Source: Streptomyces dengpaensis (GTDB lineage Bacteria > Actinomycetota > Actinomycetes > Streptomycetales > Streptomycetaceae). Taken from it: 64,000 nt of DNA. Below, piece after piece: positions 1 through 64,000 of this stretch. Location: positions 1,922,001-1,986,000 of the forward strand of contig NZ_CP026652.1 of the NCBI RefSeq assembly GCF_002946835.1, read 5' to 3'. The notes below the pieces were generated by a model. The model saw only the letters and a list, made by a program, of their open reading frames with translations, ran no database searches and was not told the origin of the DNA. A program made the translations under genes and the position numbers. Within the stretch, counting starts at the first letter, position 1, and each line of letters opens with the position of its first letter.

Positions 1-357
1 ACCAAGTCCGCTTCCATGGTGGCCCGTTGGGAGTCCACGGTCGACGAGCTGCAGACGCCGTACGTCCTTCCGCAGGAGAACGGCGCGCGCGCCGACGTCC
101 GCTGGGCGGAGATCGGCGGCCTGCGCGTCGAGGGTGATCCGTCCTTCTGGTTCACCGCGCGCCGCTGGACGACCGAACAACTCGACGCCGCCGAGCACCT
201 GACGGATCTGGTGGCGGGCGACACGGTGTGGGTCAACCTCGACCACGGCCAGCACGGCATCGGCTCGCAGTCGTGCGGGCCCGGCGTACTGCCGCAGTAC
301 CAACTACGGGCCGCCCCGGCAGAGTTCTCGTTCGTCTTCTCGGAGATTCACGGCTGA
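1..357 (+). CDS. beta-galactosidase (LacZ-type, GH2), C-terminal end only
   Basis: The frame is open from base 1 to a TGA at 355-357, so only about the last 118 residues lie in the window. They carry PYVLPQENGARADVRW and later QHGIGSQSCGPGVLPQY. These motifs belong to the C-terminal beta-sandwich domain that closes LacZ-type GH2 beta-galactosidases and contributes a loop to the active site. The catalytic glutamates lie upstream of the window. The enzyme hydrolyses terminal beta-galactosides. It converges on the hydrolase gene to its right, with a nested hairpin between them. Confidence 0.9.
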   Translation, partial: TKSASMVARWESTVDELQTPYVLPQENGARADVRWAEIGGLRVEGDPSFWFTARRWTTEQLDAAEHLTDLVAGDTVWVNLDHGQHGIGSQSCGPGVLPQYQLRAAPAEFSFVFSEIHG

Positions 358-371
358 CACCCTCACGAGGA

Positions 372-420
372 CCGCGGCCGGCCGGCTCTCCAGTCGTCCG
401 GCCACGGTGAGGGGCCGCGG
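372..420. terminator. nested hairpin between convergent genes
   Basis: CCGCGGCC at 372-379 pairs with GGCCGCGG at 413-420, and inside it GGCCGG at 380-385 pairs with CCGGCC at 398-403. It lies in the 71-base gap between the beta-galactosidase and hydrolase stop codons, so it could terminate both. There is no T-run, which is common for terminators in this GC range. Confidence 0.5.
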
Positions 421-428
421 ACGCACGG

Positions 429-1838
429 TCAGCGGACCGGCAGCGTCTCCTGCAGCCAGTCGAAGACGACCTCGCAGTGCTGCTGCGGGGCCATCGGCGA
501 GCAGTGCAGCTGCGCGCCGCTGGCCGCGGTGAGCTTCACGTAGTTCTTGGGAGACGTCAGCTTGTCGACCATCTGGCGCGGCTGCCCGGGATAGAACTGC
601 TCGGCGTCGTAGTCCAGGACCAGCGTGGGCACCTTGATGCGCCCCACGACGTCAGTGATGTCGAGCGACTCGATGAGCTTGGCCGGGGTGTAGAAGTCCG
701 TGAACATCCCGCCGTCCCGGGCGGCGAGCATCGCCGCCGCGGAGAACGGCTCGAACCGCTTCTTCATCGTCGCGGCATCGGTCGCGGACAGCTGAGGGAC
801 GACCTCCTTGTTCCAGACGTTGTTCGTCTCCTCCTTGTCCGGGGTGAGGATCTCCCGGATCTCCGGAGGGAAACCCCGCCAGGGCGACAGCACCCCGGGC
901 ATCGCCACCAGAGCGGCGATCCTGTTCTCGAAGGCCGCGGCCCGCGGCGCGAGGTCTCCCCCCATACTCAGCCCGGTCAGGGCGATCCTGCCGGTGTCCA
1001 CGTCGGAACGGGCGACCAGCCAGTCGACGAGCGGAGTCACCACCGTCTCCCAACGCGGCGTGAAGACCACGCGGTCCACGAAGAGCAGCTGCCCCTGGCC
1101 CGGTCCGTCGTACACGAGGGCGTTCCAGCCGCGCTCCAGGGCGGCCGCGACGCCGTAGGTCCACATGTCGACGTTCTGTCCGTCGCTGCCGTTGGTGAGG
1201 ATCACGGTGGGGCGTCGCGTGTTGGAGTCGTCCGGCCGGAAGAACCAGACCGGCAGCGGCGTCTTCTGGTACGGCACGTTCGCCGTCACCGGGGCCGGGT
1301 CGGACAGCTTGCAGAACGTGTCCCAGGCGCCTCGCCCGGCCTTGTACAGCTCCTCCTCGTTGCCGGGGTTGTCGGAGCCGAGGACGAAGAACAGCGCCTG
1401 GCCGTAGTACTGCGCCGCCCTCAGCGCACGGAAGCGCGTGGTCCCCGTCCCGGGCCTGCCGCCCTCGGGCGCCTTCATCAGCCGGTCACCCAGCTTCCTG
1501 AAGGTCTCGACGTACGTTTGCGCGGAGAGCCCGGCCTCGTTGATCGTGTTCACCGCGGTGAGCACCTCGCCCACTTCGGCGGCGCCCTGGCCGGACGCGC
1601 CGAGGGCGAGAAGTCCGTTGAAGTTGTACGCCGGGTCCTTGAAGAGGGTCATCACCCCGGGCGTGGCACCGCCCGCGGCGCCGGTGGCCGACGCCGTGGG
1701 ACTGGTGCTGGGCCGTCGTACGGAGGTTGTGTCCATAGGCGTACAGCCGGCTGCCAGCAAGGACCCGGCCCCGCCGACGAGCCCGCTGAGCGCCGCGCGC
1801 CGGGTGGGGCCGGCGGCGCCCTTCGATCTGTTCGTCAT
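429..1838 (-). CDS. secreted alpha/beta-hydrolase lipoprotein
   Basis: Encodes 469 residues. The chosen ATG gives a Tat-type N-terminus (TRRAALSGL) followed by a lipobox ending LAAGC, so the protein is probably exported folded and lipid-anchored. The frame stays open 42 codons further upstream, but that extension has no signal-peptide logic. The nucleophile elbow GLSMGG lies in the middle of the protein, preceded by PTVILTNGSDG and NALVYDGPGQGQ, typical of large single-domain esterase/acyl hydrolases with an N-terminal helical region (the FrsA/DUF1100-like group). The C-terminal KVPTLVLDYDAEQFYPGQ segment should hold the catalytic Asp, and the His is probably in SGAQLHCSPMAPQQH. Substrate is unknown. 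Confidence 0.8.
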   Translation of the reverse strand: MTNRSKGAAGPTRRAALSGLVGGAGSLLAAGCTPMDTTSVRRPSTSPTASATGAAGGATPGVMTLFKDPAYNFNGLLALGASGQGAAEVGEVLTAVNTINEAGLSAQTYVETFRKLGDRLMKAPEGGRPGTGTTRFRALRAAQYYGQALFFVLGSDNPGNEEELYKAGRGAWDTFCKLSDPAPVTANVPYQKTPLPVWFFRPDDSNTRRPTVILTNGSDGQNVDMWTYGVAAALERGWNALVYDGPGQGQLLFVDRVVFTPRWETVVTPLVDWLVARSDVDTGRIALTGLSMGGDLAPRAAAFENRIAALVAMPGVLSPWRGFPPEIREILTPDKEETNNVWNKEVVPQLSATDAATMKKRFEPFSAAAMLAARDGGMFTDFYTPAKLIESLDITDVVGRIKVPTLVLDYDAEQFYPGQPRQMVDKLTSPKNYVKLTAASGAQLHCSPMAPQQHCEVVFDWLQETLPVR

Positions 1839-1967
1839 GCCAGCAGACCGTAGGAGCCCCGCCCCATGTCTCGCCCTGACCACACCGGCCATTACCCCGA
1901 ACAGCCCGCTTGCCACCCAGCGCGTCGGACCGGGGCGCGGCCCGGCCACGTCTCCGGCCGCCACCTC

Positions 1968-2135
1968 CTATGAGCCACCGGGCGGGGGCGGCGGCAATCG
2001 CGATTCCGCGTCCCCTCGCCGCCGGACCGCCACCTCCGCCCATACGGTCTTGCCGACGGGGAGACGCGGTTCCACACACCAGCGGTCCGCCAGGGCGTCG
2101 ACCAGAACCAACCCCCGGACAGATGCATCGTCATC
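1968..2135 (-). pseudogene. remnant of RsbW-like ATP-binding protein (C-terminal third)
   Basis: In this frame RGLVLVDALADRWCVEP followed by GKTVWAEV matches the end of the histidine-kinase-like ATPase domain of anti-sigma/SpoIIAB-type proteins, which are abundant in Streptomyces. The usual glycine-rich nucleotide-binding part and N box are missing. The frame upstream reads into unrelated sequence, so the gene lacks roughly its first 90 codons. A second, better preserved remnant of the same family lies at 5666-5947. Confidence 0.55.
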
Positions 2136-2267
2136 TGGAGGAACCTGAAAAGAGGTCGGCCGGTAGACCGGTGACCGTCGGCGCGCCCGCGTCGACTGCC
2201 GATGGTGACGCCAACGACTTTCGGGAAGCATGCCTGTGTTCTCAAGGCGTCGTTCGGGGGCAGACAG

Positions 2268-2759
2268 ATGAATGCAGACACGATTACGGCCGCTTCAGCG
2301 ACAGTCATAGCGCTCGGCTCGCTGTGGGTCAGCTACACCCAGACAAGATCCTCTCGGCTGCACAACCGCCAGTCGGTCAGACCCTTGCTGGTGATGCGCC
2401 GCATCAAAGGATGGGGAGAAGCCAAGATAGGCCTTCAGGTCATCAACGCGGGCCTCGGGCCGGCCATCGTGACACACACAGTGGTACGACTGGATGGGCA
2501 GGATATCGGCCAGTGGGACCGTCACGGTCACCACCGCGTCACGGAATCACTGCCGGTGTGGCCCATGGTGTACTCCCTGCGTCCGGGTGCCGTCGTCCTC
2601 GCAGGCCAATCCACTTTCCTGTTGCACTTCGACGAGGAGTTCAGAGAGAGCGAGCATCGCGAATTCTGGGATCTGATCACCCGGCGGCTAGTGATCGAGA
2701 TTCACTACGAGTCCCTCTACGGTGGCGAGAACTTCAAGGCTTCGCCGCCCCAATACTGA
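2268..2759 (+). CDS. membrane-anchored protein of unknown function
   Basis: Encodes 163 residues. The ATG at 2268 is preceded by a G-rich stretch and starts MNADTITAASATVIALGS, a single N-terminal membrane helix. A soluble domain follows with a beta-rich pattern (KIGLQVINAGLGPAIV, then VVRLDGQDIGQW). I do not recognise a named family. Architecturally it resembles small actinobacterial one-helix proteins whose exposed domain faces the cytoplasm. It stands alone between gene remnants. Confidence 0.6.
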   Translation: MNADTITAASATVIALGSLWVSYTQTRSSRLHNRQSVRPLLVMRRIKGWGEAKIGLQVINAGLGPAIVTHTVVRLDGQDIGQWDRHGHHRVTESLPVWPMVYSLRPGAVVLAGQSTFLLHFDEEFRESEHREFWDLITRRLVIEIHYESLYGGENFKASPPQY

Positions 2760-2790
2760 GGGATGAGAAGCTGGCCGCCCTGCTTCGAGG

Positions 2791-3093
2791 TCAAGTTCGA
2801 AGACCCCGTATGCCCGTTCCGGGAGGGCCTGGGCGAATCAGGAATTCTGACGCACGTGCTTCACAGCAACACTCCACGGTTCCCGTGGACGGCCCACCCG
2901 AGCCGCGAATCCGCGCCACGCACGCGCGCCCCACCGCCGACGCGTCGATGTCGGCGCGGAACGCGTCCATGTCCGCGGCGGTCACCGCGAGAGGTGCGAG
3001 GATCGAGGACGCGGCCGTCTGCAACTGCCCCACGGTGGCTCGGCGTACGTGTAAGGCACCTAACTCACCTAACGCCGCCGCCCCGTCACTCAT
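2791..3093 (-). CDS. short protein of unknown function, possibly truncated
   Basis: Encodes 100 residues beginning MSDGAAALGELGALHVRR. The first 60 residues look like a helical protein domain (ATVGQLQTAASSILAPLAV, FRADIDASAVGRACVARI). The rest has odd composition for this genome (CCCEARA and a Pro/Gly tail). The codon bias of the first half is normal and the second half is not, so this may be a gene whose 3' end was replaced. No family recognised. Confidence 0.35.
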   Translation of the reverse strand: MSDGAAALGELGALHVRRATVGQLQTAASSILAPLAVTAADMDAFRADIDASAVGRACVARIRGSGGPSTGTVECCCEARASEFLIRPGPPGTGIRGLRT

Positions 3094-3244
3094 GAGGCTG
3101 CCCCCTCACCCTCCGCGCGTCTCATCTCCGTGGACGTAAACGACAGTTGCCTGGTTCCGTGACGCTAATCGGCGACATCGCGGGCGGGAATCGGAGACTC
3201 GACCGGGCGTCGCAGGCGTAGCTTCGGTACACGGGGGAGCGGAT

Positions 3245-3278
3245 GTCGGCTGGAACCGTCACCACAGTTCCAGCCGAC
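3245..3278 (-). terminator. hairpin after the PHP-phosphoesterase unit
   Basis: A perfect 12-base stem, GTCGGCTGGAAC at 3245-3256 and GTTCCAGCCGAC at 3267-3278, encloses a 10-base loop about 30 bases downstream of the stop codon of the gene at 3311-3820. It lies in otherwise empty DNA. Confidence 0.6.
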
Positions 3279-3310
3279 GCCCTCAACTACCCGCTGTCGC
3301 CCTCAGGTCC

Positions 3311-3820
3311 TCAGTGGTCCGCGCAGCACGGCGTCGGGTCCGGCACCTCGAACGGGACCAGCGTCCCGCCCGCCGCGGGCATGGCGGTCAGCACGAGTGC
3401 GCCGTCCTGCCACTGAGGTCGCACATGATCCTGCGTCACGAGGCGTGCGTCGGAGGCGGATTGGCCCGCCGTGCCCAGGATCGTCACACGGTCGATCGCG
3501 GAGCGGGCGAGCACCTCCGCGACGGTCAGGGTGCCCGTGAGCGACGAGACGCCCGGGTAGAGCACGGCGCGCCCTACGGCGTCCGGGGCTCCCTCCGTGA
3601 CGTCGTACCCGTGGACGGTGAGCCGCTCCCAGGCGGTGCGTGGGAGCGGCTCCGAGGGGAGCGTGAAGGACAGTGCGACGTGCGGCCGTTCGCCACGCAC
3701 CAGGTGTGTGCATCCGAACGTGCCCTCGGGGAGGGCGAGTTCAGCCGCCAGCGTCTGGAGGAGGTGATCGGCCGCGCGCAGGTTCGCGCTCCCTGCGTCC
3801 ACCGTGACCACGTACGGCAT
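3311..3820 (-). CDS. protein of unknown function coupled to PHP phosphoesterase
   Basis: Encodes 169 residues starting MPYVVTVDAGSANLRAADH. Its ATG overlaps the TGA of the upstream phosphoesterase gene (TGATG), a strong sign of translational coupling and shared function. No signal peptide or membrane segment is seen. The tail ends PDPTPCCADH, so a Cys-Cys-x-x-His cluster could bind metal. I do not recognise the family. Confidence 0.6.
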   Translation of the reverse strand: MPYVVTVDAGSANLRAADHLLQTLAAELALPEGTFGCTHLVRGERPHVALSFTLPSEPLPRTAWERLTVHGYDVTEGAPDAVGRAVLYPGVSSLTGTLTVAEVLARSAIDRVTILGTAGQSASDARLVTQDHVRPQWQDGALVLTAMPAAGGTLVPFEVPDPTPCCADH

Positions 3821-5526
3821 CACGCGGGCAGGACCCACACGGGGTTGGAGTAGAACCACAGGTCACGCCACGGGTCCGCGTCTCCGACGACGTCGATGGC
3901 CGGGCCCGCCGGGTCGACCGCCGAGCCCATCAGGCCGACGGCGGAGCGGTTGCCGTCGGTGCCGCGCAGACGGACGTACACCGGGCGGTCGACCGCACCG
4001 AGGTCGTACGTGAGGCGCACCGTGCCGGTCGACTTGTTCACCTCGTACGACCGGACGACCTTCGCCGTGGGAGCGGCCATCGTGTCCCGGTCCGAGGCCG
4101 CGCCCGTCACGTCACCCTGGATGACGTCGACACGCGCCACCTTCGGTACGAAGCCTGCCCAGTTGGGGCCGCCCGCCAGCCCCAGGTCCACCGTCAGCGT
4201 GACCCGCGTGCCCTTCTTCACGTGCAGCGCCCCGCCGAGCGTGGCCCAGCGGCCGCCGCCCGCCACCCGGGCGTCGAGACCGCTGATGAGCTGCCCGTGG
4301 TCGACCCACACGCGCCCGGCGCGGATGCCGTCCATCACGGCCGCGTACGAGAATCCGTCGGCGCCGACGTGCGTACGGCTGTACTGGCCGGGCCAGTAGT
4401 CGCCCTGCGCGAGGTCGACCTTGCCGCCGTAGACCGGGTCGGTGTGCTTGCCGTTGGCGGTGAAGTCGGTGTCCGGGCCACCGCGTACGGCGGTGTCCGT
4501 GTACACCTGGTGGGAGTCGGAATTGGCGGTGATCCACCAGGGCTTGCCCTCGGCGAGGAGGCTGTCCCACAGGCCGCCGACGGTGGCGGTCATCCAGTCG
4601 AAGCCGCCCCAGGTGCGGTAGCTCTCCAGCGGGTAACCGGCGAAGGAGTTGGCGCTCGGGTTGTTGTCGTAGATGCCACGGGCCCGGCCCATGCCGAGCG
4701 GCGCGGCGATGCCGGCCGCCTGGTGGCCCGGTGCGCCTTCGAAGCCGACGGCTATCTGGCGGCTCGCGCCGTTCGCGTCACGCCAGCCGCGGATCTCGTG
4801 CGGCGAGTCGACACCGCGCCGCGCCGGGTGGTTGGCGAGCATCAGGGCGTCCTTGACCTTGCGCCGTTCGACCTGCTCGCCAAGGAAGGCGAGCCCCGCG
4901 ATGGCCAGCGCCTCGTTGGCGGGCGTCGAGTCGGAGGCGCCCTTCACGCTGCCGTCGTAGTCGGTCTCGAACTGCTTGAGGACGGAGACCTCGTTCTTGC
5001 CGGGGTGGACGAAGACCGTGCCGTGCTCGGCGGCCGGGATGTTCCACTCCAGGCCCTGGAAGACGAGCGTGTCCTCGTACGCCGCCCGGGCCTCCTGGAT
5101 GTCCGGGTTGACCTTCTCCACACCGATCTTGGCGTGCGTGGTGCTTCCGTGGTCGGTGATGACCATCCAGTCCATGCCGTGCCGTGCGCCCTGGCGGACC
5201 TGGTCGCCGACGCGGTACTTGCCGTCGCTGCTGTACTGGGTGTGGATGTGGTGGTCACCGGCCAGCCAGAGGAAGCCGTTCGTCCTGCGGCCGCCGCTCG
5301 TGGTCGCGTATGCCGGGGCGGCGGCCCCCTGCGCGAGGACGCTGCCGGCAGCCAGGCCCGCGCCGAGCAGACCCGCGCGACGCAGCAGCGAACGGCGCGA
5401 CTGCTGGTCGGGGGTCAGCTCCTCGTCCGGCACGGACGTGTCGAAGGCGGCGGGCAGCGGGGCACCCGAGTCGCCGTGGTGGTGATGATGGTGATGCCCA
5501 TCCTCGTGTCCGTGCGTGTGCCCCAT
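3820..5526 (-). CDS. exported PHP-domain metal-dependent phosphoesterase with His-rich N-terminus
   Basis: Encodes 568 residues. The ATG at 5526 follows an excellent ribosome site (AGGAGG). The N-terminus is MGHTHGHEDGH followed by seven consecutive histidines, then a Tat motif (SRRSLLRRAG) with a hydrophobic stretch ending in AQGAAAPAYA. The PHP signature follows: LAGDHHIHTQYSSDGKY, then GMDWMVITDHGS, LEWNIPAAEHGTVFVHP and ANHPARRG, which supply the His/Asp metal ligands. The family hydrolyses phosphoesters using three metals. Its exact substrate is not predictable. The His-rich lead before the Tat motif may carry metal ions into the folded enzyme before export (inference). Confidence 0.85.
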   Translation of the reverse strand: MGHTHGHEDGHHHHHHHGDSGAPLPAAFDTSVPDEELTPDQQSRRSLLRRAGLLGAGLAAGSVLAQGAAAPAYATTSGGRRTNGFLWLAGDHHIHTQYSSDGKYRVGDQVRQGARHGMDWMVITDHGSTTHAKIGVEKVNPDIQEARAAYEDTLVFQGLEWNIPAAEHGTVFVHPGKNEVSVLKQFETDYDGSVKGASDSTPANEALAIAGLAFLGEQVERRKVKDALMLANHPARRGVDSPHEIRGWRDANGASRQIAVGFEGAPGHQAAGIAAPLGMGRARGIYDNNPSANSFAGYPLESYRTWGGFDWMTATVGGLWDSLLAEGKPWWITANSDSHQVYTDTAVRGGPDTDFTANGKHTDPVYGGKVDLAQGDYWPGQYSRTHVGADGFSYAAVMDGIRAGRVWVDHGQLISGLDARVAGGGRWATLGGALHVKKGTRVTLTVDLGLAGGPNWAGFVPKVARVDVIQGDVTGAASDRDTMAAPTAKVVRSYEVNKSTGTVRLTYDLGAVDRPVYVRLRGTDGNRSAVGLMGSAVDPAGPAIDVVGDADPWRDLWFYSNPVWVLPA

Positions 5527-5665
5527 GACCGCCTCCTGAGTCCCGCGCCGCCCCTTCGGGCGCGTGTCAGGAGGAGATTCGATGCGAAACATGAACACTG
5601 AACGGCCTCTGCGAGATCAGCGGGCGGCCCGGACGGGGCCAACTGGCCTCGCTCACCCAACTCCC

Positions 5666-5947
5666 TCACGCGCCTGCCCGTTGCACCCGGATTTCCGCCC
5701 AGACGACCTTGTACGGCGCGCCCGGCCGAGGCTCGACTCCCCACCGCTCGGCGACCGCCGCGACGAGCAGCAGCCCCCGCCCGCCCTCGCCCTCGCCCTC
5801 GTCGGTCGGCTCCCGCAGTACGGGCAGCCGGTCCGTCCGCCCGTCGGCCACCTCCACGCGTACGACGCCGTCGCGCAGCACCAGCCGTACGCGGAAGTCA
5901 CGCCCGCGCACGTGCCCGTACCGCACCGCGTTGGCGACCGCCGTGGC
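5666..5947 (-). pseudogene. RsbW-like ATPase, 5'-truncated remnant
   Basis: About 93 codons remain: ATAVANAVRYG (the N-box asparagine region of the ATPase), VRLVLRDGVVRVEVADG, then GRGLLLVAAVAERWG and YKVVWAEI. This is the second half of an anti-sigma-type ATP-binding protein. Homology stops at the N box near 5947. Two bases later, on the opposite strand, the remnant of a TetR gene begins. Both genes therefore lost their 5' halves at the same point. Confidence 0.75.
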
Positions 5948-5948
5948 G

Positions 5949-6236
5949 GGACGGGCGGGCAAGGAGGCGCTGGTCGCGTTCGCGGACGCGTATCGCGCGT
6001 ACGCGCTGGAGCGGCCGGGACGGTATCGCGCCACGCACACACAGCCCGACCCCGCCCTCGTCGCCGAGTCGAGCACGTACCGGCGCACCACCGAGGTCAC
6101 GTACGGCATGCTCCGCGCGTACGGGCTGTCCGAGCCCGACCTCACCGACGCCGTACGCCTGCTGCGCTGCACCTTCCACGGCTACTGCACCCTCGAAGCC
6201 ATCGGCGGATTCGGCGCCCCCCGCGACGTACAGGCG
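5949..6236 (+). pseudogene. TetR-family regulator, C-terminal (WHG-type) remnant
   Basis: The frame reads KEALVAFADAYRAYALERPGRYRATH, continues with TYGMLRAYGLSEPDLTDAV and ends LLRCTFHGYCTLEAIGGFGAPRD when read with its intervening residues. This is the ligand-binding C-terminal domain of the common TetR subgroup ending in HGF.SLEA.GGF. The DNA-binding N-terminal third is absent, and so is the usual closing helix. It is arranged divergently from, and touching, the ATPase remnant at 5666-5947. Confidence 0.7.
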
Positions 6237-6272
6237 GGCCGAACACTTCGGCGCCTGCCGAAGTGTTCGGCC
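6237..6272 (-). terminator. perfect 16-bp terminator hairpin
   Basis: GGCCGAACACTTCGGC at 6237-6252 and its exact complement GCCGAAGTGTTCGGCC at 6257-6272 leave a four-base loop. It begins 7 bases beyond the stop codon of the last gene of the long minus-strand operon (6279-12776) and marks the operon's end. Confidence 0.8.
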
Positions 6273-6278
6273 GCCGAT

Positions 6279-7103
6279 TCACCGGACGAGCCCCGTCGCG
6301 TAGGGCAGCGCCCAGAGCAGCGGATACGTCCCCAGGAAGCTCCAGATGAACGAGGGCAGTCCCATGACGAGGGCTATCGACAGGTGGAAGAGGATGCCGG
6401 AGGCGATCAGTACGACGAGGGCCGGGGCGGTGAGTGCGGTGAGGGCGAACAGGACCGGTGCGCCCAGCTCGAAGGCGATGGTCGCCCAGCAGGCCGCCGC
6501 GGAAATGAGCGGCACCGACAGCAGCTCCCGGGCGCCCCGTACTCCGTATCCCTGGGTGCGGACGATCAGGGCGACGGCCCTGCCCGAACGCCAGGTGGGA
6601 GAGGCCGCCTTGGCGACCCCGGCCACGATGTAGGACAGCAACAGCTGCGCCACCACGAAGCTCACGGCGGCCAGGCGGACGCGTTCGTCGTCCGTGAGGG
6701 AGTAGACGAACAGCCCCGCCCACAACACGGTCTGCATCTGGTCGGCGCCGTCCATGCCCACCAGGAAGCGGAGGTGCAGCATCAGATGGACGGTGAGGAC
6801 GAAGAGTCCGCAGGCCGCCGCGAGGGGGGCGGCCGTGGTGATCGCCAGCGGATATCCGACCGCCGCCACGGCGTGCGCCGCGACCAGCAGGGGCACGGTC
6901 CGCCGCGAACCGAACACCGCGCGGAAGACGGCACGGGTTCGTGGCCGGTGCGCGAGGATGTAGTAACGCGTCTCGATGAGCGGCCAGTTGAACGCGCGGT
7001 CCAGCACGAACCGTCTGCCGGCCAGCAGTTCACCCGTCTCGATGACCATCCCCGTCGCGGCCAGGGCCGAGGACAGTACCACCGCCGACTCAAGGCCGTT
7101 CAC
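6279..7103 (-). CDS. HTTM-type integral membrane protein (copy 1)
   Basis: Encodes 274 residues with about seven hydrophobic helices. The segment YIVAGVAKAASPTWRSGRAV is the diagnostic stretch of the HTTM (horizontally transferred transmembrane) domain, related to the membrane part of vitamin-K-dependent gamma-carboxylase. The GTG start overlaps the TGA of the DUF5819-like gene (GTGA), so the two are translationally coupled. It is a shorter paralogue of the protein at 9081-10139. Whether it is an enzyme is not known. A carboxylase-like role is inference only. Confidence 0.75.
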   Translation of the reverse strand: MNGLESAVVLSSALAATGMVIETGELLAGRRFVLDRAFNWPLIETRYYILAHRPRTRAVFRAVFGSRRTVPLLVAAHAVAAVGYPLAITTAAPLAAACGLFVLTVHLMLHLRFLVGMDGADQMQTVLWAGLFVYSLTDDERVRLAAVSFVVAQLLLSYIVAGVAKAASPTWRSGRAVALIVRTQGYGVRGARELLSVPLISAAACWATIAFELGAPVLFALTALTAPALVVLIASGILFHLSIALVMGLPSFIWSFLGTYPLLWALPYATGLVR

Positions 7104-7642
7104 GGTTCGTCCTGTTCATGGAAGGCCGACAGGAGGTAGATGTCGGGCTCGCCGAACGCGGCCGGGCCACGGGTGCGGGCCACGGCGAACTGCCGGTGTG
7201 TGGTCTCCGGCAGCGCGGGCTCGGAGGTCACGAGGTTGAGGGCGTAGAGGTACGGGAAGCTCAGTACCCGGCTGGGGTGCACGGTGTGGCCGTGCTCGGT
7301 GGCGCGGCTGTCCCAGTCGAAGCGCGTGAGGTCGTGGGCGACGTCGCTGAGGGCCTTGCTCACCCGCCGGTGAGGGAGCCACAGGTGAAGGACGTGGCGC
7401 CGGCGTTCGATCACGACTTCGTGCCACGGCCCCACGTTTCCGTGCCGGTCCAGGTCCCGGTAGAGGAGATGCAGGTCGGTGTCGCCCGGGTTCGGCGCGA
7501 AGAAGGTCCAGATGGGTACGAGGCCGAGAATGTCGTAGCCCACGATGGACCTGATGGGGCGGCGGGTGCGGTCGGCCTGGTTGAGGACGGTCAGGGCGAG
7601 CCACAGGGAGAACACCGTGGCGACGATGAGCAGCACAGTCAT
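7100..7642 (-). CDS. DUF5819-like partner of HTTM protein (copy 1)
   Basis: Encodes 180 residues. The ATG at 7642 lies behind GGAGGAAAGGG, and a GTG seven codons upstream is possible. It has one N-terminal membrane helix (MTVLLIVATVFSLWLALTV), then the marker segment IWTFFAPNPGDTDLHLLYRD, followed by a soluble domain ending in AFHEQDEP. Proteins with FFAPxPG after one helix are normally encoded beside HTTM genes and are catalogued, as I recall, as DUF5819. It overlaps the following HTTM gene by four bases. Confidence 0.7.
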   Translation of the reverse strand: MTVLLIVATVFSLWLALTVLNQADRTRRPIRSIVGYDILGLVPIWTFFAPNPGDTDLHLLYRDLDRHGNVGPWHEVVIERRRHVLHLWLPHRRVSKALSDVAHDLTRFDWDSRATEHGHTVHPSRVLSFPYLYALNLVTSEPALPETTHRQFAVARTRGPAAFGEPDIYLLSAFHEQDEP

Positions 7643-7701
7643 GGGACGGTCCCTTTCCTCCACCGTGGATCACTGGTGCTCCACCATGTGGGTCGCTGGT
7701 G

Positions 7702-9084
7702 CTACGGCATCCCGATCCGGACGAACTCACTGCGCAGGCGCAGCAGGGTCTTGGCCGAGGCGGTGGGTTCCAGGGCGTCGAAGTCGATGTCCGCCAAGCG
7801 GCGCTGGAACGCGTCCCTGTCGAACGGCATTCCGCGTGCCTCGTCGAAGATGCGGACCTCGTGCCGCGGCTCCTCCGTGTAAATGAGCCCACGCTGTTCC
7901 TGGATCAGCCGCCCCTGGCGTTCCCGCTCCTGTTCCCGGCGCTGGCGCTGCCGTTCCTGCTCCTGCTGCTGACGCTGCCGATCGCGTTCCTGCTGGTGCT
8001 GTTGGTTGATCCGCTCGTTCTCCTGTTGGTGTCGTTGCCGCTGCTGCTCCTGCTCCCGTTGCTGATCGGCCTGCTGCTGTTGCTGCTCCTGCTGATGCCG
8101 GTCCTGTTGCGCCTGCCGCTCGCGTGCGTCCATGACCCGCTGGTTCTCCTGGTCCTGCTGCTGGCGCAGTTGGTCGCGCTCACGCTGCTGGCGCTGCTGG
8201 ATGTCCTGGTTCTCCTGGTCCTGGCGTTGCTCGATCTGCTGTTGTTCGCGGTCCTGCCGGTGGTCGACCGTCTCGCGCTCACGCGCCTGCGCGTTGTCGA
8301 TGTCCTGCCGTTCGCGCCGCTGCCGGTCGTCGATCTCGCGCTGCCGCTGCTGTTTCTGATCCTGCTGGTCCTGGCCCTTGTCCCGGTTGAAGAGCCAGTC
8401 GAAGATCCGTTGGGCGATTTGGTCCAGGCCCGCGTTGCCGATTCTGCGCAGGGTGTAGGTCACCGCGGGCCATGCGAGAACGGGTGACTGGACATGGAGC
8501 TGACTGACATGGCCGGGTACGCGCTCCAGCACGGCCCGTTCCAGGTCGGACAAGGCGGGGTGGACGAGCATGACGGTCACGGAGGGCATCGGCTGGTCCA
8601 CGTCCAGGACGTGTTCGACGCAGCGGAAGGCGGCCGGGTCGAGCGTTCCGCCGTTCCAGAGCGTCCTGGCCACCGAAGCGTCGACACCGGGCAGCAGGGC
8701 GACACCCCGCACCAGCGTGGTGCCGTCGTACGTGAGGTCCAGCAGCGACGGCAGGTCCTCGATCCGCGACACCGCTCCGGGCGCCTCCGGGTACAGCGTG
8801 CGGGCGAACTGGGCGGAGAAGGTCTCCAGCAGCGACCGGAGTTGACCGAGGTCGGCGTGGGCCATGTCGGGCACCTGGTCCGCCAGGGGGGAGCCGGGCA
8901 GTCCGACGACGGTGGTGATCGTTCCTTCGACCAGGGCCGAGAGGTCCGACCGGCCGGGCTCGACGTGCACGATGACCGGTTCGAGGAGCCGTGCCGAGCG
9001 GTCCCGCATCGCGCGGGCGAGCGCCACGTCGACATCGTCCGGCCGAGCCGGACTGCGGTCGTGGGGGAATGCGCGATCGTTCAT
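7702..9084 (-). CDS. protein with long Gln/Arg/Glu-rich low-complexity coiled coil
   Basis: Encodes 460 residues in three parts. Residues 1-235 form a mixed alpha/beta region I do not recognise (VIVHVEPGRSDLSALVEG, VTVMLVHPALSDLERAVLE). About residues 236-395 consist almost only of Gln, Arg, Glu, Asp and a few His/Asn (for example QQEQQQQQADQQREQEQQRQ), which should form a long charged helix. About 65 C-terminal residues return to normal composition. The ATG overlaps the stop of the upstream HTTM gene (ATGA). There is no signal peptide, so it should be cytoplasmic. It lies between the two HTTM/DUF5819-like pairs, and its role is unknown. Confidence 0.75.
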   Translation of the reverse strand: MNDRAFPHDRSPARPDDVDVALARAMRDRSARLLEPVIVHVEPGRSDLSALVEGTITTVVGLPGSPLADQVPDMAHADLGQLRSLLETFSAQFARTLYPEAPGAVSRIEDLPSLLDLTYDGTTLVRGVALLPGVDASVARTLWNGGTLDPAAFRCVEHVLDVDQPMPSVTVMLVHPALSDLERAVLERVPGHVSQLHVQSPVLAWPAVTYTLRRIGNAGLDQIAQRIFDWLFNRDKGQDQQDQKQQRQREIDDRQRRERQDIDNAQARERETVDHRQDREQQQIEQRQDQENQDIQQRQQRERDQLRQQQDQENQRVMDARERQAQQDRHQQEQQQQQADQQREQEQQRQRHQQENERINQQHQQERDRQRQQQEQERQRQRREQERERQGRLIQEQRGLIYTEEPRHEVRIFDEARGMPFDRDAFQRRLADIDFDALEPTASAKTLLRLRSEFVRIGMP

Positions 9085-10139
9085 GTCCTCTCCTCAACAG
9101 GCAGGGGCGGGGTCGGCCGTTGGCGGCCGGGGATGCGTGGGGCCGGGCGGAGGGGTCGTACGCGGGTGGGGCTCCGGTGCTTCGGCGTGCCGCGTCGTGT
9201 GACGTCAGCGGAGGACAGCGCGCGATGCCCCAGCCAGAACCAGAGCCCGCACAGCCCAGCCGCCAAAGGCAGGACGAGAAACAGCAGTTGGCCCGCATGC
9301 GCGTATGCCGTGGCACGGAGCTCGGGTATGGCGAGCGCGGCGGGGTAGAGCGCGGGAAACGCCCACAGGAAGGTGTTCAGCCCCATCAGCCGCGCGCAGC
9401 CCACATGGAACAGCAGGCCGCACGCGAGGAATGGCGGAATCAGCACTCCGGGCAGGAACCAGATTGCGCCGAGGGCGAGTTCGCCGAGGATGACCGTCCA
9501 GGCCAGCAGGGAAGCCGCCAAGGAGTGCCGCGCCAAGATCCGGGCGAGCCGGGGATCACCGTAGATCGTCGTGCGCAGGATGCCGACGACGGCGTAACCA
9601 CTGCGCCAGGTGGCGGACTGCGCCTTCGACAGACCCGCCGTGGCGTAGCCGATCGTCAGCTGGAGGGAGAGGAAGGCCAGACACGCGGTCGCCGCGACCC
9701 GGCTGCCGGGTTGGTAGCCGATCGCCGCGGCCACCAGCACGATCACGATCAGCTCGTCGGCCCCGTCGCTGGACCAGCGGTCCCGGGTCATCTCCGCGAC
9801 GTGCAGGACGGCCACGCACAGGGCCACCGGCCACAGCCGGGGCCATACGAAGAGGGCCGCGGACAAGACGCTCTGCGCCCACAGGAGCAGCTGGTAACGC
9901 GGGTGGACGAAGCAGTGGTTCGCCAGCACCGCCGGGAACGAGCGGCGTACATAGCGCGGCACGAGACGCAGGATCTCCCAGTCCAGCCATCCGCCAGGGG
10001 CGAGTTGGCGCCGCGAGGTGAGCAGTTCCGCGCACGAGACCAGGGAGGCCCCGGCCGCGAGCCGGACCACGAGGTCGAGCGTGCCCAGTGCGCCCAGCGC
10101 GTCCAGAGGAGCGGGCGTCGCCACCCATGCGTACGTCAC
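9081..10139 (-). CDS. HTTM-type integral membrane protein (copy 2)
   Basis: Encodes 352 residues from a GTG that overlaps the preceding stop (GTGA). It contains about seven to eight membrane helices. The HTTM marker is IGYATAGLSKAQSATWRSGY, with RDRWSSDGADEL earlier (copy 1 has FLVGMDGADQMQ at the equivalent place). The basic, proline-rich tail (RRGTPKHRSPTRVRPLRP) is absent from copy 1. It is coupled on both sides: DUF5819-like gene upstream, coiled-coil gene downstream. Confidence 0.75.
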   Translation of the reverse strand: MTYAWVATPAPLDALGALGTLDLVVRLAAGASLVSCAELLTSRRQLAPGGWLDWEILRLVPRYVRRSFPAVLANHCFVHPRYQLLLWAQSVLSAALFVWPRLWPVALCVAVLHVAEMTRDRWSSDGADELIVIVLVAAAIGYQPGSRVAATACLAFLSLQLTIGYATAGLSKAQSATWRSGYAVVGILRTTIYGDPRLARILARHSLAASLLAWTVILGELALGAIWFLPGVLIPPFLACGLLFHVGCARLMGLNTFLWAFPALYPAALAIPELRATAYAHAGQLLFLVLPLAAGLCGLWFWLGHRALSSADVTRRGTPKHRSPTRVRPLRPAPRIPGRQRPTPPLPVEERT

Positions 10140-10693
10140 GACTCCTCCTCTGCTGGGTCCAGCCGGTGCACCGCCGAGACGAAGACCTCCCGTCGGACCG
10201 CGTACGTCCCGCGGGTCCGCACCTCCAGGCAGCGGAACTGCGCGGCGACCGCCTCAGGGTGTGGCCGGTTCTCGACCGCGCGCAGGATGAGGATGTACGG
10301 GGTGGAGAGCAGCACGCTCGCGCGGGCGCGCCCCGCCGGGGCGGACGTGCGGTGCGCGGATTCCAGGTACACGGCGAGCAACTGGCCGACGGCGACGAAG
10401 AACGCCTTCTTCTCGCGGCGGTTCGGGTTCCAGAACATGTGCCACCAGCGCCGGGACTCGGTGACCGGGAAAGGGCGCCAAGGGCCCGGCCTCATGCCGG
10501 GCAGGAAGTCGCGGTACTCCAACTCGTAGTCCCGCATGATGGGTTCGGGCGCGAAGAAGTTGTAGCGCGGCAGCAGGGAGAAGAGGTCGGCGGCCCGGAC
10601 GACCTGGAATCCGGCGCGGCGCACCTGGGCGAGCAGGGTGGCGGACAGCCACGTCCCGAAGACGACGAGGACCACCGCGTCGCCCGCGCTCAC
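10136..10693 (-). CDS. DUF5819-like partner of HTTM protein (copy 2)
   Basis: Encodes 185 residues from a GTG overlapping the stop of the repeat-protein gene. One N-terminal helix (AVVLVVFGTWLSATLLAQV) is followed by LLPRYNFFAPEPIMRDYELE, the same marker as in the copy at 7100-7642, and a soluble domain with a Trp-rich stretch (WRPFPVTESRRWWHMFWNP). The order of partner gene then HTTM gene is identical in both copies, so the pair was duplicated as a unit or acquired twice. Confidence 0.7.
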   Translation of the reverse strand: MSAGDAVVLVVFGTWLSATLLAQVRRAGFQVVRAADLFSLLPRYNFFAPEPIMRDYELEYRDFLPGMRPGPWRPFPVTESRRWWHMFWNPNRREKKAFFVAVGQLLAVYLESAHRTSAPAGRARASVLLSTPYILILRAVENRPHPEAVAAQFRCLEVRTRGTYAVRREVFVSAVHRLDPAEEES

Positions 10694-11793
10694 CGGTCCT
10701 CCTCTTCCCGGCGCGCTTCCCTGCGCAGAGCCTCCTGGTTCCGGGCTTCCCGGTTCAGGGCCTCGCGCCGCAGGGCAGCCAGAGTCTCGGCGGACGGCGC
10801 CGGCTCGTCCGTATCGGACAGCGCGGACTCGGTCCGTCCCTCGTCCTCGCTCTCGTCCTCGCCGTCGCCCGCGTTCTCGTCCTCGCCCTCGGACAGACCC
10901 CGGGAGTCGATGCTCGGGCCCTCCCAGCGCAGGCTTCGAGGGTGCGGCCCCGGGCCCCCTGCCCCTTGGCCGTCGCCGTCGCCGTCAACGTCTCCGTTGC
11001 CGTCGGCTCCGTCGTCCCCCTCGACTCCCCGCTCTCCGCGCACACCGAGGTGGCCGCGGACACCGAAGACGCCGAGGACCGCACGTACGCCCTCGACCCC
11101 GAGAACGGCGCGTACGCCCACGACGCCCCGTACGCCTTCCACGCCACGGATTCCGCGAGCGCCCCCCTCCACGCCCTGAATCGCCTCGTCTCCCACCACT
11201 CCGCGCACGCCCCGTATCCCCAGGACTCCGCGCTCCCCACGCACCCCGCCCACGCCGCGCGCCCCGCTCACCCCGTCGATACCGCGGACTCCGCCCACGC
11301 CTAGTACCGCGCGTACGCCTTCGACCCCGCGAACGGCGCGTATGCCCAGGATTCCTCGCACTCCCTCGATGCCGAGTACGGCTCCGGCACCGCGGATCCC
11401 GCGCACACCCCGTACGTCGATACCGTCGACGCCATCGTCCCCCGTCACGCCACTGATCCCGGTGACCCCACCGACGCCGCGCAGGGCTCCCGCACCGCGG
11501 ATCCCGCGCACACCCCGTACGTCGATACCGTCGGCGCCATCGTCCCCCGTCACGCCACTGATCCCGGTAACCCCACCGACGCCGCGTACGGCTCCGGCAC
11601 CCCGGATCCCCCGCACGCCTTCGACATCAATGCCGTCATCCCCGGTGACGCCCCTGATCCCCGCGATTCCGCCGACGCCGCGCACGGCTCCCGCACCCCG
11701 GATCCCGCGCACACCTTCCACGTCGATGCCATCGCCCAGGGCCGCGAAGCCACGGTCGCTGTCGCTGTCGCTGTCCGGTTCCCGATCGGTCAT
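10690..11793 (-). CDS. Arg-Gly-rich (V/I-x-G)n repeat protein
   Basis: Encodes 367 residues. The ATG at 11793 sits 6 bases behind AAGGAG. After an acidic start (MTDREPDSDSDSDRG), residues about 20-240 are triplets of the form V/I-x-Gly, such as GVRGIRGAGAVRGVGG, organised at first in 35-residue units. RG dipeptides recur about four times per unit and proline is absent, so it is not ordinary collagen. The C-terminal third is very acidic (EGEDENAGDGEDESEDEG) and then a charged helix (REALNREARNQEALRREA). There is no signal peptide. RG repeats are the usual targets of type I arginine methyltransferases, and the gene just upstream encodes such an enzyme, so this is its candidate substrate. Confidence 0.8.
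   Translation of the reverse strand: MTDREPDSDSDSDRGFAALGDGIDVEGVRGIRGAGAVRGVGGIAGIRGVTGDDGIDVEGVRGIRGAGAVRGVGGVTGISGVTGDDGADGIDVRGVRGIRGAGALRGVGGVTGISGVTGDDGVDGIDVRGVRGIRGAGAVLGIEGVRGILGIRAVRGVEGVRAVLGVGGVRGIDGVSGARGVGGVRGERGVLGIRGVRGVVGDEAIQGVEGGARGIRGVEGVRGVVGVRAVLGVEGVRAVLGVFGVRGHLGVRGERGVEGDDGADGNGDVDGDGDGQGAGGPGPHPRSLRWEGPSIDSRGLSEGEDENAGDGEDESEDEGRTESALSDTDEPAPSAETLAALRREALNREARNQEALRREARREEEDR
11411..11760. repeat. 105-bp in-frame tandem repeats
   Basis: The block 11411-11515 recurs at 11516-11620 with few changes, then in slightly shorter degenerate copies to about 11760. Each full unit encodes 35 residues of the Arg-Gly repeat protein on the minus strand. The near-identity of the first copies points to recent expansion by unequal recombination. 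Confidence 0.85.
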
Positions 11794-11837
11794 GCGGCGC
11801 TCCTTCGGCATCGCCGTACGGCGTTGTGCGCAGTGCG

Positions 11838-12776
11838 CTACCAGCGGGCGGAGCGGGAGTCGTGGTGCTCTGCCCCGCCCCCTGCGACCGATACGGACCA
11901 ACTGCCCTCGCACCAGCCGGGTCTGAACAGTTCGAGTTCCAGCTGCACGTCGATGGAACAGCCGCGCTCGATGGGTACGGGGCGGGTCAGCGGGAACACG
12001 CAACGCCCCCAGTGCGTACGGGAGTTGGGCGCGTTGTCCACCCGCGTCCCCGGCGCCAAGGTGGCCGAGAACCACGCGGCGCAGCAGTTCATGTATCCCG
12101 TTTGGTTCGCCCGGAAGGATGTCGACGCCTTGAACGGGCCTTCGGCGTCCGCCCGGTCGTGACGCGCCGCGTCGATCGTCCACACGGGCACGCCAGCCGC
12201 CCGCAGATCGTGCGCCCGGACGTGGTGGCTGCCCCGGAAGAACTCCTCAGCCGTGAACTCCGCGACCGCGCCGAGGTCGAGCCCGTACGGCCAGCCGGAG
12301 AAGAAATGCACCTCCCGGTTAAGGGCTTCGTCCCAGGCCGGTGCGAGCATGACCTCGACCGACGCGGGCACCATCGCTCCCCCTGGCTTCAGCCAACGGT
12401 CCCGGGCCAGCAGCACGGGAGCCAGCATGTGCTCGTCGACAGCGGCGCCCCCCATCCATTCGGACACGATCACATCCACGGTCTCCGGCAGATCGGCCGC
12501 CTCGACATCGCATTCGAGGACGTCGATGCGGTCCGCCGCACCGTTGGCCTCGATCAACGTCCGTGCCATGGCCGCGATGCGGGTGCGCTCGACCGCGTAG
12601 ACCCGCCGCGCTCCCGCCTCCACGGCGAAGAGGCTCAGTATCCCTGTCCCCGCCCCCACATCCAGGACCGTGTCTCCCGGACGTACGACGCTGCGCATCG
12701 CCTGCCGAAATGCCTCGCAGCGATCAACGTCGAGCAAAAGGGGCCGATGAGCCAATATCCCCCCATAACCGCCCAT
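11838..12776 (-). CDS. protein arginine methyltransferase-like enzyme (PRMT family)
   Basis: Encodes 312 residues from an ATG behind GAGGGGA. It has the whole PRMT layout. YGGILAHRPLLLD (residues 4-16) matches the N-terminal helix. LDVGAGTGILS (38-48) is the SAM-binding motif I, with acidic E63 after VYAVE. The double-E loop is SEWMGGAAVDEHM, with E106 and E115 at the canonical spacing of nine. The THW loop appears as SRTHWGRCVFPL (252-263). These residues are what separate protein-arginine methyltransferases from other class I methyltransferases. True PRMTs are uncommon in bacteria. The downstream neighbour encodes an RG-repeat protein, the likely substrate. Confidence 0.8.
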   Translation of the reverse strand: MGGYGGILAHRPLLLDVDRCEAFRQAMRSVVRPGDTVLDVGAGTGILSLFAVEAGARRVYAVERTRIAAMARTLIEANGAADRIDVLECDVEAADLPETVDVIVSEWMGGAAVDEHMLAPVLLARDRWLKPGGAMVPASVEVMLAPAWDEALNREVHFFSGWPYGLDLGAVAEFTAEEFFRGSHHVRAHDLRAAGVPVWTIDAARHDRADAEGPFKASTSFRANQTGYMNCCAAWFSATLAPGTRVDNAPNSRTHWGRCVFPLTRPVPIERGCSIDVQLELELFRPGWCEGSWSVSVAGGGAEHHDSRSARW

Positions 12777-12815
12777 CCATCCGTCCCCTCAGGAACGCCG
12801 TATTCCGCATAAAGA

Positions 12816-13084
12816 TCACCATTTGGGCATTATAGGCGGCAGTTGAGCACATGGGGAGAGCAGACCGAGGAACCGGCCCAGGAGGACCGCGGTGTCGTCG
12901 GGCCACCGCCAGACGCCGTCCTCCTGACTGCGCAGAGTCTCCGTATCGCGTCCCCCAGTTTCTCCTCGCACGCTTCCGCGCCCCGCGCACCGTCAGCCAG
13001 GACACCGGCGGCGCGGCGCAGCGCCAGCACGGCACGGGCCGTGTGCACCGCCGACTTGGCAGGCCCGTTCAGATGCTCGCTCCA
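12816..13084 (-). pseudogene. frameshifted gene remnant
   Basis: A coding-like segment runs from WSEHLNGPAKSAVHTARAVL through ACEEKLGDAIR in one frame. It continues in another frame as TLRSQEDGVWRWPDDTAVLL and ends with a TGA at 12816-12818. An in-frame TAG directly precedes the first Trp. So the 5' part is lost and there is at least one frameshift. Family not recognised. Confidence 0.45.
12829..12834 (-). promoter_or_regulatory. candidate -10 box of the methyltransferase operon
   Basis: Read on the minus strand this is TATAAT, a perfect -10 hexamer in DNA otherwise poor in A/T, 52 bases before the methyltransferase ATG. No convincing -35 box is visible at 16-18 bases. It is the only promoter-like site I see for the long operon ending at 6279. 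Confidence 0.45.
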
Positions 13085-13231
13085 CTAGGTCAGCGGGCCC
13101 GACTCGTGGTCCTCCCGGTGCGCGACGCCTCGGGCTCATGGCCGATCTGCGGTGCGGTTCCGGTCGCGTACCCGGGGAGCGGCCGGTTCCGGTCGCGTAC
13201 CCGGGGCCCCCGGTTCCTCCCCCGTATCGAC

Positions 13232-13237
13232 TAGCGT
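13232..13237 (+). promoter_or_regulatory. candidate leaderless -10 box for the homocysteine methyltransferase gene
   Basis: TAGCGT lies exactly six bases before the ATG at 13244, the spacing expected when transcription starts at the A of ATG. No clear Shine-Dalgarno sequence is present, which fits leaderless translation. Confidence 0.4.
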
Positions 13238-13243
13238 CATGGC

Positions 13244-14170
13244 ATGAAGAGCAACGCCTCCCTCACCCTCGCCGAAGCCCTCTCCGCTGGTGCGGTCGTC
13301 CTCGACGGGGGTATGTCCAACCAGCTCGAATCGGCCGGGCACGACCTGAGTGACGAGTTGTGGTCGGCGCGGCTGCTTGCGGAGCGGCCCGAGGCGATTG
13401 TCGAGGCGCATCTCGGCTACTTCGAGGCGGGCGCCGATGTGGCGATCACGGCCAGCTATCAGGCGACCTTCGGGGGCTTCGCCCGGCGCGGGATCTCGCA
13501 CAAGGAGGCGGCCGGGCTGCTCGCGCTCAGCGTCGAGCTGGCGCGCGAGGCCGCTCGGCGCGCGCACGCGAAGGGTGTCGCGCGGCCGCTGTGGGTGGCC
13601 GCGTCGGCCGGACCGTACGGGGCGATGCTCGCGGACGGGTCGGAGTACCGGGGGCGGTACGGGCTGAGCGTCGAGGAGCTGGAGCGGTTCCACCGGCCGC
13701 GCCTGGAGGTGCTGGCCGCCGCCGCGCCCGACGTGCTGGCCCTGGAGACCGTGCCGGACGCCGACGAGGCGCGGGCACTGCTGCGGGCCGTACGCGGCCT
13801 CGGCGTCCCGGCGTGGCTGTCGTACAGCGTCGCCGGCGACCGTACGCGGGCCGGGCAGCCCCTGGAAGAGGCGTTCGCCCTGGCCGCCGGTGCGGAGGAG
13901 ATCATCGCCGTCGGCGTGAACTGCTGCGCCCCGCAGGACGTGGACGGCGCGATCGCGACCGCCGCGCGCGTGACCGGGAAGCCGGTCGTGGTCTACCCGA
14001 ACAGCGGCGAGACGTGGGACGCCCGGGCCCGCACCTGGACCGGCCGCTCCACCTTCACGAACGAGCAGGTCAGGGGCTGGCAGCGGGCGGGAGCCCGACT
14101 CGTCGGCGGGTGCTGCCGGGTGGGGCCCGAGGCGATCGCCGGGATCGCGGAGACGCTGAGGTCCGCGTAG
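13244..14170 (+). CDS. mmuM: homocysteine S-methyltransferase
   Basis: Encodes 308 residues, the usual length for MmuM. It transfers a methyl group from S-methylmethionine (or SAM) to homocysteine, giving methionine in the cytoplasm. The (beta/alpha)8 barrel starts with VVLDGGMSNQLE. The substrate strand is TASYQATFGGFARRGI. Zinc ligands are the Cys of GVNCCAP and the Cys pair of LVGGCCRVGP near the C-terminus. It stands alone. The upstream TAGCGT hexamer suggests a leaderless mRNA. Confidence 0.93.
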   Translation: MKSNASLTLAEALSAGAVVLDGGMSNQLESAGHDLSDELWSARLLAERPEAIVEAHLGYFEAGADVAITASYQATFGGFARRGISHKEAAGLLALSVELAREAARRAHAKGVARPLWVAASAGPYGAMLADGSEYRGRYGLSVEELERFHRPRLEVLAAAAPDVLALETVPDADEARALLRAVRGLGVPAWLSYSVAGDRTRAGQPLEEAFALAAGAEEIIAVGVNCCAPQDVDGAIATAARVTGKPVVVYPNSGETWDARARTWTGRSTFTNEQVRGWQRAGARLVGGCCRVGPEAIAGIAETLRSA

Positions 14171-14218
14171 CCGGTCGTCCACGCCGGGAGCGCCGGCACA
14201 CGATCTCGGCCACCGCCG

Positions 14219-14450
14219 TCACAACCACCCGCCGTCACGACCGATGGCCGCCCGCCGTCACAACCGACGGCCAGCCCCGTCACGACCACCCGCCGTCACA
14301 ACCGACGGCCAGCCCCGTCACGACCACCCGCCGTCACAACCGACGGCCAACCCCGTCACGACCACCCGCCGTCACAACCGACGGCCAGCCCCGTCACGGC
14401 CAACGGCCAGCCCCGTCACGACCACCCGCCGTCACGGCCGACGGCCGGCA
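14219..14450. repeat. 38-bp tandem repeat array (CGTCAC / GACGGCC)
   Basis: Units of 38 bases built from CCCCGTCACGACCACC and CGCCGTCACAACCGACGGCC begin at 14275, 14313 and 14351. Degenerate part-copies lie on both sides. The array fills the gap between convergent genes and runs into the 3' end of the DUF1152 gene, whose last 18 codons or so are made of repeat sequence. Confidence 0.85.
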
Positions 14451-15545
14451 CGCGATGCGCCACAGTGGCGCCGCGTACTGCTCCGGGCGGCTGCTGAGCA
14501 GGAGGGCCCTGAGGTCCTGGCGGTGTCCGCCGTCGAGGCCGAGAGCCTCGGTGATCCTGCGGAAGGTCGTGTGCGTGATGCCGCGGCCGCGGGCTTCCGC
14601 CTCGAACTGGTCGAGTTGGCGGAACGTGCCCTCTGGATCGAGCTGCCGTTCCGGCCGGGAGCTGAGCCAACTGGCCTTGTCGCGCTCGTAGTCGATCTCG
14701 GAGTAGCCGCAGATGTCGCGGCTGTGCTGTTCCGCCTCGGCAAGGTTCTCCGTCTCGAGGAGGGCTCGGGCCAGCTCGTTGCGGTCGAGGGCGTCGTCGA
14801 GGTCCGCTTCGTGGACGGTGGGGCCTTCGTCGGTGAGGGGCACCGGCGGGCCGGCTTCTCTGACTTCGCAACTACCGCGGACACCTCGGGCGGTGGCCGC
14901 CAGCATCGCCGCTGCCTCGGAGGGGTGCCATTCCAGTACCGAGCGGACCGGCTCGACGTGCTCGGCCCTGAAGGTCAGAAGCGTCGGGCCCATGCGGTCG
15001 GCCAGATCCTCGGCCGGGATCTCGCCGTCCAGGCCGGGACCGGCGACCAGGAGGCGTACGGGTGCGTTGGCCTGGCAGCACGCGGCCAGCGTCAGGGCGT
15101 CGGCCAGCGGACTCCGGAGCGTGGGTTCGTCGCCCCTGGCGAGGATGTCGCCGCCGACGTCCAGGAGGTCGATGGACTCGGGGGCCAGGTGCTCGATGAG
15201 CTCTTCGAGTTGGCGCGTGATGCCCTCGGCGCCGTGCAGCGGATCGATGAGCGCGACGGTGTGGGGCAGCTCGCCCGCCAAGCGGGGGAGCGTCGAGCCC
15301 GCCGGGGCAACTGGCTTCGCGTCGGCCGGGACGGTCCAGACGCTGTGCGTGAGGGGGCGCAGGCCCGTGAAGTGGGCGGGTCCCCGTGGTCCTGGCACCG
15401 CATCGACCAGCAGACGGTCCCACGCGTACGTGAGGATCACCGCGGGACGTCCGCCACCTCCGTAGAGGGCTGCGTCGAGCATTGCGGCGGCGACCGCGTC
15501 GCCCCCTCCTCCTGCTGCCACGATCAAGCGCGTCACCCGTGTCAC
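14394..15545 (-). CDS. DUF1152 family protein
   Basis: Encodes 383 residues from a GTG behind AAAGGACG. It opens with RLIVAAGGGGDAVAAAML, a Gly-rich nucleotide-binding-like loop. LIDPLHGAEGITRQLEEL and DLLDVGGDILARGDEPTLRS follow; these acidic and glycine motifs define DUF1152. The biochemical role of the family is not established. The last 18 residues (SAVTAGGRDGAGRWP) come from the adjacent repeat array, so the original stop was probably further upstream. Confidence 0.75.
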   Translation of the reverse strand: MTRVTRLIVAAGGGGDAVAAAMLDAALYGGGGRPAVILTYAWDRLLVDAVPGPRGPAHFTGLRPLTHSVWTVPADAKPVAPAGSTLPRLAGELPHTVALIDPLHGAEGITRQLEELIEHLAPESIDLLDVGGDILARGDEPTLRSPLADALTLAACCQANAPVRLLVAGPGLDGEIPAEDLADRMGPTLLTFRAEHVEPVRSVLEWHPSEAAAMLAATARGVRGSCEVREAGPPVPLTDEGPTVHEADLDDALDRNELARALLETENLAEAEQHSRDICGYSEIDYERDKASWLSSRPERQLDPEGTFRQLDQFEAEARGRGITHTTFRRITEALGLDGGHRQDLRALLLSSRPEQYAAPLWRIACRPSAVTAGGRDGAGRWP

Positions 15546-15660
15546 AGTACGTCCTTTGCGTACAGGTTTCGCCGATAGCCACTGGCCGGCTCTCCTGCCC
15601 GTGGGGTTGGCAGGCCCCGCAGCGGGCGCGGCCCAAGGCTTTGAGAGGTCCGCCAAGTCT

Positions 15661-16314
15661 TCAGAGGACGGCCGCCCAGGTAATACCGCCGAGCAGATGC
15701 GCCCGGAAGTCCGGATCCTCGTACGCCTCCGACGCGTGTCCGAGGGCCGTGTAGAACACCCGGCCCCTCCCCTGCTCGCGGCACCACGCGAGCGGATGGT
15801 CGTCACCCATCCCGCCGCCCTCGTACGAGGATTCGTCGGCGGAGGCGAGGACGCGCACCGAAGCGCGCGGGCTGGCGCGGAAGTCGTACCACTCGTCCGT
15901 GAACTCCCATAGCGGGGGCAGGTGTTGGGTGGCCCGGTGGCCGTGGTCCTCCACCACAGCCGTGCCGGGCTGCAGGTCCGGGTGCCGGTCGAAGCGCGCG
16001 CCGAGCAGTTCGCCGTAATAGGGCCAGTCGTACTCGGTGCAGGCGGCGGCGTGCACACCGGCGAACCCGCCGCCCTCCTCGACGTACGCGGCGAGGCGGG
16101 TGCGCCCCTCGGGGGTCAGCACCTCACCGCTCGTGGAGAGGAAGACGACCGCCGCGTACGGGTCGAGGGGCGCCTCGAACGCGCCTGGATCCTCGGTGGC
16201 GTCGACGCCGAAACCGTGCGCCGCCCCGAGGGAGCGTACGGCGGCGACGGCGTCCGGGATGGAGTCGTGCCGGTAGCCGGTGGTGCGGGTGTACACGAGA
16301 ACGCGGAAAGGCAT
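15661..16314 (-). CDS. ThuA-domain protein (trehalose-utilisation-like)
   Basis: Encodes 217 residues, a single ThuA/class-I-glutamine-amidotransferase-like domain. RVLVYTRTTGYRHDSI starts it; VVFLSTSGEVL and GGGFAGVHAAACTEYDWPYY follow, and RGRVFYTALGHASEAYEDPDF ends it when read across. ThuA-like proteins are linked to sugar metabolism, but the reaction is uncertain. No signal peptide, so cytoplasmic. TAGGCT seven bases before the ATG suggests a leaderless transcript. Confidence 0.85.
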   Translation of the reverse strand: MPFRVLVYTRTTGYRHDSIPDAVAAVRSLGAAHGFGVDATEDPGAFEAPLDPYAAVVFLSTSGEVLTPEGRTRLAAYVEEGGGFAGVHAAACTEYDWPYYGELLGARFDRHPDLQPGTAVVEDHGHRATQHLPPLWEFTDEWYDFRASPRASVRVLASADESSYEGGGMGDDHPLAWCREQGRGRVFYTALGHASEAYEDPDFRAHLLGGITWAAVL

Positions 16315-16321
16315 GGCCCTG

Positions 16322-16327
16322 AGCCTA
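16322..16327 (-). promoter_or_regulatory. candidate leaderless -10 box (ThuA gene)
   Basis: Minus-strand TAGGCT ends seven bases before the ATG at 16314, and no Shine-Dalgarno sequence is seen between them. Confidence 0.35.
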
Positions 16328-16409
16328 TTTCCGCGACGGGGTCAGCCCGGACGAGCCGACGGGACCGGCCCTTTCGGATCGGCATCGGACAGCGGATTGC
16401 CGGCGCGCC

Positions 16410-17057
16410 TCAGGGTTCGCGCGGCCCCTGATCCAGGCGGTACGGCGGATACACGTCCGTCAGGAGCGCCGCGTACGCCATGACGCGGGCCGTCCAGCGG
16501 TGCAGGCCGATGTTGAGGTCGTACATGCCGCGCGGATAGCGGCCGGTGAAGAGCAGCGAGACGCCCGCGTAGAAGGCCAGCAGGCCCGCGAGGCCGCCGG
16601 CGAAGCGGACGCCGCCGCCGAGGAAGGCGGCCACCAGCAGCTGCGGCAGCACCAGGAGCCACCACTTGACGAGGACAAGGCCTCGGGAGAGCCGTTCGGG
16701 GTGGACGATCTCCAGGTGGGCCGGGTAGCCGGGCACGTCCGCGAGGGTGAAGGGCGGATAGCGGTCCGTGCCGAGCGTTCCGTACGCGTAGTACGCCACG
16801 CGCCAACTCCAGCGCATCACACCGACGTTGAAGCCGAACAGGGCGCGGGGGTAGGCGCCGGTGATCAGGATCGCGAAGAAGGCGATCACGGTGACGATCA
16901 GGAAAGCGGCCCAGAGGATGACGAGGATGACGTAGTGCGGGAGGGCCAGCAGCCACTTGACCAGCCACAGCCAACGGGACAGGCCGGGGTCGTACTCCGC
17001 TTCCAGGGTGACCGGACTCTTGGGGTAGTCGCTCAGCGCGGTGGTCACGGTGACCAT
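16410..17057 (-). CDS. DUF4389 integral membrane protein
   Basis: Encodes 215 residues. The ATG at 17057 has a good ribosome site (AGAGGAA). Two similar halves each contain a WLWLVKWLLALPHYVILVI-like helix pair and an RYPRGMYDLNIGLHRWTARV or AYPRALFGFNVGVMRW segment, the internal duplication typical of DUF4389. Four to five membrane helices. Function unknown. Confidence 0.85.
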   Translation of the reverse strand: MVTVTTALSDYPKSPVTLEAEYDPGLSRWLWLVKWLLALPHYVILVILWAAFLIVTVIAFFAILITGAYPRALFGFNVGVMRWSWRVAYYAYGTLGTDRYPPFTLADVPGYPAHLEIVHPERLSRGLVLVKWWLLVLPQLLVAAFLGGGVRFAGGLAGLLAFYAGVSLLFTGRYPRGMYDLNIGLHRWTARVMAYAALLTDVYPPYRLDQGPREP

Positions 17058-17209
17058 GCGGTTCCTCTCTTCCCGCGGGCACGGAATGAAGGCACCCGCT
17101 TTCGCCCGAATGCGCCCTTTCTTTCCGTGTACTGCCGGGACGCGGGCCCCGCAAGGCGGAGGGCCGGGACCGTGTCCGATTCGTTCAAGACCCGCCGCCC
17201 CGGTCTGCC

Positions 17210-17215
17210 TACCGT
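17210..17215 (+). promoter_or_regulatory. candidate leaderless -10 box (VOC gene)
   Basis: TACCGT ends six bases before the ATG at 17222, and there is no ribosome site. The same hexamer with the same spacing precedes the AidB-like gene at 21478. Confidence 0.4.
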
Positions 17216-17221
17216 GACCGC

Positions 17222-17623
17222 ATGACTCCACGATTCGATGTGATCGGCCTCGCCGTCTCCGACATGGCCGCCTCGCTCGCCTTCTACCGCCGCCTCGGGC
17301 TCGTCTTCCCCGAGGGCACCGGGGACCAGCCGCATGTCGAGGCCGAGCTGCCCGGCGGACTGCGGCTGGCGCTCGACACGGAGGAGACGATCCGGTCGTT
17401 CCACGCCGGGTGGCGGCCTCCGACGGGCGGCGGCCGGATGTCGCTCGCCTTCCTCTGCGAGAGTCCGGCGGAGGTCGACTCCGTGTACGAGGAACTGGTC
17501 GGCGCCGGGCATCACGGCGAGCTCAAGCCGTGGGACGCCTTCTGGGGCATGCGGTACGCGGTCGTGCACGACCCGGACGGCAACGGCGTCGACCTGTTCG
17601 CGCGGCTGCCCCAGGCCCAGTAG
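17222..17623 (+). CDS. VOC (glyoxalase/bleomycin-resistance fold) family protein
   Basis: Encodes 133 residues with two beta-alpha-beta-beta-beta modules: FDVIGLAVSDMAASLAFYRR at the start and MRYAVVHDPDGNGVDLFA at the end. The latter is the usual C-terminal metal/substrate motif. His in VIGLAV is replaced, so a classical glyoxalase I metal site is incomplete. Probably a small-molecule binding or resistance protein. Divergent from the DUF4389 gene. Confidence 0.85.
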   Translation: MTPRFDVIGLAVSDMAASLAFYRRLGLVFPEGTGDQPHVEAELPGGLRLALDTEETIRSFHAGWRPPTGGGRMSLAFLCESPAEVDSVYEELVGAGHHGELKPWDAFWGMRYAVVHDPDGNGVDLFARLPQAQ

Positions 17624-17655
17624 TCCGCGGCTGCCCCAGACCCCGCAGTCCGCCG

Positions 17656-18399
17656 CTATCCCAGACCCAGCAGTTCCCGCACCGGCATCCCCGCCAACTC
17701 CCTTACGTCCCGCGCCAGGTGGGCCTGGTCCGCGAACCCGGCGCGGGCCGCGGTCTCCGCCAGCGGCACCCCGCCCCGGGCGAGCGAGAGGGCCCGCTGC
17801 AGCCGCAGCACCCGGGCCAGCGTCTTCGGCCCGTAGCCGAACGCGGCCAGCGACCGGCGGTGCAACTGCCGTGCACCGAGGCCCAGTTCGTCCGCTGTCG
17901 CGGCTACCGGGCGGCCCGCGTCCAGGGCCGCCACGACCTTCCGGAGCAGCGGATCGGGGGGCTCCGCGTCGGCCGCCCGTTCCAGCGCGAGCTCTTCGAG
18001 CGCGCTCACCGGGTCGGCTGCGGCGGCAATACGCCCGGCCAGGCGGCGTACCTGCGCGGCGGTCCACAGGTCGGCCAACTCCACGCGCCGGTCGCGCAGT
18101 TCGTACGCGGGGACGCCCAGGAACGCAGGCGCCGTACCGGGGTAGAAGCGGACGCCCGCCCAGTGGCCCGGCGGGCCCTCCGGGATGTGCGCTCGGGTGT
18201 CGGGCCCGGCGACCAGGAGCCGGCCCTCGTGCCACAGCAGGTCCATGCAGCCGTCGGGGAGGACCGGTGCGGCCGAGGACCCGGCCGTCCCACGGGACCA
18301 CACCACCGCGCCCGGCAGCCGGGACGCCCGCTCCGCATAGCCGGACGCCTCCGTGAGACGATCGGCGGCCCCGTACGCCGCGTACGCCCTGTCAGCCAC
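17656..18399 (-). CDS. AraC-family transcriptional regulator
   Basis: Encodes 247 residues from the GTG at 18399. Another GTG at 18408 is possible, but TAGCGT seven bases upstream of 18399 suggests a leaderless start there. N-terminal sensing domain with [19 protein letters not shown], as in the group of AraC proteins whose first domain resembles DUF6597. C-terminal HTH is [20 protein letters not shown] followed by [20 protein letters not shown]. It follows another AraC gene on the same strand. Confidence 0.85.
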
Positions 18400-18406
18400 G
18401 TGCGCC

Positions 18407-18412
18407 ACGCTA
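18407..18412 (-). promoter_or_regulatory. candidate leaderless -10 box (AraC gene 17656-18399)
   Basis: Minus-strand TAGCGT overlaps the stop codon of the upstream AraC gene and ends seven bases before the GTG at 18399. Confidence 0.35.
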
Positions 18413-19345
18413 CGCCGCCCGCGTCCGGTGCTCCTGCGGGCTGACCCCGTACACCCGCTTGAAGGCGCTGGACAGCGCGAACGCGCTGCCGTAGCCGACC
18501 TGACGGGCGATCGAGTCGAGGGTGTCGTCCGTCTCGCGCAGCCGGTCGGCGGCCAGGGCCAGCCGCCAGCCGGTCAGATACGTCATCGGGGGCTCGCCCA
18601 CGAGTTCGCCGAAGCGCCGGGCCAGCGCGGCCCGCGAGACGCCGGCCTTGGCGGCGAGTGCCGCCACCGTCCAGGGGTGTGCCGGGTCGCCCTGCAGAAG
18701 CCGCAGCACCTGGCCCACGACGGGGTCCGCGAGAGCCTGGTACCAGGCGGGCGCCTCGGCCTCGGGGCGCGAGAACCAGGCCCGCAGCGCGGCGATCATC
18801 AGCAGGTCGAGCAGCCGGTCCAGGACGACCTCCTGGCCCGGCTCGTCGCGCACCATCTCCTCGACGAGGATCGGCGTCAGCGGGCACTGCCACACGTCGG
18901 AGGTGAGCGACAGCAGCGGCGGCAGGGCGTCCAGCAGCCTGCCGTTGATCTCGCCCTTCATCATGTACGTCCCGATCAGCAGCACCGTGGAGCCGTCGAG
19001 CCGGTCCCCCCAGGTGCGTACGCCGAGATCCCAGTGGCCCTTCAGGGAGCGCCCGTCGGGGTAGGCGCACGCGCCGCCCGGAAGGATCACCGCCTGTGGC
19101 GGGGTCTTCGGGTCGTCGGCGCACAGGTACGGGTCGGGGCCGCGCGCGATGGCCAGGTCAGCCGTCCGCAGCCGCACGGGTTCGCCCCTGTTCGGTACCG
19201 CCCAGGCGTCGCCGCGGACCACCAGCATGATCGTCAGGGGGGCGCGGTCCTCGACGCGGATGCACCACGGCGGGTCGAAGCACGCACGGATCATGAAGGC
19301 GCCACGCGCGCGTGGACCCTCCAGCAGGCCTGCGAGTGCGTCCAT
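18410..19345 (-). CDS. AraC-family regulator with cupin sensing domain
   Basis: Encodes 311 residues. N-terminal half is the cupin-6 type ([16 protein letters not shown], then [20 protein letters not shown]). C-terminal HTH pair is [20 protein letters not shown] and [20 protein letters not shown] with the closing GVSPQEHR. It is divergent from the NAD(P)-binding gene at 19450. In Streptomyces this cupin-AraC group usually controls the adjacent divergent oxidoreductase, which is the likely relation here (inference). Confidence 0.9.
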
Positions 19346-19351
19346 GGCGCC

Positions 19352-19357
19352 AGCGTA
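19352..19357 (-). promoter_or_regulatory. candidate leaderless -10 box (cupin-AraC gene)
   Basis: Minus-strand TACGCT ends six bases before the ATG at 19345, and no ribosome site is present. Confidence 0.4.
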
Positions 19358-19449
19358 GACGCGGGCGGCGGGGGCCCGTAGACGTCCGCTTATGGGAATG
19401 AGCCGTTCAGCGATGGTCGCGTCCGGCGGGCGGCAGTTGACTGACGGGC

Positions 19450-20283
19450 ATGGCAGAGAACACGCGGAACATGACGGTGTTGGTGACAGGGGCCACGGGG
19501 CGCACCGGCCGCCGGGTTGCGGAGGCCGCGCGGGCGGCCGGTCTCACGGTTCGGGCGGCGTCCCGCTCCCAGGGCTTCGACTGGGACGACCGCTCGACCT
19601 GGGCGGACGCCCTGCGCGGCGCGGACGCGGCGTATCTGGTGCACCCCACGGACGTCGGCTCCCCGGCGGCCACGGAGGCGGTCGGCGCGCTCGCGCGGGA
19701 GGCGGTCGGACTCGGCGTACCGCGGCTCGTGCTGCTGTCGTCGCGGGGCGAGGAGCGGGCCCGCCCGACCGAGGAGGCGCTCAAGGCGCCGGGCGCCGAC
19801 TGGACGGTCGTACGGGCCGCGTGGTTCGCGCAGAACTTCAGCGAGGGCCCGCTGGTGGACGGGCTGCGGCACGGGGAACTGGTCTTCCCGGCCGGTGAGG
19901 TGCGCGAGCCGTTCATCGACGCACGGGACATCGCCGACGTGGTGGTGGCCGTGCTGACGTCGGGCGACCGGTACGCCGGCCAGGAGCTCGCCGTCTCGGG
20001 GTCCCGTCCGCTGACCTTCCGCGAGGCGGTCGCGGAGATCGCGGCGGCGACGGGCAGCGAGCTCACGTACACACCGGTGACGGCGCGCCAGTACGGCGAC
20101 CGTCTCGCCGGGTTCGGGGTGCCGCCCGAAGAGGCCGAGTTCCTCGTCGACCTCTTCGAGAGCCTCCTCGACGGCCGCAACTCCTACCTCTCCGACGGCG
20201 TCCAGCAGATCCTGGGCCGCGAGCCGCGCGACTACGGGGATTTCGTACGGGAGGCCGCGGCGGCCGGGGTGTGGAAGGCGTAA
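19450..20283 (+). CDS. NmrA-like NAD(P)-binding protein
   Basis: Encodes 277 residues. The Rossmann motif VLVTGATGRTGRRVAEAA is at the N-terminus. The variable strand is YLVHPTDVGSP, and FIDARDIADVVVAVLTSG is the conserved atypical-SDR segment. The catalytic Tyr/Lys pair of classical SDRs is absent, as in NmrA/quinone-oxidoreductase-2-like proteins. It is controlled in all likelihood by the divergent AraC gene. It converges on the BrkB gene with only a 16-base gap. Confidence 0.88.
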   Translation: MAENTRNMTVLVTGATGRTGRRVAEAARAAGLTVRAASRSQGFDWDDRSTWADALRGADAAYLVHPTDVGSPAATEAVGALAREAVGLGVPRLVLLSSRGEERARPTEEALKAPGADWTVVRAAWFAQNFSEGPLVDGLRHGELVFPAGEVREPFIDARDIADVVVAVLTSGDRYAGQELAVSGSRPLTFREAVAEIAAATGSELTYTPVTARQYGDRLAGFGVPPEEAEFLVDLFESLLDGRNSYLSDGVQQILGREPRDYGDFVREAAAAGVWKA

Positions 20284-20299
20284 CCCGCCGCAGGCCCGG

Positions 20300-21460
20300 T
20301 CACTTCTCCGCGGGGTGGTCGTCCTCGTGCTTGTGGGCGTGATGCGTGCTCTTCACATGCGTACGGAGCCGGGACGTCACGTCCTCCGGGGGCAGGAAGC
20401 GCGACCAGCGCTCCGGGAACTCGGAGGGCATGTCGGGGTCATCGGGCTCGGCGTCGTACGAGCGGTGCGCGGCGGCGCGGGCGACGTACTCGGCGACCTG
20501 GGCCTCGCGCAGCCGCTCGTTGGCGGCGCGGGCCGCGGCGGTGGCGGCGGCCGGCCAGACCCGGTCGATGGCGGCGTTGACGGCGGCGCCGACCAGGACC
20601 GCGAACGCGGACACGCCGATCCACAGCAGGACGGCGACGGGCGCGGCGAGCGAGCCGTAGATCGTGGGGCCCTCGACGGTGTTGGTCAGGTAGATGCGGA
20701 GCAGGAAGCTGCCGAGCACCCACATGCCGAGGGCCACCAGGGCGCCCGGCACGTCCTCGACCCAGGGGGAGCGCACCGGCACGGACACGTGGTAGAGCGT
20801 CGTGAGGAAGACGATCGACAGGACGATGACGACAGGCCAGTACAGGACCTGCACGACGGTCGTCGACCAGGGCAGGATGTTCACCACCGCGTCCGGCCCC
20901 GCCACCATCAGCGGCAGGGCGATCGAACCGATCAGCAGGGCCACGAGGAAGAGCAGGAACGACATCACCCGGGTCTTCACGATCCCGCGGGCGCCGTCGA
21001 GGCCGTACATCACGGTGATGGTGTCGATGAAGACGTTCACCGCGCGGGAGCCCGACCACAGGGCGAACAGGAAACCCAGGGAGATGATGTCGGGGCGGCC
21101 TCCCTTCATCACGTCGTGGAGGATCGGCTCGGCGATCTGGTGCACGCCCCGCTCGGTCAGGACCGTGCGGGACGCCTCCAGGATGTTGGTCTCCAGACTG
21201 GCGATCGTGTCGGCGCCGGTCCAGTCGTCGACGTAGCCGAGCAGCCCGATCATGCTGAGCAGCAGCGGCGGCACGGACAGGAGCGTGAAGAAGGCGGCCT
21301 CGGCCGCGAGCCCCAGGATCCGGTACTCCATGCACGAGTTGACGGTGTCCTTGAGGAGCAGCCAGGCGGTCCTGCGCTTCGATACGTTCCGGTACAGCGC
21401 GCGAGCGCGGTGGAAGCGGCCCGAGGGAGGCCGTTCAGGTGTTTCTTTTGCCTGGTGCAC
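20300..21460 (-). CDS. YihY/BrkB-family inner membrane protein
   Basis: Encodes 386 residues from a GTG behind AAGGAC. It has six membrane helices with the family segments AAFFTLLSVPPLLLSMIGLL, LWSGSRAVNVFIDTIT, and EGPTIYGSLAAPVAVLLWIG. The cytoplasmic tail is rich in charged residues and ends STHHAHKHEDDHPAEK, which could bind metal. Role of the family is uncertain, and the old assignment as RNase BN is wrong. Its start lies only 17 bases from that of the divergent acyl-CoA dehydrogenase gene. Confidence 0.88.
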   Translation of the reverse strand: MHQAKETPERPPSGRFHRARALYRNVSKRRTAWLLLKDTVNSCMEYRILGLAAEAAFFTLLSVPPLLLSMIGLLGYVDDWTGADTIASLETNILEASRTVLTERGVHQIAEPILHDVMKGGRPDIISLGFLFALWSGSRAVNVFIDTITVMYGLDGARGIVKTRVMSFLLFLVALLIGSIALPLMVAGPDAVVNILPWSTTVVQVLYWPVVIVLSIVFLTTLYHVSVPVRSPWVEDVPGALVALGMWVLGSFLLRIYLTNTVEGPTIYGSLAAPVAVLLWIGVSAFAVLVGAAVNAAIDRVWPAAATAAARAANERLREAQVAEYVARAAAHRSYDAEPDDPDMPSEFPERWSRFLPPEDVTSRLRTHVKSTHHAHKHEDDHPAEK

Positions 21461-21465
21461 GTCCT

Positions 21466-21471
21466 TACCGT
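21466..21471 (+). promoter_or_regulatory. candidate leaderless -10 box (AidB-like gene)
   Basis: TACCGT ends six bases before the ATG at 21478. Because the divergent BrkB gene starts at 21460, the -35 region must lie inside the BrkB coding sequence. Confidence 0.4.
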
Positions 21472-21477
21472 ATCCGT

Positions 21478-23112
21478 ATGTCAGCCAGCACCCACACAGT
21501 GACCAACCAGGCTCCGCCCCTGGTCGGATATGACGTATTCGCCGCCGACCGGGCCCTCTCCGAGGCGGTCGAGCGGCATCTTGATCCGGCGCTCCTCGAC
21601 GAGGCGCGCGAGGAGCTGTCGGCACTCGGGCGCACGTCCGGCTCCGCGCAGGTGCAGGAGTGGGGGGTGCTGGCCAACGAGAACCCGCCGAAGCTGCGCA
21701 CCCACGACCGCTACGGCAACCGGATCGACGAGGTCGAGTTCCATCCGGCCTGGCACCGGCTGCTCGGCAAGGGCGTCTCTGCGGGGCTGACCTCGGCCTG
21801 GTCGCGGCCCGGCGGGCATCTCCGGCGCGCGGCGGCGTTCGTGCTCTGGACGCAGGTCGAGGCCGGAAACGGCTGCCCGCTGTCGATGACCCACGCGGCG
21901 GTGCCCGCCCTGCGCACCGACCCGGCGCTCGCCGCCGAGTGGGAGCCGCGGCTGACCTCCACCGTCTACGACCAGGGGCTGCGGCCCGCCGCCGAGAAGG
22001 CCGGCGTGCTCTTCGGGATGGGCATGACGGAGAAGCAGGGCGGCAGCGACGTACGGGCCAATACGACTCAGGCGCGGCCGCTCGCCGAGGACGGGACGTA
22101 CGAGCTGACCGGCCACAAGTGGTTCTGCTCGGCGCCGATGTCGGACGGTTTCCTCGTGCTCGCGCAGGCCCCGGGCGGACTGACGTGCTTCCTGGTGCCG
22201 CGCGTGCTGGCGGACGGCACGCGCAATGTGTTCCGCATCCAGCGGCTCAAGGACAAGCTCGGCAACAGGTCCAACGCGTCCAGCGAGGTCGAGTTCGACG
22301 GGACCTGGGCGCGCCGGGTCGGTGACGAGGGGCGCGGGGTGCGGACCATCATCGAGATGGTCGCCGCGACCCGGCTGGACTGTGTGCTCGGCTCGGCCTC
22401 GCTGATGCGGCAGGCCATCGCCCAGGCCGTCCACCACTGCACCTACCGTGAGGCGTTCGGCGGCAGGCTCATCGACAAGCCGCTGATGAGGAATGTCCTG
22501 GCGGATCTGGCGCTCGAGTCCGAGGCCGCGACGACGCTCGCCATGCGGCTGGCCGCCGCGTACGACGACGGGGGCGAGCAGGAGCGGGCGTTCCTGCGGC
22601 TCGCGGTGCCTGCCGCCAAGTACTGGGTGACCAAGCGGTGTACGCCGGTCGCGGTGGAGGCGCTGGAGTGCCTGGGCGGCAACGGGTACGTCGAGGAGTC
22701 CGGGATGCCCCGGCTGCTGCGCGAGTCGCCGCTCAACTCCATCTGGGAGGGCGCGGGCAACGTCCAGGCGCTGGACGTGCTGCGCGCGTTGCAACGGGAG
22801 CCGGGCGCCCTCGACGCGTATCTGCGGGAGGTGGGCCGGGCCCGGGGTGCCGACCACCGCCTGGACGGGGCCATCAAGAACCTGCTGGCCGAACTCGCCG
22901 ACCTGGACGGCATCGAGGGGCGCGCCCGCCGTCTCGTCGAGCGGATCGCGACGGTGCTCCAGGGGTCGCTGCTCGTCCGGTACGCGCCGCCGGAGGTCGC
23001 CGACGCGTTCTGCGCCTCACGTCTGGGCGGCGACTGGGGTTCGGCCTTCGGCACGCTGCCGCACAGCCTGGATCTGGCCACGGTGGTGGAGCGGGCGCGG
23101 CCGGTGTCGTGA
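21478..23112 (+). CDS. AidB-like acyl-CoA dehydrogenase
   Basis: Encodes 544 residues, close to E. coli AidB and longer than ordinary acyl-CoA dehydrogenases. The N-terminus has the AidB mark VLANENPPKLRTHDRYGNR and DEVEFHPAWH. FAD-domain motifs are FGMGMTEKQGGSDVRANTT and LTGHKWFCSAPMSDGFLVLA. The C-terminal helical domain has ALECLGGNGYVEESGMPRL and NSIWEGAGNVQALDVLRAL. AidB protects DNA from alkylation and binds DNA. Whether this one does is not shown. The upstream TACCGT suggests a leaderless mRNA. Confidence 0.88.
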   Translation: MSASTHTVTNQAPPLVGYDVFAADRALSEAVERHLDPALLDEAREELSALGRTSGSAQVQEWGVLANENPPKLRTHDRYGNRIDEVEFHPAWHRLLGKGVSAGLTSAWSRPGGHLRRAAAFVLWTQVEAGNGCPLSMTHAAVPALRTDPALAAEWEPRLTSTVYDQGLRPAAEKAGVLFGMGMTEKQGGSDVRANTTQARPLAEDGTYELTGHKWFCSAPMSDGFLVLAQAPGGLTCFLVPRVLADGTRNVFRIQRLKDKLGNRSNASSEVEFDGTWARRVGDEGRGVRTIIEMVAATRLDCVLGSASLMRQAIAQAVHHCTYREAFGGRLIDKPLMRNVLADLALESEAATTLAMRLAAAYDDGGEQERAFLRLAVPAAKYWVTKRCTPVAVEALECLGGNGYVEESGMPRLLRESPLNSIWEGAGNVQALDVLRALQREPGALDAYLREVGRARGADHRLDGAIKNLLAELADLDGIEGRARRLVERIATVLQGSLLVRYAPPEVADAFCASRLGGDWGSAFGTLPHSLDLATVVERARPVS

Positions 23113-23545
23113 GGGAGCCGCCGGTGTCGCGAGGAGGCGGACCGCTTCGTAGGGCGGCGGCCGGTGCCGTGGGGTGGCGGACCGCTTCGTAGGGCGGCGG
23201 CCGGTGCCGTGGGGTGGCGGACCGCTTCGTAGGGCGGCCGCCGGTGTCGTGAGGAGGCGGCAAGGCTGATGCGGGGGTGGTGCTGCGCCGACACGGCACC
23301 ACCCCCGCCTTGTGGCCCCGTATCAAGGAGCACGGACGCCGCACAGGCGACGTCGGTGTCAGTTTCGTTGAACCTTGTGACCGTTGGCGAGAGTTGCAGA
23401 CCGTTGCATGCCTTTCCTCAGGGCTCGTATGCCTTTCCTTCAGGCTCCTTGGGCGAACTCCCCGCGTCCTCGGCCGAGAGCAGGCACGATGTGGGGTGAC
23501 GGCGGCGTCACGGTTCGTAAGCGGTACTGGTTTCGGGGGTGCCCT
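23113..23545. repeat. non-coding stretch with 40-bp tandem repeats at 23121-23260
   Basis: Three 40-base units begin at 23121, 23161 and 23201, followed by a 20-base part-unit at 23241. Each has ACCGCTTCGTAGGGCGGC in its second half, with differences of only a few bases. The remaining 280 bases to the GAF-regulator start are non-coding and include an A/T-rich stretch near 23360-23460 (two CCTTTCCT-like copies) where its promoter probably lies. No gene is seen. Confidence 0.8.
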
Positions 23546-24871
23546 GTGAAGATCACATCGTCCAACCCCGCCCGTTCCGCTCCGCCGGACGCGTCTGAAA
23601 AAACGGTCCGGCACGTCCAGGAGACAACGGTCCGGCACCTCCAGGAAACCTGGGCCGCGGCGCTCAGAGGCGAACACTCCCCGATCGCACCGCGGCCTGT
23701 CATCGGTCAGTCATGGCAAAGGGTGAAACGTTTCGGCCTCGATCCCGAACAAAGTACGGACAGCGTGCTGTTGCAGACGGACGAACTCGAACATCGCCGT
23801 ACCTCCACCGCGCTCGCCGACGTCATGCCGACCCTCAGCGGCGGGCTGGGAGCGGTCGCCGACGCGTCGCTGCAGATCATGGTGGTCACGGACGCGGAGG
23901 GCCGGGTGCTGTGGCGCGAGGGCAACCCGGGGGTGCTGCGCCGGGCCGACACCATCTGTCTGGAGGAGGGCGCCGCCTGGAGCGAGGACACCACCGGCAC
24001 CAACGCGATCGGTACCGCACTGACGGCGGGCACAGCCGTCCAAGTCCACTCCGCCGAGCACTTCGTGCGCACGCTGCACGACTGGACCTGCGCCGCCGCG
24101 CCGGTGCACGATCCCCGCGACGGGCGGCTGCTCGGCATCATCGATGTGAGCGGGCCGGACAGCACCTTCCATCCGGCGACGCTGGCCCTGGTCGACTCGG
24201 TGTCCCGGCTTGCCGAGAGCGAACTGCGCAACCGGCATCTGGCGGCCGTCGAGCGGCTGCGCGCGGTGGCCGCGCCCCTCCTGTGCCGGATCGGCGGCAA
24301 GGCGCTGGTGGTGGACACGCACGGCTGGCTCGCGGCGGTCACCGGGATGCCGCCCGTCGACCGGGTCCCGCTGCCCAACTCCCTCGGCGCGGGCCACGTC
24401 TGGCTGCCGTCCCTGGGGATGTGCGTCGCGGAGCCGATGCCCGGCGGGTGGCTGCTGCGGGTCGAGGCCGACACTCCGGGGTGCGTGAGCCGTCTGGTGC
24501 TCGACCTCAGCGAGCCCCGGCGGCCGTGCGCCACCGTGGCGGGTGCGGCGGGCAGTTGGGCCCAGGATCTGAGCCCGCGGCACGCCGAGCTGCTGTACCT
24601 GCTCGCCGTGCACCGCGAGGGGCGCAGCGCGGCGCAGCTCGCGGTGGACCTGTTCGACGACCCGACCCGCACGGTGACCGTCCGTGCCGAACTGTCCCGC
24701 GTACGGCGCCGCCTCACGGGTCTCCTCGACCACCGGCCGTACCGCTTCCGCGAGGAGGTCGAGGTGGAAGTTCTGCTGCCGGACGATCCGCTGGACCTGT
24801 TGCCGCACTCGACGGCGCCGGCGGTGTTGGGGGCGCGGGTGGGTGGGGCGTCGGGGCCGGGGGGGTCGTGA
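23546..24871 (+). CDS. GAF-domain transcriptional regulator
   Basis: Encodes 441 residues from a GTG behind GGGGG. The N-terminal third has the signature of AcoR-type activators: RPVIGQSWQRVKRFGLDPEQ, then a GAF domain with VVTDAEGRVLWREGNPGVLR, GAAWSEDTTGTNAIGTAL and HDWTCAAAPVHDPRDG. There is no sigma-54 AAA domain. Instead the C-terminus (LSPRHAELLYLLAVHREGRS, AELSRVRRRLTGLLDHRPYR) is a winged helix. In actinobacteria this design often controls alcohol/aldehyde dehydrogenase genes, and none is in the window. Confidence 0.85.
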   Translation: MKITSSNPARSAPPDASEKTVRHVQETTVRHLQETWAAALRGEHSPIAPRPVIGQSWQRVKRFGLDPEQSTDSVLLQTDELEHRRTSTALADVMPTLSGGLGAVADASLQIMVVTDAEGRVLWREGNPGVLRRADTICLEEGAAWSEDTTGTNAIGTALTAGTAVQVHSAEHFVRTLHDWTCAAAPVHDPRDGRLLGIIDVSGPDSTFHPATLALVDSVSRLAESELRNRHLAAVERLRAVAAPLLCRIGGKALVVDTHGWLAAVTGMPPVDRVPLPNSLGAGHVWLPSLGMCVAEPMPGGWLLRVEADTPGCVSRLVLDLSEPRRPCATVAGAAGSWAQDLSPRHAELLYLLAVHREGRSAAQLAVDLFDDPTRTVTVRAELSRVRRRLTGLLDHRPYRFREEVEVEVLLPDDPLDLLPHSTAPAVLGARVGGASGPGGS

Positions 24872-24984
24872 GGCGACGGGTCGCAGGGTTTTCGCCCCCT
24901 GCGCCCCTACCCTCCCCCACTCTCGGCTTCTCGAAATTTTCTTGGGAGTGCACACTCGAAAGTGAGTTTGCCGACCGGGGGGCC

Positions 24985-25125
24985 ATGACGATCAAAGCCG
25001 TCGAGACACTGCGAGGGCGCGAGATCCTGCGCGTCTCGCAGGACAAGTGGGATCGAATCTGTGACGGGAGGTGCTTGCCCGTACCGCGTGGTGCTGTTCT
25101 ACCTGATCAGCGCCACGCGGCATGA
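24985..25125 (+). CDS. possible 46-residue protein
   Basis: The ATG follows a run of six G residues. The product begins MTIKAVETLRGREILRVSQD and ends PRGAVLPDQRHAA. The first 30 residues look protein-like (KWDRICDG) but the end does not, so it may be a decayed 5' gene fragment. It lies in a 454-base stretch (24872-25325) that otherwise holds only the palindrome at 25276-25299. Confidence 0.3.
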   Translation: MTIKAVETLRGREILRVSQDKWDRICDGRCLPVPRGAVLPDQRHAA

Positions 25126-25275
25126 AGAGTGGTCCAGCGTGTAACGGCTCGTCTCGCGCCGTCCGCTCACGAATCGCTCACGCACCATAGCTGGTTCCTG
25201 ATGCCTGACCAGCAGGTTCATGCGATGACCGCTTCGGCGGTGATGCGGGACGGCCGCCTGACAAGGGGAACAGCG

Positions 25276-25299
25276 CGGGGCGGGCCGCGGCCCGCCCCG
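25276..25299 (-). terminator. perfect 24-bp palindrome after lipoprotein gene
   Basis: CGGGGCGGGCCG followed directly by its exact complement CGGCCCGCCCCG lies 26 bases beyond the stop of the minus-strand gene at 25326-25895. It probably acts as the transcription terminator of that gene. Confidence 0.6.
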
Positions 25300-25325
25300 T
25301 CGCCGGCTCCGAAAACCCCAGGGCG

Positions 25326-25895
25326 TCAGTCGAAACAGCCGACCTTCGCCCCGTCCGTCTCGGAGCCGACCTCTATCTCGAATCCGGATCCCAAGTCGAA
25401 CTCCGGCCCGGCGTCGTAGTCGTACTCAAACTTCAGATCGCGGGCCGTGGTGAACTGCACGGACAGCAGGAGGGCGTCGCCGTCCCCGCCTTTGGTAAAG
25501 CACAGTCCCGCCGTTGTTTCGGGGGTGTCCGGGTCTGAAGGGTCGTGCTGCAGGCGCCAGCCGTCCGCCTTGGCGGTGGTGCGGTAGAAGTCCACGACCT
25601 CCTGCCGGGAGCCGGGGAAGGCGTAGACGCGCGCGGCGTACAGCCAGGCGTCGCCGGTGTCGTCGATGCAGCGCGAGTCAACCGAGTCGAGCCCCCTCAG
25701 GGCGGTCGCCCCCTCGGGGGTGGAGTTCAGGATCGACTGGGAGCGCAGGTCCTTCAGCCGCACCGCGGTGTCGTCACAGGTGTTGAACGGGGACAGCGCG
25801 GAGCAGCTGGTCAGGCCGGCGGTCATCAGGGCGGTGGCCAGGAGCAGTGTGACGGGCAGTGCGGTCGGCCGGGCGGGGCGCGTCGGCAGCGGCAT
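25326..25895 (-). CDS. lipoprotein of unknown function
   Basis: Encodes 189 residues. A signal peptide (LPVTLLLATALMTAGLTSC) ends in a lipobox Cys, so the protein is anchored outside the membrane. The mature part has two conserved-looking halves: RSQSILNSTPEGATALRG, then VYAFPGSRQEVVDFYRTTAK and AGLCFTKGGDGDALLLSVQF. Similar small lipoproteins are common in Streptomyces and have no assigned function. The ATG follows GGGAG. Confidence 0.75.
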   Translation of the reverse strand: MPLPTRPARPTALPVTLLLATALMTAGLTSCSALSPFNTCDDTAVRLKDLRSQSILNSTPEGATALRGLDSVDSRCIDDTGDAWLYAARVYAFPGSRQEVVDFYRTTAKADGWRLQHDPSDPDTPETTAGLCFTKGGDGDALLLSVQFTTARDLKFEYDYDAGPEFDLGSGFEIEVGSETDGAKVGCFD

Positions 25896-26017
25896 GGGGG
25901 CTCCCGGAGGTTGTGGAGGGGTCGGAGGCTGGGGGTGGCGGGTTCGGAGGGGTGAATCAGGAGGAGCTCGGGGACCGGACGACGCGAGGGTGCGAAGGAG
26001 GAACCGGTGGTGGTACG

Positions 26018-26061
26018 CGGGTGCCGGGGCACGCCCTCGAAAGGGCCTGCCCCGGCACCCG
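26018..26061. terminator. strong 14-bp hairpin
   Basis: CGGGTGCCGGGGCA (26018-26031) pairs with TGCCCCGGCACCCG (26048-26061). Inside, GCCC pairs with GGGC across a CGAAA-type loop. It lies about 50 bases downstream of the truncated gene at 26114. Confidence 0.7.
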
Positions 26062-26113
26062 TCGGCCAGGTCAGCGGGTCAGCGGACGCAAGAGTCCCAT
26101 GACCGCTGTGGGA

Positions 26114-26366
26114 TCACTTCTTCAGGTACCCGTGGCTGTAGAGCCAGCTGCCGGCGGAGTACAGGTACTGGAACAGGTAGCCGCGGCTGTTGTAGTAGTT
26201 CATCCAGTACCGGTTGTAACTGCTGCCGACGAAGTTGCGCGCCACCCGGTTGTTGTACTGGTCCTTCCGGGAATCGCGGCTTGTCTGCCCGTACTCGTGG
26301 GCGTCACCGAGCCGCTTGGCGGCACGCCGGCCGAAGAAGTAGGTCAGCGCGGCCTGCCAGATGAAG
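26114..26366 (-). pseudogene. 5'-truncated gene, DUF6973-like C-terminal part
   Basis: The remaining 84 codons read IWQAALTYFFGRRAAKRLGD, HEYGQTSRDSRKDQYNNRV and then a Tyr-rich tail (SSYNRYWMNYYNSRGYLFQY). The AHE...D.YNN pattern recalls DUF6973-type domains, but I am not certain. Upstream of about 26366 the frame stays open to 26443. That part is antisense to a serine-recombinase remnant, so the true 5' end was lost when that segment arrived. Confidence 0.5.
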
Positions 26367-26372
26367 AGCGGA

Positions 26373-26665
26373 GTCGAGCGCAGCAACGAGGAGCAGCACG
26401 AGGCGAACGTCAAGGCTCTCGCGGAGTACCGCGTCCCGATCACGCTGACCGGCGAATCCTACAAGGAGGTTGGCTCCGCGTCCGATTACGCACACAAGAC
26501 CCGCGACGGCTTCGGCCCGCTCATAGCTGATCTCCACTCGAGCGAGTTCGGCGCCGACGTCCTCGTGATGTGGGAGAAGTCCCGAGCCTCGCGCCAGCCG
26601 CGCGAATGGACCGCCGTTGCCGACGCGTGCCGGGCCCGGGGCGTGAAGATCTTCATCACGACGGG
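26373..26665 (+). pseudogene. large serine recombinase remnant (resolvase domain)
   Basis: The reading frame contains EEQHEANVKALAEY, then SYKEVGSASDYAHKTRDGFG and DVLVMWEKSRASRQPREWTA, ending ARGVKIFITTG. This is the middle of the catalytic domain of an actinophage-type serine integrase. The catalytic Ser at the extreme N-terminus and everything after the first 100 residues of the domain are missing, so it cannot be active. It marks an old phage or integrative-element insertion at the left edge of the island. Confidence 0.65.
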
Positions 26666-26684
26666 CCGTCTAGTTGAGGCGATG

Positions 26685-26894
26685 CTACTGCGCTGCCGCC
26701 TGCGCGACCCAGATGCGCGTCATGATCTGGAGTAGGACAGGGTCGATCAGCTCCACGTCGTCGGCATGCTCGCGGTGCGCCCACACCGTCCAGCCCGGCC
26801 CGGAGTTGCCGAGCTCGTGCATGACGATCACGCCGTCGGCGGGGTCGGTGCTCAGACCATCGCAGGCGCGGCACACGTGCAGGGCCCGGCTCAT
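26685..26894 (-). CDS. small Cys-containing protein of the XRE/DUF6879 neighbourhood
   Basis: Encodes 69 residues starting MSRALHVCRACDGLSTDPAD, with one CxxC pair and NSGPGWTVWAHREHADDVEL. Short proteins with VCxxC...NSGPGWTVYA are common in Streptomyces beside DUF6879/DUF5753 genes and their function is unknown. It is divergent from the DUF6879 gene. Confidence 0.65.
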   Translation of the reverse strand: MSRALHVCRACDGLSTDPADGVIVMHELGNSGPGWTVWAHREHADDVELIDPVLLQIMTRIWVAQAAAQ

Positions 26895-26945
26895 GACGCA
26901 TCGCCCCGGCGGCCGTGGCAGGCTGGCGAGGGCGGCTGCCCGTCC

Positions 26946-27644
26946 GTGCACGAGGACGTAGACAGCGGCGAGATCATCGTTCACGGGCCGTCGCTCAGCG
27001 ACCCCGAGGACATCGCGCAGCTCCGGCACTTGTCCGAAGGAGAGGTGGCGATCGTTGTACCTCGCGAACTGATCGTGGACTGGGGGCCCAAGGACGTGAC
27101 TCGCGACGCGAGCATCATCGACCTGGACGCGTTCGGACAGCTCTTCGAGCGGTTCGAGCACACCGCCTGGCGGCTGGAGACCCGGCGCCGGTACGCGTCC
27201 GACGAGGCGACCGACACGTGGGCGCAGTTCGTCCAGGGCGAGGCTCCGACGTGGGACCTGAGGACTCCGTGGTCCGTGACGATCCGCGAGAAGACCGCAG
27301 GTGGCGCACGAGTCGGACGCGTGCGCCTGGTCGACGACCCCGCCACTCAGGGACAGCGCTACCTGCTCGCGTACGCCGAGAAGAACACCGCCCTGGGCGA
27401 GGACATCCGCAACCTCTCGCGTGCCGAGGCTGATCGCCTGCGTCTCCCCGCCGAAGACTTCTGGATCTTCGACTCCCGGCTGGTGGCGCTCCTCAACTTC
27501 ACCGACGATGACGAACTGGTCGACGTCGAGCTGATCACCGAACCGGCTGAGGTGATCAGGTACGCCATGGTCCGGGATGCGGCCATCCACCACGCTGTCC
27601 CGTACGAGGAGTTCGCGGCCGACATGAGCACCAGGGAGCAGTGA
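26946..27644 (+). CDS. DUF6879 family protein
   Basis: Encodes about 232 residues from a GTG. The exact start is uncertain because no ribosome site is visible. After a leader region (GEIIVHGPSLSDPEDIAQL) comes the domain: FGQLFERFEHTAWRLETRRR, VQGEAPTWDLRTPW and VRLVDDPATQGQRYLLAYAE. In databases this is, as I recall, DUF6879, typically encoded directly in front of an XRE/DUF5753 regulator, as here with a 9-base gap. Biochemical role unknown. Confidence 0.75.
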   Translation: MHEDVDSGEIIVHGPSLSDPEDIAQLRHLSEGEVAIVVPRELIVDWGPKDVTRDASIIDLDAFGQLFERFEHTAWRLETRRRYASDEATDTWAQFVQGEAPTWDLRTPWSVTIREKTAGGARVGRVRLVDDPATQGQRYLLAYAEKNTALGEDIRNLSRAEADRLRLPAEDFWIFDSRLVALLNFTDDDELVDVELITEPAEVIRYAMVRDAAIHHAVPYEEFAADMSTREQ

Positions 27645-27653
27645 GTCGAACCG

Positions 27654-28505
27654 GTGAGCACCGACTTCCAGCAGGCGCGCGCGGCGCTCGGTGAGCGTCT
27701 GCGAGAGCTGCGCGAGTCCGCCCCCGGCGATCGACTCACCGGCACGATCCTGGCCCAGCGGCTGGGCTGGCCCCAGTCGAAGATCAGCAAGCTGGAGAAC
27801 GGCAAGCAGACGGCCACGGCTGACGAGCTCCGGGCCTGGGCCGAGGCCACCGGCCAGCCGGAGGCGGACGGGGAACTCCTCGCCCGCCTCCGGGGACTGG
27901 AGTCCCACGTCCGCAGTTGGCGGCGCCAGCTCGCCTCGGGTCACAAGGCCGTCCAGGACGCGCACAACGCGGCGCAGGCTCAGGCGGCGGTCCTCCATGC
28001 GTGGGAGTCGTCGTGGATCGTCGGCGTGCTCCAGACGCCCGACTATGCGCGGGCGATTCTCAGTCGATTCACCGAACTGCACGGCTCGGTACGGGACATC
28101 GAGGAGGCCGTGCGCTCCCGCATGAAGCGTCAGGAGTGCCTCTACAGCGCGGGCCGGAAGTACCACATCCTCCTCTGGGAGCCCGTACTGAGCGCGCTGA
28201 TCTGCCCGCCCTCGGTGCTCGCCGCACAGCTCGACCGGCTCTCCGGCGTGATCGGCCTGGACACCGTCGAGCTCGGGATCGTGCCCATCGGCGCGTCTCT
28301 GAAGATCCCGCCCGGCGGAGGCTTCTGGATCTACGACGACCAACAGGTCGTCGTAGAGAACTGGCACGCCGAGATCTGGCTCGACGACACGGACAACGTC
28401 GCAACCCACTTCAAGGTCTGGCGCACCCTGCGGGAGTCGGCCGTCTTCGGGACGGACGCCCAGAACCTGATCAGCCGTGCGCGCCGGGCCCTCGACGTCA
28501 CCTAG
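27654..28505 (+). CDS. XRE-family regulator with DUF5753 domain
   Basis: Encodes 283 residues from a GTG. The N-terminal HTH is TGTILAQRLGWPQSKISKLE. The DUF5753 domain follows with HAWESSWIVGVLQTPDYARA, MKRQECLYSAGRKYHILLWE and GGFWIYDDQQVVVENWHAEI. This family, with hundreds of members in streptomycetes, regulates morphology or acts with small DUF397 partners. Here the partner is a DUF6879 gene. The stop codon TAG at 28503-28505 is supplied by the end of the MITE-like element, so the native C-terminus may be cut short. Confidence 0.88.
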   Translation: MSTDFQQARAALGERLRELRESAPGDRLTGTILAQRLGWPQSKISKLENGKQTATADELRAWAEATGQPEADGELLARLRGLESHVRSWRRQLASGHKAVQDAHNAAQAQAAVLHAWESSWIVGVLQTPDYARAILSRFTELHGSVRDIEEAVRSRMKRQECLYSAGRKYHILLWEPVLSALICPPSVLAAQLDRLSGVIGLDTVELGIVPIGASLKIPPGGGFWIYDDQQVVVENWHAEIWLDDTDNVATHFKVWRTLRESAVFGTDAQNLISRARRALDVT

Positions 28506-28643
28506 GGCGCTTCTGATGGCTCTTGGTCGGGCGTGGGACTGATCGTCGGCGCAACGCGAGCCACCTCGTGATGCGCTGACTGCCCCTCCGGGCACGCCAG
28601 TGACAGCCATCGGACGGTTTCAAGAGCCGTCAGAAGCGCCCTA
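28503..28643. mobile_element. 141-bp MITE-like element with 21-bp inverted repeats and TA duplication
   Basis: The left end TAGGGCGCTTCTGATGGC at 28503 and the inverted right end finishing at 28643 match over 23 bases with one mismatch. That count includes a TA dinucleotide at each outer edge, which looks like a target duplication. The 95 bases inside have no coding capacity. TA duplication with GGGCGC ends suggests mobilisation by an IS5-group or IS630-group transposase (inference). Both flanking genes end in TAG codons created by the element ends. Confidence 0.65.
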
Positions 28644-28910
28644 AACCCGACTCGGGTCGGGCCTGACCTCTGACACGTGCACGCTGAGGCACGTCGGGCC
28701 CAGCCAGGCCCGTGAAGCGGTCTGCTTCGCGGCGGTGATCAGCTTCTTGGACAAATCGCCGGCCCTCGGGAATGGCTCGCCCGCTCTGCGGGCGTCCTCG
28801 CGAGCACGCACCGCGTCGTTGAAGACGACGCGGGCGCACCCGAACGCCTTGGCCAGTGCGGTGCGTTGGCCGGAATCCGGGTACAGGCGGAAGCTGTACC
28901 GAAGCTGCAT
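28641..28910 (-). pseudogene. TnpB (IS200/IS605 OrfB) N-terminal remnant
   Basis: Starting MQLRYSFRLYPDSGQRTALA, then FGCARVVFNDAVRAREDARR and LSKKLITAAKQTASRAWLG. This is the N-terminal HTH region of TnpB, the RNA-guided nuclease of IS605-type elements. After about 75 residues the sequence leaves the family, and the frame stops at a TAG in the MITE-like element. The RuvC domain and zinc finger are absent, so it is inactive. Confidence 0.75.
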
Positions 28911-29230
28911 GACGGCCACGATACATACGCGGGTTATAGGTGAAATGCAGAAGATCAGAACGGGTCGGCACTGTCTTTTCGTGATGCAGGACCACTTGGC
29001 CTTGTCCCTGATCAGCCCGCGGCTCCAGCGACATCCTTCTCGGCCCTCCCACCCGCGACCACAACAACCAGGGTGGACCAACGACACAGACCCTGCTCGA
29101 ATCACGCTTTCCTCAGCAGAGTCCTGAAGCCCGATGCACATCCCGATAGCATGCCCTCACAGGCCACCCCACCCGCCTCTCCGTCAACGCCCGGGGTGTG
29201 AGGGGCAGTTGGCCTTCGTCGGGAGGACGT
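28911..29230. other. non-coding stretch upstream of TnpB remnant
   Basis: This 320-base stretch has no credible gene. Its A/T-rich part (28915-28985, with TACGCGGGTTATAGGTG) probably was the promoter side of the IS605-type element, and the last 15 bases carry the ribosome site (GGGAGG) of the secreted protein gene at 29231. I see no subterminal hairpin of an IS605 end with confidence. Confidence 0.4.
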
Positions 29231-30652
29231 ATGAAGCACCGCGGCAGGCACCGTCGTCGCAGGAGGGGACAGGCGCTGCGCGCCACGCTGGCGGGCACCG
29301 CTCTCGCTCTCACCGCGGCCGCCACGCTGATCAGCACCTCCCAGGCCACGGCCGACGGCAGTCCGGGCGGACTGACCCCGGTCACGTCGGCGGCCGCGAC
29401 CGCCAAGCTGCGGCTCCACGAGAACCTGGTCGCGCGGGACACCCTCGACACGCTCACCAGGAGGATGGGCGGGAACGTCGGCGTCGACGGCGTCCTCCAG
29501 AGCGCCGATCGCTCGATGCGCGACCGGGCCGAGTGCTCCACCGCCGAGCGGGCCGCGCTGCCGGTCGAGCCGACGGCCACGCGCGCGTACTGCTGGGACG
29601 GCGGCGACGCGCGGACCCGGCAGTGGCAGCCGCGGTCGGTCACCACCTCCGGCGACGCCGACGACGACGGCCAGTGGGGCGAACACCGGGTGATCCTGGC
29701 CGGCTGGACGCACCACGGCAGCCGGGTCGCCGCCGACCGCCAAGCCGTCGCCGACCACCAAGCCGTGGCCGACCGCCACGCCGCCGACGACCGCCAGGCC
29801 GCCGTGCCGGCGCGCGACAAAGGCCTGGCCCGGATCGCCGTCGTCGACGCGACCGACCCGGCGGCCCTCACGTACCGCTGGGTTCTGCTCGTCGCCCCGC
29901 GCGACGGCGGCAAGGACTTCACGGCGGTCCGCTCAGGCCTGGGCGGCATGGTCTGGTACCAGGACAAGCTGATCGTCACCGCCGCGCACGGCGCGGGCCT
30001 GCTCGTCTTCGACATGCACCGCATCCTGCGGGCCGACGTGAACAGCGCCGCCGTCGGCAGGACGGGCGACGGCTACTCGGCGGACGGCTACCAGTACGTG
30101 CTCCCGGCCATCGGCTCGTACGCCGTACCCGGCGGCACATGTACGGCGGACAGCTTCACGGCGGTGCCCTGTTTCGGCTCGCTCTCCCTGGACCGTACGA
30201 CCGTGCCGGACAGCCTGGTCGCCACCGAACCGCCCGGCCGCGACAGGGACCGGGCCCGTGTCTGGCGGTACTCCTACAGCACCGCCGCCCACCGCACGGG
30301 CCTGCTCGCCGGCTCCCAGGGGTACGTCGCCGCGGTCGAGGCCTACGAGACCAAGGCCGCGGGAGCGTCCGGCGTGCTCTCCCACACGCCCATCGGCGCG
30401 CGCGAGGCCCAGTGGTACGTCGGCCACGCGTCGGACGGCCCCACCCCGCGCGGCGTCCTGTGGCGGCAGACCGACGGCGGCGCCAAGGCGGCCACCTGCA
30501 CCGCGGACCAGTCGCACGCCTGCTGGGGCCTGCACGCCCGGTCGCTCTCCTACTGGCAGGAGACGGGCGAGCTGTGGACGCTGACGAGCCCGGCTGAGCA
30601 GCGGCTGCTCTACGCCGTTCCGCTGTCCTCTGTCGACGACTCGCTGGAGTGA
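29231..30652 (+). CDS. secreted protein of unknown function
   Basis: Encodes 473 residues. The ATG has a good ribosome site (GGGAGG). An Arg-rich n-region (MKHRGRHRRRRRGQ) and hydrophobic core (TLAGTALALTAAATL) form a signal peptide cut near QATA. The mature part suggests a beta-propeller-like extracellular protein: WVLLVAPRDGGKDFTAVRSG, GLGGMVWYQDKLIVTAAHGA, GLLVFDMHRIL and YQYVLPAIGSYAVPGG. A short internal repeat DRQAVADHQAVADRHAADDR sits near residue 175. I recognise no family name, although similar proteins appear in other streptomycetes. Confidence 0.75.
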   Translation: MKHRGRHRRRRRGQALRATLAGTALALTAAATLISTSQATADGSPGGLTPVTSAAATAKLRLHENLVARDTLDTLTRRMGGNVGVDGVLQSADRSMRDRAECSTAERAALPVEPTATRAYCWDGGDARTRQWQPRSVTTSGDADDDGQWGEHRVILAGWTHHGSRVAADRQAVADHQAVADRHAADDRQAAVPARDKGLARIAVVDATDPAALTYRWVLLVAPRDGGKDFTAVRSGLGGMVWYQDKLIVTAAHGAGLLVFDMHRILRADVNSAAVGRTGDGYSADGYQYVLPAIGSYAVPGGTCTADSFTAVPCFGSLSLDRTTVPDSLVATEPPGRDRDRARVWRYSYSTAAHRTGLLAGSQGYVAAVEAYETKAAGASGVLSHTPIGAREAQWYVGHASDGPTPRGVLWRQTDGGAKAATCTADQSHACWGLHARSLSYWQETGELWTLTSPAEQRLLYAVPLSSVDDSLE

Positions 30653-30713
30653 GCGCCCGGCTGGAGGAAACCGCTTTTGGAGCGGCACCCGCCTCCGTGG
30701 TTCCCTGGCCGGC

Positions 30714-31286
30714 ATGAGCAACGTCACTGTGACCACCTGGTCCCTGGAGCAGACGGCCCCGGCCGACCTGCTCCCCGCGATCGCGCCCGGCGGCGACGTC
30801 CGGATCGTACGGTCCGAGGTCCCCTCGCCCGAGTTCAGCCGCTTCCTGTACGCGTCGGTCGGCGGGGACATCCGCTGGACGGACCGGCTCGGCTGGACGT
30901 ACGCGCAGTGGCAGGAGGCCCTGGACAGGCCGGGGGTGGAGACCTGGGTCGCGTACGACAGGGGGACGCCTGCGGGTTATGTCGAGCTCGACCCGCAGGA
31001 CGACGGTGTCGTGGAGATCGTCCACTTCGGACTGATCCCCGCCTTCCGGGGACGCCGGATCGGCGGGCACCTCCTCACGTACGGTGCCGCGCGCGCCTGG
31101 GACCTGGCCGAGCGCTGGCCGGGGCGGGCCGAGACCAAGCGCGTCTGGCTGCATACCTGCAGCAAGGACGGCGAGCACGCGATGGACAACTACCAGCGGC
31201 GCGGCTTCAAGCTCTTCGACACCAAGGTCGAGGAGGAGCCGGACGCCGCCACTCCGGGGCCCTGGCCGGGGGCGCGGGCGGTCTGA
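30714..31286 (+). CDS. GNAT-family N-acetyltransferase
   Basis: Encodes 190 residues. The acetyl-CoA loop is FGLIPAFRGRRIGGHLLTYG (the R/Q-x-x-G-x-G/A motif as RGRRIGG), followed by motif B NYQRRGFKLFDTK. The first half, DRLGWTYAQWQEALDRPGVE, resembles a group of small-molecule or ribosomal-protein acetyltransferases, but the substrate cannot be told. The stop codon abuts a 22-bp repeat array. Confidence 0.88.
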   Translation: MSNVTVTTWSLEQTAPADLLPAIAPGGDVRIVRSEVPSPEFSRFLYASVGGDIRWTDRLGWTYAQWQEALDRPGVETWVAYDRGTPAGYVELDPQDDGVVEIVHFGLIPAFRGRRIGGHLLTYGAARAWDLAERWPGRAETKRVWLHTCSKDGEHAMDNYQRRGFKLFDTKVEEEPDAATPGPWPGARAV

Positions 31287-31476
31287 CCTGCTTGCGCGGG
31301 TGGTCGGACCTGCTTGTGAAGGCGGTTTGACCCGCTTGCGCGGGCGGTCGGACCTGCTTGTGAAGGCGGTTTGACCCGCTTGCGCGGGCGGTCGGACCTG
31401 CTTGCGCAGAGGGTCTGACCTGCTTGCGCAGAGGGTCTGACCTGCTTGCGCAGAGGGTCTGACCTGCTTGCGCCGG
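31285..31476. repeat. 22-bp minisatellite after acetyltransferase gene
   Basis: Eight units and a part-unit of 22 bases, each beginning GACCTGCTTGCGC or GACCTGCTTGTGAAGG, run without interruption from the GNAT stop codon. Units 2 and 4, 3 and 5, and 6 to 8 are identical or nearly so, showing higher-order duplication of 44-base pairs. The array makes up most of a 325-base non-coding gap before the leader peptide at 31612. Confidence 0.85.
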
Positions 31477-31611
31477 GGCGCAGGCCCGTTTCGGCGCCGC
31501 CGGAGGCCCGGCCGTGTGACCGACGACACCTGGTCTCGTGATGCGGGACAAGGGTGTCCACATATTGGATAACGGTGGACTGGCCCGAGATCCGCGTGAC
31601 ACGCTTCCGTC

Positions 31612-31695
31612 ATGTCTGGAACTGGAATTGCCTTGGTGAGTCGGCGGCACGTCGACCTCGGCCGCATGTCCAGCGCCATCTGTCCGGCGAGCTGA
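31612..31695 (+). CDS. 27-residue cysteine-attenuator leader peptide
   Basis: A short frame reads MSGTGIALVSRRHVDLGRM and ends SSAICPAS. Peptides with RRHVDL..., and a Cys near the end, precede sulfite reductase and other sulfur genes in many actinobacteria and are annotated as putative cysteine-responsive leaders. Stalling at the Cys codon would change folding of the RNA downstream, where a hairpin lies at 31707-31721. Its position 157 bases before the sulfite reductase gene fits that role. Upstream, GTCCAC and GTGGAC flank an A/T-rich centre (31554-31579), a possible operator. Confidence 0.75.
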   Translation: MSGTGIALVSRRHVDLGRMSSAICPAS

Positions 31696-31706
31696 CGCAC
31701 CCATAA

Positions 31707-31741
31707 GTGGCCTCCGGCCACGGGCCCAGCGCCGACTTTTT
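31707..31741 (+). terminator. candidate attenuator hairpin and T-run
   Basis: GTGGCC (31707-31712) pairs with GGCCAC (31716-31721) across a three-base loop, and TTTTT follows at 31737-31741. It lies 12 bases after the leader-peptide stop and in front of the sulfite reductase gene, as expected for a leader-controlled terminator. The spacing between stem and T-run is longer than usual. Confidence 0.45.
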
Positions 31742-31852
31742 CCCTTTCGCGCCCCTTGCGCAGTGACGCGCCCATACCTCCGTATGCGCCCGTACGTGCA
31801 GGTCAGAGCCGCTGAACAGACCAGTCCCGCAGTCTCGAAGGACGTAGCAACC

Positions 31853-33547
31853 ATGGCCGCCACCCCGCAGAACTCCGCCGCCACGCCCCGCCGCAAGGTG
31901 AGTCGTCACCGCGGCGAGGGTCAGTGGGCCGTAGGTCACTTCACCCCGCTCAACGGCAACGAACAGTTCAAGAAGGACGACGACGGTCTCAATGTGCGGA
32001 CACGCATTGAGACGATCTACTCCAAGCGGGGCTTCGACTCGATCGACCCCAACGACCTTCGCGGACGTATGCGGTGGTGGGGCCTTTACACCCAGCGCAA
32101 GCCCGGGATCGACGGCGGCAAGACCGCGATCCTGGAGCCGGAGGAGCTGGACGACAAGTACTTCATGCTGCGCGTCCGCATCGACGGCGGCCGGCTGACC
32201 ACACAGCAGCTGCGCGTCATCGGCGAGATCTCGCAGGAGTTCGCGCGCGGCACCGCCGACCTGACAGACCGGCAGAACGTCCAGTACCACTGGATCCGCA
32301 TCGAGGACGTCCCGGAGATCTGGGACCGCCTGGAGGCCGTGGGCCTGTCCACGACCGAGGCCTGTGGTGACACGCCCCGCGTCATCCTCGGCTCGCCCGT
32401 CGCCGGGATCGCCGAGGACGAGATCATCGACGGAACGCCCGCGATCGAGGAGATCCACCGCCGGATCATCGGCAACAAGGACTTCTCGAACCTGCCGCGC
32501 AAGTTCAAGTCCGCGATCTCCGGCTCGCCGCTCCTCGACGTGGCGCACGAGATCAACGACATCGCGTTCGTCGGCGTGAACCACCCGGAGCACGGCCCGG
32601 GCTTCGACCTCTGGGTCGGCGGCGGCCTCTCCACCAACCCCAAGATCGGCCAGCGGCTCGGTGCCTGGGTCCCGCTCGACGAGGTCCCGGACGTCTACAC
32701 GGGCGTCATCTCGATCTTCCGCGACTACGGCTACCGGCGCCTGCGCACCCGGGCCCGGCTGAAGTTCCTGGTCGCCGACTGGGGTGTCGAGAAGTTCCGC
32801 CAGGTCCTGGAGGACGAGTACCTGCAGCGGAAGCTCGTCGACGGCCCCGCGCCCGACCAGCCGGTCGCCCGCTGGCGCGACCACGTCGGTGTGCACCGGC
32901 AGCAGGACGGCCGCTACTACGTCGGCTTCGCCCCGCGCGTCGGCCGCGTCGACGGCGCGACCCTCACGAAGATCGCCGAGCTGGCCGAGGCACACGGCTC
33001 GGGCCGCCTGCGCACCACCGTCGAGCAGAAGATGATCGTCCTCGATGTGGACGAGTCGCGGATCGACTCGCTCGTCGAGGGCCTGGAGGCGCTCGACCTG
33101 ACGGTCAGGCCCTCTCCGTTCCGGCGCGGCACCATGGCCTGCACCGGCATCGAGTACTGCAAGCTCGCGATCGTCGAGACCAAGGCGCGTGGTGCTTCCC
33201 TGATCGACGAACTCGAGCGCCGCATCCCCGAGTTCGACGAGCCCATCACCATCAACATCAACGGCTGCCCGAACGCCTGCGCCCGTATCCAGGTCGCGGA
33301 CATCGGTCTCAAGGGCCAGCTGGTCCTCAACGACCAGGGCGAGCAGGTCGAGGGCTTCCAGGTGCACCTGGGCGGCGCGCTCGGCCTGGAGGCCGGGTTC
33401 GGCCGCAAGGTCCGTGGCCTGAAGGTCACTTCGGAGGAGCTGCCCGACTACGTCGAGCGGGTCCTCAAGCGCTTCCAGGAGGAGCGCGAGGACGGCGAAC
33501 GCTTCGCCACCTGGGCCGCCCGCGCCTCCGAGGAGGCCCTGTCATGA
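31853..33547 (+). CDS. sir: ferredoxin-dependent assimilatory sulfite reductase
   Basis: Encodes 564 residues, the normal length. It reduces sulfite to sulfide with six electrons from ferredoxin, using siroheme and a [4Fe-4S] cluster in the cytoplasm. Two ferrodoxin-like repeats are visible (TTQQLRVIGEISQEFARGTA, DLTDRQNVQYHWIRIEDVP). The cluster Cys are in MACTGIEYCKLAIVETKARG (C-x5-C) and ININGCPNACARIQVADIGL (C-x3-C). It heads the sulfur operon and overlaps the zinc-ribbon gene by four bases (ATGA). Confidence 0.95.
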   Translation: MAATPQNSAATPRRKVSRHRGEGQWAVGHFTPLNGNEQFKKDDDGLNVRTRIETIYSKRGFDSIDPNDLRGRMRWWGLYTQRKPGIDGGKTAILEPEELDDKYFMLRVRIDGGRLTTQQLRVIGEISQEFARGTADLTDRQNVQYHWIRIEDVPEIWDRLEAVGLSTTEACGDTPRVILGSPVAGIAEDEIIDGTPAIEEIHRRIIGNKDFSNLPRKFKSAISGSPLLDVAHEINDIAFVGVNHPEHGPGFDLWVGGGLSTNPKIGQRLGAWVPLDEVPDVYTGVISIFRDYGYRRLRTRARLKFLVADWGVEKFRQVLEDEYLQRKLVDGPAPDQPVARWRDHVGVHRQQDGRYYVGFAPRVGRVDGATLTKIAELAEAHGSGRLRTTVEQKMIVLDVDESRIDSLVEGLEALDLTVRPSPFRRGTMACTGIEYCKLAIVETKARGASLIDELERRIPEFDEPITININGCPNACARIQVADIGLKGQLVLNDQGEQVEGFQVHLGGALGLEAGFGRKVRGLKVTSEELPDYVERVLKRFQEEREDGERFATWAARASEEALS

Positions 33548-33723
33548 GTGAGCGTGCCGCCCCGTTCTACTGCCCCTACTGCGGCGACGAGGACCTCCGT
33601 CCGAGCGAGCAGGGCCACGGCGCGTGGGAGTGCGCGGCGTGCAACCGAGCCTTTCAGCTGAAGTTCCTCGGGCTGCTCGCCCGTGGGGTTCAGCGCAACG
33701 AAGGTGGAGGGGACGGGATATGA
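33544..33723 (+). CDS. 59-residue zinc-ribbon protein of the sulfur operon
   Basis: A small gene overlaps sir by ATGA and cysH by ATGA, so it is coupled on both sides. The product has two CxxC knuckles, FYCPYCGDEDLRPSE and WECAACNRAFQLKF, a classical zinc ribbon, followed by a short basic tail (LLARGVQRNEGGG). It is too small for an enzyme. Conservation of its place between sir and cysH would indicate a role in maturation or regulation of sulfite/APS reductase, but none is known to me. Confidence 0.85.
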   Translation: MSERAAPFYCPYCGDEDLRPSEQGHGAWECAACNRAFQLKFLGLLARGVQRNEGGGDGI

Positions 33724-34430
33724 CGGCGACTCAGGAAGAGCGTACGAGCGAGGACTTGAAGCGCCTCGCCGAGCAGGCGGGGCGCGACCTCGAAGACGCC
33801 TCCGCCCTGGAGATCCTCCAGTGGGCGGCCGACACCTTCGGCAAGAAGTTCTGCGTGACCTCCTCCATGGAGGACGCGGTGGTCGCCCACCTCGCGTCCC
33901 GCGCGTTCCCGGGAGTCGACGTCGTCTTCCTCGACACCGGCTACCACTTCCCCGAAACCATCGGCACCCGGGACGCGGTCGAGGCCGTGATGGACGTCAA
34001 CGTCATCACGCTCACCCCGCGCCAGACGGTGGCCGAGCAGGACGCGGAGTACGGGCCCCGGCTGCATGACCGCGACCCCGACCTGTGCTGCGCGCTGCGC
34101 AAGGTCAAGCCCCTCGAAGAGGGCCTGACCCACTACGACGCGTGGGCGACCGGACTGCGCCGCGACGAGTCCCCGACCCGGGCGAACACCCCGGTCGTCG
34201 GCTGGGACGAGAAGCGCCAGAAGGTCAAGATCTCGCCGATCGCCCGCTGGACGCAGGACGACGTGGACACGTACGTCGCCGAACACGGAGTCCTCACCAA
34301 CCCGCTGCTGACGGACGGTTACCCCTCCGTCGGCTGCGCGCCCTGCACCCGCCGGGTCCTGGAGGGCGAGGACGCCCGCGCCGGCCGCTGGGCGGGACGT
34401 GCCAAGACCGAGTGCGGGCTGCACGGATGA
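33720..34430 (+). CDS. cysH: adenylyl-sulfate (APS) reductase
   Basis: Encodes 236 residues. Reduces adenylyl sulfate to sulfite using thioredoxin. P-loop-like substrate region is VTSSMEDAVVAHLASRAFPG and VVFLDTGYHFPETIGTRD. The Cys pairs DLCCALRKVKPLEEGL and GCAPCTRRV hold a [4Fe-4S] cluster, which marks APS rather than PAPS specificity. The catalytic Cys is in KTECGLHG at the C-terminus. ATGA overlap with cysC. Confidence 0.95.
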   Translation: MTATQEERTSEDLKRLAEQAGRDLEDASALEILQWAADTFGKKFCVTSSMEDAVVAHLASRAFPGVDVVFLDTGYHFPETIGTRDAVEAVMDVNVITLTPRQTVAEQDAEYGPRLHDRDPDLCCALRKVKPLEEGLTHYDAWATGLRRDESPTRANTPVVGWDEKRQKVKISPIARWTQDDVDTYVAEHGVLTNPLLTDGYPSVGCAPCTRRVLEGEDARAGRWAGRAKTECGLHG

Positions 34431-34999
34431 CCACGACCACCGAGATGTCCCAGGAGCAGCAAGTGACGACCGGAGCCACCGTCTGGCTCACGGGTCTGCC
34501 GAGTGCCGGCAAGACCACCATCGCGCACGAGCTGGCCGGCCGGCTGCGCGAGGAGGGCCACCGCGTCGAGGTCCTCGACGGCGACGAGATCCGCGAGTTC
34601 CTCTCGTCGGGCCTCGGCTTCTCCCGCGAGGACCGCTTCACGAACGTACAGCGCATCGGCTTCCTCGCCGAGCTGCTCGCGCGCAACGGCGTCAAGACGC
34701 TCGTCCCGGTGATCGCGCCGTACACGGACAGCCGTGAGGCGGTCCGCAAGCGCCACCAGACCGGCGGCACCCCGTACCTGGAGGTGCACGTGGCAACCCC
34801 GGTCGAGGTCTGCTCCGTACGCGATGTGAAGGGGCTGTACGCCAAGCAGGCCGCGGGCGAGATCTCGGGGCTCACCGGCGTCGACGACCCCTACGAGGAG
34901 CCCGAGTCGCCCGATCTGCGCATCGAGTCGCACACCCAGACCGTGCAGGAGTCCGCGGCGGCGCTGCATGCGCTGCTCACCGAAAGGGGTCTCGCATGA
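34427..34999 (+). CDS. cysC: adenylyl-sulfate kinase
   Basis: Encodes 190 residues. Phosphorylates APS to PAPS with ATP. P-loop GLPSAGKTT is near residue 25, DGDEIREFLSSGLGFSREDR is the APS site, and DVKGLYAKQAAGEISGLTGV is the lid. Because the operon's reductase prefers APS, PAPS made here is probably used for sulfation reactions (inference). Overlaps cysD by four bases. Confidence 0.94.
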   Translation: MTTTTEMSQEQQVTTGATVWLTGLPSAGKTTIAHELAGRLREEGHRVEVLDGDEIREFLSSGLGFSREDRFTNVQRIGFLAELLARNGVKTLVPVIAPYTDSREAVRKRHQTGGTPYLEVHVATPVEVCSVRDVKGLYAKQAAGEISGLTGVDDPYEEPESPDLRIESHTQTVQESAAALHALLTERGLA

Positions 35000-35934
35000 C
35001 GACCGTCGCCAGTGTTTCCGAGGAGACGGACGGCGGGCCGTACGCGCTGTCGCACCTGGACGCCCTCGAGTCCGAGGCCGTCCATATCTTCCGCGAGGTG
35101 GCGGGCGAGTTCGAGCGGCCGGTGATCCTCTTCTCCGGCGGCAAGGACTCCATCGTCATGCTGCATCTGGCGCTGAAGGCGTTCGCCCCCGCGTCGATCC
35201 CCTTCTCGCTGCTGCATGTGGATACCGGACACAACTTCCCCGAGGTTCTTGAGTACCGGGACCGTGTGGTCGCCGCACATGGGCTGCGCCTCCATGTGGC
35301 CTCCGTACAGAACTACATCGATCGCGGTGTCCTCAAGGAGCGTCCGGACGGCACCCGTAACCCGCTGCAGACCGTGCCGCTGACCGAGAAGATCCAGTCC
35401 GAGCGGTTCGACGCCGTCTTCGGCGGCGGGCGCCGGGACGAGGAGAAGGCCCGGGCGAAGGAGCGCGTCTTCTCGCTGCGCGACGAGTTCTCGCAGTGGG
35501 ACCCGCGCCGCCAGCGCCCCGAGCTGTGGCAGCTCTACAACGGCCGGCACGCACCCGGCGAGCACGTCCGCGTGTTCCCGCTGTCCAACTGGACCGAGCT
35601 GGACGTGTGGCAGTACATCGCCCGCGAGGGCATCGAGCTGCCCGAGATCTACTTCGCGCATGACCGTGAGGTCTTCCAGCGGTCCGGCATGTGGCTGACC
35701 GCCGGTGAGTGGGGCGGCCCCAAGGACGGCGAGGTCGTCGAGAAGCGGCTCGTCCGCTACCGGACCGTCGGCGACATGTCCTGCACGGGCGCCGTCGACT
35801 CCGACGCGACCACGCTGGACGCCGTGATCGCCGAGATCGCCGCCTCCCGGCTCACCGAGCGCGGCGCCACCCGCGCCGACGACAAGCTCTCCGAGGCCGC
35901 GATGGAAGACCGTAAGCGCGAGGGGTACTTCTAG
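34996..35934 (+). CDS. cysD: sulfate adenylyltransferase subunit 2
   Basis: Encodes 312 residues, full length. Catalyses ATP + sulfate to APS with CysN. The PP-loop SGGKDSIVMLHLALKAF is present, followed by HVDTGHNFPEVLEYRD, FDAVFGGGRRDEEKARAKER and the C-terminal DRKREGYF that closes the family. It is followed two bases later by cysN. Confidence 0.96.
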   Translation: MTTVASVSEETDGGPYALSHLDALESEAVHIFREVAGEFERPVILFSGGKDSIVMLHLALKAFAPASIPFSLLHVDTGHNFPEVLEYRDRVVAAHGLRLHVASVQNYIDRGVLKERPDGTRNPLQTVPLTEKIQSERFDAVFGGGRRDEEKARAKERVFSLRDEFSQWDPRRQRPELWQLYNGRHAPGEHVRVFPLSNWTELDVWQYIAREGIELPEIYFAHDREVFQRSGMWLTAGEWGGPKDGEVVEKRLVRYRTVGDMSCTGAVDSDATTLDAVIAEIAASRLTERGATRADDKLSEAAMEDRKREGYF

Positions 35935-35936
35935 CC

Positions 35937-37292
35937 ATGACCAGCACCACCGAACCCACCGAGCCGCTGTCGGTCGAGCAGCTGTCGGCGACCACGCTGC
36001 TGCGGTTCGCCACCGCGGGCTCCGTCGACGACGGCAAGTCCACGCTGGTCGGCCGTCTGCTGCACGACTCCAAGTCGGTTCTGACCGACCAGCTGGAGGC
36101 CGTGGAGCGCGTCTCGGCCAGCCGTGGCCAGGACGCCCCCGACCTCGCGCTGCTCACCGACGGCCTGCGCGCCGAGCGCGAGCAGGGCATCACGATCGAC
36201 GTGGCGTACCGCTACTTCGCGACCGCGCGCCGCCGGTTCATCCTGGCCGACACCCCAGGTCATGTGCAGTACACCCGGAACATGGTCACCGGCGCCTCGA
36301 CCGCCGACCTGGCCGTCGTCCTCGTGGACGCGCGCAACGGCGTCATCGAGCAGACCCGCCGCCATGCCGCCGTCGCCGCGCTGCTGCGCGTCCCGCACGT
36401 CGTCCTCGCCGTCAACAAGATGGACCTGGTCGACTACAAGGAGTCCGTCTTCGCCGCGATCGCCGAAGAGTTCACGGCGTACGCCTCCGAGCTGGGCGTC
36501 CCCGAGATCACCGCGATCCCGATCTCGGCGCTCGCCGGTGACAACGTGGTGGAAGCCTCCGCCCACATGGACTGGTACGGCGGCCCGACGGTCCTGGAGC
36601 ACCTGGAGACCGTGCCGGTCAGCCACGACCTGGCGCACTGCCACGCGCGGCTGCCCGTGCAGTACGTGATCCGCCCGCAGACCGCCGAGCACCCCGACTA
36701 CCGGGGGTACGCCGGTCAGATCGCGGCGGGTACGTTCCGCGTCGGCGAGAGCGTGACCGTGCTGCCGTCCGGGCGTACCTCGAAGGTCGCCGGGATCGAT
36801 CTGCTGGGCAAGTCCGTCGACGTCGTGTGGACCCCGCAGTCGGTGACCCTCCTGCTGGAGGACGACATCGACATCTCGCGCGGTGACCTGATCGTGCCGA
36901 GCAAGGACGCGCCCCCGACCACCCAGGACGTCGAGGCGACCGTGTGCCATGTGGCCGACGCGCCTCTGGTCGTGGGTCACCGTGTGCTGCTCAAGCACGG
37001 CACCCGCACGGTCAAGGCGATCGTCAAAGACATCCCGTCCCGGCTGACGCTGGACGACCTCTCCCTGCACCCGCACCCGGGCCGGCTGGTCGCCAACGAC
37101 ATCGGCCGCGTCGTGATCCGTACCGCCGAGCCGCTGCCGCTCGACTCGTACGCCGACTCCCGGCGCACCGGCGCCTTCATCCTCATCGACCCGGCCGACG
37201 GGACCACGCTCACCGCGGGCATGGTCGGTGAGTCCTTCGCGGCGCCGCAGCCGGTCAAGGACGCGGCCGAGGACGACGGGTGGGACTTCTGA
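35937..37292 (+). CDS. cysN: sulfate adenylyltransferase subunit 1 (GTPase)
   Basis: Encodes 451 residues. GTP hydrolysis by this EF-Tu-like subunit drives APS formation by CysD. G motifs: GSVDDGKSTLVGRLL, ADTPGHVQYTRNMVTGAS, and AVNKMDLVDYKESVF. Domains 2 and 3 follow (YRGYAGQIAAGTFRVGESVT). There is no fused APS kinase domain, which matches the separate cysC gene. Confidence 0.96.
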   Translation: MTSTTEPTEPLSVEQLSATTLLRFATAGSVDDGKSTLVGRLLHDSKSVLTDQLEAVERVSASRGQDAPDLALLTDGLRAEREQGITIDVAYRYFATARRRFILADTPGHVQYTRNMVTGASTADLAVVLVDARNGVIEQTRRHAAVAALLRVPHVVLAVNKMDLVDYKESVFAAIAEEFTAYASELGVPEITAIPISALAGDNVVEASAHMDWYGGPTVLEHLETVPVSHDLAHCHARLPVQYVIRPQTAEHPDYRGYAGQIAAGTFRVGESVTVLPSGRTSKVAGIDLLGKSVDVVWTPQSVTLLLEDDIDISRGDLIVPSKDAPPTTQDVEATVCHVADAPLVVGHRVLLKHGTRTVKAIVKDIPSRLTLDDLSLHPHPGRLVANDIGRVVIRTAEPLPLDSYADSRRTGAFILIDPADGTTLTAGMVGESFAAPQPVKDAAEDDGWDF

Positions 37293-37293
37293 C

Positions 37294-37395
37294 ATGACCC
37301 CCACCGACATCTACTCCACGTTCGCGAAGGAGGGCGGCCGCGTCGGCAGCGGCGACCTCGGCAGCGGGCAGGGCGGGGTGGCGCGATGTGCGTGA
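37294..37395 (+). CDS. possible 33-residue protein after cysN
   Basis: An ATG two bases after the cysN stop opens a frame MTPTDIYSTFAKEGGRVGSG that ends QGGVARCA. The spacing would allow coupled translation. Glycine-rich composition and lack of any motif leave it doubtful. The rest of the 258-base gap to the binding-protein gene holds no convincing gene. Confidence 0.25.
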   Translation: MTPTDIYSTFAKEGGRVGSGDLGSGQGGVARCA

Positions 37396-37550
37396 CGCCC
37401 CTGGCGGGGAGGGGGCACGCGCCCGGCTTGCGCGCCCACACGCCCCACCGCGCCCTCACCCGCCACCGCCTGCGCAAGCGAAAACCTGCCGACCTCCCGG
37501 CCACGACCTGAGAGATCGTGACCGCCGGGCCAACGAGAGGAACACCTCCC

Positions 37551-38660
37551 GTGCCTGTCATCCGCTCCATCGCCGCACGCCGCGGCCTCGCCGTCATAGC
37601 CGCGCTCCCCCTTCTCGCCCTCGCCGCCTGCGGCTACGGCTCCGACGCGAAGGACGACACGAAGACGAAGGTCGCCGCCGGGGCGGAGAAGATCGACGGT
37701 CTCGACTCCGTGAAGATCGGCTACTTCGGCAACCTCACCCACGCGACCGCGCTGGTAGGCCGCCAGGAGGGCCTCTTCCAGAAGGAACTGGGTGCCACGA
37801 AGGCCGAATACGCCACCTTCAACGCCGGCCCCTCCGAGATCGAGGCGCTGAACTCGGGCTCCATCGACATCGGCTGGATCGGCCCGTCGCCGGCGATCAA
37901 CGGCTTCACCAAGTCCGAGGGCAAGAGCCTGCGCATCATCGGCGGTTCGGCGTCCGGCGGTGTGAAGCTCGTGGTCGACCCGAAGAAGATCAAGTCCCTG
38001 AAGGACGTCAAGGGCAAGAGGATCGCGACCCCGCAGCTCGGCAACACGCAGGACGTCGCGTTCCTCAACTGGATCGCGGACCAGGGCTGGAAGGTCGACG
38101 CTCAGAGCGGCAAGGGCGACGTCTCGGTGGTCCGTACGGACAACAAGATCACCCCGGACGCCTACAAGTCCGGCTCCGTCGACGGCGCCTGGGTGCCGGA
38201 GCCGACCGCGTCCAAGCTGGTCGCCGAGGGCGGCAAGGTGCTGCTGGACGAGGCGTCGCTGTGGCCCGACGAGAAGTTCGTGATCACGAACATCATCGTG
38301 TCGCAGTCGTTCCTCAAGGAGCACCCGAAGGTCGTCGAGGCCGTACTGAAGGGCTCGGTCGAGACCAACAAGTGGATCAACGCCAACCCGGACGAGGCGA
38401 AGGCCGCCGCCAACCGGCAGCTGGAGACGGACTCGGGCAAGGCACTCCCGGCCGAGGTCATCGACCCGGCCTGGAAGTCCATCCAGTTCACCGATGACCC
38501 GCTGGCCTCGACGCTCAACACCGAGGCCGACCATGCCGTGAAGGCCGGTCTCCTGGAGAAGCCCGACCTGACGGGCATCTACGACCTCACGCTCCTGAAC
38601 AAGGTCCTCGCAGCCGAGGGCGACAGCACGGTCGACGACGCCGGTCTCGGCGTCAAGTAA
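37551..38660 (+). CDS. ABC transporter substrate-binding lipoprotein (sulfonate/taurine type)
   Basis: Encodes 369 residues from a GTG behind GAGAGGAA. Signal peptide with lipobox LLALAACGYG. The mature protein is a SsuA/TauA-type binding protein: VKIGYFGNLTHATALVGRQE, EIEALNSGSIDIGWIGPSPA, VKGKRIATPQLGNTQDVAF and DGAWVPEPTASKLVAEGG. It should deliver aliphatic sulfonate, taurine or sulfate to the permease encoded downstream, and the sulfur operon context supports this. Confidence 0.9.
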   Translation: MPVIRSIAARRGLAVIAALPLLALAACGYGSDAKDDTKTKVAAGAEKIDGLDSVKIGYFGNLTHATALVGRQEGLFQKELGATKAEYATFNAGPSEIEALNSGSIDIGWIGPSPAINGFTKSEGKSLRIIGGSASGGVKLVVDPKKIKSLKDVKGKRIATPQLGNTQDVAFLNWIADQGWKVDAQSGKGDVSVVRTDNKITPDAYKSGSVDGAWVPEPTASKLVAEGGKVLLDEASLWPDEKFVITNIIVSQSFLKEHPKVVEAVLKGSVETNKWINANPDEAKAAANRQLETDSGKALPAEVIDPAWKSIQFTDDPLASTLNTEADHAVKAGLLEKPDLTGIYDLTLLNKVLAAEGDSTVDDAGLGVK

Positions 38661-38696
38661 GCGCGGATCCCGCCACGTTCCCAGGAGGTGACGACC

Positions 38697-39485
38697 ATGG
38701 CCACGACTCTCGCCAAGGCCGCCGACAGCGCCGAAGCGGTCGACTACGCCGCCCGGATCGAGCATGTCTCGAAGTCCTTCGCCGGACCGGCGGGGCAGCA
38801 GCTCGTCCTCGACGACATCAGCATCGATGTGGCGCCGGGCGAGTTCGTCACCCTCCTGGGGGCTTCGGGCTGCGGCAAGTCGACGCTGCTGAACCTGGTG
38901 GCAGGGCTCGACGAGCCCTCCGCCGGCAGCATCGCGACCAACGGGCGCCCCGCTCTGATGTTCCAGGAGCACGCGCTCTTCCCGTGGCTGACCGCGGGCA
39001 AGAACATCGAACTCGCCCTGAAGCTCAGGGGAGTTCCGAAGCCGGAGCGCCGCGACCGGGCCGAGGAGCTGCTCGCACTCGTACGGCTGAAGGGCGCGTA
39101 CGGCAAGCGGGTGCACGAGCTGTCCGGCGGTATGCGCCAGCGCGTGGCGCTGGCCCGCGCGCTCGCTCAGGACAGCCAGATCCTGCTGATGGACGAGCCG
39201 TTCGCGGCGCTGGACGCGATCACCCGGGACATGCTGCACGACGAGCTGACCCGGATCTGGAGCGAGACCGGGCTCTCCGTCCTCTTCGTCACGCACAACG
39301 TGCGCGAGGCGGTGCGGCTCGCACAGCGCGTGATCCTGCTGTCCTCCCGCCCGGGACGCATCGCGCGCGAGTGGGTCGTGGACATCCCGCAGCCGCGCCG
39401 CATCGAGGACGCCCCCGTGGCGGAACTGTCCATCGAGATCACCGAAGAACTGCGTGGGGAGATCCGCCGCCATGGCCAGCACTGA
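38697..39485 (+). CDS. ABC transporter ATP-binding protein (sulfonate/taurine type)
   Basis: Encodes 262 residues. The ATG is chosen because AGGAGG lies eight bases upstream. Walker A GASGCGKSTLLNLVAG, Q-loop LMFQEHALFPW, signature LSGGMRQRVALARAL, Walker B ILLMDEPFAALDA and switch His VLFVTHNVREAV are all intact. Belongs to the SsuB/TauB group. It powers the importer with the neighbouring proteins and overlaps the permease gene by 14 bases. Confidence 0.93.
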   Translation: MATTLAKAADSAEAVDYAARIEHVSKSFAGPAGQQLVLDDISIDVAPGEFVTLLGASGCGKSTLLNLVAGLDEPSAGSIATNGRPALMFQEHALFPWLTAGKNIELALKLRGVPKPERRDRAEELLALVRLKGAYGKRVHELSGGMRQRVALARALAQDSQILLMDEPFAALDAITRDMLHDELTRIWSETGLSVLFVTHNVREAVRLAQRVILLSSRPGRIAREWVVDIPQPRRIEDAPVAELSIEITEELRGEIRRHGQH

Positions 39486-40374
39486 GACGAAGGCCGACGC
39501 CGCCGTCAAGGACCACGACGAGCTGCGCGGTCTGGAGGCGGGCCTCGACGCCCTCGAGTCCTCCGACACCGGCCGCCGGTCCTTCGCGCTGACCTTCAAG
39601 CAGAAGGTGCTGCCGCCGCTCACCGCGTTCGCCGTGGTGCTCGTGGTCTGGCAGGCGCTGATCTCGTTCGGCATCGTCGACGACCCGACCGTGCTGCCTT
39701 CGCCGGCCGACGTGTGGGGCGAGGTCAAGAACGCCTGGCTGCAGGGCACGCTGCTCGACTACATCTGGACGAGCGTCTCGCGCGGCCTGCTCGGCTTCCT
39801 GTTCGCGCTGCTGATCGGCACCCCGCTGGGTCTGCTGGTGGCCCGCGTGAAGTTCGTACGCGCCGCGATCGGCCCGATCCTCTCCGGCCTCCAGTCCCTG
39901 CCGTCCGTCGCATGGGTCCCGCCGGCCGTGATCTGGCTGGGTCTGAACAACTCGATGATGTACGCCGTGATCCTGCTCGGCGCCGTCCCGTCGATCGCCA
40001 ACGGCCTGGTGTCGGGTGTCGACCAGGTGCCGCCGCTGTTCGTGCGGGCAGGCCGCACGATGGGCGCGACGGGCCTGCGCGGGACCTGGCACATCGTGAT
40101 GCCGGCCGCGCTGCCCGGTTACCTGGCCGGTCTGAAGCAGGGCTGGGCCTTCTCCTGGCGTTCCCTGATGGCGGCGGAGATCATCGCCTCCTCCCCCGAC
40201 CTGGGCGTGGGGCTCGGCCAGTTGCTGGAGAACGGCCGCAACACCAGCTCCATGTCGATGGTCTTCCTCGCCATCTTCCTGATCCTGTTCGTCGGCATCG
40301 CCATCGACCTGCTCATCTTCAGCCCGGTGGAGCGGTGGGTGCTGCGCAGCCGCGGTCTCCTGGTGAAGAGTTGA
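39472..40374 (+). CDS. ABC transporter permease (sulfonate/taurine type)
   Basis: Encodes 300 residues with six membrane helices after a cytosolic lead (KQKVLPPLTAFAVVLVVWQA). The EAA loop is AGRTMGATGLRGTWHIVMPA with ALPGYLAGLKQGWAFSWRSL after it, typical of the SsuC/TauC group. Coupled to the ATPase gene. Forms the inner membrane channel of the importer. Confidence 0.93.
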   Translation: MASTETKADAAVKDHDELRGLEAGLDALESSDTGRRSFALTFKQKVLPPLTAFAVVLVVWQALISFGIVDDPTVLPSPADVWGEVKNAWLQGTLLDYIWTSVSRGLLGFLFALLIGTPLGLLVARVKFVRAAIGPILSGLQSLPSVAWVPPAVIWLGLNNSMMYAVILLGAVPSIANGLVSGVDQVPPLFVRAGRTMGATGLRGTWHIVMPAALPGYLAGLKQGWAFSWRSLMAAEIIASSPDLGVGLGQLLENGRNTSSMSMVFLAIFLILFVGIAIDLLIFSPVERWVLRSRGLLVKS

Positions 40375-40381
40375 GACAGTC

Positions 40382-41155
40382 ATGAGCAAGCCGGTCCGCC
40401 CCGCCCGCGCCGTACGCCCCGTACGCCCCGTCCTCGTCGTGATCGCCCACGGCAGCCGCGATCCGCGCCATGCCGCGACGGTGCATGCCCTGGTGCGACG
40501 GGTCCGGGCCGAGCGCCCCGGCCTGCGCGTGGAGACCGGCTTCCTGGACTTCAACATCCCCTCGGTGCAGGGGGTGCTGGAGTCCCTGGCGGCAGAGGGC
40601 GTACGCGACGTGGTCGCCCTGCCCCTGCTGCTGACCCGCGCCTTCCACGCGAAGGCGGACATCCCGGCGGTCCTGCGGGAGGCACCGTCGCGGCTGCGCA
40701 TCCGCCAGGCGCAGGTGCTGGGCCCGTCGCCGCTCCTGCTGCGGTCCCTCGAACGACGTTTGTACGAGGCGGGCCTGACTCCCGCCGACAAGTCCTCGAC
40801 CGGGGTCGTCCTGGCCTCGGCGGGGTCCACCGACCCGGAGGCGATCGCAGTGATCGCAGCAATCGCGCGGGAGTGGCGGCACACCGGCTGGTGCGCCGTG
40901 CGGCCTGCGTTCGCCTCCGCATCCCTCCCGCGCACCGAGGACGCGGTACGCGAACTGCGCGCCCTCGGCTGCGAGCGGGTCGCCGTCGCCCCGTACGTCC
41001 TGGCCCCCGGCTTCCTGCCGGACCGCATCGCGCGGGGCGCCGCCGAAGCGGACGTACTGGCCGACGTCCTCGGCCCGGCGCCGGAGGTGGCGCGGCTGCT
41101 GCTGGAACGGTACGACGAGGCGCGGGTACCGGCACTGGCGGCTGTGGGCGCGTAG
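40382..41155 (+). CDS. CbiX-type chelatase (sirohydrochlorin ferro/cobaltochelatase family)
   Basis: Encodes 257 residues: two similar halves of the CbiX/SirB fold. The catalytic His is in LVVIAHGSRDPRHAATVHAL, and LPLLLTRAFHAKADIPAVLR carries the second His before K-x-DIP. Being the last gene of the sulfur operon, it most likely inserts iron into sirohydrochlorin to make the siroheme needed by sulfite reductase (inference). It starts seven bases after the permease stop. Confidence 0.85.
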   Translation: MSKPVRPARAVRPVRPVLVVIAHGSRDPRHAATVHALVRRVRAERPGLRVETGFLDFNIPSVQGVLESLAAEGVRDVVALPLLLTRAFHAKADIPAVLREAPSRLRIRQAQVLGPSPLLLRSLERRLYEAGLTPADKSSTGVVLASAGSTDPEAIAVIAAIAREWRHTGWCAVRPAFASASLPRTEDAVRELRALGCERVAVAPYVLAPGFLPDRIARGAAEADVLADVLGPAPEVARLLLERYDEARVPALAAVGA

Positions 41156-41170
41156 CAGAAGGCAGAATTT

Positions 41171-41208
41171 CAGCCCCTCCGGCGTTTGAGGAGCGGGGTC
41201 TGGGGCGC
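41171..41208. terminator. Streptomyces-type intergenic hairpin motif (CCCCTCCGGCGTTTGAGGAG)
   Basis: CCCCTCCGGCGTTTGAGGAG followed by CGGGGTC forms a stem (CTCC/GGAG, extended by CCC/GGG). The same motif is found after many genes in streptomycetes. Here it sits between the sulfur operon and the convergent nitroreductase gene, where it would terminate the operon. Confidence 0.5.
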
Positions 41209-41294
41209 TGCATCCATCAGCGGCTCCGCCGCGGGCCCAGGTACGGGACGGGTAGGAGCAAAGGGGCGAAAAAACTCGGAGGCCGCACCGGCGT

Positions 41295-41912
41295 TCAGCC
41301 GAAGGAAAGCCCTCCCGTCCTGCTCCGCTTGAGTTCGAAGAAGTCCGGGTGGGCGGCGAGGACGCGGAAGCTGTCGAAGAGTTCGGCAGCCTTCTTGCCG
41401 CGGGGGATGGCGCGGAGCACGGGGCCGAACCACACGGTTCCGTCGACATGGATGGTCGGGGTACCCACATAGGCTTCGGAGTCTCGCTCCTTGCCCGCGT
41501 CATGGCTCCGGCGCACCGCCTCGTCGTACGAGGAGTCGTGGGCCGCTTGGGCCAGTTCGGCGGGGAGTCCGAGTTCTGCGAGGGAGTCGGCGATCACGGC
41601 GTCGAAGTCCTTGGCCTCGCGCTCGTGGATGCGGGTGCCGAAGGCCGTATAGAGGTCGCGCAGCACCTTCTCGCCGTGCTGCTCGGCGGCGGCCACCGCG
41701 ACCCGGACGGGGCCGATGGACTTGTCGACCAATTCCCGGTACCAGTCGGGGAGTTCGTTGCCGATGTTGTGCAGGTACAGGCTCATCGCGTGGAAGCGGA
41801 GGTCGAGTGGGCGTTCGCGCTCGACCTCCAGCATCCAGCGGGAGGTGATCCAGGCGAAGGGGCAGGCGGGGTCGAAGTAGAAGTCGACGCGGGTGGGCGA
41901 CGTGTTCGTCAT
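41295..41912 (-). CDS. mycothiol-dependent nitroreductase (DsbA-like, Rv2466c type)
   Basis: Encodes 205 residues, thioredoxin fold with helical insert. The active site is FDPACPFAWITSRWMLEVER (a single Cys in the C-P-F-A position), the mark of mycothiol-dependent nitroreductases that use mycothiol instead of a second cysteine. The cis-Pro loop is VGTPTIHVDGTVWFGPVLR. Acts in the cytoplasm in thiol redox metabolism. TAGCCT seven bases before the ATG suggests a leaderless start. Confidence 0.88.
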   Translation of the reverse strand: MTNTSPTRVDFYFDPACPFAWITSRWMLEVERERPLDLRFHAMSLYLHNIGNELPDWYRELVDKSIGPVRVAVAAAEQHGEKVLRDLYTAFGTRIHEREAKDFDAVIADSLAELGLPAELAQAAHDSSYDEAVRRSHDAGKERDSEAYVGTPTIHVDGTVWFGPVLRAIPRGKKAAELFDSFRVLAAHPDFFELKRSRTGGLSFG

Positions 41913-41919
41913 GCCGTCG

Positions 41920-41925
41920 AGGCTA
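41920..41925 (-). promoter_or_regulatory. candidate leaderless -10 box (nitroreductase gene)
   Basis: Minus-strand TAGCCT ends seven bases before the ATG at 41912, and no ribosome site is present. Confidence 0.35.
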
Positions 41926-41967
41926 GGCAGCCAATGGCACAGGGACACGGTCCAATTCCGCGCCGTG

Positions 41968-42180
41968 TCACTGGTCCACTTCGGCCCGGGACAGGCGCGG
42001 ATCCCGGCCGCTGTGGGCGAGGGCGCGCTCGAACGCGGGTGCGTCGTCGGGCACGGGTACCGGGTCCGCGAAGCCGTCGTACCGGCGGTACAGGTCGCCG
42101 TGGGTGTCGACCACGTCCAGGACGAGCCGGGCGTGCCGCGGTTGAGGGACTGCCAGGAGGAGCCGGCGGCGCGTTCGGAG
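41968..42180 (-). pseudogene. C-terminal gene fragment with frameshift
   Basis: Minus-strand frame reads ARLVLDVVDTHGDLYRRYDG and ends RDPRLSRAEVDQ with normal codon bias. In a neighbouring frame just upstream lies ERAAGSSWQSLNRGT, which would join it after a one-base shift. There is no start codon with a ribosome site. It looks like the last 70 codons of a lost gene between two intact ones. Family not recognised. Confidence 0.45.
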
Positions 42181-42206
42181 CCGTCGACTCGACGCCGGCG
42201 TTGCGC

Positions 42207-42755
42207 TCAGGCGCCGGTCAACTCCTCCAGTTTGACGACGGTGTTCCAGTTGCGGGTGGTGGCCAGGATGCCCTTCAGCAGGCGCGGCTTCGACAGGGTG
42301 TCCGCCAGCTTGGAGCGGCCGAGGCCGTCGGGGGCGTACAGGTACAGGGCGCGGTCGCCGAGGCGGAACTCCTCCGGCAGGAAGGCCACTTGGTCGACGG
42401 AGGCGAAGCGCTCGGCGTCGACGGGGCCGGAGAAGTACGTGACGTGCAGCTGCCTGGCCTCCAGTTCGGCGGCGGGGAACGGGCATGCCTCGCGTACGGC
42501 CTTCAGGTAGGCGTGGTCGCGCACCAGCACACCGACGGTGAAGCCGAAGCACTTGTCCAGGGCCTGGGCGAGTTCCGCCGCGAGGGTTTCCTCGTCGCCG
42601 TGGTCGCTGCCGAACACGGCGTTGCCGCTCTGCAGATACGTCTGTACGCCGCCGTACCCGAGCCCCTCCATGAGGGTGCGCAGCTCGGCCATCGGTACCT
42701 TCTTGCTGCCGCCCACGTTGATCCCGCGCAGCAGCGCTGCGTACGTCGTCGTCAT
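42207..42755 (-). CDS. DUF1697 family protein
   Basis: Encodes 182 residues, the full domain: YAALLRGINVGGSKKVPMAE, TYLQSGNAVFGSDHGDEETL, and near the end LSKPRLLKGILATTRNWNTV. The family is widespread, cytoplasmic and without assigned function. The gene has TAAGGT six bases before its ATG and no ribosome site, so it is probably leaderless. Confidence 0.9.
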   Translation of the reverse strand: MTTTYAALLRGINVGGSKKVPMAELRTLMEGLGYGGVQTYLQSGNAVFGSDHGDEETLAAELAQALDKCFGFTVGVLVRDHAYLKAVREACPFPAAELEARQLHVTYFSGPVDAERFASVDQVAFLPEEFRLGDRALYLYAPDGLGRSKLADTLSKPRLLKGILATTRNWNTVVKLEELTGA

Positions 42756-42761
42756 CGGGAC

Positions 42762-42767
42762 ACCTTA
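42762..42767 (-). promoter_or_regulatory. candidate leaderless -10 box (DUF1697 gene)
   Basis: Minus-strand TAAGGT ends six bases before the ATG at 42755. Confidence 0.4.
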
Positions 42768-42940
42768 AGGCGGCCGTCGTGCCCCGTGGGGGTGGGCACG
42801 ACGGCCGCGCCCGCGCCGGGAGTTACCGGCGGGTTGGCACGAAACCCTGGCCGATCGGCGCACGCAGATCAACACCTACATGAAGCTGTGACTTAATCAA
42901 CAACCCTTCGAAATAACAAAGAGGGCTCCGCCCGACAGAT

Positions 42941-43070
42941 CGGACACGCCCGTCGGACACGACGGTCGGACACGACGGTCGGACACGACGGTCGGACACG
43001 ACGGTCGGACACGACGGTCGGACACGACGGTCGGACACGACGGTCGGACACGACGGTCGGACACGACGGT
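42941..43070. repeat. perfect 13-bp tandem array
   Basis: Nine consecutive, identical copies of CGGACACGACGGT run from 42954 to 43070, preceded by one variant copy. Copies are head to tail without spacers, so this is not a CRISPR array. It lies in a 548-base non-coding gap (42756-43303) between divergent genes. The rest of the gap shows an A/T-rich patch near 42890-42925 and the MMPL promoter region after 43200. Confidence 0.9.
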
Positions 43071-43303
43071 CGGACAGCCGTCATCGAACACGCCGTTCAC
43101 CCTGACCCGCGTCCCCGAGAAGTCCCTTTACGTGTAAGGGGCTTCCATCCTCCCCAGTGCGGAGGCCCCGGAGTCCGCGGGGAGGACACAGGCCCTCGGG
43201 GGTTCACCAGGCAGCACGACGAGACGTTCTTATCCGGCCCATACCTTCATAACGAAAGGTGGCGGCAGGGGGCTGCCACCGCACACAAGGGGGCAGGCCC
43301 GTC

Positions 43304-45568
43304 ATGGGGAACGGAGATACACGGGTGCGGGGCATTGCCGCCCGGGCCGGCGGCTGGAGCGCCCGGCACCGATGGGCGGCCGTCGGAATCTGGGTGCTGT
43401 TCGTCGTCCTGGCGATGGGGCTCGGCTCGGCCGCGGGCACGGTCGAGGTCAAGGAGAGCGACCAGCTGGGGGGCGAGACCCACACCGCCGCGAAGATCAT
43501 CGAGGATGCCGGCATCGAGGAACCGGCCAGTGAGACCGTCCTCGTCCAGGCCAAGGACGGCAGCGCGAAGGCGACGGACGCGGAGTTCCGCGGGGCCGTC
43601 GCCGCGGTGATCAAGGCGGTCGAGGACACCGGCAAGGTCACGGACGTGACCTCGCCGTACGACACCGACACGATCTCGAAGGACGGCCGCAGCGCGCTCG
43701 TGCAGTTCGACATGCGCGGCGACTCGGAGACCGCGGGTGAGCGTGTCGAGCCCGTACTGAAGGCCGTCGAAGGCGTCCAGAAGGACCACTCCTCGCTGCG
43801 GATCGAGGAGATCGGCGGCGCCAGCATGATGAAGACGTTCGACGACGCGTTCGGCGACGACTTCCAGCAGGCCGAGTACTCCGCGGTGCCGGTGGCCCTG
43901 GGTATTCTGCTGATCGCCTTCGGCGCGCTGGTGGCGGCCCTGCTGCCGGTGGCGCTCGCGGTCACGGCGATCATGGCGACGATGGGCCTGATGGGGATCG
44001 TCAGCCATATCCAGCCGATGGACGACACCGCCAGCTCCGTGATGCTGCTGGTCGGTCTGGCCGTCGGTGTCGACTACTGCCTGTTCTATCTGCGGCGTGA
44101 GCGCGAGGAACGCGCGGCGGGCCGGGACCCGGAGACCGCGCTGCAGATCGCCGCGGCCACCAGCGGCCGTGCCGTGATCGTCTCCGGTGTCACGGTGTGC
44201 GTGGCGATGGCGGGCATGCTGTTCACCGGAATCTCCACGTTCGAGGCGATGGGCCTGGCCTCTCTGATGGTCGTCGCGGTCGCCATGGTCGGCTCGGTGA
44301 CGGTGCTGCCGGCGCTGCTCTCGCTGCTCGGTGAGCGGGTGGAGAAGGGACGGATCCCGTTCCTGCACCGGGACAAGCGCCGCAAGAACGGCAACGGCCG
44401 TAGGAGCGACGACGGCAGCCGGTTCTGGAGCGCCGTCCTGAAGCCCGTGCTCGCCAAGCCCGGCGTCTCGCTCGTCGTCGCGGCCGGCGCGCTGCTGGCG
44501 GTCGCGGCACCCGCGCTCGGCATGAAGACGCAGAACCTCACCCTGGACCAGGAGTTCGGCGACTCCCTGCCGATCGTGGGCACGTACGAGCGCGTCAACG
44601 ACGCCTTCCCGGGCGGCTCCGAGCCGGCCACGGTGGTCGTCAAGGCGCAGGACATCAACGCCGCCGACGTGCAGGCCGCGCTCGCCGACTTCCGTGACCA
44701 GGCGATCAGTTCGGGTGCCTCGCGCGGCCCGATCGACACCAAGACGCATTCCGCACAGAACGTCGCCTTCGTATACGTCCCGCTCGTCGGCGGCTCCGAC
44801 CAGGACAAGGCCGGTCAGAGCCTGGACCTGCTGCGCGACAAGGTACGGCCCGACACACTCGGCAGGGTCGACGGCGTCGAGGCGCCGGTCACCGGACAGG
44901 TCGCGGGCAACAAGGACTTCAACGACCAGCTGGTCGGCTCGGTCGTCCCGGTCTTCGCGTTCGTCGTGGTCTTCGCCTTCCTGCTGATGCTGCTGTCGTT
45001 CCGCTCGCTGACGATCGCGATCACCTCGATCGCGCTCAACCTCCTTTCGGTGGCGGCGGCTTACGGCATCCTGGTCGCCGTGTTCCAGCACGGCTGGGGC
45101 GCGTCGCTGGTGGGCGCGGAGGGCGTGGGCGCCATCGTCGCCTGGCTGCCGTTGTTCCTCTTCGTGATCCTCTTCGGGCTCTCGATGGACTACCACGTCT
45201 TCGTGGTCTCGCGGATCCGTGAGGCGCGGCTGCGCGGCCGCGGCACCAAGGAGGCGATCCGGCACGGGGTGGTCACCACGGCCGGTGTCGTCACCAGCGC
45301 CGCGGTCATCATGGTCGCCGTCTTCGCGATCTTCGGGACGCTGTCCATGCAGTCCATGAAGCAGATGGGTGTGGGCCTGGCCGCCGCGGTGCTCATCGAC
45401 GCGACCATCATCCGGGGTGTGCTCCTCCCCGCCGCGATGGCCCTGCTCGGCGAGCGCAACTGGTACCTGCCGAAGTGGCTGAACCGCCTGCCGGACCTCA
45501 CGCACGACGAGGCACCGGAGGCCGTGGCGCCGCCGGTGGCCGTGGAGGGGGAGCGGGCGGGGGTGTAA
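43304..45568 (+). CDS. MMPL-family RND-type transporter
   Basis: Encodes 754 residues. Two six-helix MMPL domains are visible: the first has VALGILLIAFGALVAALLPV and LLVGLAVGVDYCLFYLRRER, the second has VFAFVVVFAFLLMLLSFRSL and ILFGLSMDYHVFVVSRIREA. The GVDY and SMDY segments carry the proton-relay Asp. Large periplasm-side loops follow the first and seventh helices. Such proteins export lipids, siderophores or antibiotics. The ATG follows AAGGGGG. Confidence 0.92.
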   Translation: MGNGDTRVRGIAARAGGWSARHRWAAVGIWVLFVVLAMGLGSAAGTVEVKESDQLGGETHTAAKIIEDAGIEEPASETVLVQAKDGSAKATDAEFRGAVAAVIKAVEDTGKVTDVTSPYDTDTISKDGRSALVQFDMRGDSETAGERVEPVLKAVEGVQKDHSSLRIEEIGGASMMKTFDDAFGDDFQQAEYSAVPVALGILLIAFGALVAALLPVALAVTAIMATMGLMGIVSHIQPMDDTASSVMLLVGLAVGVDYCLFYLRREREERAAGRDPETALQIAAATSGRAVIVSGVTVCVAMAGMLFTGISTFEAMGLASLMVVAVAMVGSVTVLPALLSLLGERVEKGRIPFLHRDKRRKNGNGRRSDDGSRFWSAVLKPVLAKPGVSLVVAAGALLAVAAPALGMKTQNLTLDQEFGDSLPIVGTYERVNDAFPGGSEPATVVVKAQDINAADVQAALADFRDQAISSGASRGPIDTKTHSAQNVAFVYVPLVGGSDQDKAGQSLDLLRDKVRPDTLGRVDGVEAPVTGQVAGNKDFNDQLVGSVVPVFAFVVVFAFLLMLLSFRSLTIAITSIALNLLSVAAAYGILVAVFQHGWGASLVGAEGVGAIVAWLPLFLFVILFGLSMDYHVFVVSRIREARLRGRGTKEAIRHGVVTTAGVVTSAAVIMVAVFAIFGTLSMQSMKQMGVGLAAAVLIDATIIRGVLLPAAMALLGERNWYLPKWLNRLPDLTHDEAPEAVAPPVAVEGERAGV

Positions 45569-45622
45569 CTCCCGTAATTCCAGCCTCCTGTAATTCCCGC
45601 AAGATGAGGGCCTCTTGATTGC

Positions 45623-45667
45623 GCGAAGGGCCTGTTGGTTCCCCCGAGGAACCAACAGGCCCTTCGC
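45623..45667. terminator. perfect 20-bp terminator hairpin
   Basis: The stem at 45623-45642 (GCGAAGGGCCTGTTGGTTCC) and its exact complement at 45648-45667 leave a five-base loop. It is placed between the MMPL gene and the convergent glycosyltransferase remnant. Confidence 0.8.
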
Positions 45668-45707
45668 CTGTGCGCCCTATGTTTCGTGCGCCTTGTGCGC
45701 CTACGTC

Positions 45708-46037
45708 CTACGCCTCCGCGGGCAGTTCGGCCTCGATGAGGTCGGCCGCCCGCCGGGTGCCGCCCTCCCGCACCATCTGTTCCCGGATCTCGTGCAGGCG
45801 GCGCGCCACCTCGGGATCGCCGGCGACCGCGAGGACCGCCTCGCGCAACGTGTCGGCGGCGGCCTCCTCCATCGGTACGTGACGGGCGACGCCGAGCGCC
45901 TGCAGCATGTCGGCGTTGCCGAACTGGTCGACGGCCTGCGGTACGGCGACCATCGGCGTGCCGGTGGCCAGCCCCTCCTGGCTGCCGCCGGCGCCCGCGT
46001 GTGTGACCCCTTTGCCTGGCTCGGTTGGCGTGTTCAT
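45708..46037 (-). pseudogene. macrolide-type glycosyltransferase, C-terminal remnant
   Basis: The last 100 residues of an MGT-family (UDP-glucose:macrolide) glycosyltransferase remain: [39 protein letters not shown], then [13 protein letters not shown]. This includes the donor-sugar motif (HAG.GG..E...TGTP..A.PQ..DQ..NA). Family members have about 400 residues, so some 300 codons are missing and it cannot be active. Confidence 0.8.
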
Positions 46038-46216
46038 GGTCGTGAAGGCCTCGCTGCACGTCTAGGGACCGCGCACAGGGCCCGACCTGTGCGAATGCGA
46101 CACTGGCCGACGACAGGCCGCAGGCGAGAAGTCGGCGCGGCTGCGGACGACGCGCAGCCCGCACGAGGGCAGGACGACACGCGGCCCGCACCAGAACAGG
46201 ACACGGAGGCGGACGG

Positions 46217-47080
46217 ATGGACGAGGCACGGGCACGGGACGTACTGGCCGCGGCGGGGGTACTGCCCGGCCCGGCACGGGACGCGCGCCTGCTCGCCCTC
46301 GGCGAGAACGCGGTGTTCGCCGCCGGAGACCTGGTCGTCAAGGTGGGGCGTGACGCCGAACTCCTTGACCGGGCTCGGCGGGAACTGGACATCGCCGGGT
46401 GGCTGGCCGAGGCGGGCGTCCCGGCGGTGCGGGCGGCCGAGCCCAAGGCGCTGCTGGTGGACGGGCACCCGGTGACCGTGTGGCACCGGCTGCCCGATTC
46501 CGTACGGCCCGCGGACCCGCGGGATCTGGCCGAACTGCTGCGAATCGTCCACGCACTCCCTTCCCCCTCCTTCCAACTGCCGCGCCGCGAACTGCTGGAC
46601 GGCGTGGAGCGCTGGCTGCGGCTCGCGGGCGAGGCGATCGATCCCGCGGACGCGGCGTATCTGCGTGAGCGCCGCGACGGCTTCGCGGCAGCCGCGGCCG
46701 CGCTGACGCCCCATCTGCCGCCGGGCCCGATCCACGGCGACGCGCTGCCCCGCAATGTGCACGTCGGCCCCGACGGCCCGTTCCTCGTCGACCTCGAGAC
46801 CTTCTCCGCCGACCTGCGCGAGCACGACCTGGTGGTCATGGCCCTCTCCCGCGACCGCTACGGCCTGCCCGCCGAGGCCTACGCCTCCTTCACCGAGGCG
46901 TACGGCTGGGACGTGCGCGAGTGGGAGGGCTGCGCGGTCCTGCGCGGCGCCCGCGAGACGGCGAGCTGCGCCTGGGTGGCTCAGCACGCCCCGGCCAACC
47001 CCAAGGCCCTGACCGAGTTCCGGCGCAGGGTGGCGTCACTGCGGGACGGGGACGAGACGGTACGCTGGTATCCGTTCTGA
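46217..47080 (+). CDS. aminoglycoside-phosphotransferase-like kinase (APH fold)
   Basis: Encodes 287 residues. The Brenner motif is PGPIHGDALPRNVHVGPDGP and the metal Asp is in FLVDLETFSADLREHDLVVM (VDLE). The first lobe is visible as LALGENAVFAAGDLVVKVGR, with the ATP-binding Lys. The substrate may be an aminoglycoside, a sugar or a choline-like alcohol, and resistance cannot be claimed from sequence. A GGCGGACGG ribosome site precedes the ATG. Confidence 0.85.
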   Translation: MDEARARDVLAAAGVLPGPARDARLLALGENAVFAAGDLVVKVGRDAELLDRARRELDIAGWLAEAGVPAVRAAEPKALLVDGHPVTVWHRLPDSVRPADPRDLAELLRIVHALPSPSFQLPRRELLDGVERWLRLAGEAIDPADAAYLRERRDGFAAAAAALTPHLPPGPIHGDALPRNVHVGPDGPFLVDLETFSADLREHDLVVMALSRDRYGLPAEAYASFTEAYGWDVREWEGCAVLRGARETASCAWVAQHAPANPKALTEFRRRVASLRDGDETVRWYPF

Positions 47081-47189
47081 GCTTGCGTGTTCCTCCCCCT
47101 TCCCGGCCCGAGCTGAAGCGTGGCAGCTTCGCTTCGCTGCACACGGCCCCGGCTCAACGGTGCAGCCTTCAGGGGAGGGTTGATCGACG

Positions 47190-48215
47190 ATGATCACGGA
47201 GTTCCGTACAAGTGTCGTACCAGCCGTGGAGCGGTTCGACTACTGGCACGGCATGATGAACGACACGATGGTGCCCAACCGGCTGCGCAGCGACCACGCG
47301 CCGGACTTCCGGGCACAGTTGCGGCTGATGGACCTGGGAGCGGTCCAGGTGTCCGGACTGCGGTATCCGCCGCTGGAGACGTACCGCCCCGCGAAGCTGA
47401 TCCGGCGGTCCGACCCCGAGAGCTATCAGCTGATGCTGAACCTGCGCGGTAGCCACAGGATCCTCCAGGGAGGTCACGACACCGCGGGCGCGGCCGGCGA
47501 GATGGTGCTCTACGACACCTCCCGACCCTGGCACGGCTGGGCGGAGGGGGCCGCCGGTAGCGCCATAAGCGGCATCATGGTGCAGGTTCCGCGGGCGCTG
47601 CTGCCGCTTCCGCAGGACGGTGTCCGCTCCCTCACTGCTGCGCGGCTGTCCGGCGGCACGGGTGTGGGCGGGCTGCTTGCCTGCTTCCTGAAGCAGCTGA
47701 TCGGCCACGACGGCTCCTACACCCCGGCGGACGCCGTGCGTCTGACCACCGTCCTGGTCGATCTCCTGGCAGCCGTGTGCGCCCATCATCTGGAGGCGGA
47801 ACGGCTGCTGCCCCTGGAGACCCAGCATCACACCCTGTTCCTGCGCGTCCGCGCCTTCATCGAGCACCATCTGGCCGACCCCGAGCTGACTCCGGCCGCG
47901 GTGGCCGCCGCCCACAACGTCTCTACCCGCCAGCTGTACCGCCTCTTCCAGACCCGGGGCCTCACGGTCGCCGGCTGGATACGCCGGCGCCGACTGGAGA
48001 ACTGTCACCGCGACCTGGCCGACCCCCGCCACGACCACCGCCCCGTCCAGGCCGTCGCCGCCCGCTGGGGCCTGACCGACAAGGCGCACTTCAGCCGCCT
48101 GTTCCGCGCCGCCTACGGGATGCCGCCCGGCGACTACCGGCGCGTCGCACAGAACGCCGGCCGGGAAGGCACGGAACGGCAACCGGACGGCGCTCGCGAT
48201 CAACCACGCCGCTAG
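47190..48215 (+). CDS. AraC-family regulator (AraC-binding-like N-domain)
   Basis: Encodes 341 residues. The N-terminal domain (ERFDYWHGMMNDTMVPNRLR, GEMVLYDTSRPWHGW) is the OruR/FeaR-type AraC-binding-like domain. The HTH is LTPAAVAAAHNVSTRQLYRL and VAARWGLTDKAHFSRLFRAA. GGAGGG lies in front of the ATG. No metabolic partner is adjacent, and it may control the secreted inhibitor downstream. Confidence 0.88.
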   Translation: MITEFRTSVVPAVERFDYWHGMMNDTMVPNRLRSDHAPDFRAQLRLMDLGAVQVSGLRYPPLETYRPAKLIRRSDPESYQLMLNLRGSHRILQGGHDTAGAAGEMVLYDTSRPWHGWAEGAAGSAISGIMVQVPRALLPLPQDGVRSLTAARLSGGTGVGGLLACFLKQLIGHDGSYTPADAVRLTTVLVDLLAAVCAHHLEAERLLPLETQHHTLFLRVRAFIEHHLADPELTPAAVAAAHNVSTRQLYRLFQTRGLTVAGWIRRRRLENCHRDLADPRHDHRPVQAVAARWGLTDKAHFSRLFRAAYGMPPGDYRRVAQNAGREGTERQPDGARDQPRR

Positions 48216-48282
48216 CCCGGCCGCCGACACTCGGGAGGTCATCACATCGGCAGCAAGCTCACCTCCACAGAGAGGATCCACG

Positions 48283-48696
48283 GTGCGTCGAATCGCCATG
48301 TCCGTGCTCGCGACCGGAGCCCTTGTCGTCTCCGGTCTGGCTCTCGCCCCCTCGGCTCAGGCAGCCGTGACCGACTGTCCGAACGAGAGCGGCTACCTCT
48401 GCTTCTGGGTCAACGCCAACTACGGCGGCGCGATGGGGAAGGTGTCCGGCAACAACACCTACTGGGGCAACTTCACCGGCGGGTGCAACTCGACCCAGCG
48501 ATGGAACGACTGTGCGTCGGCCATCCGCAACGAAGGGCTCAGCTGTGAGGCGGTGGTGTACGAGGCCGCGAACTACGGCGGATCCTCGTGGGTGATCAAC
48601 CGGGACACCCAGGCCGCGGACCTGACCAAGTGGGGCAAGCCGAGCGGGGGCAACTGGAACGACGTCATCAGCTCCAACAACTGGTGGTGCGGGTAA
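48283..48696 (+). CDS. secreted peptidase inhibitor family I36 protein
   Basis: Encodes 137 residues from a GTG. Signal peptide VLATGALVVSGLALAPSAQA. The mature protein is Cys-rich, with CPNESGYLCFWVNANYGGAM, CNSTQRWNDCASAIRNEG and ANYGGSSWVINR: two beta-gamma-crystallin-like halves as in the Streptomyces metalloproteinase inhibitor SMPI (MEROPS I36). Extracellular. Confidence 0.88.
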   Translation: MRRIAMSVLATGALVVSGLALAPSAQAAVTDCPNESGYLCFWVNANYGGAMGKVSGNNTYWGNFTGGCNSTQRWNDCASAIRNEGLSCEAVVYEAANYGGSSWVINRDTQAADLTKWGKPSGGNWNDVISSNNWWCG

Positions 48697-48707
48697 GGGC
48701 TGAGGAC

Positions 48708-49670
48708 ATGCGCCCGATGGCCACACCTGCCGTTGCCGCGGTAGCCGTCGCCGTGTTGGCCGTCGGTTCCGCCGGCTGCGTTCGCGCGCAGCCGGCGGAA
48801 CGGCCGGACCGGCCCTCCGTGCCCGCGCTCAGCCGGGCCGCCGTGGAACTCGCCCTGCGGACCTCCCCCTACCGCGAAGACCAGCGCGCCCTCCGCCGGG
48901 CGGAGGACGAGCTGACCCGCCGGTGCATGGCCGCACAGGGCTTCGGCCAACCGGCCGCCTCCTCCGGTGCCAGCGCCCGGGACGACGACCCGTGGCACCC
49001 CGATCCCGAGGCGCGTCGAACCCTCGGTTACGGCTTCTCCGACACCGGCCCGTCGCCTGACGACCAGTACCCGCCCGGCCTTCCCGCGGCGCAGCGGGAC
49101 GCCTACGCCCGTGCGCTCACCGGCGACCCCGGGCGGCGCGCCACGCTGCGGCTGTCGAGCGGCCCGCAGTTCACCTTCGCCACCACGGGCTGCATCGCCC
49201 GCAGCCGCATCCGTCTCTTCGGTGACGTCATGGCGGCGGCCAGGGTCTCGTACGTGCCGCAGGAGGCCTACAACGCGATCCGCGGACAGATCGCCGTCGA
49301 CGCCACCATGCGCCGGGCCCTGGGGGACTGGACGTCCTGCATGAGGAAGCGGGGGGTGCCGTTCGCCTCCATGGAGGACGCACGGGCCGCCGCTGCCCGC
49401 CGGAGCCACGAGGTCCCGCCGACGAAGGGCGCCGCGCCACGGTCGGAGGTACGAATCGCCGAGGCCGACGCGGAGTGCGCCCTCGCCGTCGATCTGCCAG
49501 GGGTGATCGACCGCGTGGGGCCCCTGTACCTGCGCGAACTGACCGCGGAGCAGCGGCGGGACCTCAATGCTGCCGCGGATCTCCGCCTCAAGGCGTTGCA
49601 GCGCGCCCGCGCTCTCCGCGACGCACAGCCGCACGCCACCCCCACGCCCCCACCGTCGCCCTCCCCCTAG
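48708..49670 (+). CDS. secreted lipoprotein of unknown function
   Basis: Encodes 320 residues. The ATG lies 11 bases after the I36 stop and GAGG is in front. Lipobox AVLAVGSAGCVRA. The mature protein is helical with conserved Cys positions (LTRRCMAAQGFGQP, FATTGCIARSRIRLFGD, DWTSCMRKRGVPFASMEDA, EADAECALAVDLPGVI) as seen in many actinobacterial lipoproteins with paired Cys. C-terminus is proline-rich. Confidence 0.75.
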   Translation: MRPMATPAVAAVAVAVLAVGSAGCVRAQPAERPDRPSVPALSRAAVELALRTSPYREDQRALRRAEDELTRRCMAAQGFGQPAASSGASARDDDPWHPDPEARRTLGYGFSDTGPSPDDQYPPGLPAAQRDAYARALTGDPGRRATLRLSSGPQFTFATTGCIARSRIRLFGDVMAAARVSYVPQEAYNAIRGQIAVDATMRRALGDWTSCMRKRGVPFASMEDARAAAARRSHEVPPTKGAAPRSEVRIAEADAECALAVDLPGVIDRVGPLYLRELTAEQRRDLNAAADLRLKALQRARALRDAQPHATPTPPPSPSP

Positions 49671-49673
49671 GAA

Positions 49674-49700
49674 CCTGCCCGGCGGATCATGCCGGACAGG
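49674..49700. terminator. hairpin between convergent genes
   Basis: CCTGCCCGGC (49674-49683) pairs with GCCGGACAGG (49691-49700) with one mismatch. It follows the lipoprotein stop by three bases. A second short stem, GGCCTG/CAGGCC, lies directly after it (49699-49716), on the side of the exonuclease gene. Confidence 0.55.
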
Positions 49701-49719
49701 CCTGAGGCGGCAGGCCAGG

Positions 49720-50442
49720 TCAGACCATCTCGTCCGCCAACTGGCGCATGGGCCATGCCCCGTCGACCACCGCGTCCGTGTCGCCCTTGCGGCGCAGGAA
49801 GCTCTGGAAGTCGGCCGCCCATTCCGCGTACCACCCGATCTGGCGGCGGTGCAGCTCGGCGGGGCCGAGGGCCGCGACCTTCGGGTGGCGGCCGGCTATC
49901 GCGCAGGCGAGCCGGGCCGCGGCGAGCGCGTCGGCCGAGGCGTCGTGTGCGGAGTCCAGCGCCACCCCGTACTCCGTGCAGACCGCTTCGAGATTGCGCT
50001 TGCCCCGGCGGTAGCGGTCCACCGAGCGGTCGATGGTGTACGGGTCGATGACCGGGGCGGGGTCGATGCCGCCGAGCCGCTCGCGCAGCGACGGCAGTCC
50101 GTACCGCCGCAGTTCGGCGGAGAGCAGAGTCAGGTCGAAGGCCGCGTTGTACGCGACGACCGGGACGCCCGTCTTCCAGTGGGCGACGAGGGCGCCCGCG
50201 ATCGCGTCGGCGACCTGGTCGGCGGGCCTGCCTTCCGCTGCCGCCCGCTCGTTCGAGATCCCGTGCACCGCCACCGCGTCCGCCGGGATCTCCACGCCCG
50301 GATCGGCCAGCCATTCGCGGCGCCCCATCGGCTCTCCGCCCTTGACCTCTATCACGGCCCCCGTGACGATGCGCGCCTCGCGCGGATCCGTCCCTGTCGT
50401 TTCCAGGTCGAAGCCGATCAGCAGCTCCCGGTGCCAGCCCAT
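49720..50442 (-). CDS. DnaQ-like 3'-5' exonuclease
   Basis: Encodes 240 residues from an ATG behind AAGGGGG. DEDDh exonuclease motifs: LLIGFDLETTGTDPREARIV (ExoI), VVAYNAAFDLTLLSAELRRY (ExoII) and HDASADALAAARLACAIAGR (ExoIII, with the His). It resembles the epsilon-type exonuclease of Streptomyces that is separate from DNA polymerase III and probably works in repair or proofreading. Confidence 0.9.
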   Translation of the reverse strand: MGWHRELLIGFDLETTGTDPREARIVTGAVIEVKGGEPMGRREWLADPGVEIPADAVAVHGISNERAAAEGRPADQVADAIAGALVAHWKTGVPVVAYNAAFDLTLLSAELRRYGLPSLRERLGGIDPAPVIDPYTIDRSVDRYRRGKRNLEAVCTEYGVALDSAHDASADALAAARLACAIAGRHPKVAALGPAELHRRQIGWYAEWAADFQSFLRRKGDTDAVVDGAWPMRQLADEMV

Positions 50443-50608
50443 GCGTGGCCCCCCTTCTTCGTGGTGCTTTCCCCCAGTGGTCTCCACGATCCCATGAGCC
50501 ACTGACAATCCGAGGACCGCGTTCCGCTGAGCGAGACCTACCGGGCCGTTCCGCGCCGTACCGGGTCTTACCGGGCTCCCGCACTCCGAGCTCCAGGGGC
50601 CCTGAAGG

Positions 50609-51847
50609 TCAGGACACAGGCCGCGAATCCGCCCAAGCCACCTCGAACTCCTCGCGGTAGGTAGGGAAAAGCCCTTCCTCGCCAGGTTCATCCGGTTTGA
50701 CCACGCGGCTGCCGCCGCGCAGTACGAGCACCGGTGTCTCCATGCCGCGCGTACGGCGCAGATACGACTGCACGACCGCGATGCCGTCCGAGCCGTCGCT
50801 GTCCACGAGGTAGGCGGTGAAGCGGGGCGTCTCGTCGAAGACCTGGATCTCGAAGGCGCCCGGGTCGCGCAGCCGGGACCGCACCCGGCGCATGTGCAGG
50901 ATGTTCATCTCGACGGCGCGGCTCAACTCGCCCCGCTTGATGCCGAGTTCGCGCTCGCGGCGCTTCACCGCGCTGGACGCGGGGTTCAGGAACAGCAGCC
51001 GCACCCGGCAGCCGGACTCGGCGAGGCGTACGAGCCGCCGTCCGGAGAAGTTCTGCACCAGCAGGTTCAGGCCGATGCCGATGGCGTCGAGGCGGCGGGC
51101 GCCGCCGAAGAGGTCCTCGGCGGGGAACTGGCGCAGTAACCGCACCCGGTCCGAGTGCACGCCGACCACGTCCGCGTACCGGTCGCCGACCAGGTCCTCC
51201 ACGGCGTCGACGGGCAGCCGGCGCGCGGAGGGCACGTCGCCGCCGGCGCCGAGTACCTCCAGGAGTTTCGCCGCGGCCCGTTCGGCCTGGCTCAGGACGG
51301 CCTCGGACAGGGCCCGGTTGCGGGAGACCACGTTCCGGGTGACTTCCAGTTCGTCCAGGGCGAGTTCGAGGTCCCGGCGCTCGTCGAAGTAGGGCTCGAA
51401 GCACGGCCAGTGCTGCACCATCAGCTCGCGCAGCTGCGGCAAGGTGAGGAAGCTGAGCACATTGTCGTCGGCCGGGTCGAGCAAGTACCCCTTGCGGCGG
51501 CTGACTTCGCGCACGGCGACGGCGCGCTGCACCCACTCCTGTCCGGCGGGCCCGGCCGCGGCGATCACCCAGTCATCGCCGTGGACGGGTTCGTAGATGG
51601 GGCGGAGAACAGCGGCCACGACCGCACGCAGCCGCTGTTCGACCAGGTTCAGCCAGATGTAGGCACGCCCGGCTCGCTGGGCGCGCGTACGCACCTCGCG
51701 CCAGGCGTCGGCACCCCAGTCGAGCTCCGGCCCGATCGATCCCATCTCCATCGGCCGTGCCAGGGACACCGCGCCGGGTGGGACATCTGTGGAGTTCCCC
51801 TCGTGACCCTCGTCACCAGGAGGCAACTCCAGCCCTCCCGAGCCCAC
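50609..51847 (-). CDS. SAV2148-type HEPN-domain protein
   Basis: Encodes 412 residues from the GTG at 51847. The frame stays open to 52063, but that part is a palindromic repeat, not protein. The sequence matches the streptomycete family I know as SAV2148: SIGPELDWGADAWREVRTRA, IYEPVHGDDWVIAAAGPAGQ, LMVQHWPCFEPYFDERRDLE and MNILHMRRVRSRLRDPGAFE. The first part is helical and is called HEPN. HEPN domains are RNases in toxin or defence systems, but the R-x4-6-H motif is not obvious here. Function unknown. Confidence 0.8.
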   Translation of the reverse strand: MGSGGLELPPGDEGHEGNSTDVPPGAVSLARPMEMGSIGPELDWGADAWREVRTRAQRAGRAYIWLNLVEQRLRAVVAAVLRPIYEPVHGDDWVIAAAGPAGQEWVQRAVAVREVSRRKGYLLDPADDNVLSFLTLPQLRELMVQHWPCFEPYFDERRDLELALDELEVTRNVVSRNRALSEAVLSQAERAAAKLLEVLGAGGDVPSARRLPVDAVEDLVGDRYADVVGVHSDRVRLLRQFPAEDLFGGARRLDAIGIGLNLLVQNFSGRRLVRLAESGCRVRLLFLNPASSAVKRRERELGIKRGELSRAVEMNILHMRRVRSRLRDPGAFEIQVFDETPRFTAYLVDSDGSDGIAVVQSYLRRTRGMETPVLVLRGGSRVVKPDEPGEEGLFPTYREEFEVAWADSRPVS

Positions 51848-51883
51848 CCGCGCACCGCCTTCCGCTCCCCCGAGCTCTCCCGA

Positions 51884-52057
51884 GGGGCCTGGCGTCACAT
51901 TCCCGTCTGCCCTGGGACGTCTGGCACGCGCATCTGCGGCGTTGTCGTCGGTCAACGACGCTCCGCGTCGCCTCCCTCCTCCGCCTTGCAGCTGCACGCA
52001 CCAGACGCCCCAGGGCCCGCCCTTCGGGCGAACGACGGGAATGTGACGCCAGGCCCC
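51884..52057. repeat. 174-bp palindromic element with 24-bp perfect ends
   Basis: The ends at 51884-51907 and 52034-52057 are exact inverted repeats of 24 bases (starting GGGGCCTGGCGTCACATT). Inside, CCCTGGGACGTCTGG (51910-51924) pairs with 52001-52015 with one mismatch. There is no coding capacity and no obvious target duplication. It lies in front of the HEPN gene, so it could affect that promoter. It resembles dispersed Streptomyces intergenic repeats. Confidence 0.7.
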
Positions 52058-52123
52058 ACTCAACGATCAAGGAAGGGTACTCCGGGAGCGGTGGGCGGTG
52101 CAGCCCGATGGACAGGTCGTTTC

Positions 52124-53455
52124 TCAACTACCGTTTTCCACATGCCCGTTCTGGTCGGCGAGCTCGGCCGGAGTGAGCGGATTCATAGCGGTGACGTCGC
52201 GCGGGGCGATGGAGAAGCCCTGCCAGTGGACCGGCATGGGCTGCTGGTCCTCGTCGCGGGCTATGTGGTGGAAACCCACGTTGACCCAGACGACCGGGTG
52301 GGTGAGGCTCTGCCCGTTGGCCCACTTGTCGACGGACGCGCCATGCCCGGCACCGCAGTTGTGCGGGTTGTTGCCAGCGAACTGTTCACACTTGTTGTAG
52401 TCGGTGAAGTAGACGTCGTGCCGGGTGAAGCCGCGTCCCGGGTACTTGCTGGTGGGGCCCTGGACGATCTCGTACGACCGCGCGTGCCCGTCCTTGTTCT
52501 TGCCGGCCGTGCTGACCACCCGCCACCAGCGCATGTTCTTGGCGTCCCCCGCGAGTTCCTTGGTGACGGCGGTGCGGGTGGTCTTGTTGGTCGGTGCCTC
52601 CTGGCCGCGGGCGGGCGGGCTGACCGTCGAGTCGTACTGCTCGATCTTCGTCTTGGAGGAGCCGTCGAGGCCGAAGTTCAGGCGCCAGAAGACGTTGTGG
52701 CTGTGGCTGGTGGCGTAGGCCCTGGCGCCCTTGCCGATGGGCCAGCCGCGACCGTCGCCGGCGTCGTAGTCGCTGGGCGAGAGGCTGCCGGTCGCGCCGA
52801 CGTTCATGGTGATCGTGCCGTCGTCCTGGAAGCGCCACTCGGTCATGTACTCGTACCAGCCGACCTGGTTGACGGTGTAGACCAGCAGGTCCTTGCCCTG
52901 TGCCTGGTAGACCTTGCCGGGCGAGTCGCCCTGCATGCGGTACGCGTGGCCGCGGGAACGGGTCGTGGTGCACAGGCCCTTGACGTTCGGGTGCTGGGGG
53001 TCCCAGGCGTCCGGCACCTTCACGCTCTTGATGGTGCCGCCAGGGCATTCGCCCGGCGCCAGGTTCATCAGGCCCTGGGCGAACCCGAAGCCCGTCAGGT
53101 CGTCGTACTCGACGCTTCCGTCGTCGTACGGCACGTGGATCTGGCCGAGCTTGGCGCTGCCGAGGACCTTGATCGGGGCGGCCTCACCCTTGGGCTGGTA
53201 GGAGATGTTCTCCAGGACGAGCCCGGCCTTGCTCTCGTAGTGCCAGCACATCCGCCAGGTGGTGCCGGTGGAGAGCTGCTGCTCGATGCGGTACGCGGCG
53301 CTGCACTGGGCGGCCGCCGCGGGCGCCGCCTTGGGGGCCGACTTCGGCTGGGCGGCGGCCGGTCCCGCGCCGGTCGCCGCGCCCGCGGCCAGCGCGGCCA
53401 CCGAGAGACCCACGGCCGCCCGCCTGCGGGCACGGCTGATTCTGTTCACGTGCAT
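52124..53455 (-). CDS. secreted copper amine oxidase-like catalytic domain
   Basis: Encodes 443 residues with a signal peptide (RRAAVGLSVAALAAGAATG). It corresponds only to the catalytic domain of copper amine oxidases. The active-site Asp region is around residue 119 (VEYDDLTGFGFAQGLMNL), the cofactor tyrosine position is VGWYEYMTEWRFQDDGTI (Y201), and the copper ligands are HSH (251-253) and a His of VGFHHIARDEDQQPMPVHW (396 or 397). The residue before the cofactor Tyr, normally Asn, is Trp. The N2/N3 domains are missing here and appear to be encoded by the gene just upstream. Extracellular amine oxidation is likely but unproven. Confidence 0.75.
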   Translation of the reverse strand: MHVNRISRARRRAAVGLSVAALAAGAATGAGPAAAQPKSAPKAAPAAAAQCSAAYRIEQQLSTGTTWRMCWHYESKAGLVLENISYQPKGEAAPIKVLGSAKLGQIHVPYDDGSVEYDDLTGFGFAQGLMNLAPGECPGGTIKSVKVPDAWDPQHPNVKGLCTTTRSRGHAYRMQGDSPGKVYQAQGKDLLVYTVNQVGWYEYMTEWRFQDDGTITMNVGATGSLSPSDYDAGDGRGWPIGKGARAYATSHSHNVFWRLNFGLDGSSKTKIEQYDSTVSPPARGQEAPTNKTTRTAVTKELAGDAKNMRWWRVVSTAGKNKDGHARSYEIVQGPTSKYPGRGFTRHDVYFTDYNKCEQFAGNNPHNCGAGHGASVDKWANGQSLTHPVVWVNVGFHHIARDEDQQPMPVHWQGFSIAPRDVTAMNPLTPAELADQNGHVENGS

Positions 53456-53516
53456 GAAGAGGTGACTCCCTTACAGGAGGAGCAAGTTGGAAAAGTGAAC
53501 TGACGGCGGTCCGGGC

Positions 53517-54338
53517 TCAGTCGAGCTTGCCGACCTTGCCGGCGCTCAGGTCGACGATGAGCGAGCGTGCGTCGACCCACGGCCCGTTCTTGACCTTCGG
53601 GAACAGCCGCACGCAGCGATGCTCGCCGCACTTGTCGAGGAGCGCGGGCTGCGCGCCCGGAGCGGCCCGGTACACCGCGGCGGCGAGCTGCAGCTGGTCC
53701 GGGGAGGTGAGCTCCTTGTCCGTGGCGTCCTTGTAGTCCGCCTTCAGGCCCGCGCCCAGCGGGTCGGCGATCAGGATCCGGGCGGCCTCGTTCTGCTCGG
53801 CACGGCTCAAGGGCGGCTGGACCCCGCGCTGGGTGCCGGTCCGCTCGACCTTCCCGGTGTCGAGGTTGACGGTCTTGGTGACGAGCGTGTCGTCCTTGTA
53901 GTCGTAGAACGTCACGTCGGCGCGACGGGGCGCTTCCGGGTCGTCCAGTTCTCCGGTCTCCGGCTCGGCGAGGTCGACGCTGAGGCGCTGCGGGCCGCGC
54001 TCGCCCTCGGCGTTCTCGCTGGAGTTGAACAGCTGCCGGCTGACCGCGATCCGCTCGACCCGCTTCATCTCGTCGTCTGTCAGCGGGTCGCGGCCCTCGC
54101 CCTTCTCCCCCTGGGCCGGCGCCTGCTCGACGACGCCCGGCTGGACCGCCGCCCGCCCCTGCTCTCCGGCCTGCTGTCCCTCCTCCTGCGACGTCCCCGT
54201 GCCGCCCCGGGCCCCGCCCGAGTCATCGGCCCCCGCCGTGCCCGGCAGGGTGATTCCGGCCATCACGGCCGTCCCGGCCACCGCGATGGCCGCACCTGCC
54301 ACCACCTTGCCCAGATGGCGGTGCACTATCTTGCGCAC
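53517..54338 (-). CDS. secreted protein resembling copper amine oxidase N-terminal domains
   Basis: Encodes 273 residues with signal peptide (AGAAIAVAGTAVMAGITLPG). After a low-complexity linker (residues 40-80) come DPLTDDEMKRVERIAVSRQL, RADVTFYDYKDDTLVTKTVN and GVQPPLSRAEQNEAARILIA. This resembles the N2 (HPL..LT..E) and N3 (R...V..YD...., GVQPP....E) domains of copper amine oxidases. The catalytic domain is absent. The gene lies 61 bases upstream of the gene for that domain, on the same strand. Together they would make one enzyme in two chains (inference). Confidence 0.6.
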   Translation of the reverse strand: MRKIVHRHLGKVVAGAAIAVAGTAVMAGITLPGTAGADDSGGARGGTGTSQEEGQQAGEQGRAAVQPGVVEQAPAQGEKGEGRDPLTDDEMKRVERIAVSRQLFNSSENAEGERGPQRLSVDLAEPETGELDDPEAPRRADVTFYDYKDDTLVTKTVNLDTGKVERTGTQRGVQPPLSRAEQNEAARILIADPLGAGLKADYKDATDKELTSPDQLQLAAAVYRAAPGAQPALLDKCGEHRCVRLFPKVKNGPWVDARSLIVDLSAGKVGKLD

Positions 54339-54516
54339 ATTTCCCCCTACTCCCCCTATGTCATCAGGAGTCGTTTGAGCCCCACTGGTTCGGCATACGC
54401 CGTATGCCTGGTCACCGGGTAAGAGGGACGTAAGTCATAGGAGGTTCCATCACTTTCGGGGACACTCGGCTCGGAGTCGCCCCCAGGGGCACGGCACTAC
54501 TGGAAGAGTCATATCC

Positions 54517-56625
54517 ATGCAGGTCTGGCCTGGAGAGGCATATCCACTCGGTGCCACGTACGACGGCGCCGGGACCAATTTCGCGGTCTTCTCGGAGGCC
54601 GCAGACCGTATCGAGCTGTGTCTGCTGCACGACGACGGCTCGGAGACGGCGGTGGAGCTGCGCGAGACCGACGCCTTCGTGCGGCACGCCTATCTGCCGG
54701 GGATCATGCCCGGACAGCGGTACGGCTTCCGGGTGCACGGGCCGTACGCGCCCGAGCGCGGCCAGCGCGCCAACTCGGCAAAGCTGCTGCTGGATCCGTA
54801 CGCGCGCGCCGTCAGCGGCTCGGTGAAGTGGGGCGAGGAGGTGTACGGCTATCCCTTCGGGGCCCCCGACAAGCGCAACGACCTGGACTCGGCCCCGCAC
54901 ACGATGTCGTCGGTCGTGGTCAATCCGTACTTCGACTGGGGCGACGACCGGCGCCCGCGCACCGAGTACCACCACACGGTGATCTACGAGGCCCATGTGA
55001 AGGGCCTCACGATGCAGCATCCGGCGCTGCCCGACGAGCTGCGCGGCACCTACGCGGCCCTGGCGCACCCGGCGATCATCGAGCACCTGACGGAACTGGG
55101 CGTCACCGCGCTGGAGCTGATGCCCGTACACCAGTTCGTGAACGACCACCGTCTGGTGGAGATGGGCCTCAGTAACTACTGGGGCTACAACACGATCGGA
55201 TTCTTCGCGCCGCACAACGCGTACGCCTCCTGGGGCGACCGCGGTCAGCAGGTCCTGGAGTTCAAGTCGGCGGTCCGGGCGCTGCACGAGGCCGGGATCG
55301 AGGTCATCCTCGACGTGGTCTACAACCACACGGCCGAGGGCAACCACCTGGGTCCGACGCTGTCCTTCAGGGGCCTCGACAACGCGTCGTACTACCGCCT
55401 GGCGGACGACCCCCGCTACTACATGGACACCACGGGAACCGGCAACTCCCTCCTGATGCGCTCCCCGCACGTGCTCCAGCTGATCATGGACTCGCTGCGC
55501 TACTGGGTCACCGAGATGCACGTCGACGGGTTCCGCTTCGACCTCGCGGCCACGCTGGCGAGGCAGTTCCACGAGGTGGACCGGCTGTCGTCGTTCTTCG
55601 ACCTCGTCCAGCAGGACCCGGTGGTCTCCCAGGTGAAGCTGATCGCCGAGCCCTGGGACGTCGGCGAGGGCGGCTACCAGGTGGGCAACTTCCCGCCGCT
55701 GTGGACCGAGTGGAACGGCAAGTACCGCGACACCGTACGGGACCTGTGGCGCGGCGAGCCGCGCACGCTGGCGGAGTTCGCGTCCCGGCTCACGGGCTCG
55801 TCGGACCTCTACCAGGACGACGGCCGCCGTCCGCTCGCCTCCATCAACTTCGCGACCTGTCACGACGGCTTCACGCTGCACGACCTCGTCTCGTATAACA
55901 ACAAGCACAACCAGGCCAACGGCGAGGACAACCGCGACGGCGAGAGCCACAACCGGTCCTGGAACTGCGGCGCGGAGGGCGACACCGACGACGAGAACGT
56001 CCTGGCCCTGCGGGCACGCCAGATGCGCAACTTCATCGCGACGCTGATGCTCTCCCAGGGCGTGCCGATGCTCAGCCACGGCGACGAGTTCGCGCGCAGC
56101 CAGGGGGGCAACAACAACGCGTACTGCCAGGACAGCGAGCTGGCCTGGGTGCGGTGGCCCGAGGGCGACTGCGAGCTGCTCGACTTCACGCGCGCGATGG
56201 TGTGGCTGCGGCGCGACCATCCCGTCTTCCGGCGGCGCCGCTTCTTCCACGGGCGGCCCGTTCAGGGCACGCACGACGAGCTGTCCGACATCGCGTGGTT
56301 CACCCCGGAGGGCACGGAGATGACCCAGCGCGACTGGGGCTCCGCCCAGGCACGGGCGCTGTCGGTCTTCCTCAACGGCAACGCGATCTCCGAGCCGGGC
56401 CCGCGCGGGGAGCGCATCCCCGACGACTCCTTCCTGCTGATGTTCAACGCCTCACCGAAACCCCTGGAGTTCGTGGTACCGGTCAACCACGGGCGCCAGT
56501 GGCAGGTCGTCGTCGACACGGCCCGCCCGGAGGGCGTGACACCGGGCACCGGCGCCAAGGTCCAGGCCGGCGACCGGCTGACCCTGACCGACCGGAGCCT
56601 GACAGTGTTGCAGCGGCCTGCCTAG
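54517..56625 (+). CDS. glgX: glycogen debranching enzyme
   Basis: Encodes 702 residues. GH13 isoamylase-type enzyme that cleaves alpha-1,6 branches of glycogen/limit dextrin in the cytoplasm. N-terminal carbohydrate-binding fold (YPLGATYDGAGTNFAVFSEA); catalytic motifs VILDVVYNHTAEG, HVDGFRFDLAATLARQFH (nucleophile Asp), KLIAEPWDVGEGGYQVG (acid/base Glu) and FATCHDGFTLHDLVSYN (third Asp). GGAAGAG precedes the ATG. With treY and treZ it provides maltodextrins for trehalose. Confidence 0.96.
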   Translation: MQVWPGEAYPLGATYDGAGTNFAVFSEAADRIELCLLHDDGSETAVELRETDAFVRHAYLPGIMPGQRYGFRVHGPYAPERGQRANSAKLLLDPYARAVSGSVKWGEEVYGYPFGAPDKRNDLDSAPHTMSSVVVNPYFDWGDDRRPRTEYHHTVIYEAHVKGLTMQHPALPDELRGTYAALAHPAIIEHLTELGVTALELMPVHQFVNDHRLVEMGLSNYWGYNTIGFFAPHNAYASWGDRGQQVLEFKSAVRALHEAGIEVILDVVYNHTAEGNHLGPTLSFRGLDNASYYRLADDPRYYMDTTGTGNSLLMRSPHVLQLIMDSLRYWVTEMHVDGFRFDLAATLARQFHEVDRLSSFFDLVQQDPVVSQVKLIAEPWDVGEGGYQVGNFPPLWTEWNGKYRDTVRDLWRGEPRTLAEFASRLTGSSDLYQDDGRRPLASINFATCHDGFTLHDLVSYNNKHNQANGEDNRDGESHNRSWNCGAEGDTDDENVLALRARQMRNFIATLMLSQGVPMLSHGDEFARSQGGNNNAYCQDSELAWVRWPEGDCELLDFTRAMVWLRRDHPVFRRRRFFHGRPVQGTHDELSDIAWFTPEGTEMTQRDWGSAQARALSVFLNGNAISEPGPRGERIPDDSFLLMFNASPKPLEFVVPVNHGRQWQVVVDTARPEGVTPGTGAKVQAGDRLTLTDRSLTVLQRPA

Positions 56626-56642
56626 GCGGGCGCGTTCGCTGG

Positions 56643-56747
56643 GGGCATGCGCGCGTGAGGCTCGTTTTCGGGCACGCGCGCGTGAGGCTCGTTTTCGGGC
56701 GCACGCGCGCGTGGGACTCGTCTTTTCGGTGCACGCGCGCGTGCACG
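56643..56747. repeat. 27-bp repeats and 18-bp palindrome between glgX and treY
   Basis: Two 27-base units, GGGCATGCGCGCGTGAGG... and GGGCACGCGCGCGTGAGG..., each ending CTCGTTTTC, start at 56643 and 56670. A third degenerate unit is at 56697. The array ends in the exact palindrome GTGCACGCGCGCGTGCAC at 56729-56746, 53 bases before the treY start. The T-runs may give transcription termination after glgX, and the palindrome may be an operator. Confidence 0.75.
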
Positions 56748-56798
56748 TATGCAGGCGTCGATGACACGAAAGGCGGCGGGGCGGGTACGTAGGTTCGC

Positions 56799-59216
56799 AT
56801 GACACCTGAGCGTCCCGACCCGGTGATGGCGGACTCGGTTCCCGGCCCGGTGGCTCCCGCCGCGCCCACCGCCACGTACCGGCTGCAGCTGCAGCCGGAG
56901 TTCCCCTTCGGGGCCGCCGAGGCGGCCGTGCCATATCTGGCCTCGCTCGGCGTCTCGCATCTGCACCTCTCGCCCGTCCTGGAGGCCGTACCCGGCTCGA
57001 CGCACGGCTACGACGTGGTGGACCACGCGCGCGTGCGGGCCGAACTGGGCGGCGAGGAGGGGCTGCGCTCCCTGGCGCGCACCGCGCGGGAGCACGGCCT
57101 GGGCCTCGTCGCGGACATCGTGCCGAACCACATGGCCATGGCCCCGCGCCACAACCGTCCCCTGTGGGAGGTACTGCGCGAGGGCCCCGAATCGCCGTAC
57201 GCGCGCTGGTTCGACATCGACTGGGACGCCCAGGGCGGACAGGTGCTGCTGCCGGTGCTCGGGGACCGGCTCGGCTCGGAGATCGACCGCCTGAAGGCCG
57301 ACGGCGACGTACTGCGCTACCACGACCATGTGTTCCCGCTGCGCGAAGGCACCGAGAAGCTGCCGCTGCCGCACCTCCTCGACGCGCAGTGGTACCGCCC
57401 CGTGTGGTGGCGGCTCGCCCGCACGGAGCTCAACTACCGTCGCTTCTTCAGCATCTCCGAGCTCATCGGGGTGCGCGTCGAGGACCCGGAGGTGTTCGCG
57501 GCGACACACGCGAAGATCCTGGAACTGCTCGACGACGGCGTGGTCGAGGGGCTGCGCATCGACCACCCGGACGGCCTCGCCGACCCTGACGCGTATCTGC
57601 GCCGCCTGCACGAGGCGACCGGCGGCCGCTGGACGGTGGTCGAGAAGATCCTCGCGGACGGTGAGCCGCTCCCGGCCGCGTGGCCCGTCGCGGGCACCAC
57701 CGGCTACGACGCGCTGCGGCATGTGGACGGGCTCCTCACGGACCCGGCGGGCGCGGGCGAACTCCTGGGCCAGTACCGGCGGTTCGCGGCTCCTCAGGCC
57801 GACCGGGGCGGCCACTGGGAGTCGACGGTGCGCCGGGCGGCGTACAAGGTGGTCACGCACGAGCTGGCCACGGAGGTCGATCGCCTCACGCGCGTGGTGA
57901 GCGGTCTGTGTGATGCCGCGTCCCCGGACCCCGCGTTGCGCGACCACGCCCCCTGGGCTCTGGGCACCGCGCTGCGCGAACTCCTCGTCCGCCTCCAGGT
58001 GTACCGGCCGTACCCCTCCACCGACGCCTCCCTGGTGGTGACCGAGGAGGCCGCCGACGAGGCCCGGGCGGTGTTCACGGTGCCCGAGGAGGCGCATGCC
58101 GTCGACGTCGTACGGGACTTGGTGCTCGGGCGGGCCGGTGACGGGCCCGGACACGCGGAGTTCCGGGCCCGGTTCGCGCAGACGGCGTCCGCCCTGCGGG
58201 CCAAGTCCGTGGAGGACACGGCGTTCTACCGCTACGTGCCCCTCCTGTCGGCCAACGAGGTGGGCGGCGAACCGGGCAGTCCGGCCGTGTCCCCGGAGGA
58301 GTTCCACGCCTACTGCGCGCGCGTGCAGCGCGACTGGCCCGTCACCGGCACCGTCCTGTCGACGCACGACACGAAACGCAGTGCCGACGTGCGCGCGGCC
58401 CTCTCGGTGCTCACCCAGTGTCCCGGGCGCTGGGCCGACGTCCTGGCGGAGGTGACCCGCGACGGCACGGGCGTGCCCGACCCGCAGGTGGCGTGGACCG
58501 CGTGGCAGACGGTGTTCGGGCTCGGCCCCGCCTCCGGAGAGCGCGTACGGGGCGCCCTGTTGAAGCACGTCAGAGAGGCCGGACTGCACACCGCCTGGAC
58601 CGAGCGGGATCCCGCGTACGAGGACGCGGTCGCGGCGTTCGTCGCCGAAGGCCCGTGCGGGGCGTCTGGGCGGCGCGTGGCCGGCTTCCGGGCCTCCCTG
58701 GCCCCGCATGTGCGGGCGAACGTCCTGGGGGCCGCTCTGGTCCATCTGACGATGCCCGGGGTGCCGGACGTCTACCAGGGCACCGAGGGCGAGTACCTCG
58801 CGCTGGTGGACCCGGACAACCGGGAGGCGTTCGCACCGCTGGAGCAGCCCTCGGAAAAGGCGGCGCTCACCGCGGCCGCACTACGGCTGCGCAGGCGGCG
58901 CCCGGCCGTCTTCGGCGACTCGGCGACGTACGCGCCGCTGACGGCTCAGGGCCCCGGCGCCGCGCACTGTGTGGCGTTCGTACGCTCCGGAGAGGTGATC
59001 ACGGCCGTCACGCGGATGTCGCTGCGGCTGGCCGACGCCGGAGGGTGGCGGGACACGCTGCTCGCGCTCCCTGAGGGGCGGTGGGCCGATGCGCTCTGCC
59101 CGGGGCGGGAGTTCACGGGGCACGCGCGCGTGGCGGAGCTTTTCGAGCGGTTGCCCGTGGTGCTGCTGGAACGGGTCAGCGCGGGCGCGCCGGCAGGGTC
59201 CGGGGAGAGCGGCTGA
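56799..59216 (+). CDS. treY: malto-oligosyltrehalose synthase
   Basis: Encodes 805 residues. Converts the reducing end of maltodextrin to an alpha,alpha-1,1 (trehalosyl) linkage. GH13 family 26 motifs: ATYRLQLQPEFPFGAAEAAV, GSTHGYDVVDHARVRAELGG, GLVADIVPNHMAMAP, VEGLRIDHPDGLADPDAYL (nucleophile Asp), VVEKILADGEPLPAAWPVAG (Glu) and VLSTHDTKRSADVRAALSVL. Works with TreZ, whose gene starts at 63431. No ribosome site is obvious. Confidence 0.96.
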   Translation: MTPERPDPVMADSVPGPVAPAAPTATYRLQLQPEFPFGAAEAAVPYLASLGVSHLHLSPVLEAVPGSTHGYDVVDHARVRAELGGEEGLRSLARTAREHGLGLVADIVPNHMAMAPRHNRPLWEVLREGPESPYARWFDIDWDAQGGQVLLPVLGDRLGSEIDRLKADGDVLRYHDHVFPLREGTEKLPLPHLLDAQWYRPVWWRLARTELNYRRFFSISELIGVRVEDPEVFAATHAKILELLDDGVVEGLRIDHPDGLADPDAYLRRLHEATGGRWTVVEKILADGEPLPAAWPVAGTTGYDALRHVDGLLTDPAGAGELLGQYRRFAAPQADRGGHWESTVRRAAYKVVTHELATEVDRLTRVVSGLCDAASPDPALRDHAPWALGTALRELLVRLQVYRPYPSTDASLVVTEEAADEARAVFTVPEEAHAVDVVRDLVLGRAGDGPGHAEFRARFAQTASALRAKSVEDTAFYRYVPLLSANEVGGEPGSPAVSPEEFHAYCARVQRDWPVTGTVLSTHDTKRSADVRAALSVLTQCPGRWADVLAEVTRDGTGVPDPQVAWTAWQTVFGLGPASGERVRGALLKHVREAGLHTAWTERDPAYEDAVAAFVAEGPCGASGRRVAGFRASLAPHVRANVLGAALVHLTMPGVPDVYQGTEGEYLALVDPDNREAFAPLEQPSEKAALTAAALRLRRRRPAVFGDSATYAPLTAQGPGAAHCVAFVRSGEVITAVTRMSLRLADAGGWRDTLLALPEGRWADALCPGREFTGHARVAELFERLPVVLLERVSAGAPAGSGESG

Positions 59217-59293
59217 TCAGACCCACGGGAGCGGGCCTGCGCCGCGGCGAGCACCCGGTGGCGCTCGGCCACGAAAAGGAACCTGTCTCGGCC

Positions 59294-59461
59294 ATGAACA
59301 CGCCGCCCGTGGATGACGCCTTCCAGCCAGCCGACGCACACCCCCTGGCAGCCGCACGTGCCACCTGGCGCCCCCTGGAGCCGCCCCGTCAACTCCTTGA
59401 CAGTTCACCCAGTCCGTGGACTACTGCGGAAAGCGACGCAGGGCGGACAAGTCGGGGGTGA
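59294..59461 (+). CDS. possible 55-residue protein coupled to carboxypeptidase gene
   Basis: Starts MNTPPVDDAFQPADAHPLAA behind AAAAGGAA and ends in a TGA that overlaps the GTG of the M14 gene (GTGA). Rich in Pro/Ala, no motif. It may be a genuine small coupled gene or only a leader frame. Codon bias is compatible with either. Confidence 0.4.
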   Translation: MNTPPVDDAFQPADAHPLAAARATWRPLEPPRQLLDSSPSPWTTAESDAGRTSRG

Positions 59462-60708
59462 GTCTCCTGCCGGAGTTGCGCTACCCCAGTGTGACCGAAA
59501 TCGTCTCGTCCGCCAGGGCGTTGGCGGCTCACCGGCCCGGCCTGTGCCGCCTCAGACAAGTGGGCGTCTCACGCGCGGGCAGACCCCTCCACCTGCTGTC
59601 CGTCGGCCACGCGCGGCGTGCCGTCCTCGTCGTGGCGGGCGCCCACGCGAACGAACCGACGGGCGGTTCGACCGTGCTGGTCCTGGCCGAACGCACACTG
59701 CGCGACCGGGAGTTGCGGAGGGAGACCTCCTGGCATTTTCTGCTCTGCGCGGACCCGGACGGGGCGAGCCTGCATGTGACGCCCGCACCGCGCACCCTGC
59801 TCGACTACCACCTCGGTTTCTTCCGTCCGGCCGGGCCCGAGCAGCCGGAGTGGTCGCCCTCCGTCCTGCCGCCCGACCGGCTGCCGCCGGAAACCCGCGC
59901 GCTGATCCGGGTCATCGACGAGCTGCGGCCCTACCTCCAGGTGACGTTGCACGGGACCGATCTGGGTGGCAGCTGGGTGCAGTTGACCAAAGACGTTCCG
60001 GGGCTCGCCGAGCCGTTCGCCAAGTCCGCGGCGGAGCTGCACATTCCGGTGGAGACGGCGGCGTCGGACGCCGCGGGCTGGCCCGCCTCCGGGCCCGGGG
60101 TGCATGTGATGCCGGCGCCCGGTTCGGACGCGGCGTACCCGAGCATGCCCGACGACGCGCGGCACAGCACCTGGTACCACGCCCACCGGTACGGCGGTCT
60201 GACCGCCGTCGTCGAGGTGCCGATGTGGGCCGGTGATCTGGTGGACGATCCGGCGCCGCATCCCGCTCCGGCGGCGGCGATGGGGCGTCTGGCGCGCCGG
60301 CTGCTGCACGACACGCTCCAGGTGGAGTCGGTGCTCGTGGAGGCCCTGCCGCGGCTGCCAGGCCCCGACGGGCCCCTCCTGCGGGCCGCGAAGTGGGCGC
60401 TGGAGCTGGTGCCGGGCCTCGCCGACGACTGGGGGCGGACGCCGCCCCCGGACACGACGATGGCGTACGTGGGCAGTCTCGACGCGTTCGGCCGCCGGCT
60501 GCCGCTGCGGGCCGCCGCGATGCTGCTGCGCGTCCTCCAGGAGGCCGACGACCGCGAGGCACCGCGCCTCGAACACCTCGTCGCCGCCTGGAGCGACGCC
60601 TTCGCCGAACGGTTCGGCGCCCGCTGGGTACCACTGGAGCACCAGGTCGAGCATCAGGCCCGCACGGTGGTGGCGGCGGCCCGCCACGCACGCGCCACCG
60701 CCGCCTGA
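59458..60708 (+). CDS. M14-family zinc carboxypeptidase (copy 1)
   Basis: Encodes 416 residues from the GTG at 59458. A GTG at 59416 in the same frame would add 14 residues. M14 motifs: VVAGAHANEPTGGSTVLVLA (first His and Glu zinc ligands), LQVTLHGTDLGGSWVQL (third His), and the general-base Glu probably in GGLTAVVEVPMWAGDL. No signal peptide, so probably cytoplasmic, as in the deaminase/succinylglutamate-like side of the family. Paralogue of 61129-62496, convergent across the SSI gene. Confidence 0.85.
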   Translation: MSLLPELRYPSVTEIVSSARALAAHRPGLCRLRQVGVSRAGRPLHLLSVGHARRAVLVVAGAHANEPTGGSTVLVLAERTLRDRELRRETSWHFLLCADPDGASLHVTPAPRTLLDYHLGFFRPAGPEQPEWSPSVLPPDRLPPETRALIRVIDELRPYLQVTLHGTDLGGSWVQLTKDVPGLAEPFAKSAAELHIPVETAASDAAGWPASGPGVHVMPAPGSDAAYPSMPDDARHSTWYHAHRYGGLTAVVEVPMWAGDLVDDPAPHPAPAAAMGRLARRLLHDTLQVESVLVEALPRLPGPDGPLLRAAKWALELVPGLADDWGRTPPPDTTMAYVGSLDAFGRRLPLRAAAMLLRVLQEADDREAPRLEHLVAAWSDAFAERFGARWVPLEHQVEHQARTVVAAARHARATAA

Positions 60709-60715
60709 CCCGCTC

Positions 60716-61132
60716 TCATTCCGACAGCGCGAACACCGCTCCCGTCTCGGCCCTGACCACACAGGAGTTCGGGAACGTATGCGTGTAGTCGACCCGGCGG
60801 CCCTCCCATACGCCCCGCGCCGAGGCGGTCACGGGGGCGTAGATCAGCGGGCACAGGGCGTCGGGCCTGGGCGGGATCCGGGAGATGTCACCCCCGGCGG
60901 CGCGGAGTTCGTCGCAGGCCTGTGCCGCCTGCGGATGCCCCTGGGGCGGGTCGCAGAGCAGCAGGGTGCCGGGGGTGCCACTGGAGAGCGCTTCGCCGCC
61001 GGTGACGGTGAGGAGGAGCCAGTCGCCGGGGCCGGACTCCTGGGGTGCCGCCTGGGCCGGGGCCGCGCCCATCGCGAGAAGGGCGGCCGAGGCGAGCACA
61101 CCGGCACGTACGGCTTGCATGGTTTTCGTCAT
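60716..61132 (-). CDS. subtilisin inhibitor-like (SSI) secreted protein
   Basis: Encodes 138 residues: signal peptide to about APAQA (residue 28), then the SSI fold (MEROPS I16) with Cys 60, 73, 94 and 124 forming two disulfides: LLLCDPPQGHPQAAQACDEL, ALCPLIYAPVTASARGVWEG and YTHTFPNSCVVRAETGAV. The reactive P1 position (CP-x motif) is Leu96 and P1' is Ile97. Classical SSI has Met-Val. Inhibits extracellular serine proteases. Coupled to the upstream M14 gene by ATGA. Confidence 0.92.
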   Translation of the reverse strand: MTKTMQAVRAGVLASAALLAMGAAPAQAAPQESGPGDWLLLTVTGGEALSSGTPGTLLLCDPPQGHPQAAQACDELRAAGGDISRIPPRPDALCPLIYAPVTASARGVWEGRRVDYTHTFPNSCVVRAETGAVFALSE

Positions 61133-62496
61133 TCCAGATGCATCGGCACCGCGGCCCCCGGACCCCAGCCCGACTCACCCGATCGGGAGCGCACGCGCGC
61201 GTGGCGCCCGGCGAGTTCGAACGCGGCGATCACCACGCGTGCCTGGTATTCGACCTGGCGGGCGACCGGGATCCAGCGCGCACCGCAGCCGTCGCGGTAG
61301 TCGGCGCACCACTCGTCGATGAGCCGGTCGAGCTCTGGCAGCACACCGCCCGGGTCGTGCCTGGAGGCGGTGACGAGCTGGTGCAGCAGCCCGGCCGTGC
61401 GCAGTGCGACCCGGCGTCCGGCGAGGCGCAGGGCCGTCAGGCGGGCGGTGTCGAGCGGCGGCAGGGCGCGCGCGTCGGCGCCGTACACATCCGGATCCCA
61501 GGAGTCGGCGAGCCCAGGGCCGACCAGGAGACAGTCGTCGACGGGCGCGAGGAGGCAGGCCACGTCCGGCGAGGCGGCGAGGCCGGGCCGCACGCGCGCG
61601 AGGATGCCCTCCAGGAGCCGTGTGTCGTGGCGCAGCGTGTGGCTGACGGAGCGCAGCGCCGCGTCGGCGTCGACGGGCCGCCCGGCGTCCTCCACGGCCG
61701 CCACGCCCCACATGGGCGCCTCGACGACCGCGGTCACCGTGCCGTACGGGTGCGGGTGGAACCAGGTGGACTCGACCGCGGCCTCCGTGATGGCGGCGGC
61801 GAGGTCCCCGATGCGCGGCGGGGGGATGCGGTAGACGGCGGGACCGAGCATCGGCCAGTACAGGGCGTCGTACGGGCCGAGCTCGCGCGGGATGCCGAGG
61901 CGCGCGGCGGTGTGCGCGACACGCTGGGCGAGCCCGGGCAGGTCGCGGGTCAGCTCGACGAAGGCGCCGCCGACGTCGACGCCGTGCAGGGAGCACTGCA
62001 GGAAGGGCCGCAGTTCGTCCTGGAGGCCGATGAGGGCGCGGGTCTCGGGCAGGGCGGCCGCGTCCGCGCCCTCGGGCAGCCATTCGGGCTGTTCCAGGAA
62101 GCCCGGCCGGAAGAAGTGCCGGAAGTAGTGGCCGAGGACGTACGGGCCCGACAGCCAGCCCTCGTTGCGGCGCGCGCCGTCGGGGTCGAGGCACAGCAGC
62201 AGATTCCAGGTGGCGTCCGCCCTTTCGGTCAACCGGGAGTCGGCGAGCGCCCGTTCGGCCAGCCGCAGGGCGGTGGCGCCACCGACCGGTTCGTTGGCGT
62301 GCGGTCCGGCGACGACAAGGACCTGGCGGCTGCCGCGTCCGACGGACAGGAGCCACAGCGGCGAACCCGCCCGCGACGTGCCGACGCGGCGCAGCCGGGC
62401 GTCCCGCGGACGGCGGGCGACGAGCACGGCCGCACGGGCGCCCAGCTCGTCCACAGTCGGGAAGCGGAGGAGTGGCGGCAGGGCACACCTCCGCAT
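61129..62496 (-). CDS. M14-family zinc carboxypeptidase (copy 2)
   Basis: Encodes 455 residues from the ATG at 62496. A GTG at 62538 would add 14 residues, and no clear ribosome site decides. Zinc motif VVAGPHANEPVGGATALRLA, third His LQCSLHGVDVGGAFVELTRD, probable Glu TAVVEAPMWGVAAVEDAG. About a third of residues are shared with copy 1 over the whole length by eye. The stop overlaps the SSI start by four bases (ATGA), so peptidase and protease inhibitor are produced together. Confidence 0.85.
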   Translation of the reverse strand: MRRCALPPLLRFPTVDELGARAAVLVARRPRDARLRRVGTSRAGSPLWLLSVGRGSRQVLVVAGPHANEPVGGATALRLAERALADSRLTERADATWNLLLCLDPDGARRNEGWLSGPYVLGHYFRHFFRPGFLEQPEWLPEGADAAALPETRALIGLQDELRPFLQCSLHGVDVGGAFVELTRDLPGLAQRVAHTAARLGIPRELGPYDALYWPMLGPAVYRIPPPRIGDLAAAITEAAVESTWFHPHPYGTVTAVVEAPMWGVAAVEDAGRPVDADAALRSVSHTLRHDTRLLEGILARVRPGLAASPDVACLLAPVDDCLLVGPGLADSWDPDVYGADARALPPLDTARLTALRLAGRRVALRTAGLLHQLVTASRHDPGGVLPELDRLIDEWCADYRDGCGARWIPVARQVEYQARVVIAAFELAGRHARVRSRSGESGWGPGAAVPMHLE

Positions 62497-62685
62497 AAGT
62501 GGTGCCGTCGGCTCACCTGATGTGCATGGTGTACGCACAGTCAGTCACGACTGGGGAGGTACGTCAACACCGTGGAACCTGGTGAGAGTTGAGCAGACCG
62601 GTAGGTGAGTCCGAGGCCGGAGCCCGGACGGAACAGCCGGTCGGACGCGAGGCGGAACAACTCGGCGGCCGACAGGCGCAACCGC

Positions 62686-63237
62686 TCAGTCCGACGCCAG
62701 GCGGAACAGCATCCGTCCGAAACCGATCTGGTCGCCGTCCTGGACGACGATGGCACCGATGACGCGTCGTCCGTTGACGGTCGTGCCGTTGGTCGAGCCG
62801 AGGTCGCGCAGCACCCACACCCCGCCCTGCCGGCTCAGTTCGGCGTGCACCCGGGACACGGTCTCATGGTTGAGCCGCAGTCCGCTGGCGGGGTCGCGGC
62901 CGATGCGCAGCGGGTACGGACTGCCCGGGTGGGGCAGCTGCAGCTTCGGCAGCCGCTCGGCCTGCCAGGCCCTGCGCAGCCGTACGGTGAAGCCGGAGAC
63001 GGCCTCCACGGCGCCGAACACCGCCTTCGACCAGCGGCCCTCCGTGGGCAGGTCGGCGGTGAGCACGGCGAGTTCGTCGGACCTGCGGGCGGCGAGCGCC
63101 AGCTCCATGCGGCGGATGAACGTGTCGTGCGAGAGGCGGCCGAGGGCGACGCCGTCACGGAGTGCCTTCAGCGCCCGGTCGCGCTCCGCGTCGGACAGCC
63201 GCGCGGGGTACGTGTGGAACTCGAAAGACGACGTCAC
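62686..63237 (-). CDS. DUF1707 and FHA domain protein
   Basis: Encodes 183 residues. The N-terminal DUF1707 reads RLSDAERDRALKALRDGVAL with LSHDTFIRRMELALAARRSD. The C-terminal FHA domain has LRIGRDPASGLRLNHETVSR, VHAELSRQGGVW and DLGSTNGTTVNGRRV, which are the phosphothreonine-binding loops. Partners are phosphorylated proteins. No membrane helix is present. Starts at a GTG. Confidence 0.9.
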   Translation of the reverse strand: MTSSFEFHTYPARLSDAERDRALKALRDGVALGRLSHDTFIRRMELALAARRSDELAVLTADLPTEGRWSKAVFGAVEAVSGFTVRLRRAWQAERLPKLQLPHPGSPYPLRIGRDPASGLRLNHETVSRVHAELSRQGGVWVLRDLGSTNGTTVNGRRVIGAIVVQDGDQIGFGRMLFRLASD

Positions 63238-63430
63238 GCTGGCGATTGTCGGGCAGCGGGGCCGGGGTGTCCAGAAAACGCGGAAGAGGCCTTTGCGGCC
63301 GACCGGATCGCATCAGGTGACGAAAGCGCGGCAGACACGCGGCAAAAGGATGGATTCTAAAGCGAATTGATCTCACGTGAAGCACCATGGACGGGCTACG
63401 TCACGGTGAGCTGACAAGGGGGAACTGTCT

Positions 63431-64000
63431 GTGCGGTTCGAGGTGTGGGCACCGCAGGCCGACCGGGTGACACTCCATTGCGCGGGCGCCACGCGCGCGT
63501 TGGAGCGCGATGCGGAGCGAGTCGGGTGGTGGACGGGCGACGCGGACGCGCAGGACGGCACGCGGTACGGGTTCGCGGTGGACGACGGCCCCGTCCTGCC
63601 CGATCCCCGCTCGCGGCGGCAGCCGGACGGCCCCGACGGGCTGAGCGCGGTGGTCGACCAGGAGCGGTATGCCTGGCTCACCGAGTGGGCGGGGCGTCCG
63701 CTGCCGGGCGCGGTCCTGTACGAGCTGCACGTGGGCACGTACACGCCCGAGGGCACGCTGGACGCGGCCGCCGAGCGCCTTGACCATCTTGCGGAACTGG
63801 GCATCACCCACGTCGAGTTGATGCCGCTGTGTCCGTTCCCGGGGCGGCACGGCTGGGGGTACGAAGGGGTCTCGCCGTGGGCCGTGCACGAGCCGTACGG
63901 CGGCCCCGAGGCGCTGAAGCGCTTTGTCGACCGGGCGCACGAACTCGGCCTGGGCGTCGTCCTCGACGTCGTGCACAACCACCTCGGGCCGTCCGGCAAC
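63431..64000 (+). CDS. treZ: malto-oligosyltrehalose trehalohydrolase, N-terminal part (3' truncated by window)
   Basis: The first 190 residues are seen, from a GTG behind AAGGGGGAA. Begins RFEVWAPQADRVTLHCAG (N-terminal carbohydrate-binding domain), then YELHVGTYTPEGTLDAAAER, GITHVELMPLCPFPGRHGWG and VVLDVVHNHLGPSGN, typical GH13 family 10. The catalytic residues lie beyond the window. TreZ releases trehalose from the product of TreY. Confidence 0.93.
   Translation, partial: MRFEVWAPQADRVTLHCAGATRALERDAERVGWWTGDADAQDGTRYGFAVDDGPVLPDPRSRRQPDGPDGLSAVVDQERYAWLTEWAGRPLPGAVLYELHVGTYTPEGTLDAAAERLDHLAELGITHVELMPLCPFPGRHGWGYEGVSPWAVHEPYGGPEALKRFVDRAHELGLGVVLDVVHNHLGPSGN

Follow-up and report, generated by a model that had tools for sequence, protein, structure and literature searches.

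A gene for an enzyme of the protein arginine methyltransferase (PRMT) type opens a seven-gene operon of Streptomyces dengpaensis, where it is followed by two cassettes that each encode a protein with a C-terminal tag, a CypL-like protein, and a CypH(N)-like protein. We tentatively read this as a RiPP-like operon in which the PRMT may, as its likeliest role, methylate the tagged cargo, a reading that falls a little short of probable. The window, the 64,000-nt stretch of DNA that was analyzed, covers positions 1,922,001-1,986,000 of the forward strand of NZ_CP026652.1, from a genome of 8.71 Mb in three contigs. The seven genes read as one operon on the minus strand from 12776 to 6279. The PRMT gene comes first, and each of the two cassettes after it has the order X - CypL-like - CypH(N)-like; the successive gaps are 44, -4, -4, -4, 38, and -4 bp (Table 1). 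Here, an X protein is defined as the product of the gene directly before the CypL-like gene that carries the C-terminal tag. The V/I-x-G (RG) repeat protein and the Gln/Arg-rich protein are both X proteins, being encoded directly upstream of a membrane pair and sharing the tag. The tag, the gene order, and the catalytic make-up of the enzyme are direct observations. The initial annotation was right about the enzyme and the repeat, including the 44-base distance between their genes, which we locate at 11794-11837, and it overlooked the place of the repeat protein as X in a linaridin-related cassette. The ATG of the RG gene, at 11793, has its own ribosome site, AAGGAG, six bases upstream, and the open reading frame listed for it (10690-12183) exceeds the actual gene (10690-11793).

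Table 1. Features of the PRMT operon, in positions of the window.
Feature	Position	Strand	Evidence
PRMT-family methyltransferase, 312 aa, first operon gene	11838..12776	-	PRMT6 E 1.5e-46; PRMT_C Pfam 1.6e-9; model pLDDT 92.5
V/I-x-G (RG) repeat protein, 367 aa, X of cassette 1	10690..11793	-	repeat analysis; tag at residues 332-346 (APSAETLAALRREAL)
Tandem 96-105-bp repeat units within RG gene	11367..11733	-	Tandem Repeats Finder; protein-level conservation of copies
CypL/SdpA-position protein 1: N-terminal hydrophobic stretch, FFAPxP motif	10136..10693	-	alignment A1; 4-bp overlap with RG stop
CypH N-terminal / SdpB-like (HTTM) membrane protein 1	9081..10139	-	TIGR04033 E 1.4e-6, under cut-off
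Gln/Arg-rich X protein of cassette 2, 460 aa	7702..9084	-	shared domain; C-terminal tag TASAKTLLRLRSEFV
CypL/SdpA-position protein 2	7100..7663	-	alignment A1, profile search
CypH N-terminal / SdpB-like (HTTM) membrane protein 2	6279..7103	-	TIGR04033, weak

The PRMT-type fold and motifs of the window enzyme are well supported. Alignment with PRMT6 identifies the SAM-binding motif I (VLDVGAGTGI) and the post-I acid (YAVE), and the glutamates E106 and E115 (SEWMGGAAVDEHML) align with the double-E glutamates of PRMT6; together with T254-H255-W256, these are the double-E and THW motifs on which the initial annotation had based its assignment. An alignment of 24 sequences that includes the window enzyme shows no variation at E106, W107, E115, H255, or W256; most of its members were retrieved with patterns containing the double-E stretch. 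The C-terminal barrel/oligomerization subdomain is present (PF22528), the structure model aligns over residues 1-311, and the best matches listed for it (Foldseek, VIA) are PRMTs. A full YFxxY motif on the first helix is a feature of PRMTs, and in the window enzyme, which starts MGGYGG, this motif is incomplete, with only the last tyrosine (Y4) kept. The closest known enzymes are type I PRMTs (PRMT6, PRMT2, PRMT1, PRMT8, CARM1), from which the window enzyme differs in being encoded in a bacterial operon and in missing the first half of YFxxY. Among bacterial enzymes, a 2022 review counts one effector with demonstrated PRMT activity (PMC10117894). Rv1988 and the predicted Legionella PRMTs are also bacterial enzymes described as arginine methyltransferases, and are set apart from the window PRMT by being described there as acting, or as candidates to act, on the host (PMC10117894).

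Genes of the window type are uncommon in Streptomyces, yet occur in many bacterial phyla. In the genus sample, 20 of 295 genomes besides the window's match the PRMT at E 1e-15 (best 1.6e-36, 35% identity). A scan of genome contigs yielded 55 PRMT loci in many phyla, and the SEW...DE type occurs in Poribacteria, Verrucomicrobia, Myxococcales, Cyanobacteria, Planctomycetes, and others. The double-E is present at the 55 scanned loci by construction, because the search patterns contain the double-E stretch; their third-loop motif is THW in 49, SHW in one, and neither in five. In the phylum sample, 9 of 396 genomes besides the window's match (1e-20), two of them at 45% identity over the full length, and these nearest relatives (L151, L152) lie close to unrelated genes. 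The PRMT is absent from 119 relatives searched at E 1e-40, and a second match in the window genome itself (L103) is weak (E 1.3e-4).

Three homologues of the window PRMT at 34-35% identity (L027-L029) lack the double-E and have SHW instead of THW. Two of them, L027 and L029, lie in clusters that are of thioamitide type by their YcaO and precursor-like genes, the latter being a gene that we take to be of the thioamitide kind, and the L028 enzyme aligns with the other two. TsaG is reported to be required for histidine bis-N-methylation in a thioamitide cluster (PMC8153245). The three enzymes would be counterparts of TsaG, and the PRMT-like fold in Streptomyces is, on this analogy, probably used on histidine as well. 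It is highly improbable that the window enzyme likewise uses its fold on another residue or on a small molecule. The homologues in thioamitide-type loci point in that direction (PMC8153245 for TsaG), as these likely counterparts rank with the best homologues in the genus and TsaG acts on an operon-encoded peptide, but they are without the canonical double-E and TsaG acts on histidine rather than arginine, whereas the window enzyme has both double-E and THW and scores 162.5 bits with PRMT6 against 127.9 bits with its best genus homologue.

The repeat protein contains 30 RG dipeptides, against a mean of 12.3 and a maximum of 22 in 2000 shuffles, and 58 overlapping [VI]-x-G triplets; 28 of the 30 RG lie within residues 20-280, in agreement with the original description of dozens of RG in V/I-x-G triplets. 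The RG excess is largely a by-product of the V/I-x-G triplet period, and its specific part is the presence of arginine at 28 of the 87 pre-glycine residues of the repeat region. There is no RGG in the protein, no lysine or cysteine in its whole length, and no proline in residues 20-280, and arginine makes up 11.6% of it (minus the last 22 residues) versus 9.1% over 59 predicted genes of the window. The first three 33-codon repeat copies differ at 8, 2, and 39 sites in codon positions 1, 2, and 3, and the copies show 31 synonymous versus 10 non-synonymous codon differences. From this third-position and synonymous excess it follows that the RG frame is real and under constraint: the amino-acid sequence of the repeats is kept while the DNA drifts.

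Glycine at every third residue, in runs of up to 13 triplets, would also suit a collagen-like or solenoid structural or surface protein, with arginines that provide charge or binding and are never methylated. We consider this distinctly unlikely. Scored over its full length, the protein reaches 54 bits with Pfam Collagen, and it reaches 71 bits with a model of a collagen-like adhesin (cut-off 500), but no single Pfam Collagen stretch passes alone, the repeat region is free of proline and has phase breaks, and no signal peptide is seen by eye. A single-sequence model places strands between residues 16 and 186, but its pLDDT is 55.8 and no PDB structure matches it at an E value under 0.001. Bacterial collagen-like proteins (Lcl, Scl) share the glycine at every third residue, whereas the window repeat is without proline, is interrupted, has V/I in the X place of the triplet, and is followed by the C-terminal tag. 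A collagen identity was rejected because it draws on whole-protein Pfam scores only, in a protein with no proline in residues 20-280 and with interrupted runs. Of 294 other genus genomes searched with the repeat protein, 25 gave a match at E 1e-10. Thirteen matching regions were inspected, of which ten are collagen-like of the GPQG or GxQG type and three (L250, L253, L258) are other Gly-rich ORFs; none of the 13 has a match to the PRMT or the membrane pair, which also speaks against a structural protein. In the remaining 12 genomes, 11 have in-frame stops within the match. A tblastn search of plasmids, with the low-complexity filter on, gave no match. Because no copy of the repeat protein was found elsewhere (genus genomes, plasmids, and other PRMT loci), there is a single instance of the RG/PRMT pair; a second was sought and none was found.

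The tag of the RG protein, SAETLAALRREAL, is common to the X genes of other actinobacteria, and the X-protein tails are alike across loci (SAKTLLRLRSEF, SAETLAALRREAL, SVEELVAARRRLM, SVSELLRARSAAL, SLEGLLRLRSAIL). X proteins at related loci range from 75 to 460 residues (longest ORFs), and their bodies are diverse by eye, apart from the domain that the Gln/Arg protein has in common with four other X proteins and a Rhodococcus X; none of ten other X proteins reaches the cut-off in a Pfam scan. The cassette 2 X also has a Gln/Arg-rich insert of ~170 aa that is absent from four aligned X proteins. With a 15-column tag matrix derived from 11 X proteins outside the window, the RG protein scores 21.8 bits and the Gln/Arg protein 19.8 bits, compared with 11.2 bits for the best of 1492 background genes, and for each of the two none of 5000 tail shuffles reaches the real score. 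The choice of these 11 loci (7 of 27 genus loci, 4 of 17 class loci) was made by eye on position, and in part once the likeness of the tails was already apparent. L085, L088, L095, L136, and L261 were left out of the set despite having CypL before CypH; in the first four of these, visual inspection suggests a hydrolase in the ORF upstream. In a leave-one-out test, five of the 11 proteins beat all background genes, five are reached by 1 to 8 of them, and L129 fails, with 473 of the 1492 scoring as high. An earlier pattern-based count of the tag (14 of 1366 background genes) was discarded, as its pattern came from the same sequences and its background possibly included X genes. As a held-out check, the X protein of a cassette on a Rhodococcus plasmid (WP_168581036.1, 'hypothetical protein') reaches 19.3 bits, versus a maximum of 11.1 bits among 1357 background genes, although it is related to the Gln/Arg protein (E 4.9e-8). 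At four other plasmid loci, no ORF scores 9 or more for the tag; two of these loci are linaridin-like by their annotated hydrolase. The X-CypL-CypH(N) arrangement with a C-terminal tag is the cassette family to which this locus points, and no name for it came up in the literature consulted.

The membrane pair is related to the proteins that occupy the CypL and CypH positions in a linaridin cluster of cypemycin type, minus the alpha/beta hydrolase. Profiles A1 and A2, built from X cassettes, score 87 and 140 bits, respectively, against the proteins that L102, a locus of cypemycin type, has in these two positions. L102 carries an ORF with an end of the cypemycin-precursor type. L102 and its close neighbor in the CypL tree, L139, have weak PRMT matches (5e-7 and 1e-7), and that of L102 reads as the CypM-type enzyme of the cluster. 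In this tree, which carries long-branch warnings, the X-cassette CypL-like proteins, 14 of the 51 rows, make up one side of a branch supported at 86/79, with the two window copies unpaired in a weakly resolved part. The SdpB model TIGR04033 matches all six SdpB-like proteins scanned, weakly; the score in the window operon is 28.2 bits versus a cut-off of 178.4. DUF5819 is touched by four of nine CypL-like proteins (best E 0.017). No NCBIfam SdpA model finds the CypL-like proteins, and no SdpA or SdpC family match is listed for the operon. The window CypH-like proteins are without the alpha/beta hydrolase half, and no 35-130-aa ORF near the best-scoring CypH-like gene (window 5001-13500) is a short precursor with a PVMATPA-type motif.

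Cypemycin is matured by CypH and CypL. By their titles, two further papers deal with linaridin membrane proteins and an epimerase gene. Reports on related clusters describe methylation of cypemycin by CypM and a possible epimerase encoded by grmL (PMC10373908), homologues of cypH and cypL in two Brevibacterium strains (PMC5719810), and an HTTM protein with an alpha/beta hydrolase in the corynaridin cluster, as in others (PMC9927463). The window operon resembles linaridin clusters (cypemycin, grisemycin; CypH, CypL, CypM) in its CypL-like/CypH(N)-like pair and its methyltransferase. It differs from them in having no alpha/beta hydrolase, a reversed order, a PRMT instead of CypM, and, as cargo, a C-terminally tagged protein of 367 or 460 aa in place of a short PVMATPA-type precursor. 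In Bacillus subtilis SdpABC, an SdpB-like membrane protein and a small partner are similarly linked to a protein for maturation, processing of SdpC being reported to require SdpA and SdpB (PMC6818787); the window proteins differ in an SdpB score far under the cut-off and in matching neither the SdpA nor the SdpC family.

By analogy with these systems, we infer recognition of the tag, maturation, and methylation. The tag would bring X to the CypL/CypH(N)-like membrane pair, which would mature and/or export it, as SdpA/SdpB do for SdpC and CypH/CypL for cypemycin. The PRMT would act on the cargo of its own operon, as linaridin-cluster methyltransferases do, and would mono- or dimethylate V/I-R-G arginines before the membrane-pair step; the Gln/Arg insert could perhaps be methylated too. 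That the arginines of the RG protein are methylated by the PRMT is, for this single locus, a proposal that comes close to probable without quite reaching it. Support comes from the intact catalytic residues, the lack of lysine, and the arginines that occupy 28 of 87 pre-glycine sites. Against it, the PRMT and an X cassette are found together at one locus only, this operon, and the arginines lie in V/I-R-G without RGG, between hydrophobic flanks, in a protein with an arginine content slightly above background. RGG is the motif of typical PRMT targets, and V/I-R-G, in which the initial annotation saw the context modified by eukaryotic PRMTs, is without it.

We compared the operon with 85 other PRMT loci, comprising 20 of the 24 genus matches, all ten phylum matches (one a contig-edge fragment), and the 55 scanned loci, which have flanks of at least 12.5 kb in 28 cases and of 4.2 kb at the shortest. 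At none of the 85 is there a V/I-R-G repeat gene, and none has a same-strand CypL/CypH(N)-like membrane pair beside the PRMT gene, with many flanks at or below 6 kb. The window protein's combination of 9 RG in 60 residues with 14 of 15 glycine triplets is unmatched at these loci; 6-8 RG in 60 residues are reached by many GC-rich off-frame ORFs at PRMT loci, and an ORF at L166 with 9 RG in 60 residues was rejected, as its codon make-up reads off-frame. Conversely, a window-type PRMT is found at none of the 12 other X-CypL-CypH(N) loci. The co-occurrence of the two families that the initial annotation had set as a test is therefore not seen (0/85 PRMT loci, 0/12 X loci), and its interpretation is supported in part: the pairing in the operon is real in this genome, while co-occurrence gives a dedicated enzyme-substrate system no backing. 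The enzyme-substrate claim is plausible, not established. The same counts suit a free-standing protein methyltransferase with other substrates, placed here by chance or for shared transcription, with an RG protein that is no substrate; we regard this as possible, though doubtful. The SEW...DE type occurs in many phyla, with all 55 scanned loci free of a V/I-R-G repeat gene or membrane pair in their flanks, and all 12 other X cassettes do without this PRMT. However, the PRMT gene shares its strand with a tightly packed operon and lies 44 bp from an RG gene with its own ribosome site, both X proteins of the operon have expanded low-complexity RG or QR stretches, and the Gln/Arg insert is absent from the four X proteins aligned with the cassette 2 X.

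A few other PRMT loci have genes that partly recall those of the operon. At L044, the opposite strand carries an SdpB-like gene ~2.5 kb from the PRMT gene; ahead of it stands a gene for an ice-binding-like protein that contains Gly-Thr and Gly-Pro repeats. At L043, also on the opposite strand and 1.4 kb from the PRMT gene, there is an ORF of 213 aa with GYGGGG repeats and 2 RG, and L035 has a marginal CypL-profile match (E 8e-4) 5 kb off in a doubtful frame.

With methylation of the tagged cargo as the preferred reading, the operon offers a concrete substrate candidate for a bacterial PRMT-type enzyme, and, if this reading is true, linaridin-type maturation would extend from short peptides to whole proteins, with arginine methylation added. 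A further-reaching version, which we think unlikely, is a linaridin-type chemistry on large cargo, in which tagged full-length repeat proteins would be modified at many places by the membrane pair and by a dedicated PRMT acting on V/I-R-G arginines. If true, the operon would yield a giant ribosomal product that carries multiple modifications and has a bacterial PRMT among its tailoring enzymes. A candidate for the modification made by the membrane pair in that case is epimerization of Val/Ile, as proposed for grmL.

The second X protein, encoded directly before the CypL-like gene of the second cassette, carries a Gln/Arg-rich insert of 170 residues (35% Gln and 21% Arg) that is absent from four related X proteins. 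The insert could be a second target of the protein arginine methyltransferase (PRMT).

Among the loci from other genomes and plasmids that were compared with the window, short precursor-like ORFs containing PVMATPA or PIMATPA lie close to CypH-like and CypL-like genes in L081, L082, L084, L092, L100, L101, L132, L138, and L262, which look like linaridin clusters. L262 is from a plasmid of S. globosus, and the small genes at its linaridin-like site are annotated as 'hypothetical protein'. A cypemycin-type (linaridin) gene cluster is found in L102, from a genome in the same genus as the window, and a protein closely related to the one at its CypL position is encoded in L139.

Flanking the operon in the window, a homocysteine S-methyltransferase gene is transcribed divergently from the PRMT gene; there may be a connection to the SAM cycle. 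Downstream of the operon, the CehA/McbA-type metallohydrolase match has a His-rich N terminus.

Other genes are found near PRMT-like genes at the compared loci. In L044, the ice-binding-like protein is followed by a small ORF, in which an FAPDP stretch was spotted by eye, and then by an SdpB-like gene, with a divergent PRMT-like gene ~2.5 kb from this group. SHOCT-like motifs were also noticed by eye, at the C termini of proteins adjoining PRMT genes in L151 and L153 and at the end of a protein in L155, which contains a PRMT fragment.

Coordinates of features in the window and at the compared loci
Feature	Location	Strand	Details
Homocysteine S-methyltransferase gene	window 13244-14170	+	NCBIfam E 1.2e-116
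Second X protein	window 7702-9084	-	
CehA/McbA-type metallohydrolase match	window 3820-5598	-	63.7 bits vs cut-off 80
Cypemycin-type (linaridin) gene cluster	L102 5452-9364		
Ice-binding-like protein	within L044 10764-13954		Gly-Thr and Gly-Pro repeats; NCBIfam IBP_CFB E 8.7e-29
GYGGGG-repeat ORF	L043 9966-10607	-	1.4 kb from PRMT-like gene on opposite strand
Protein with SHOCT-like motif	L151 7541-7885		
Protein with SHOCT-like motif	L153 5316-6551		
Protein with SHOCT-like motif	L155 1399-1677
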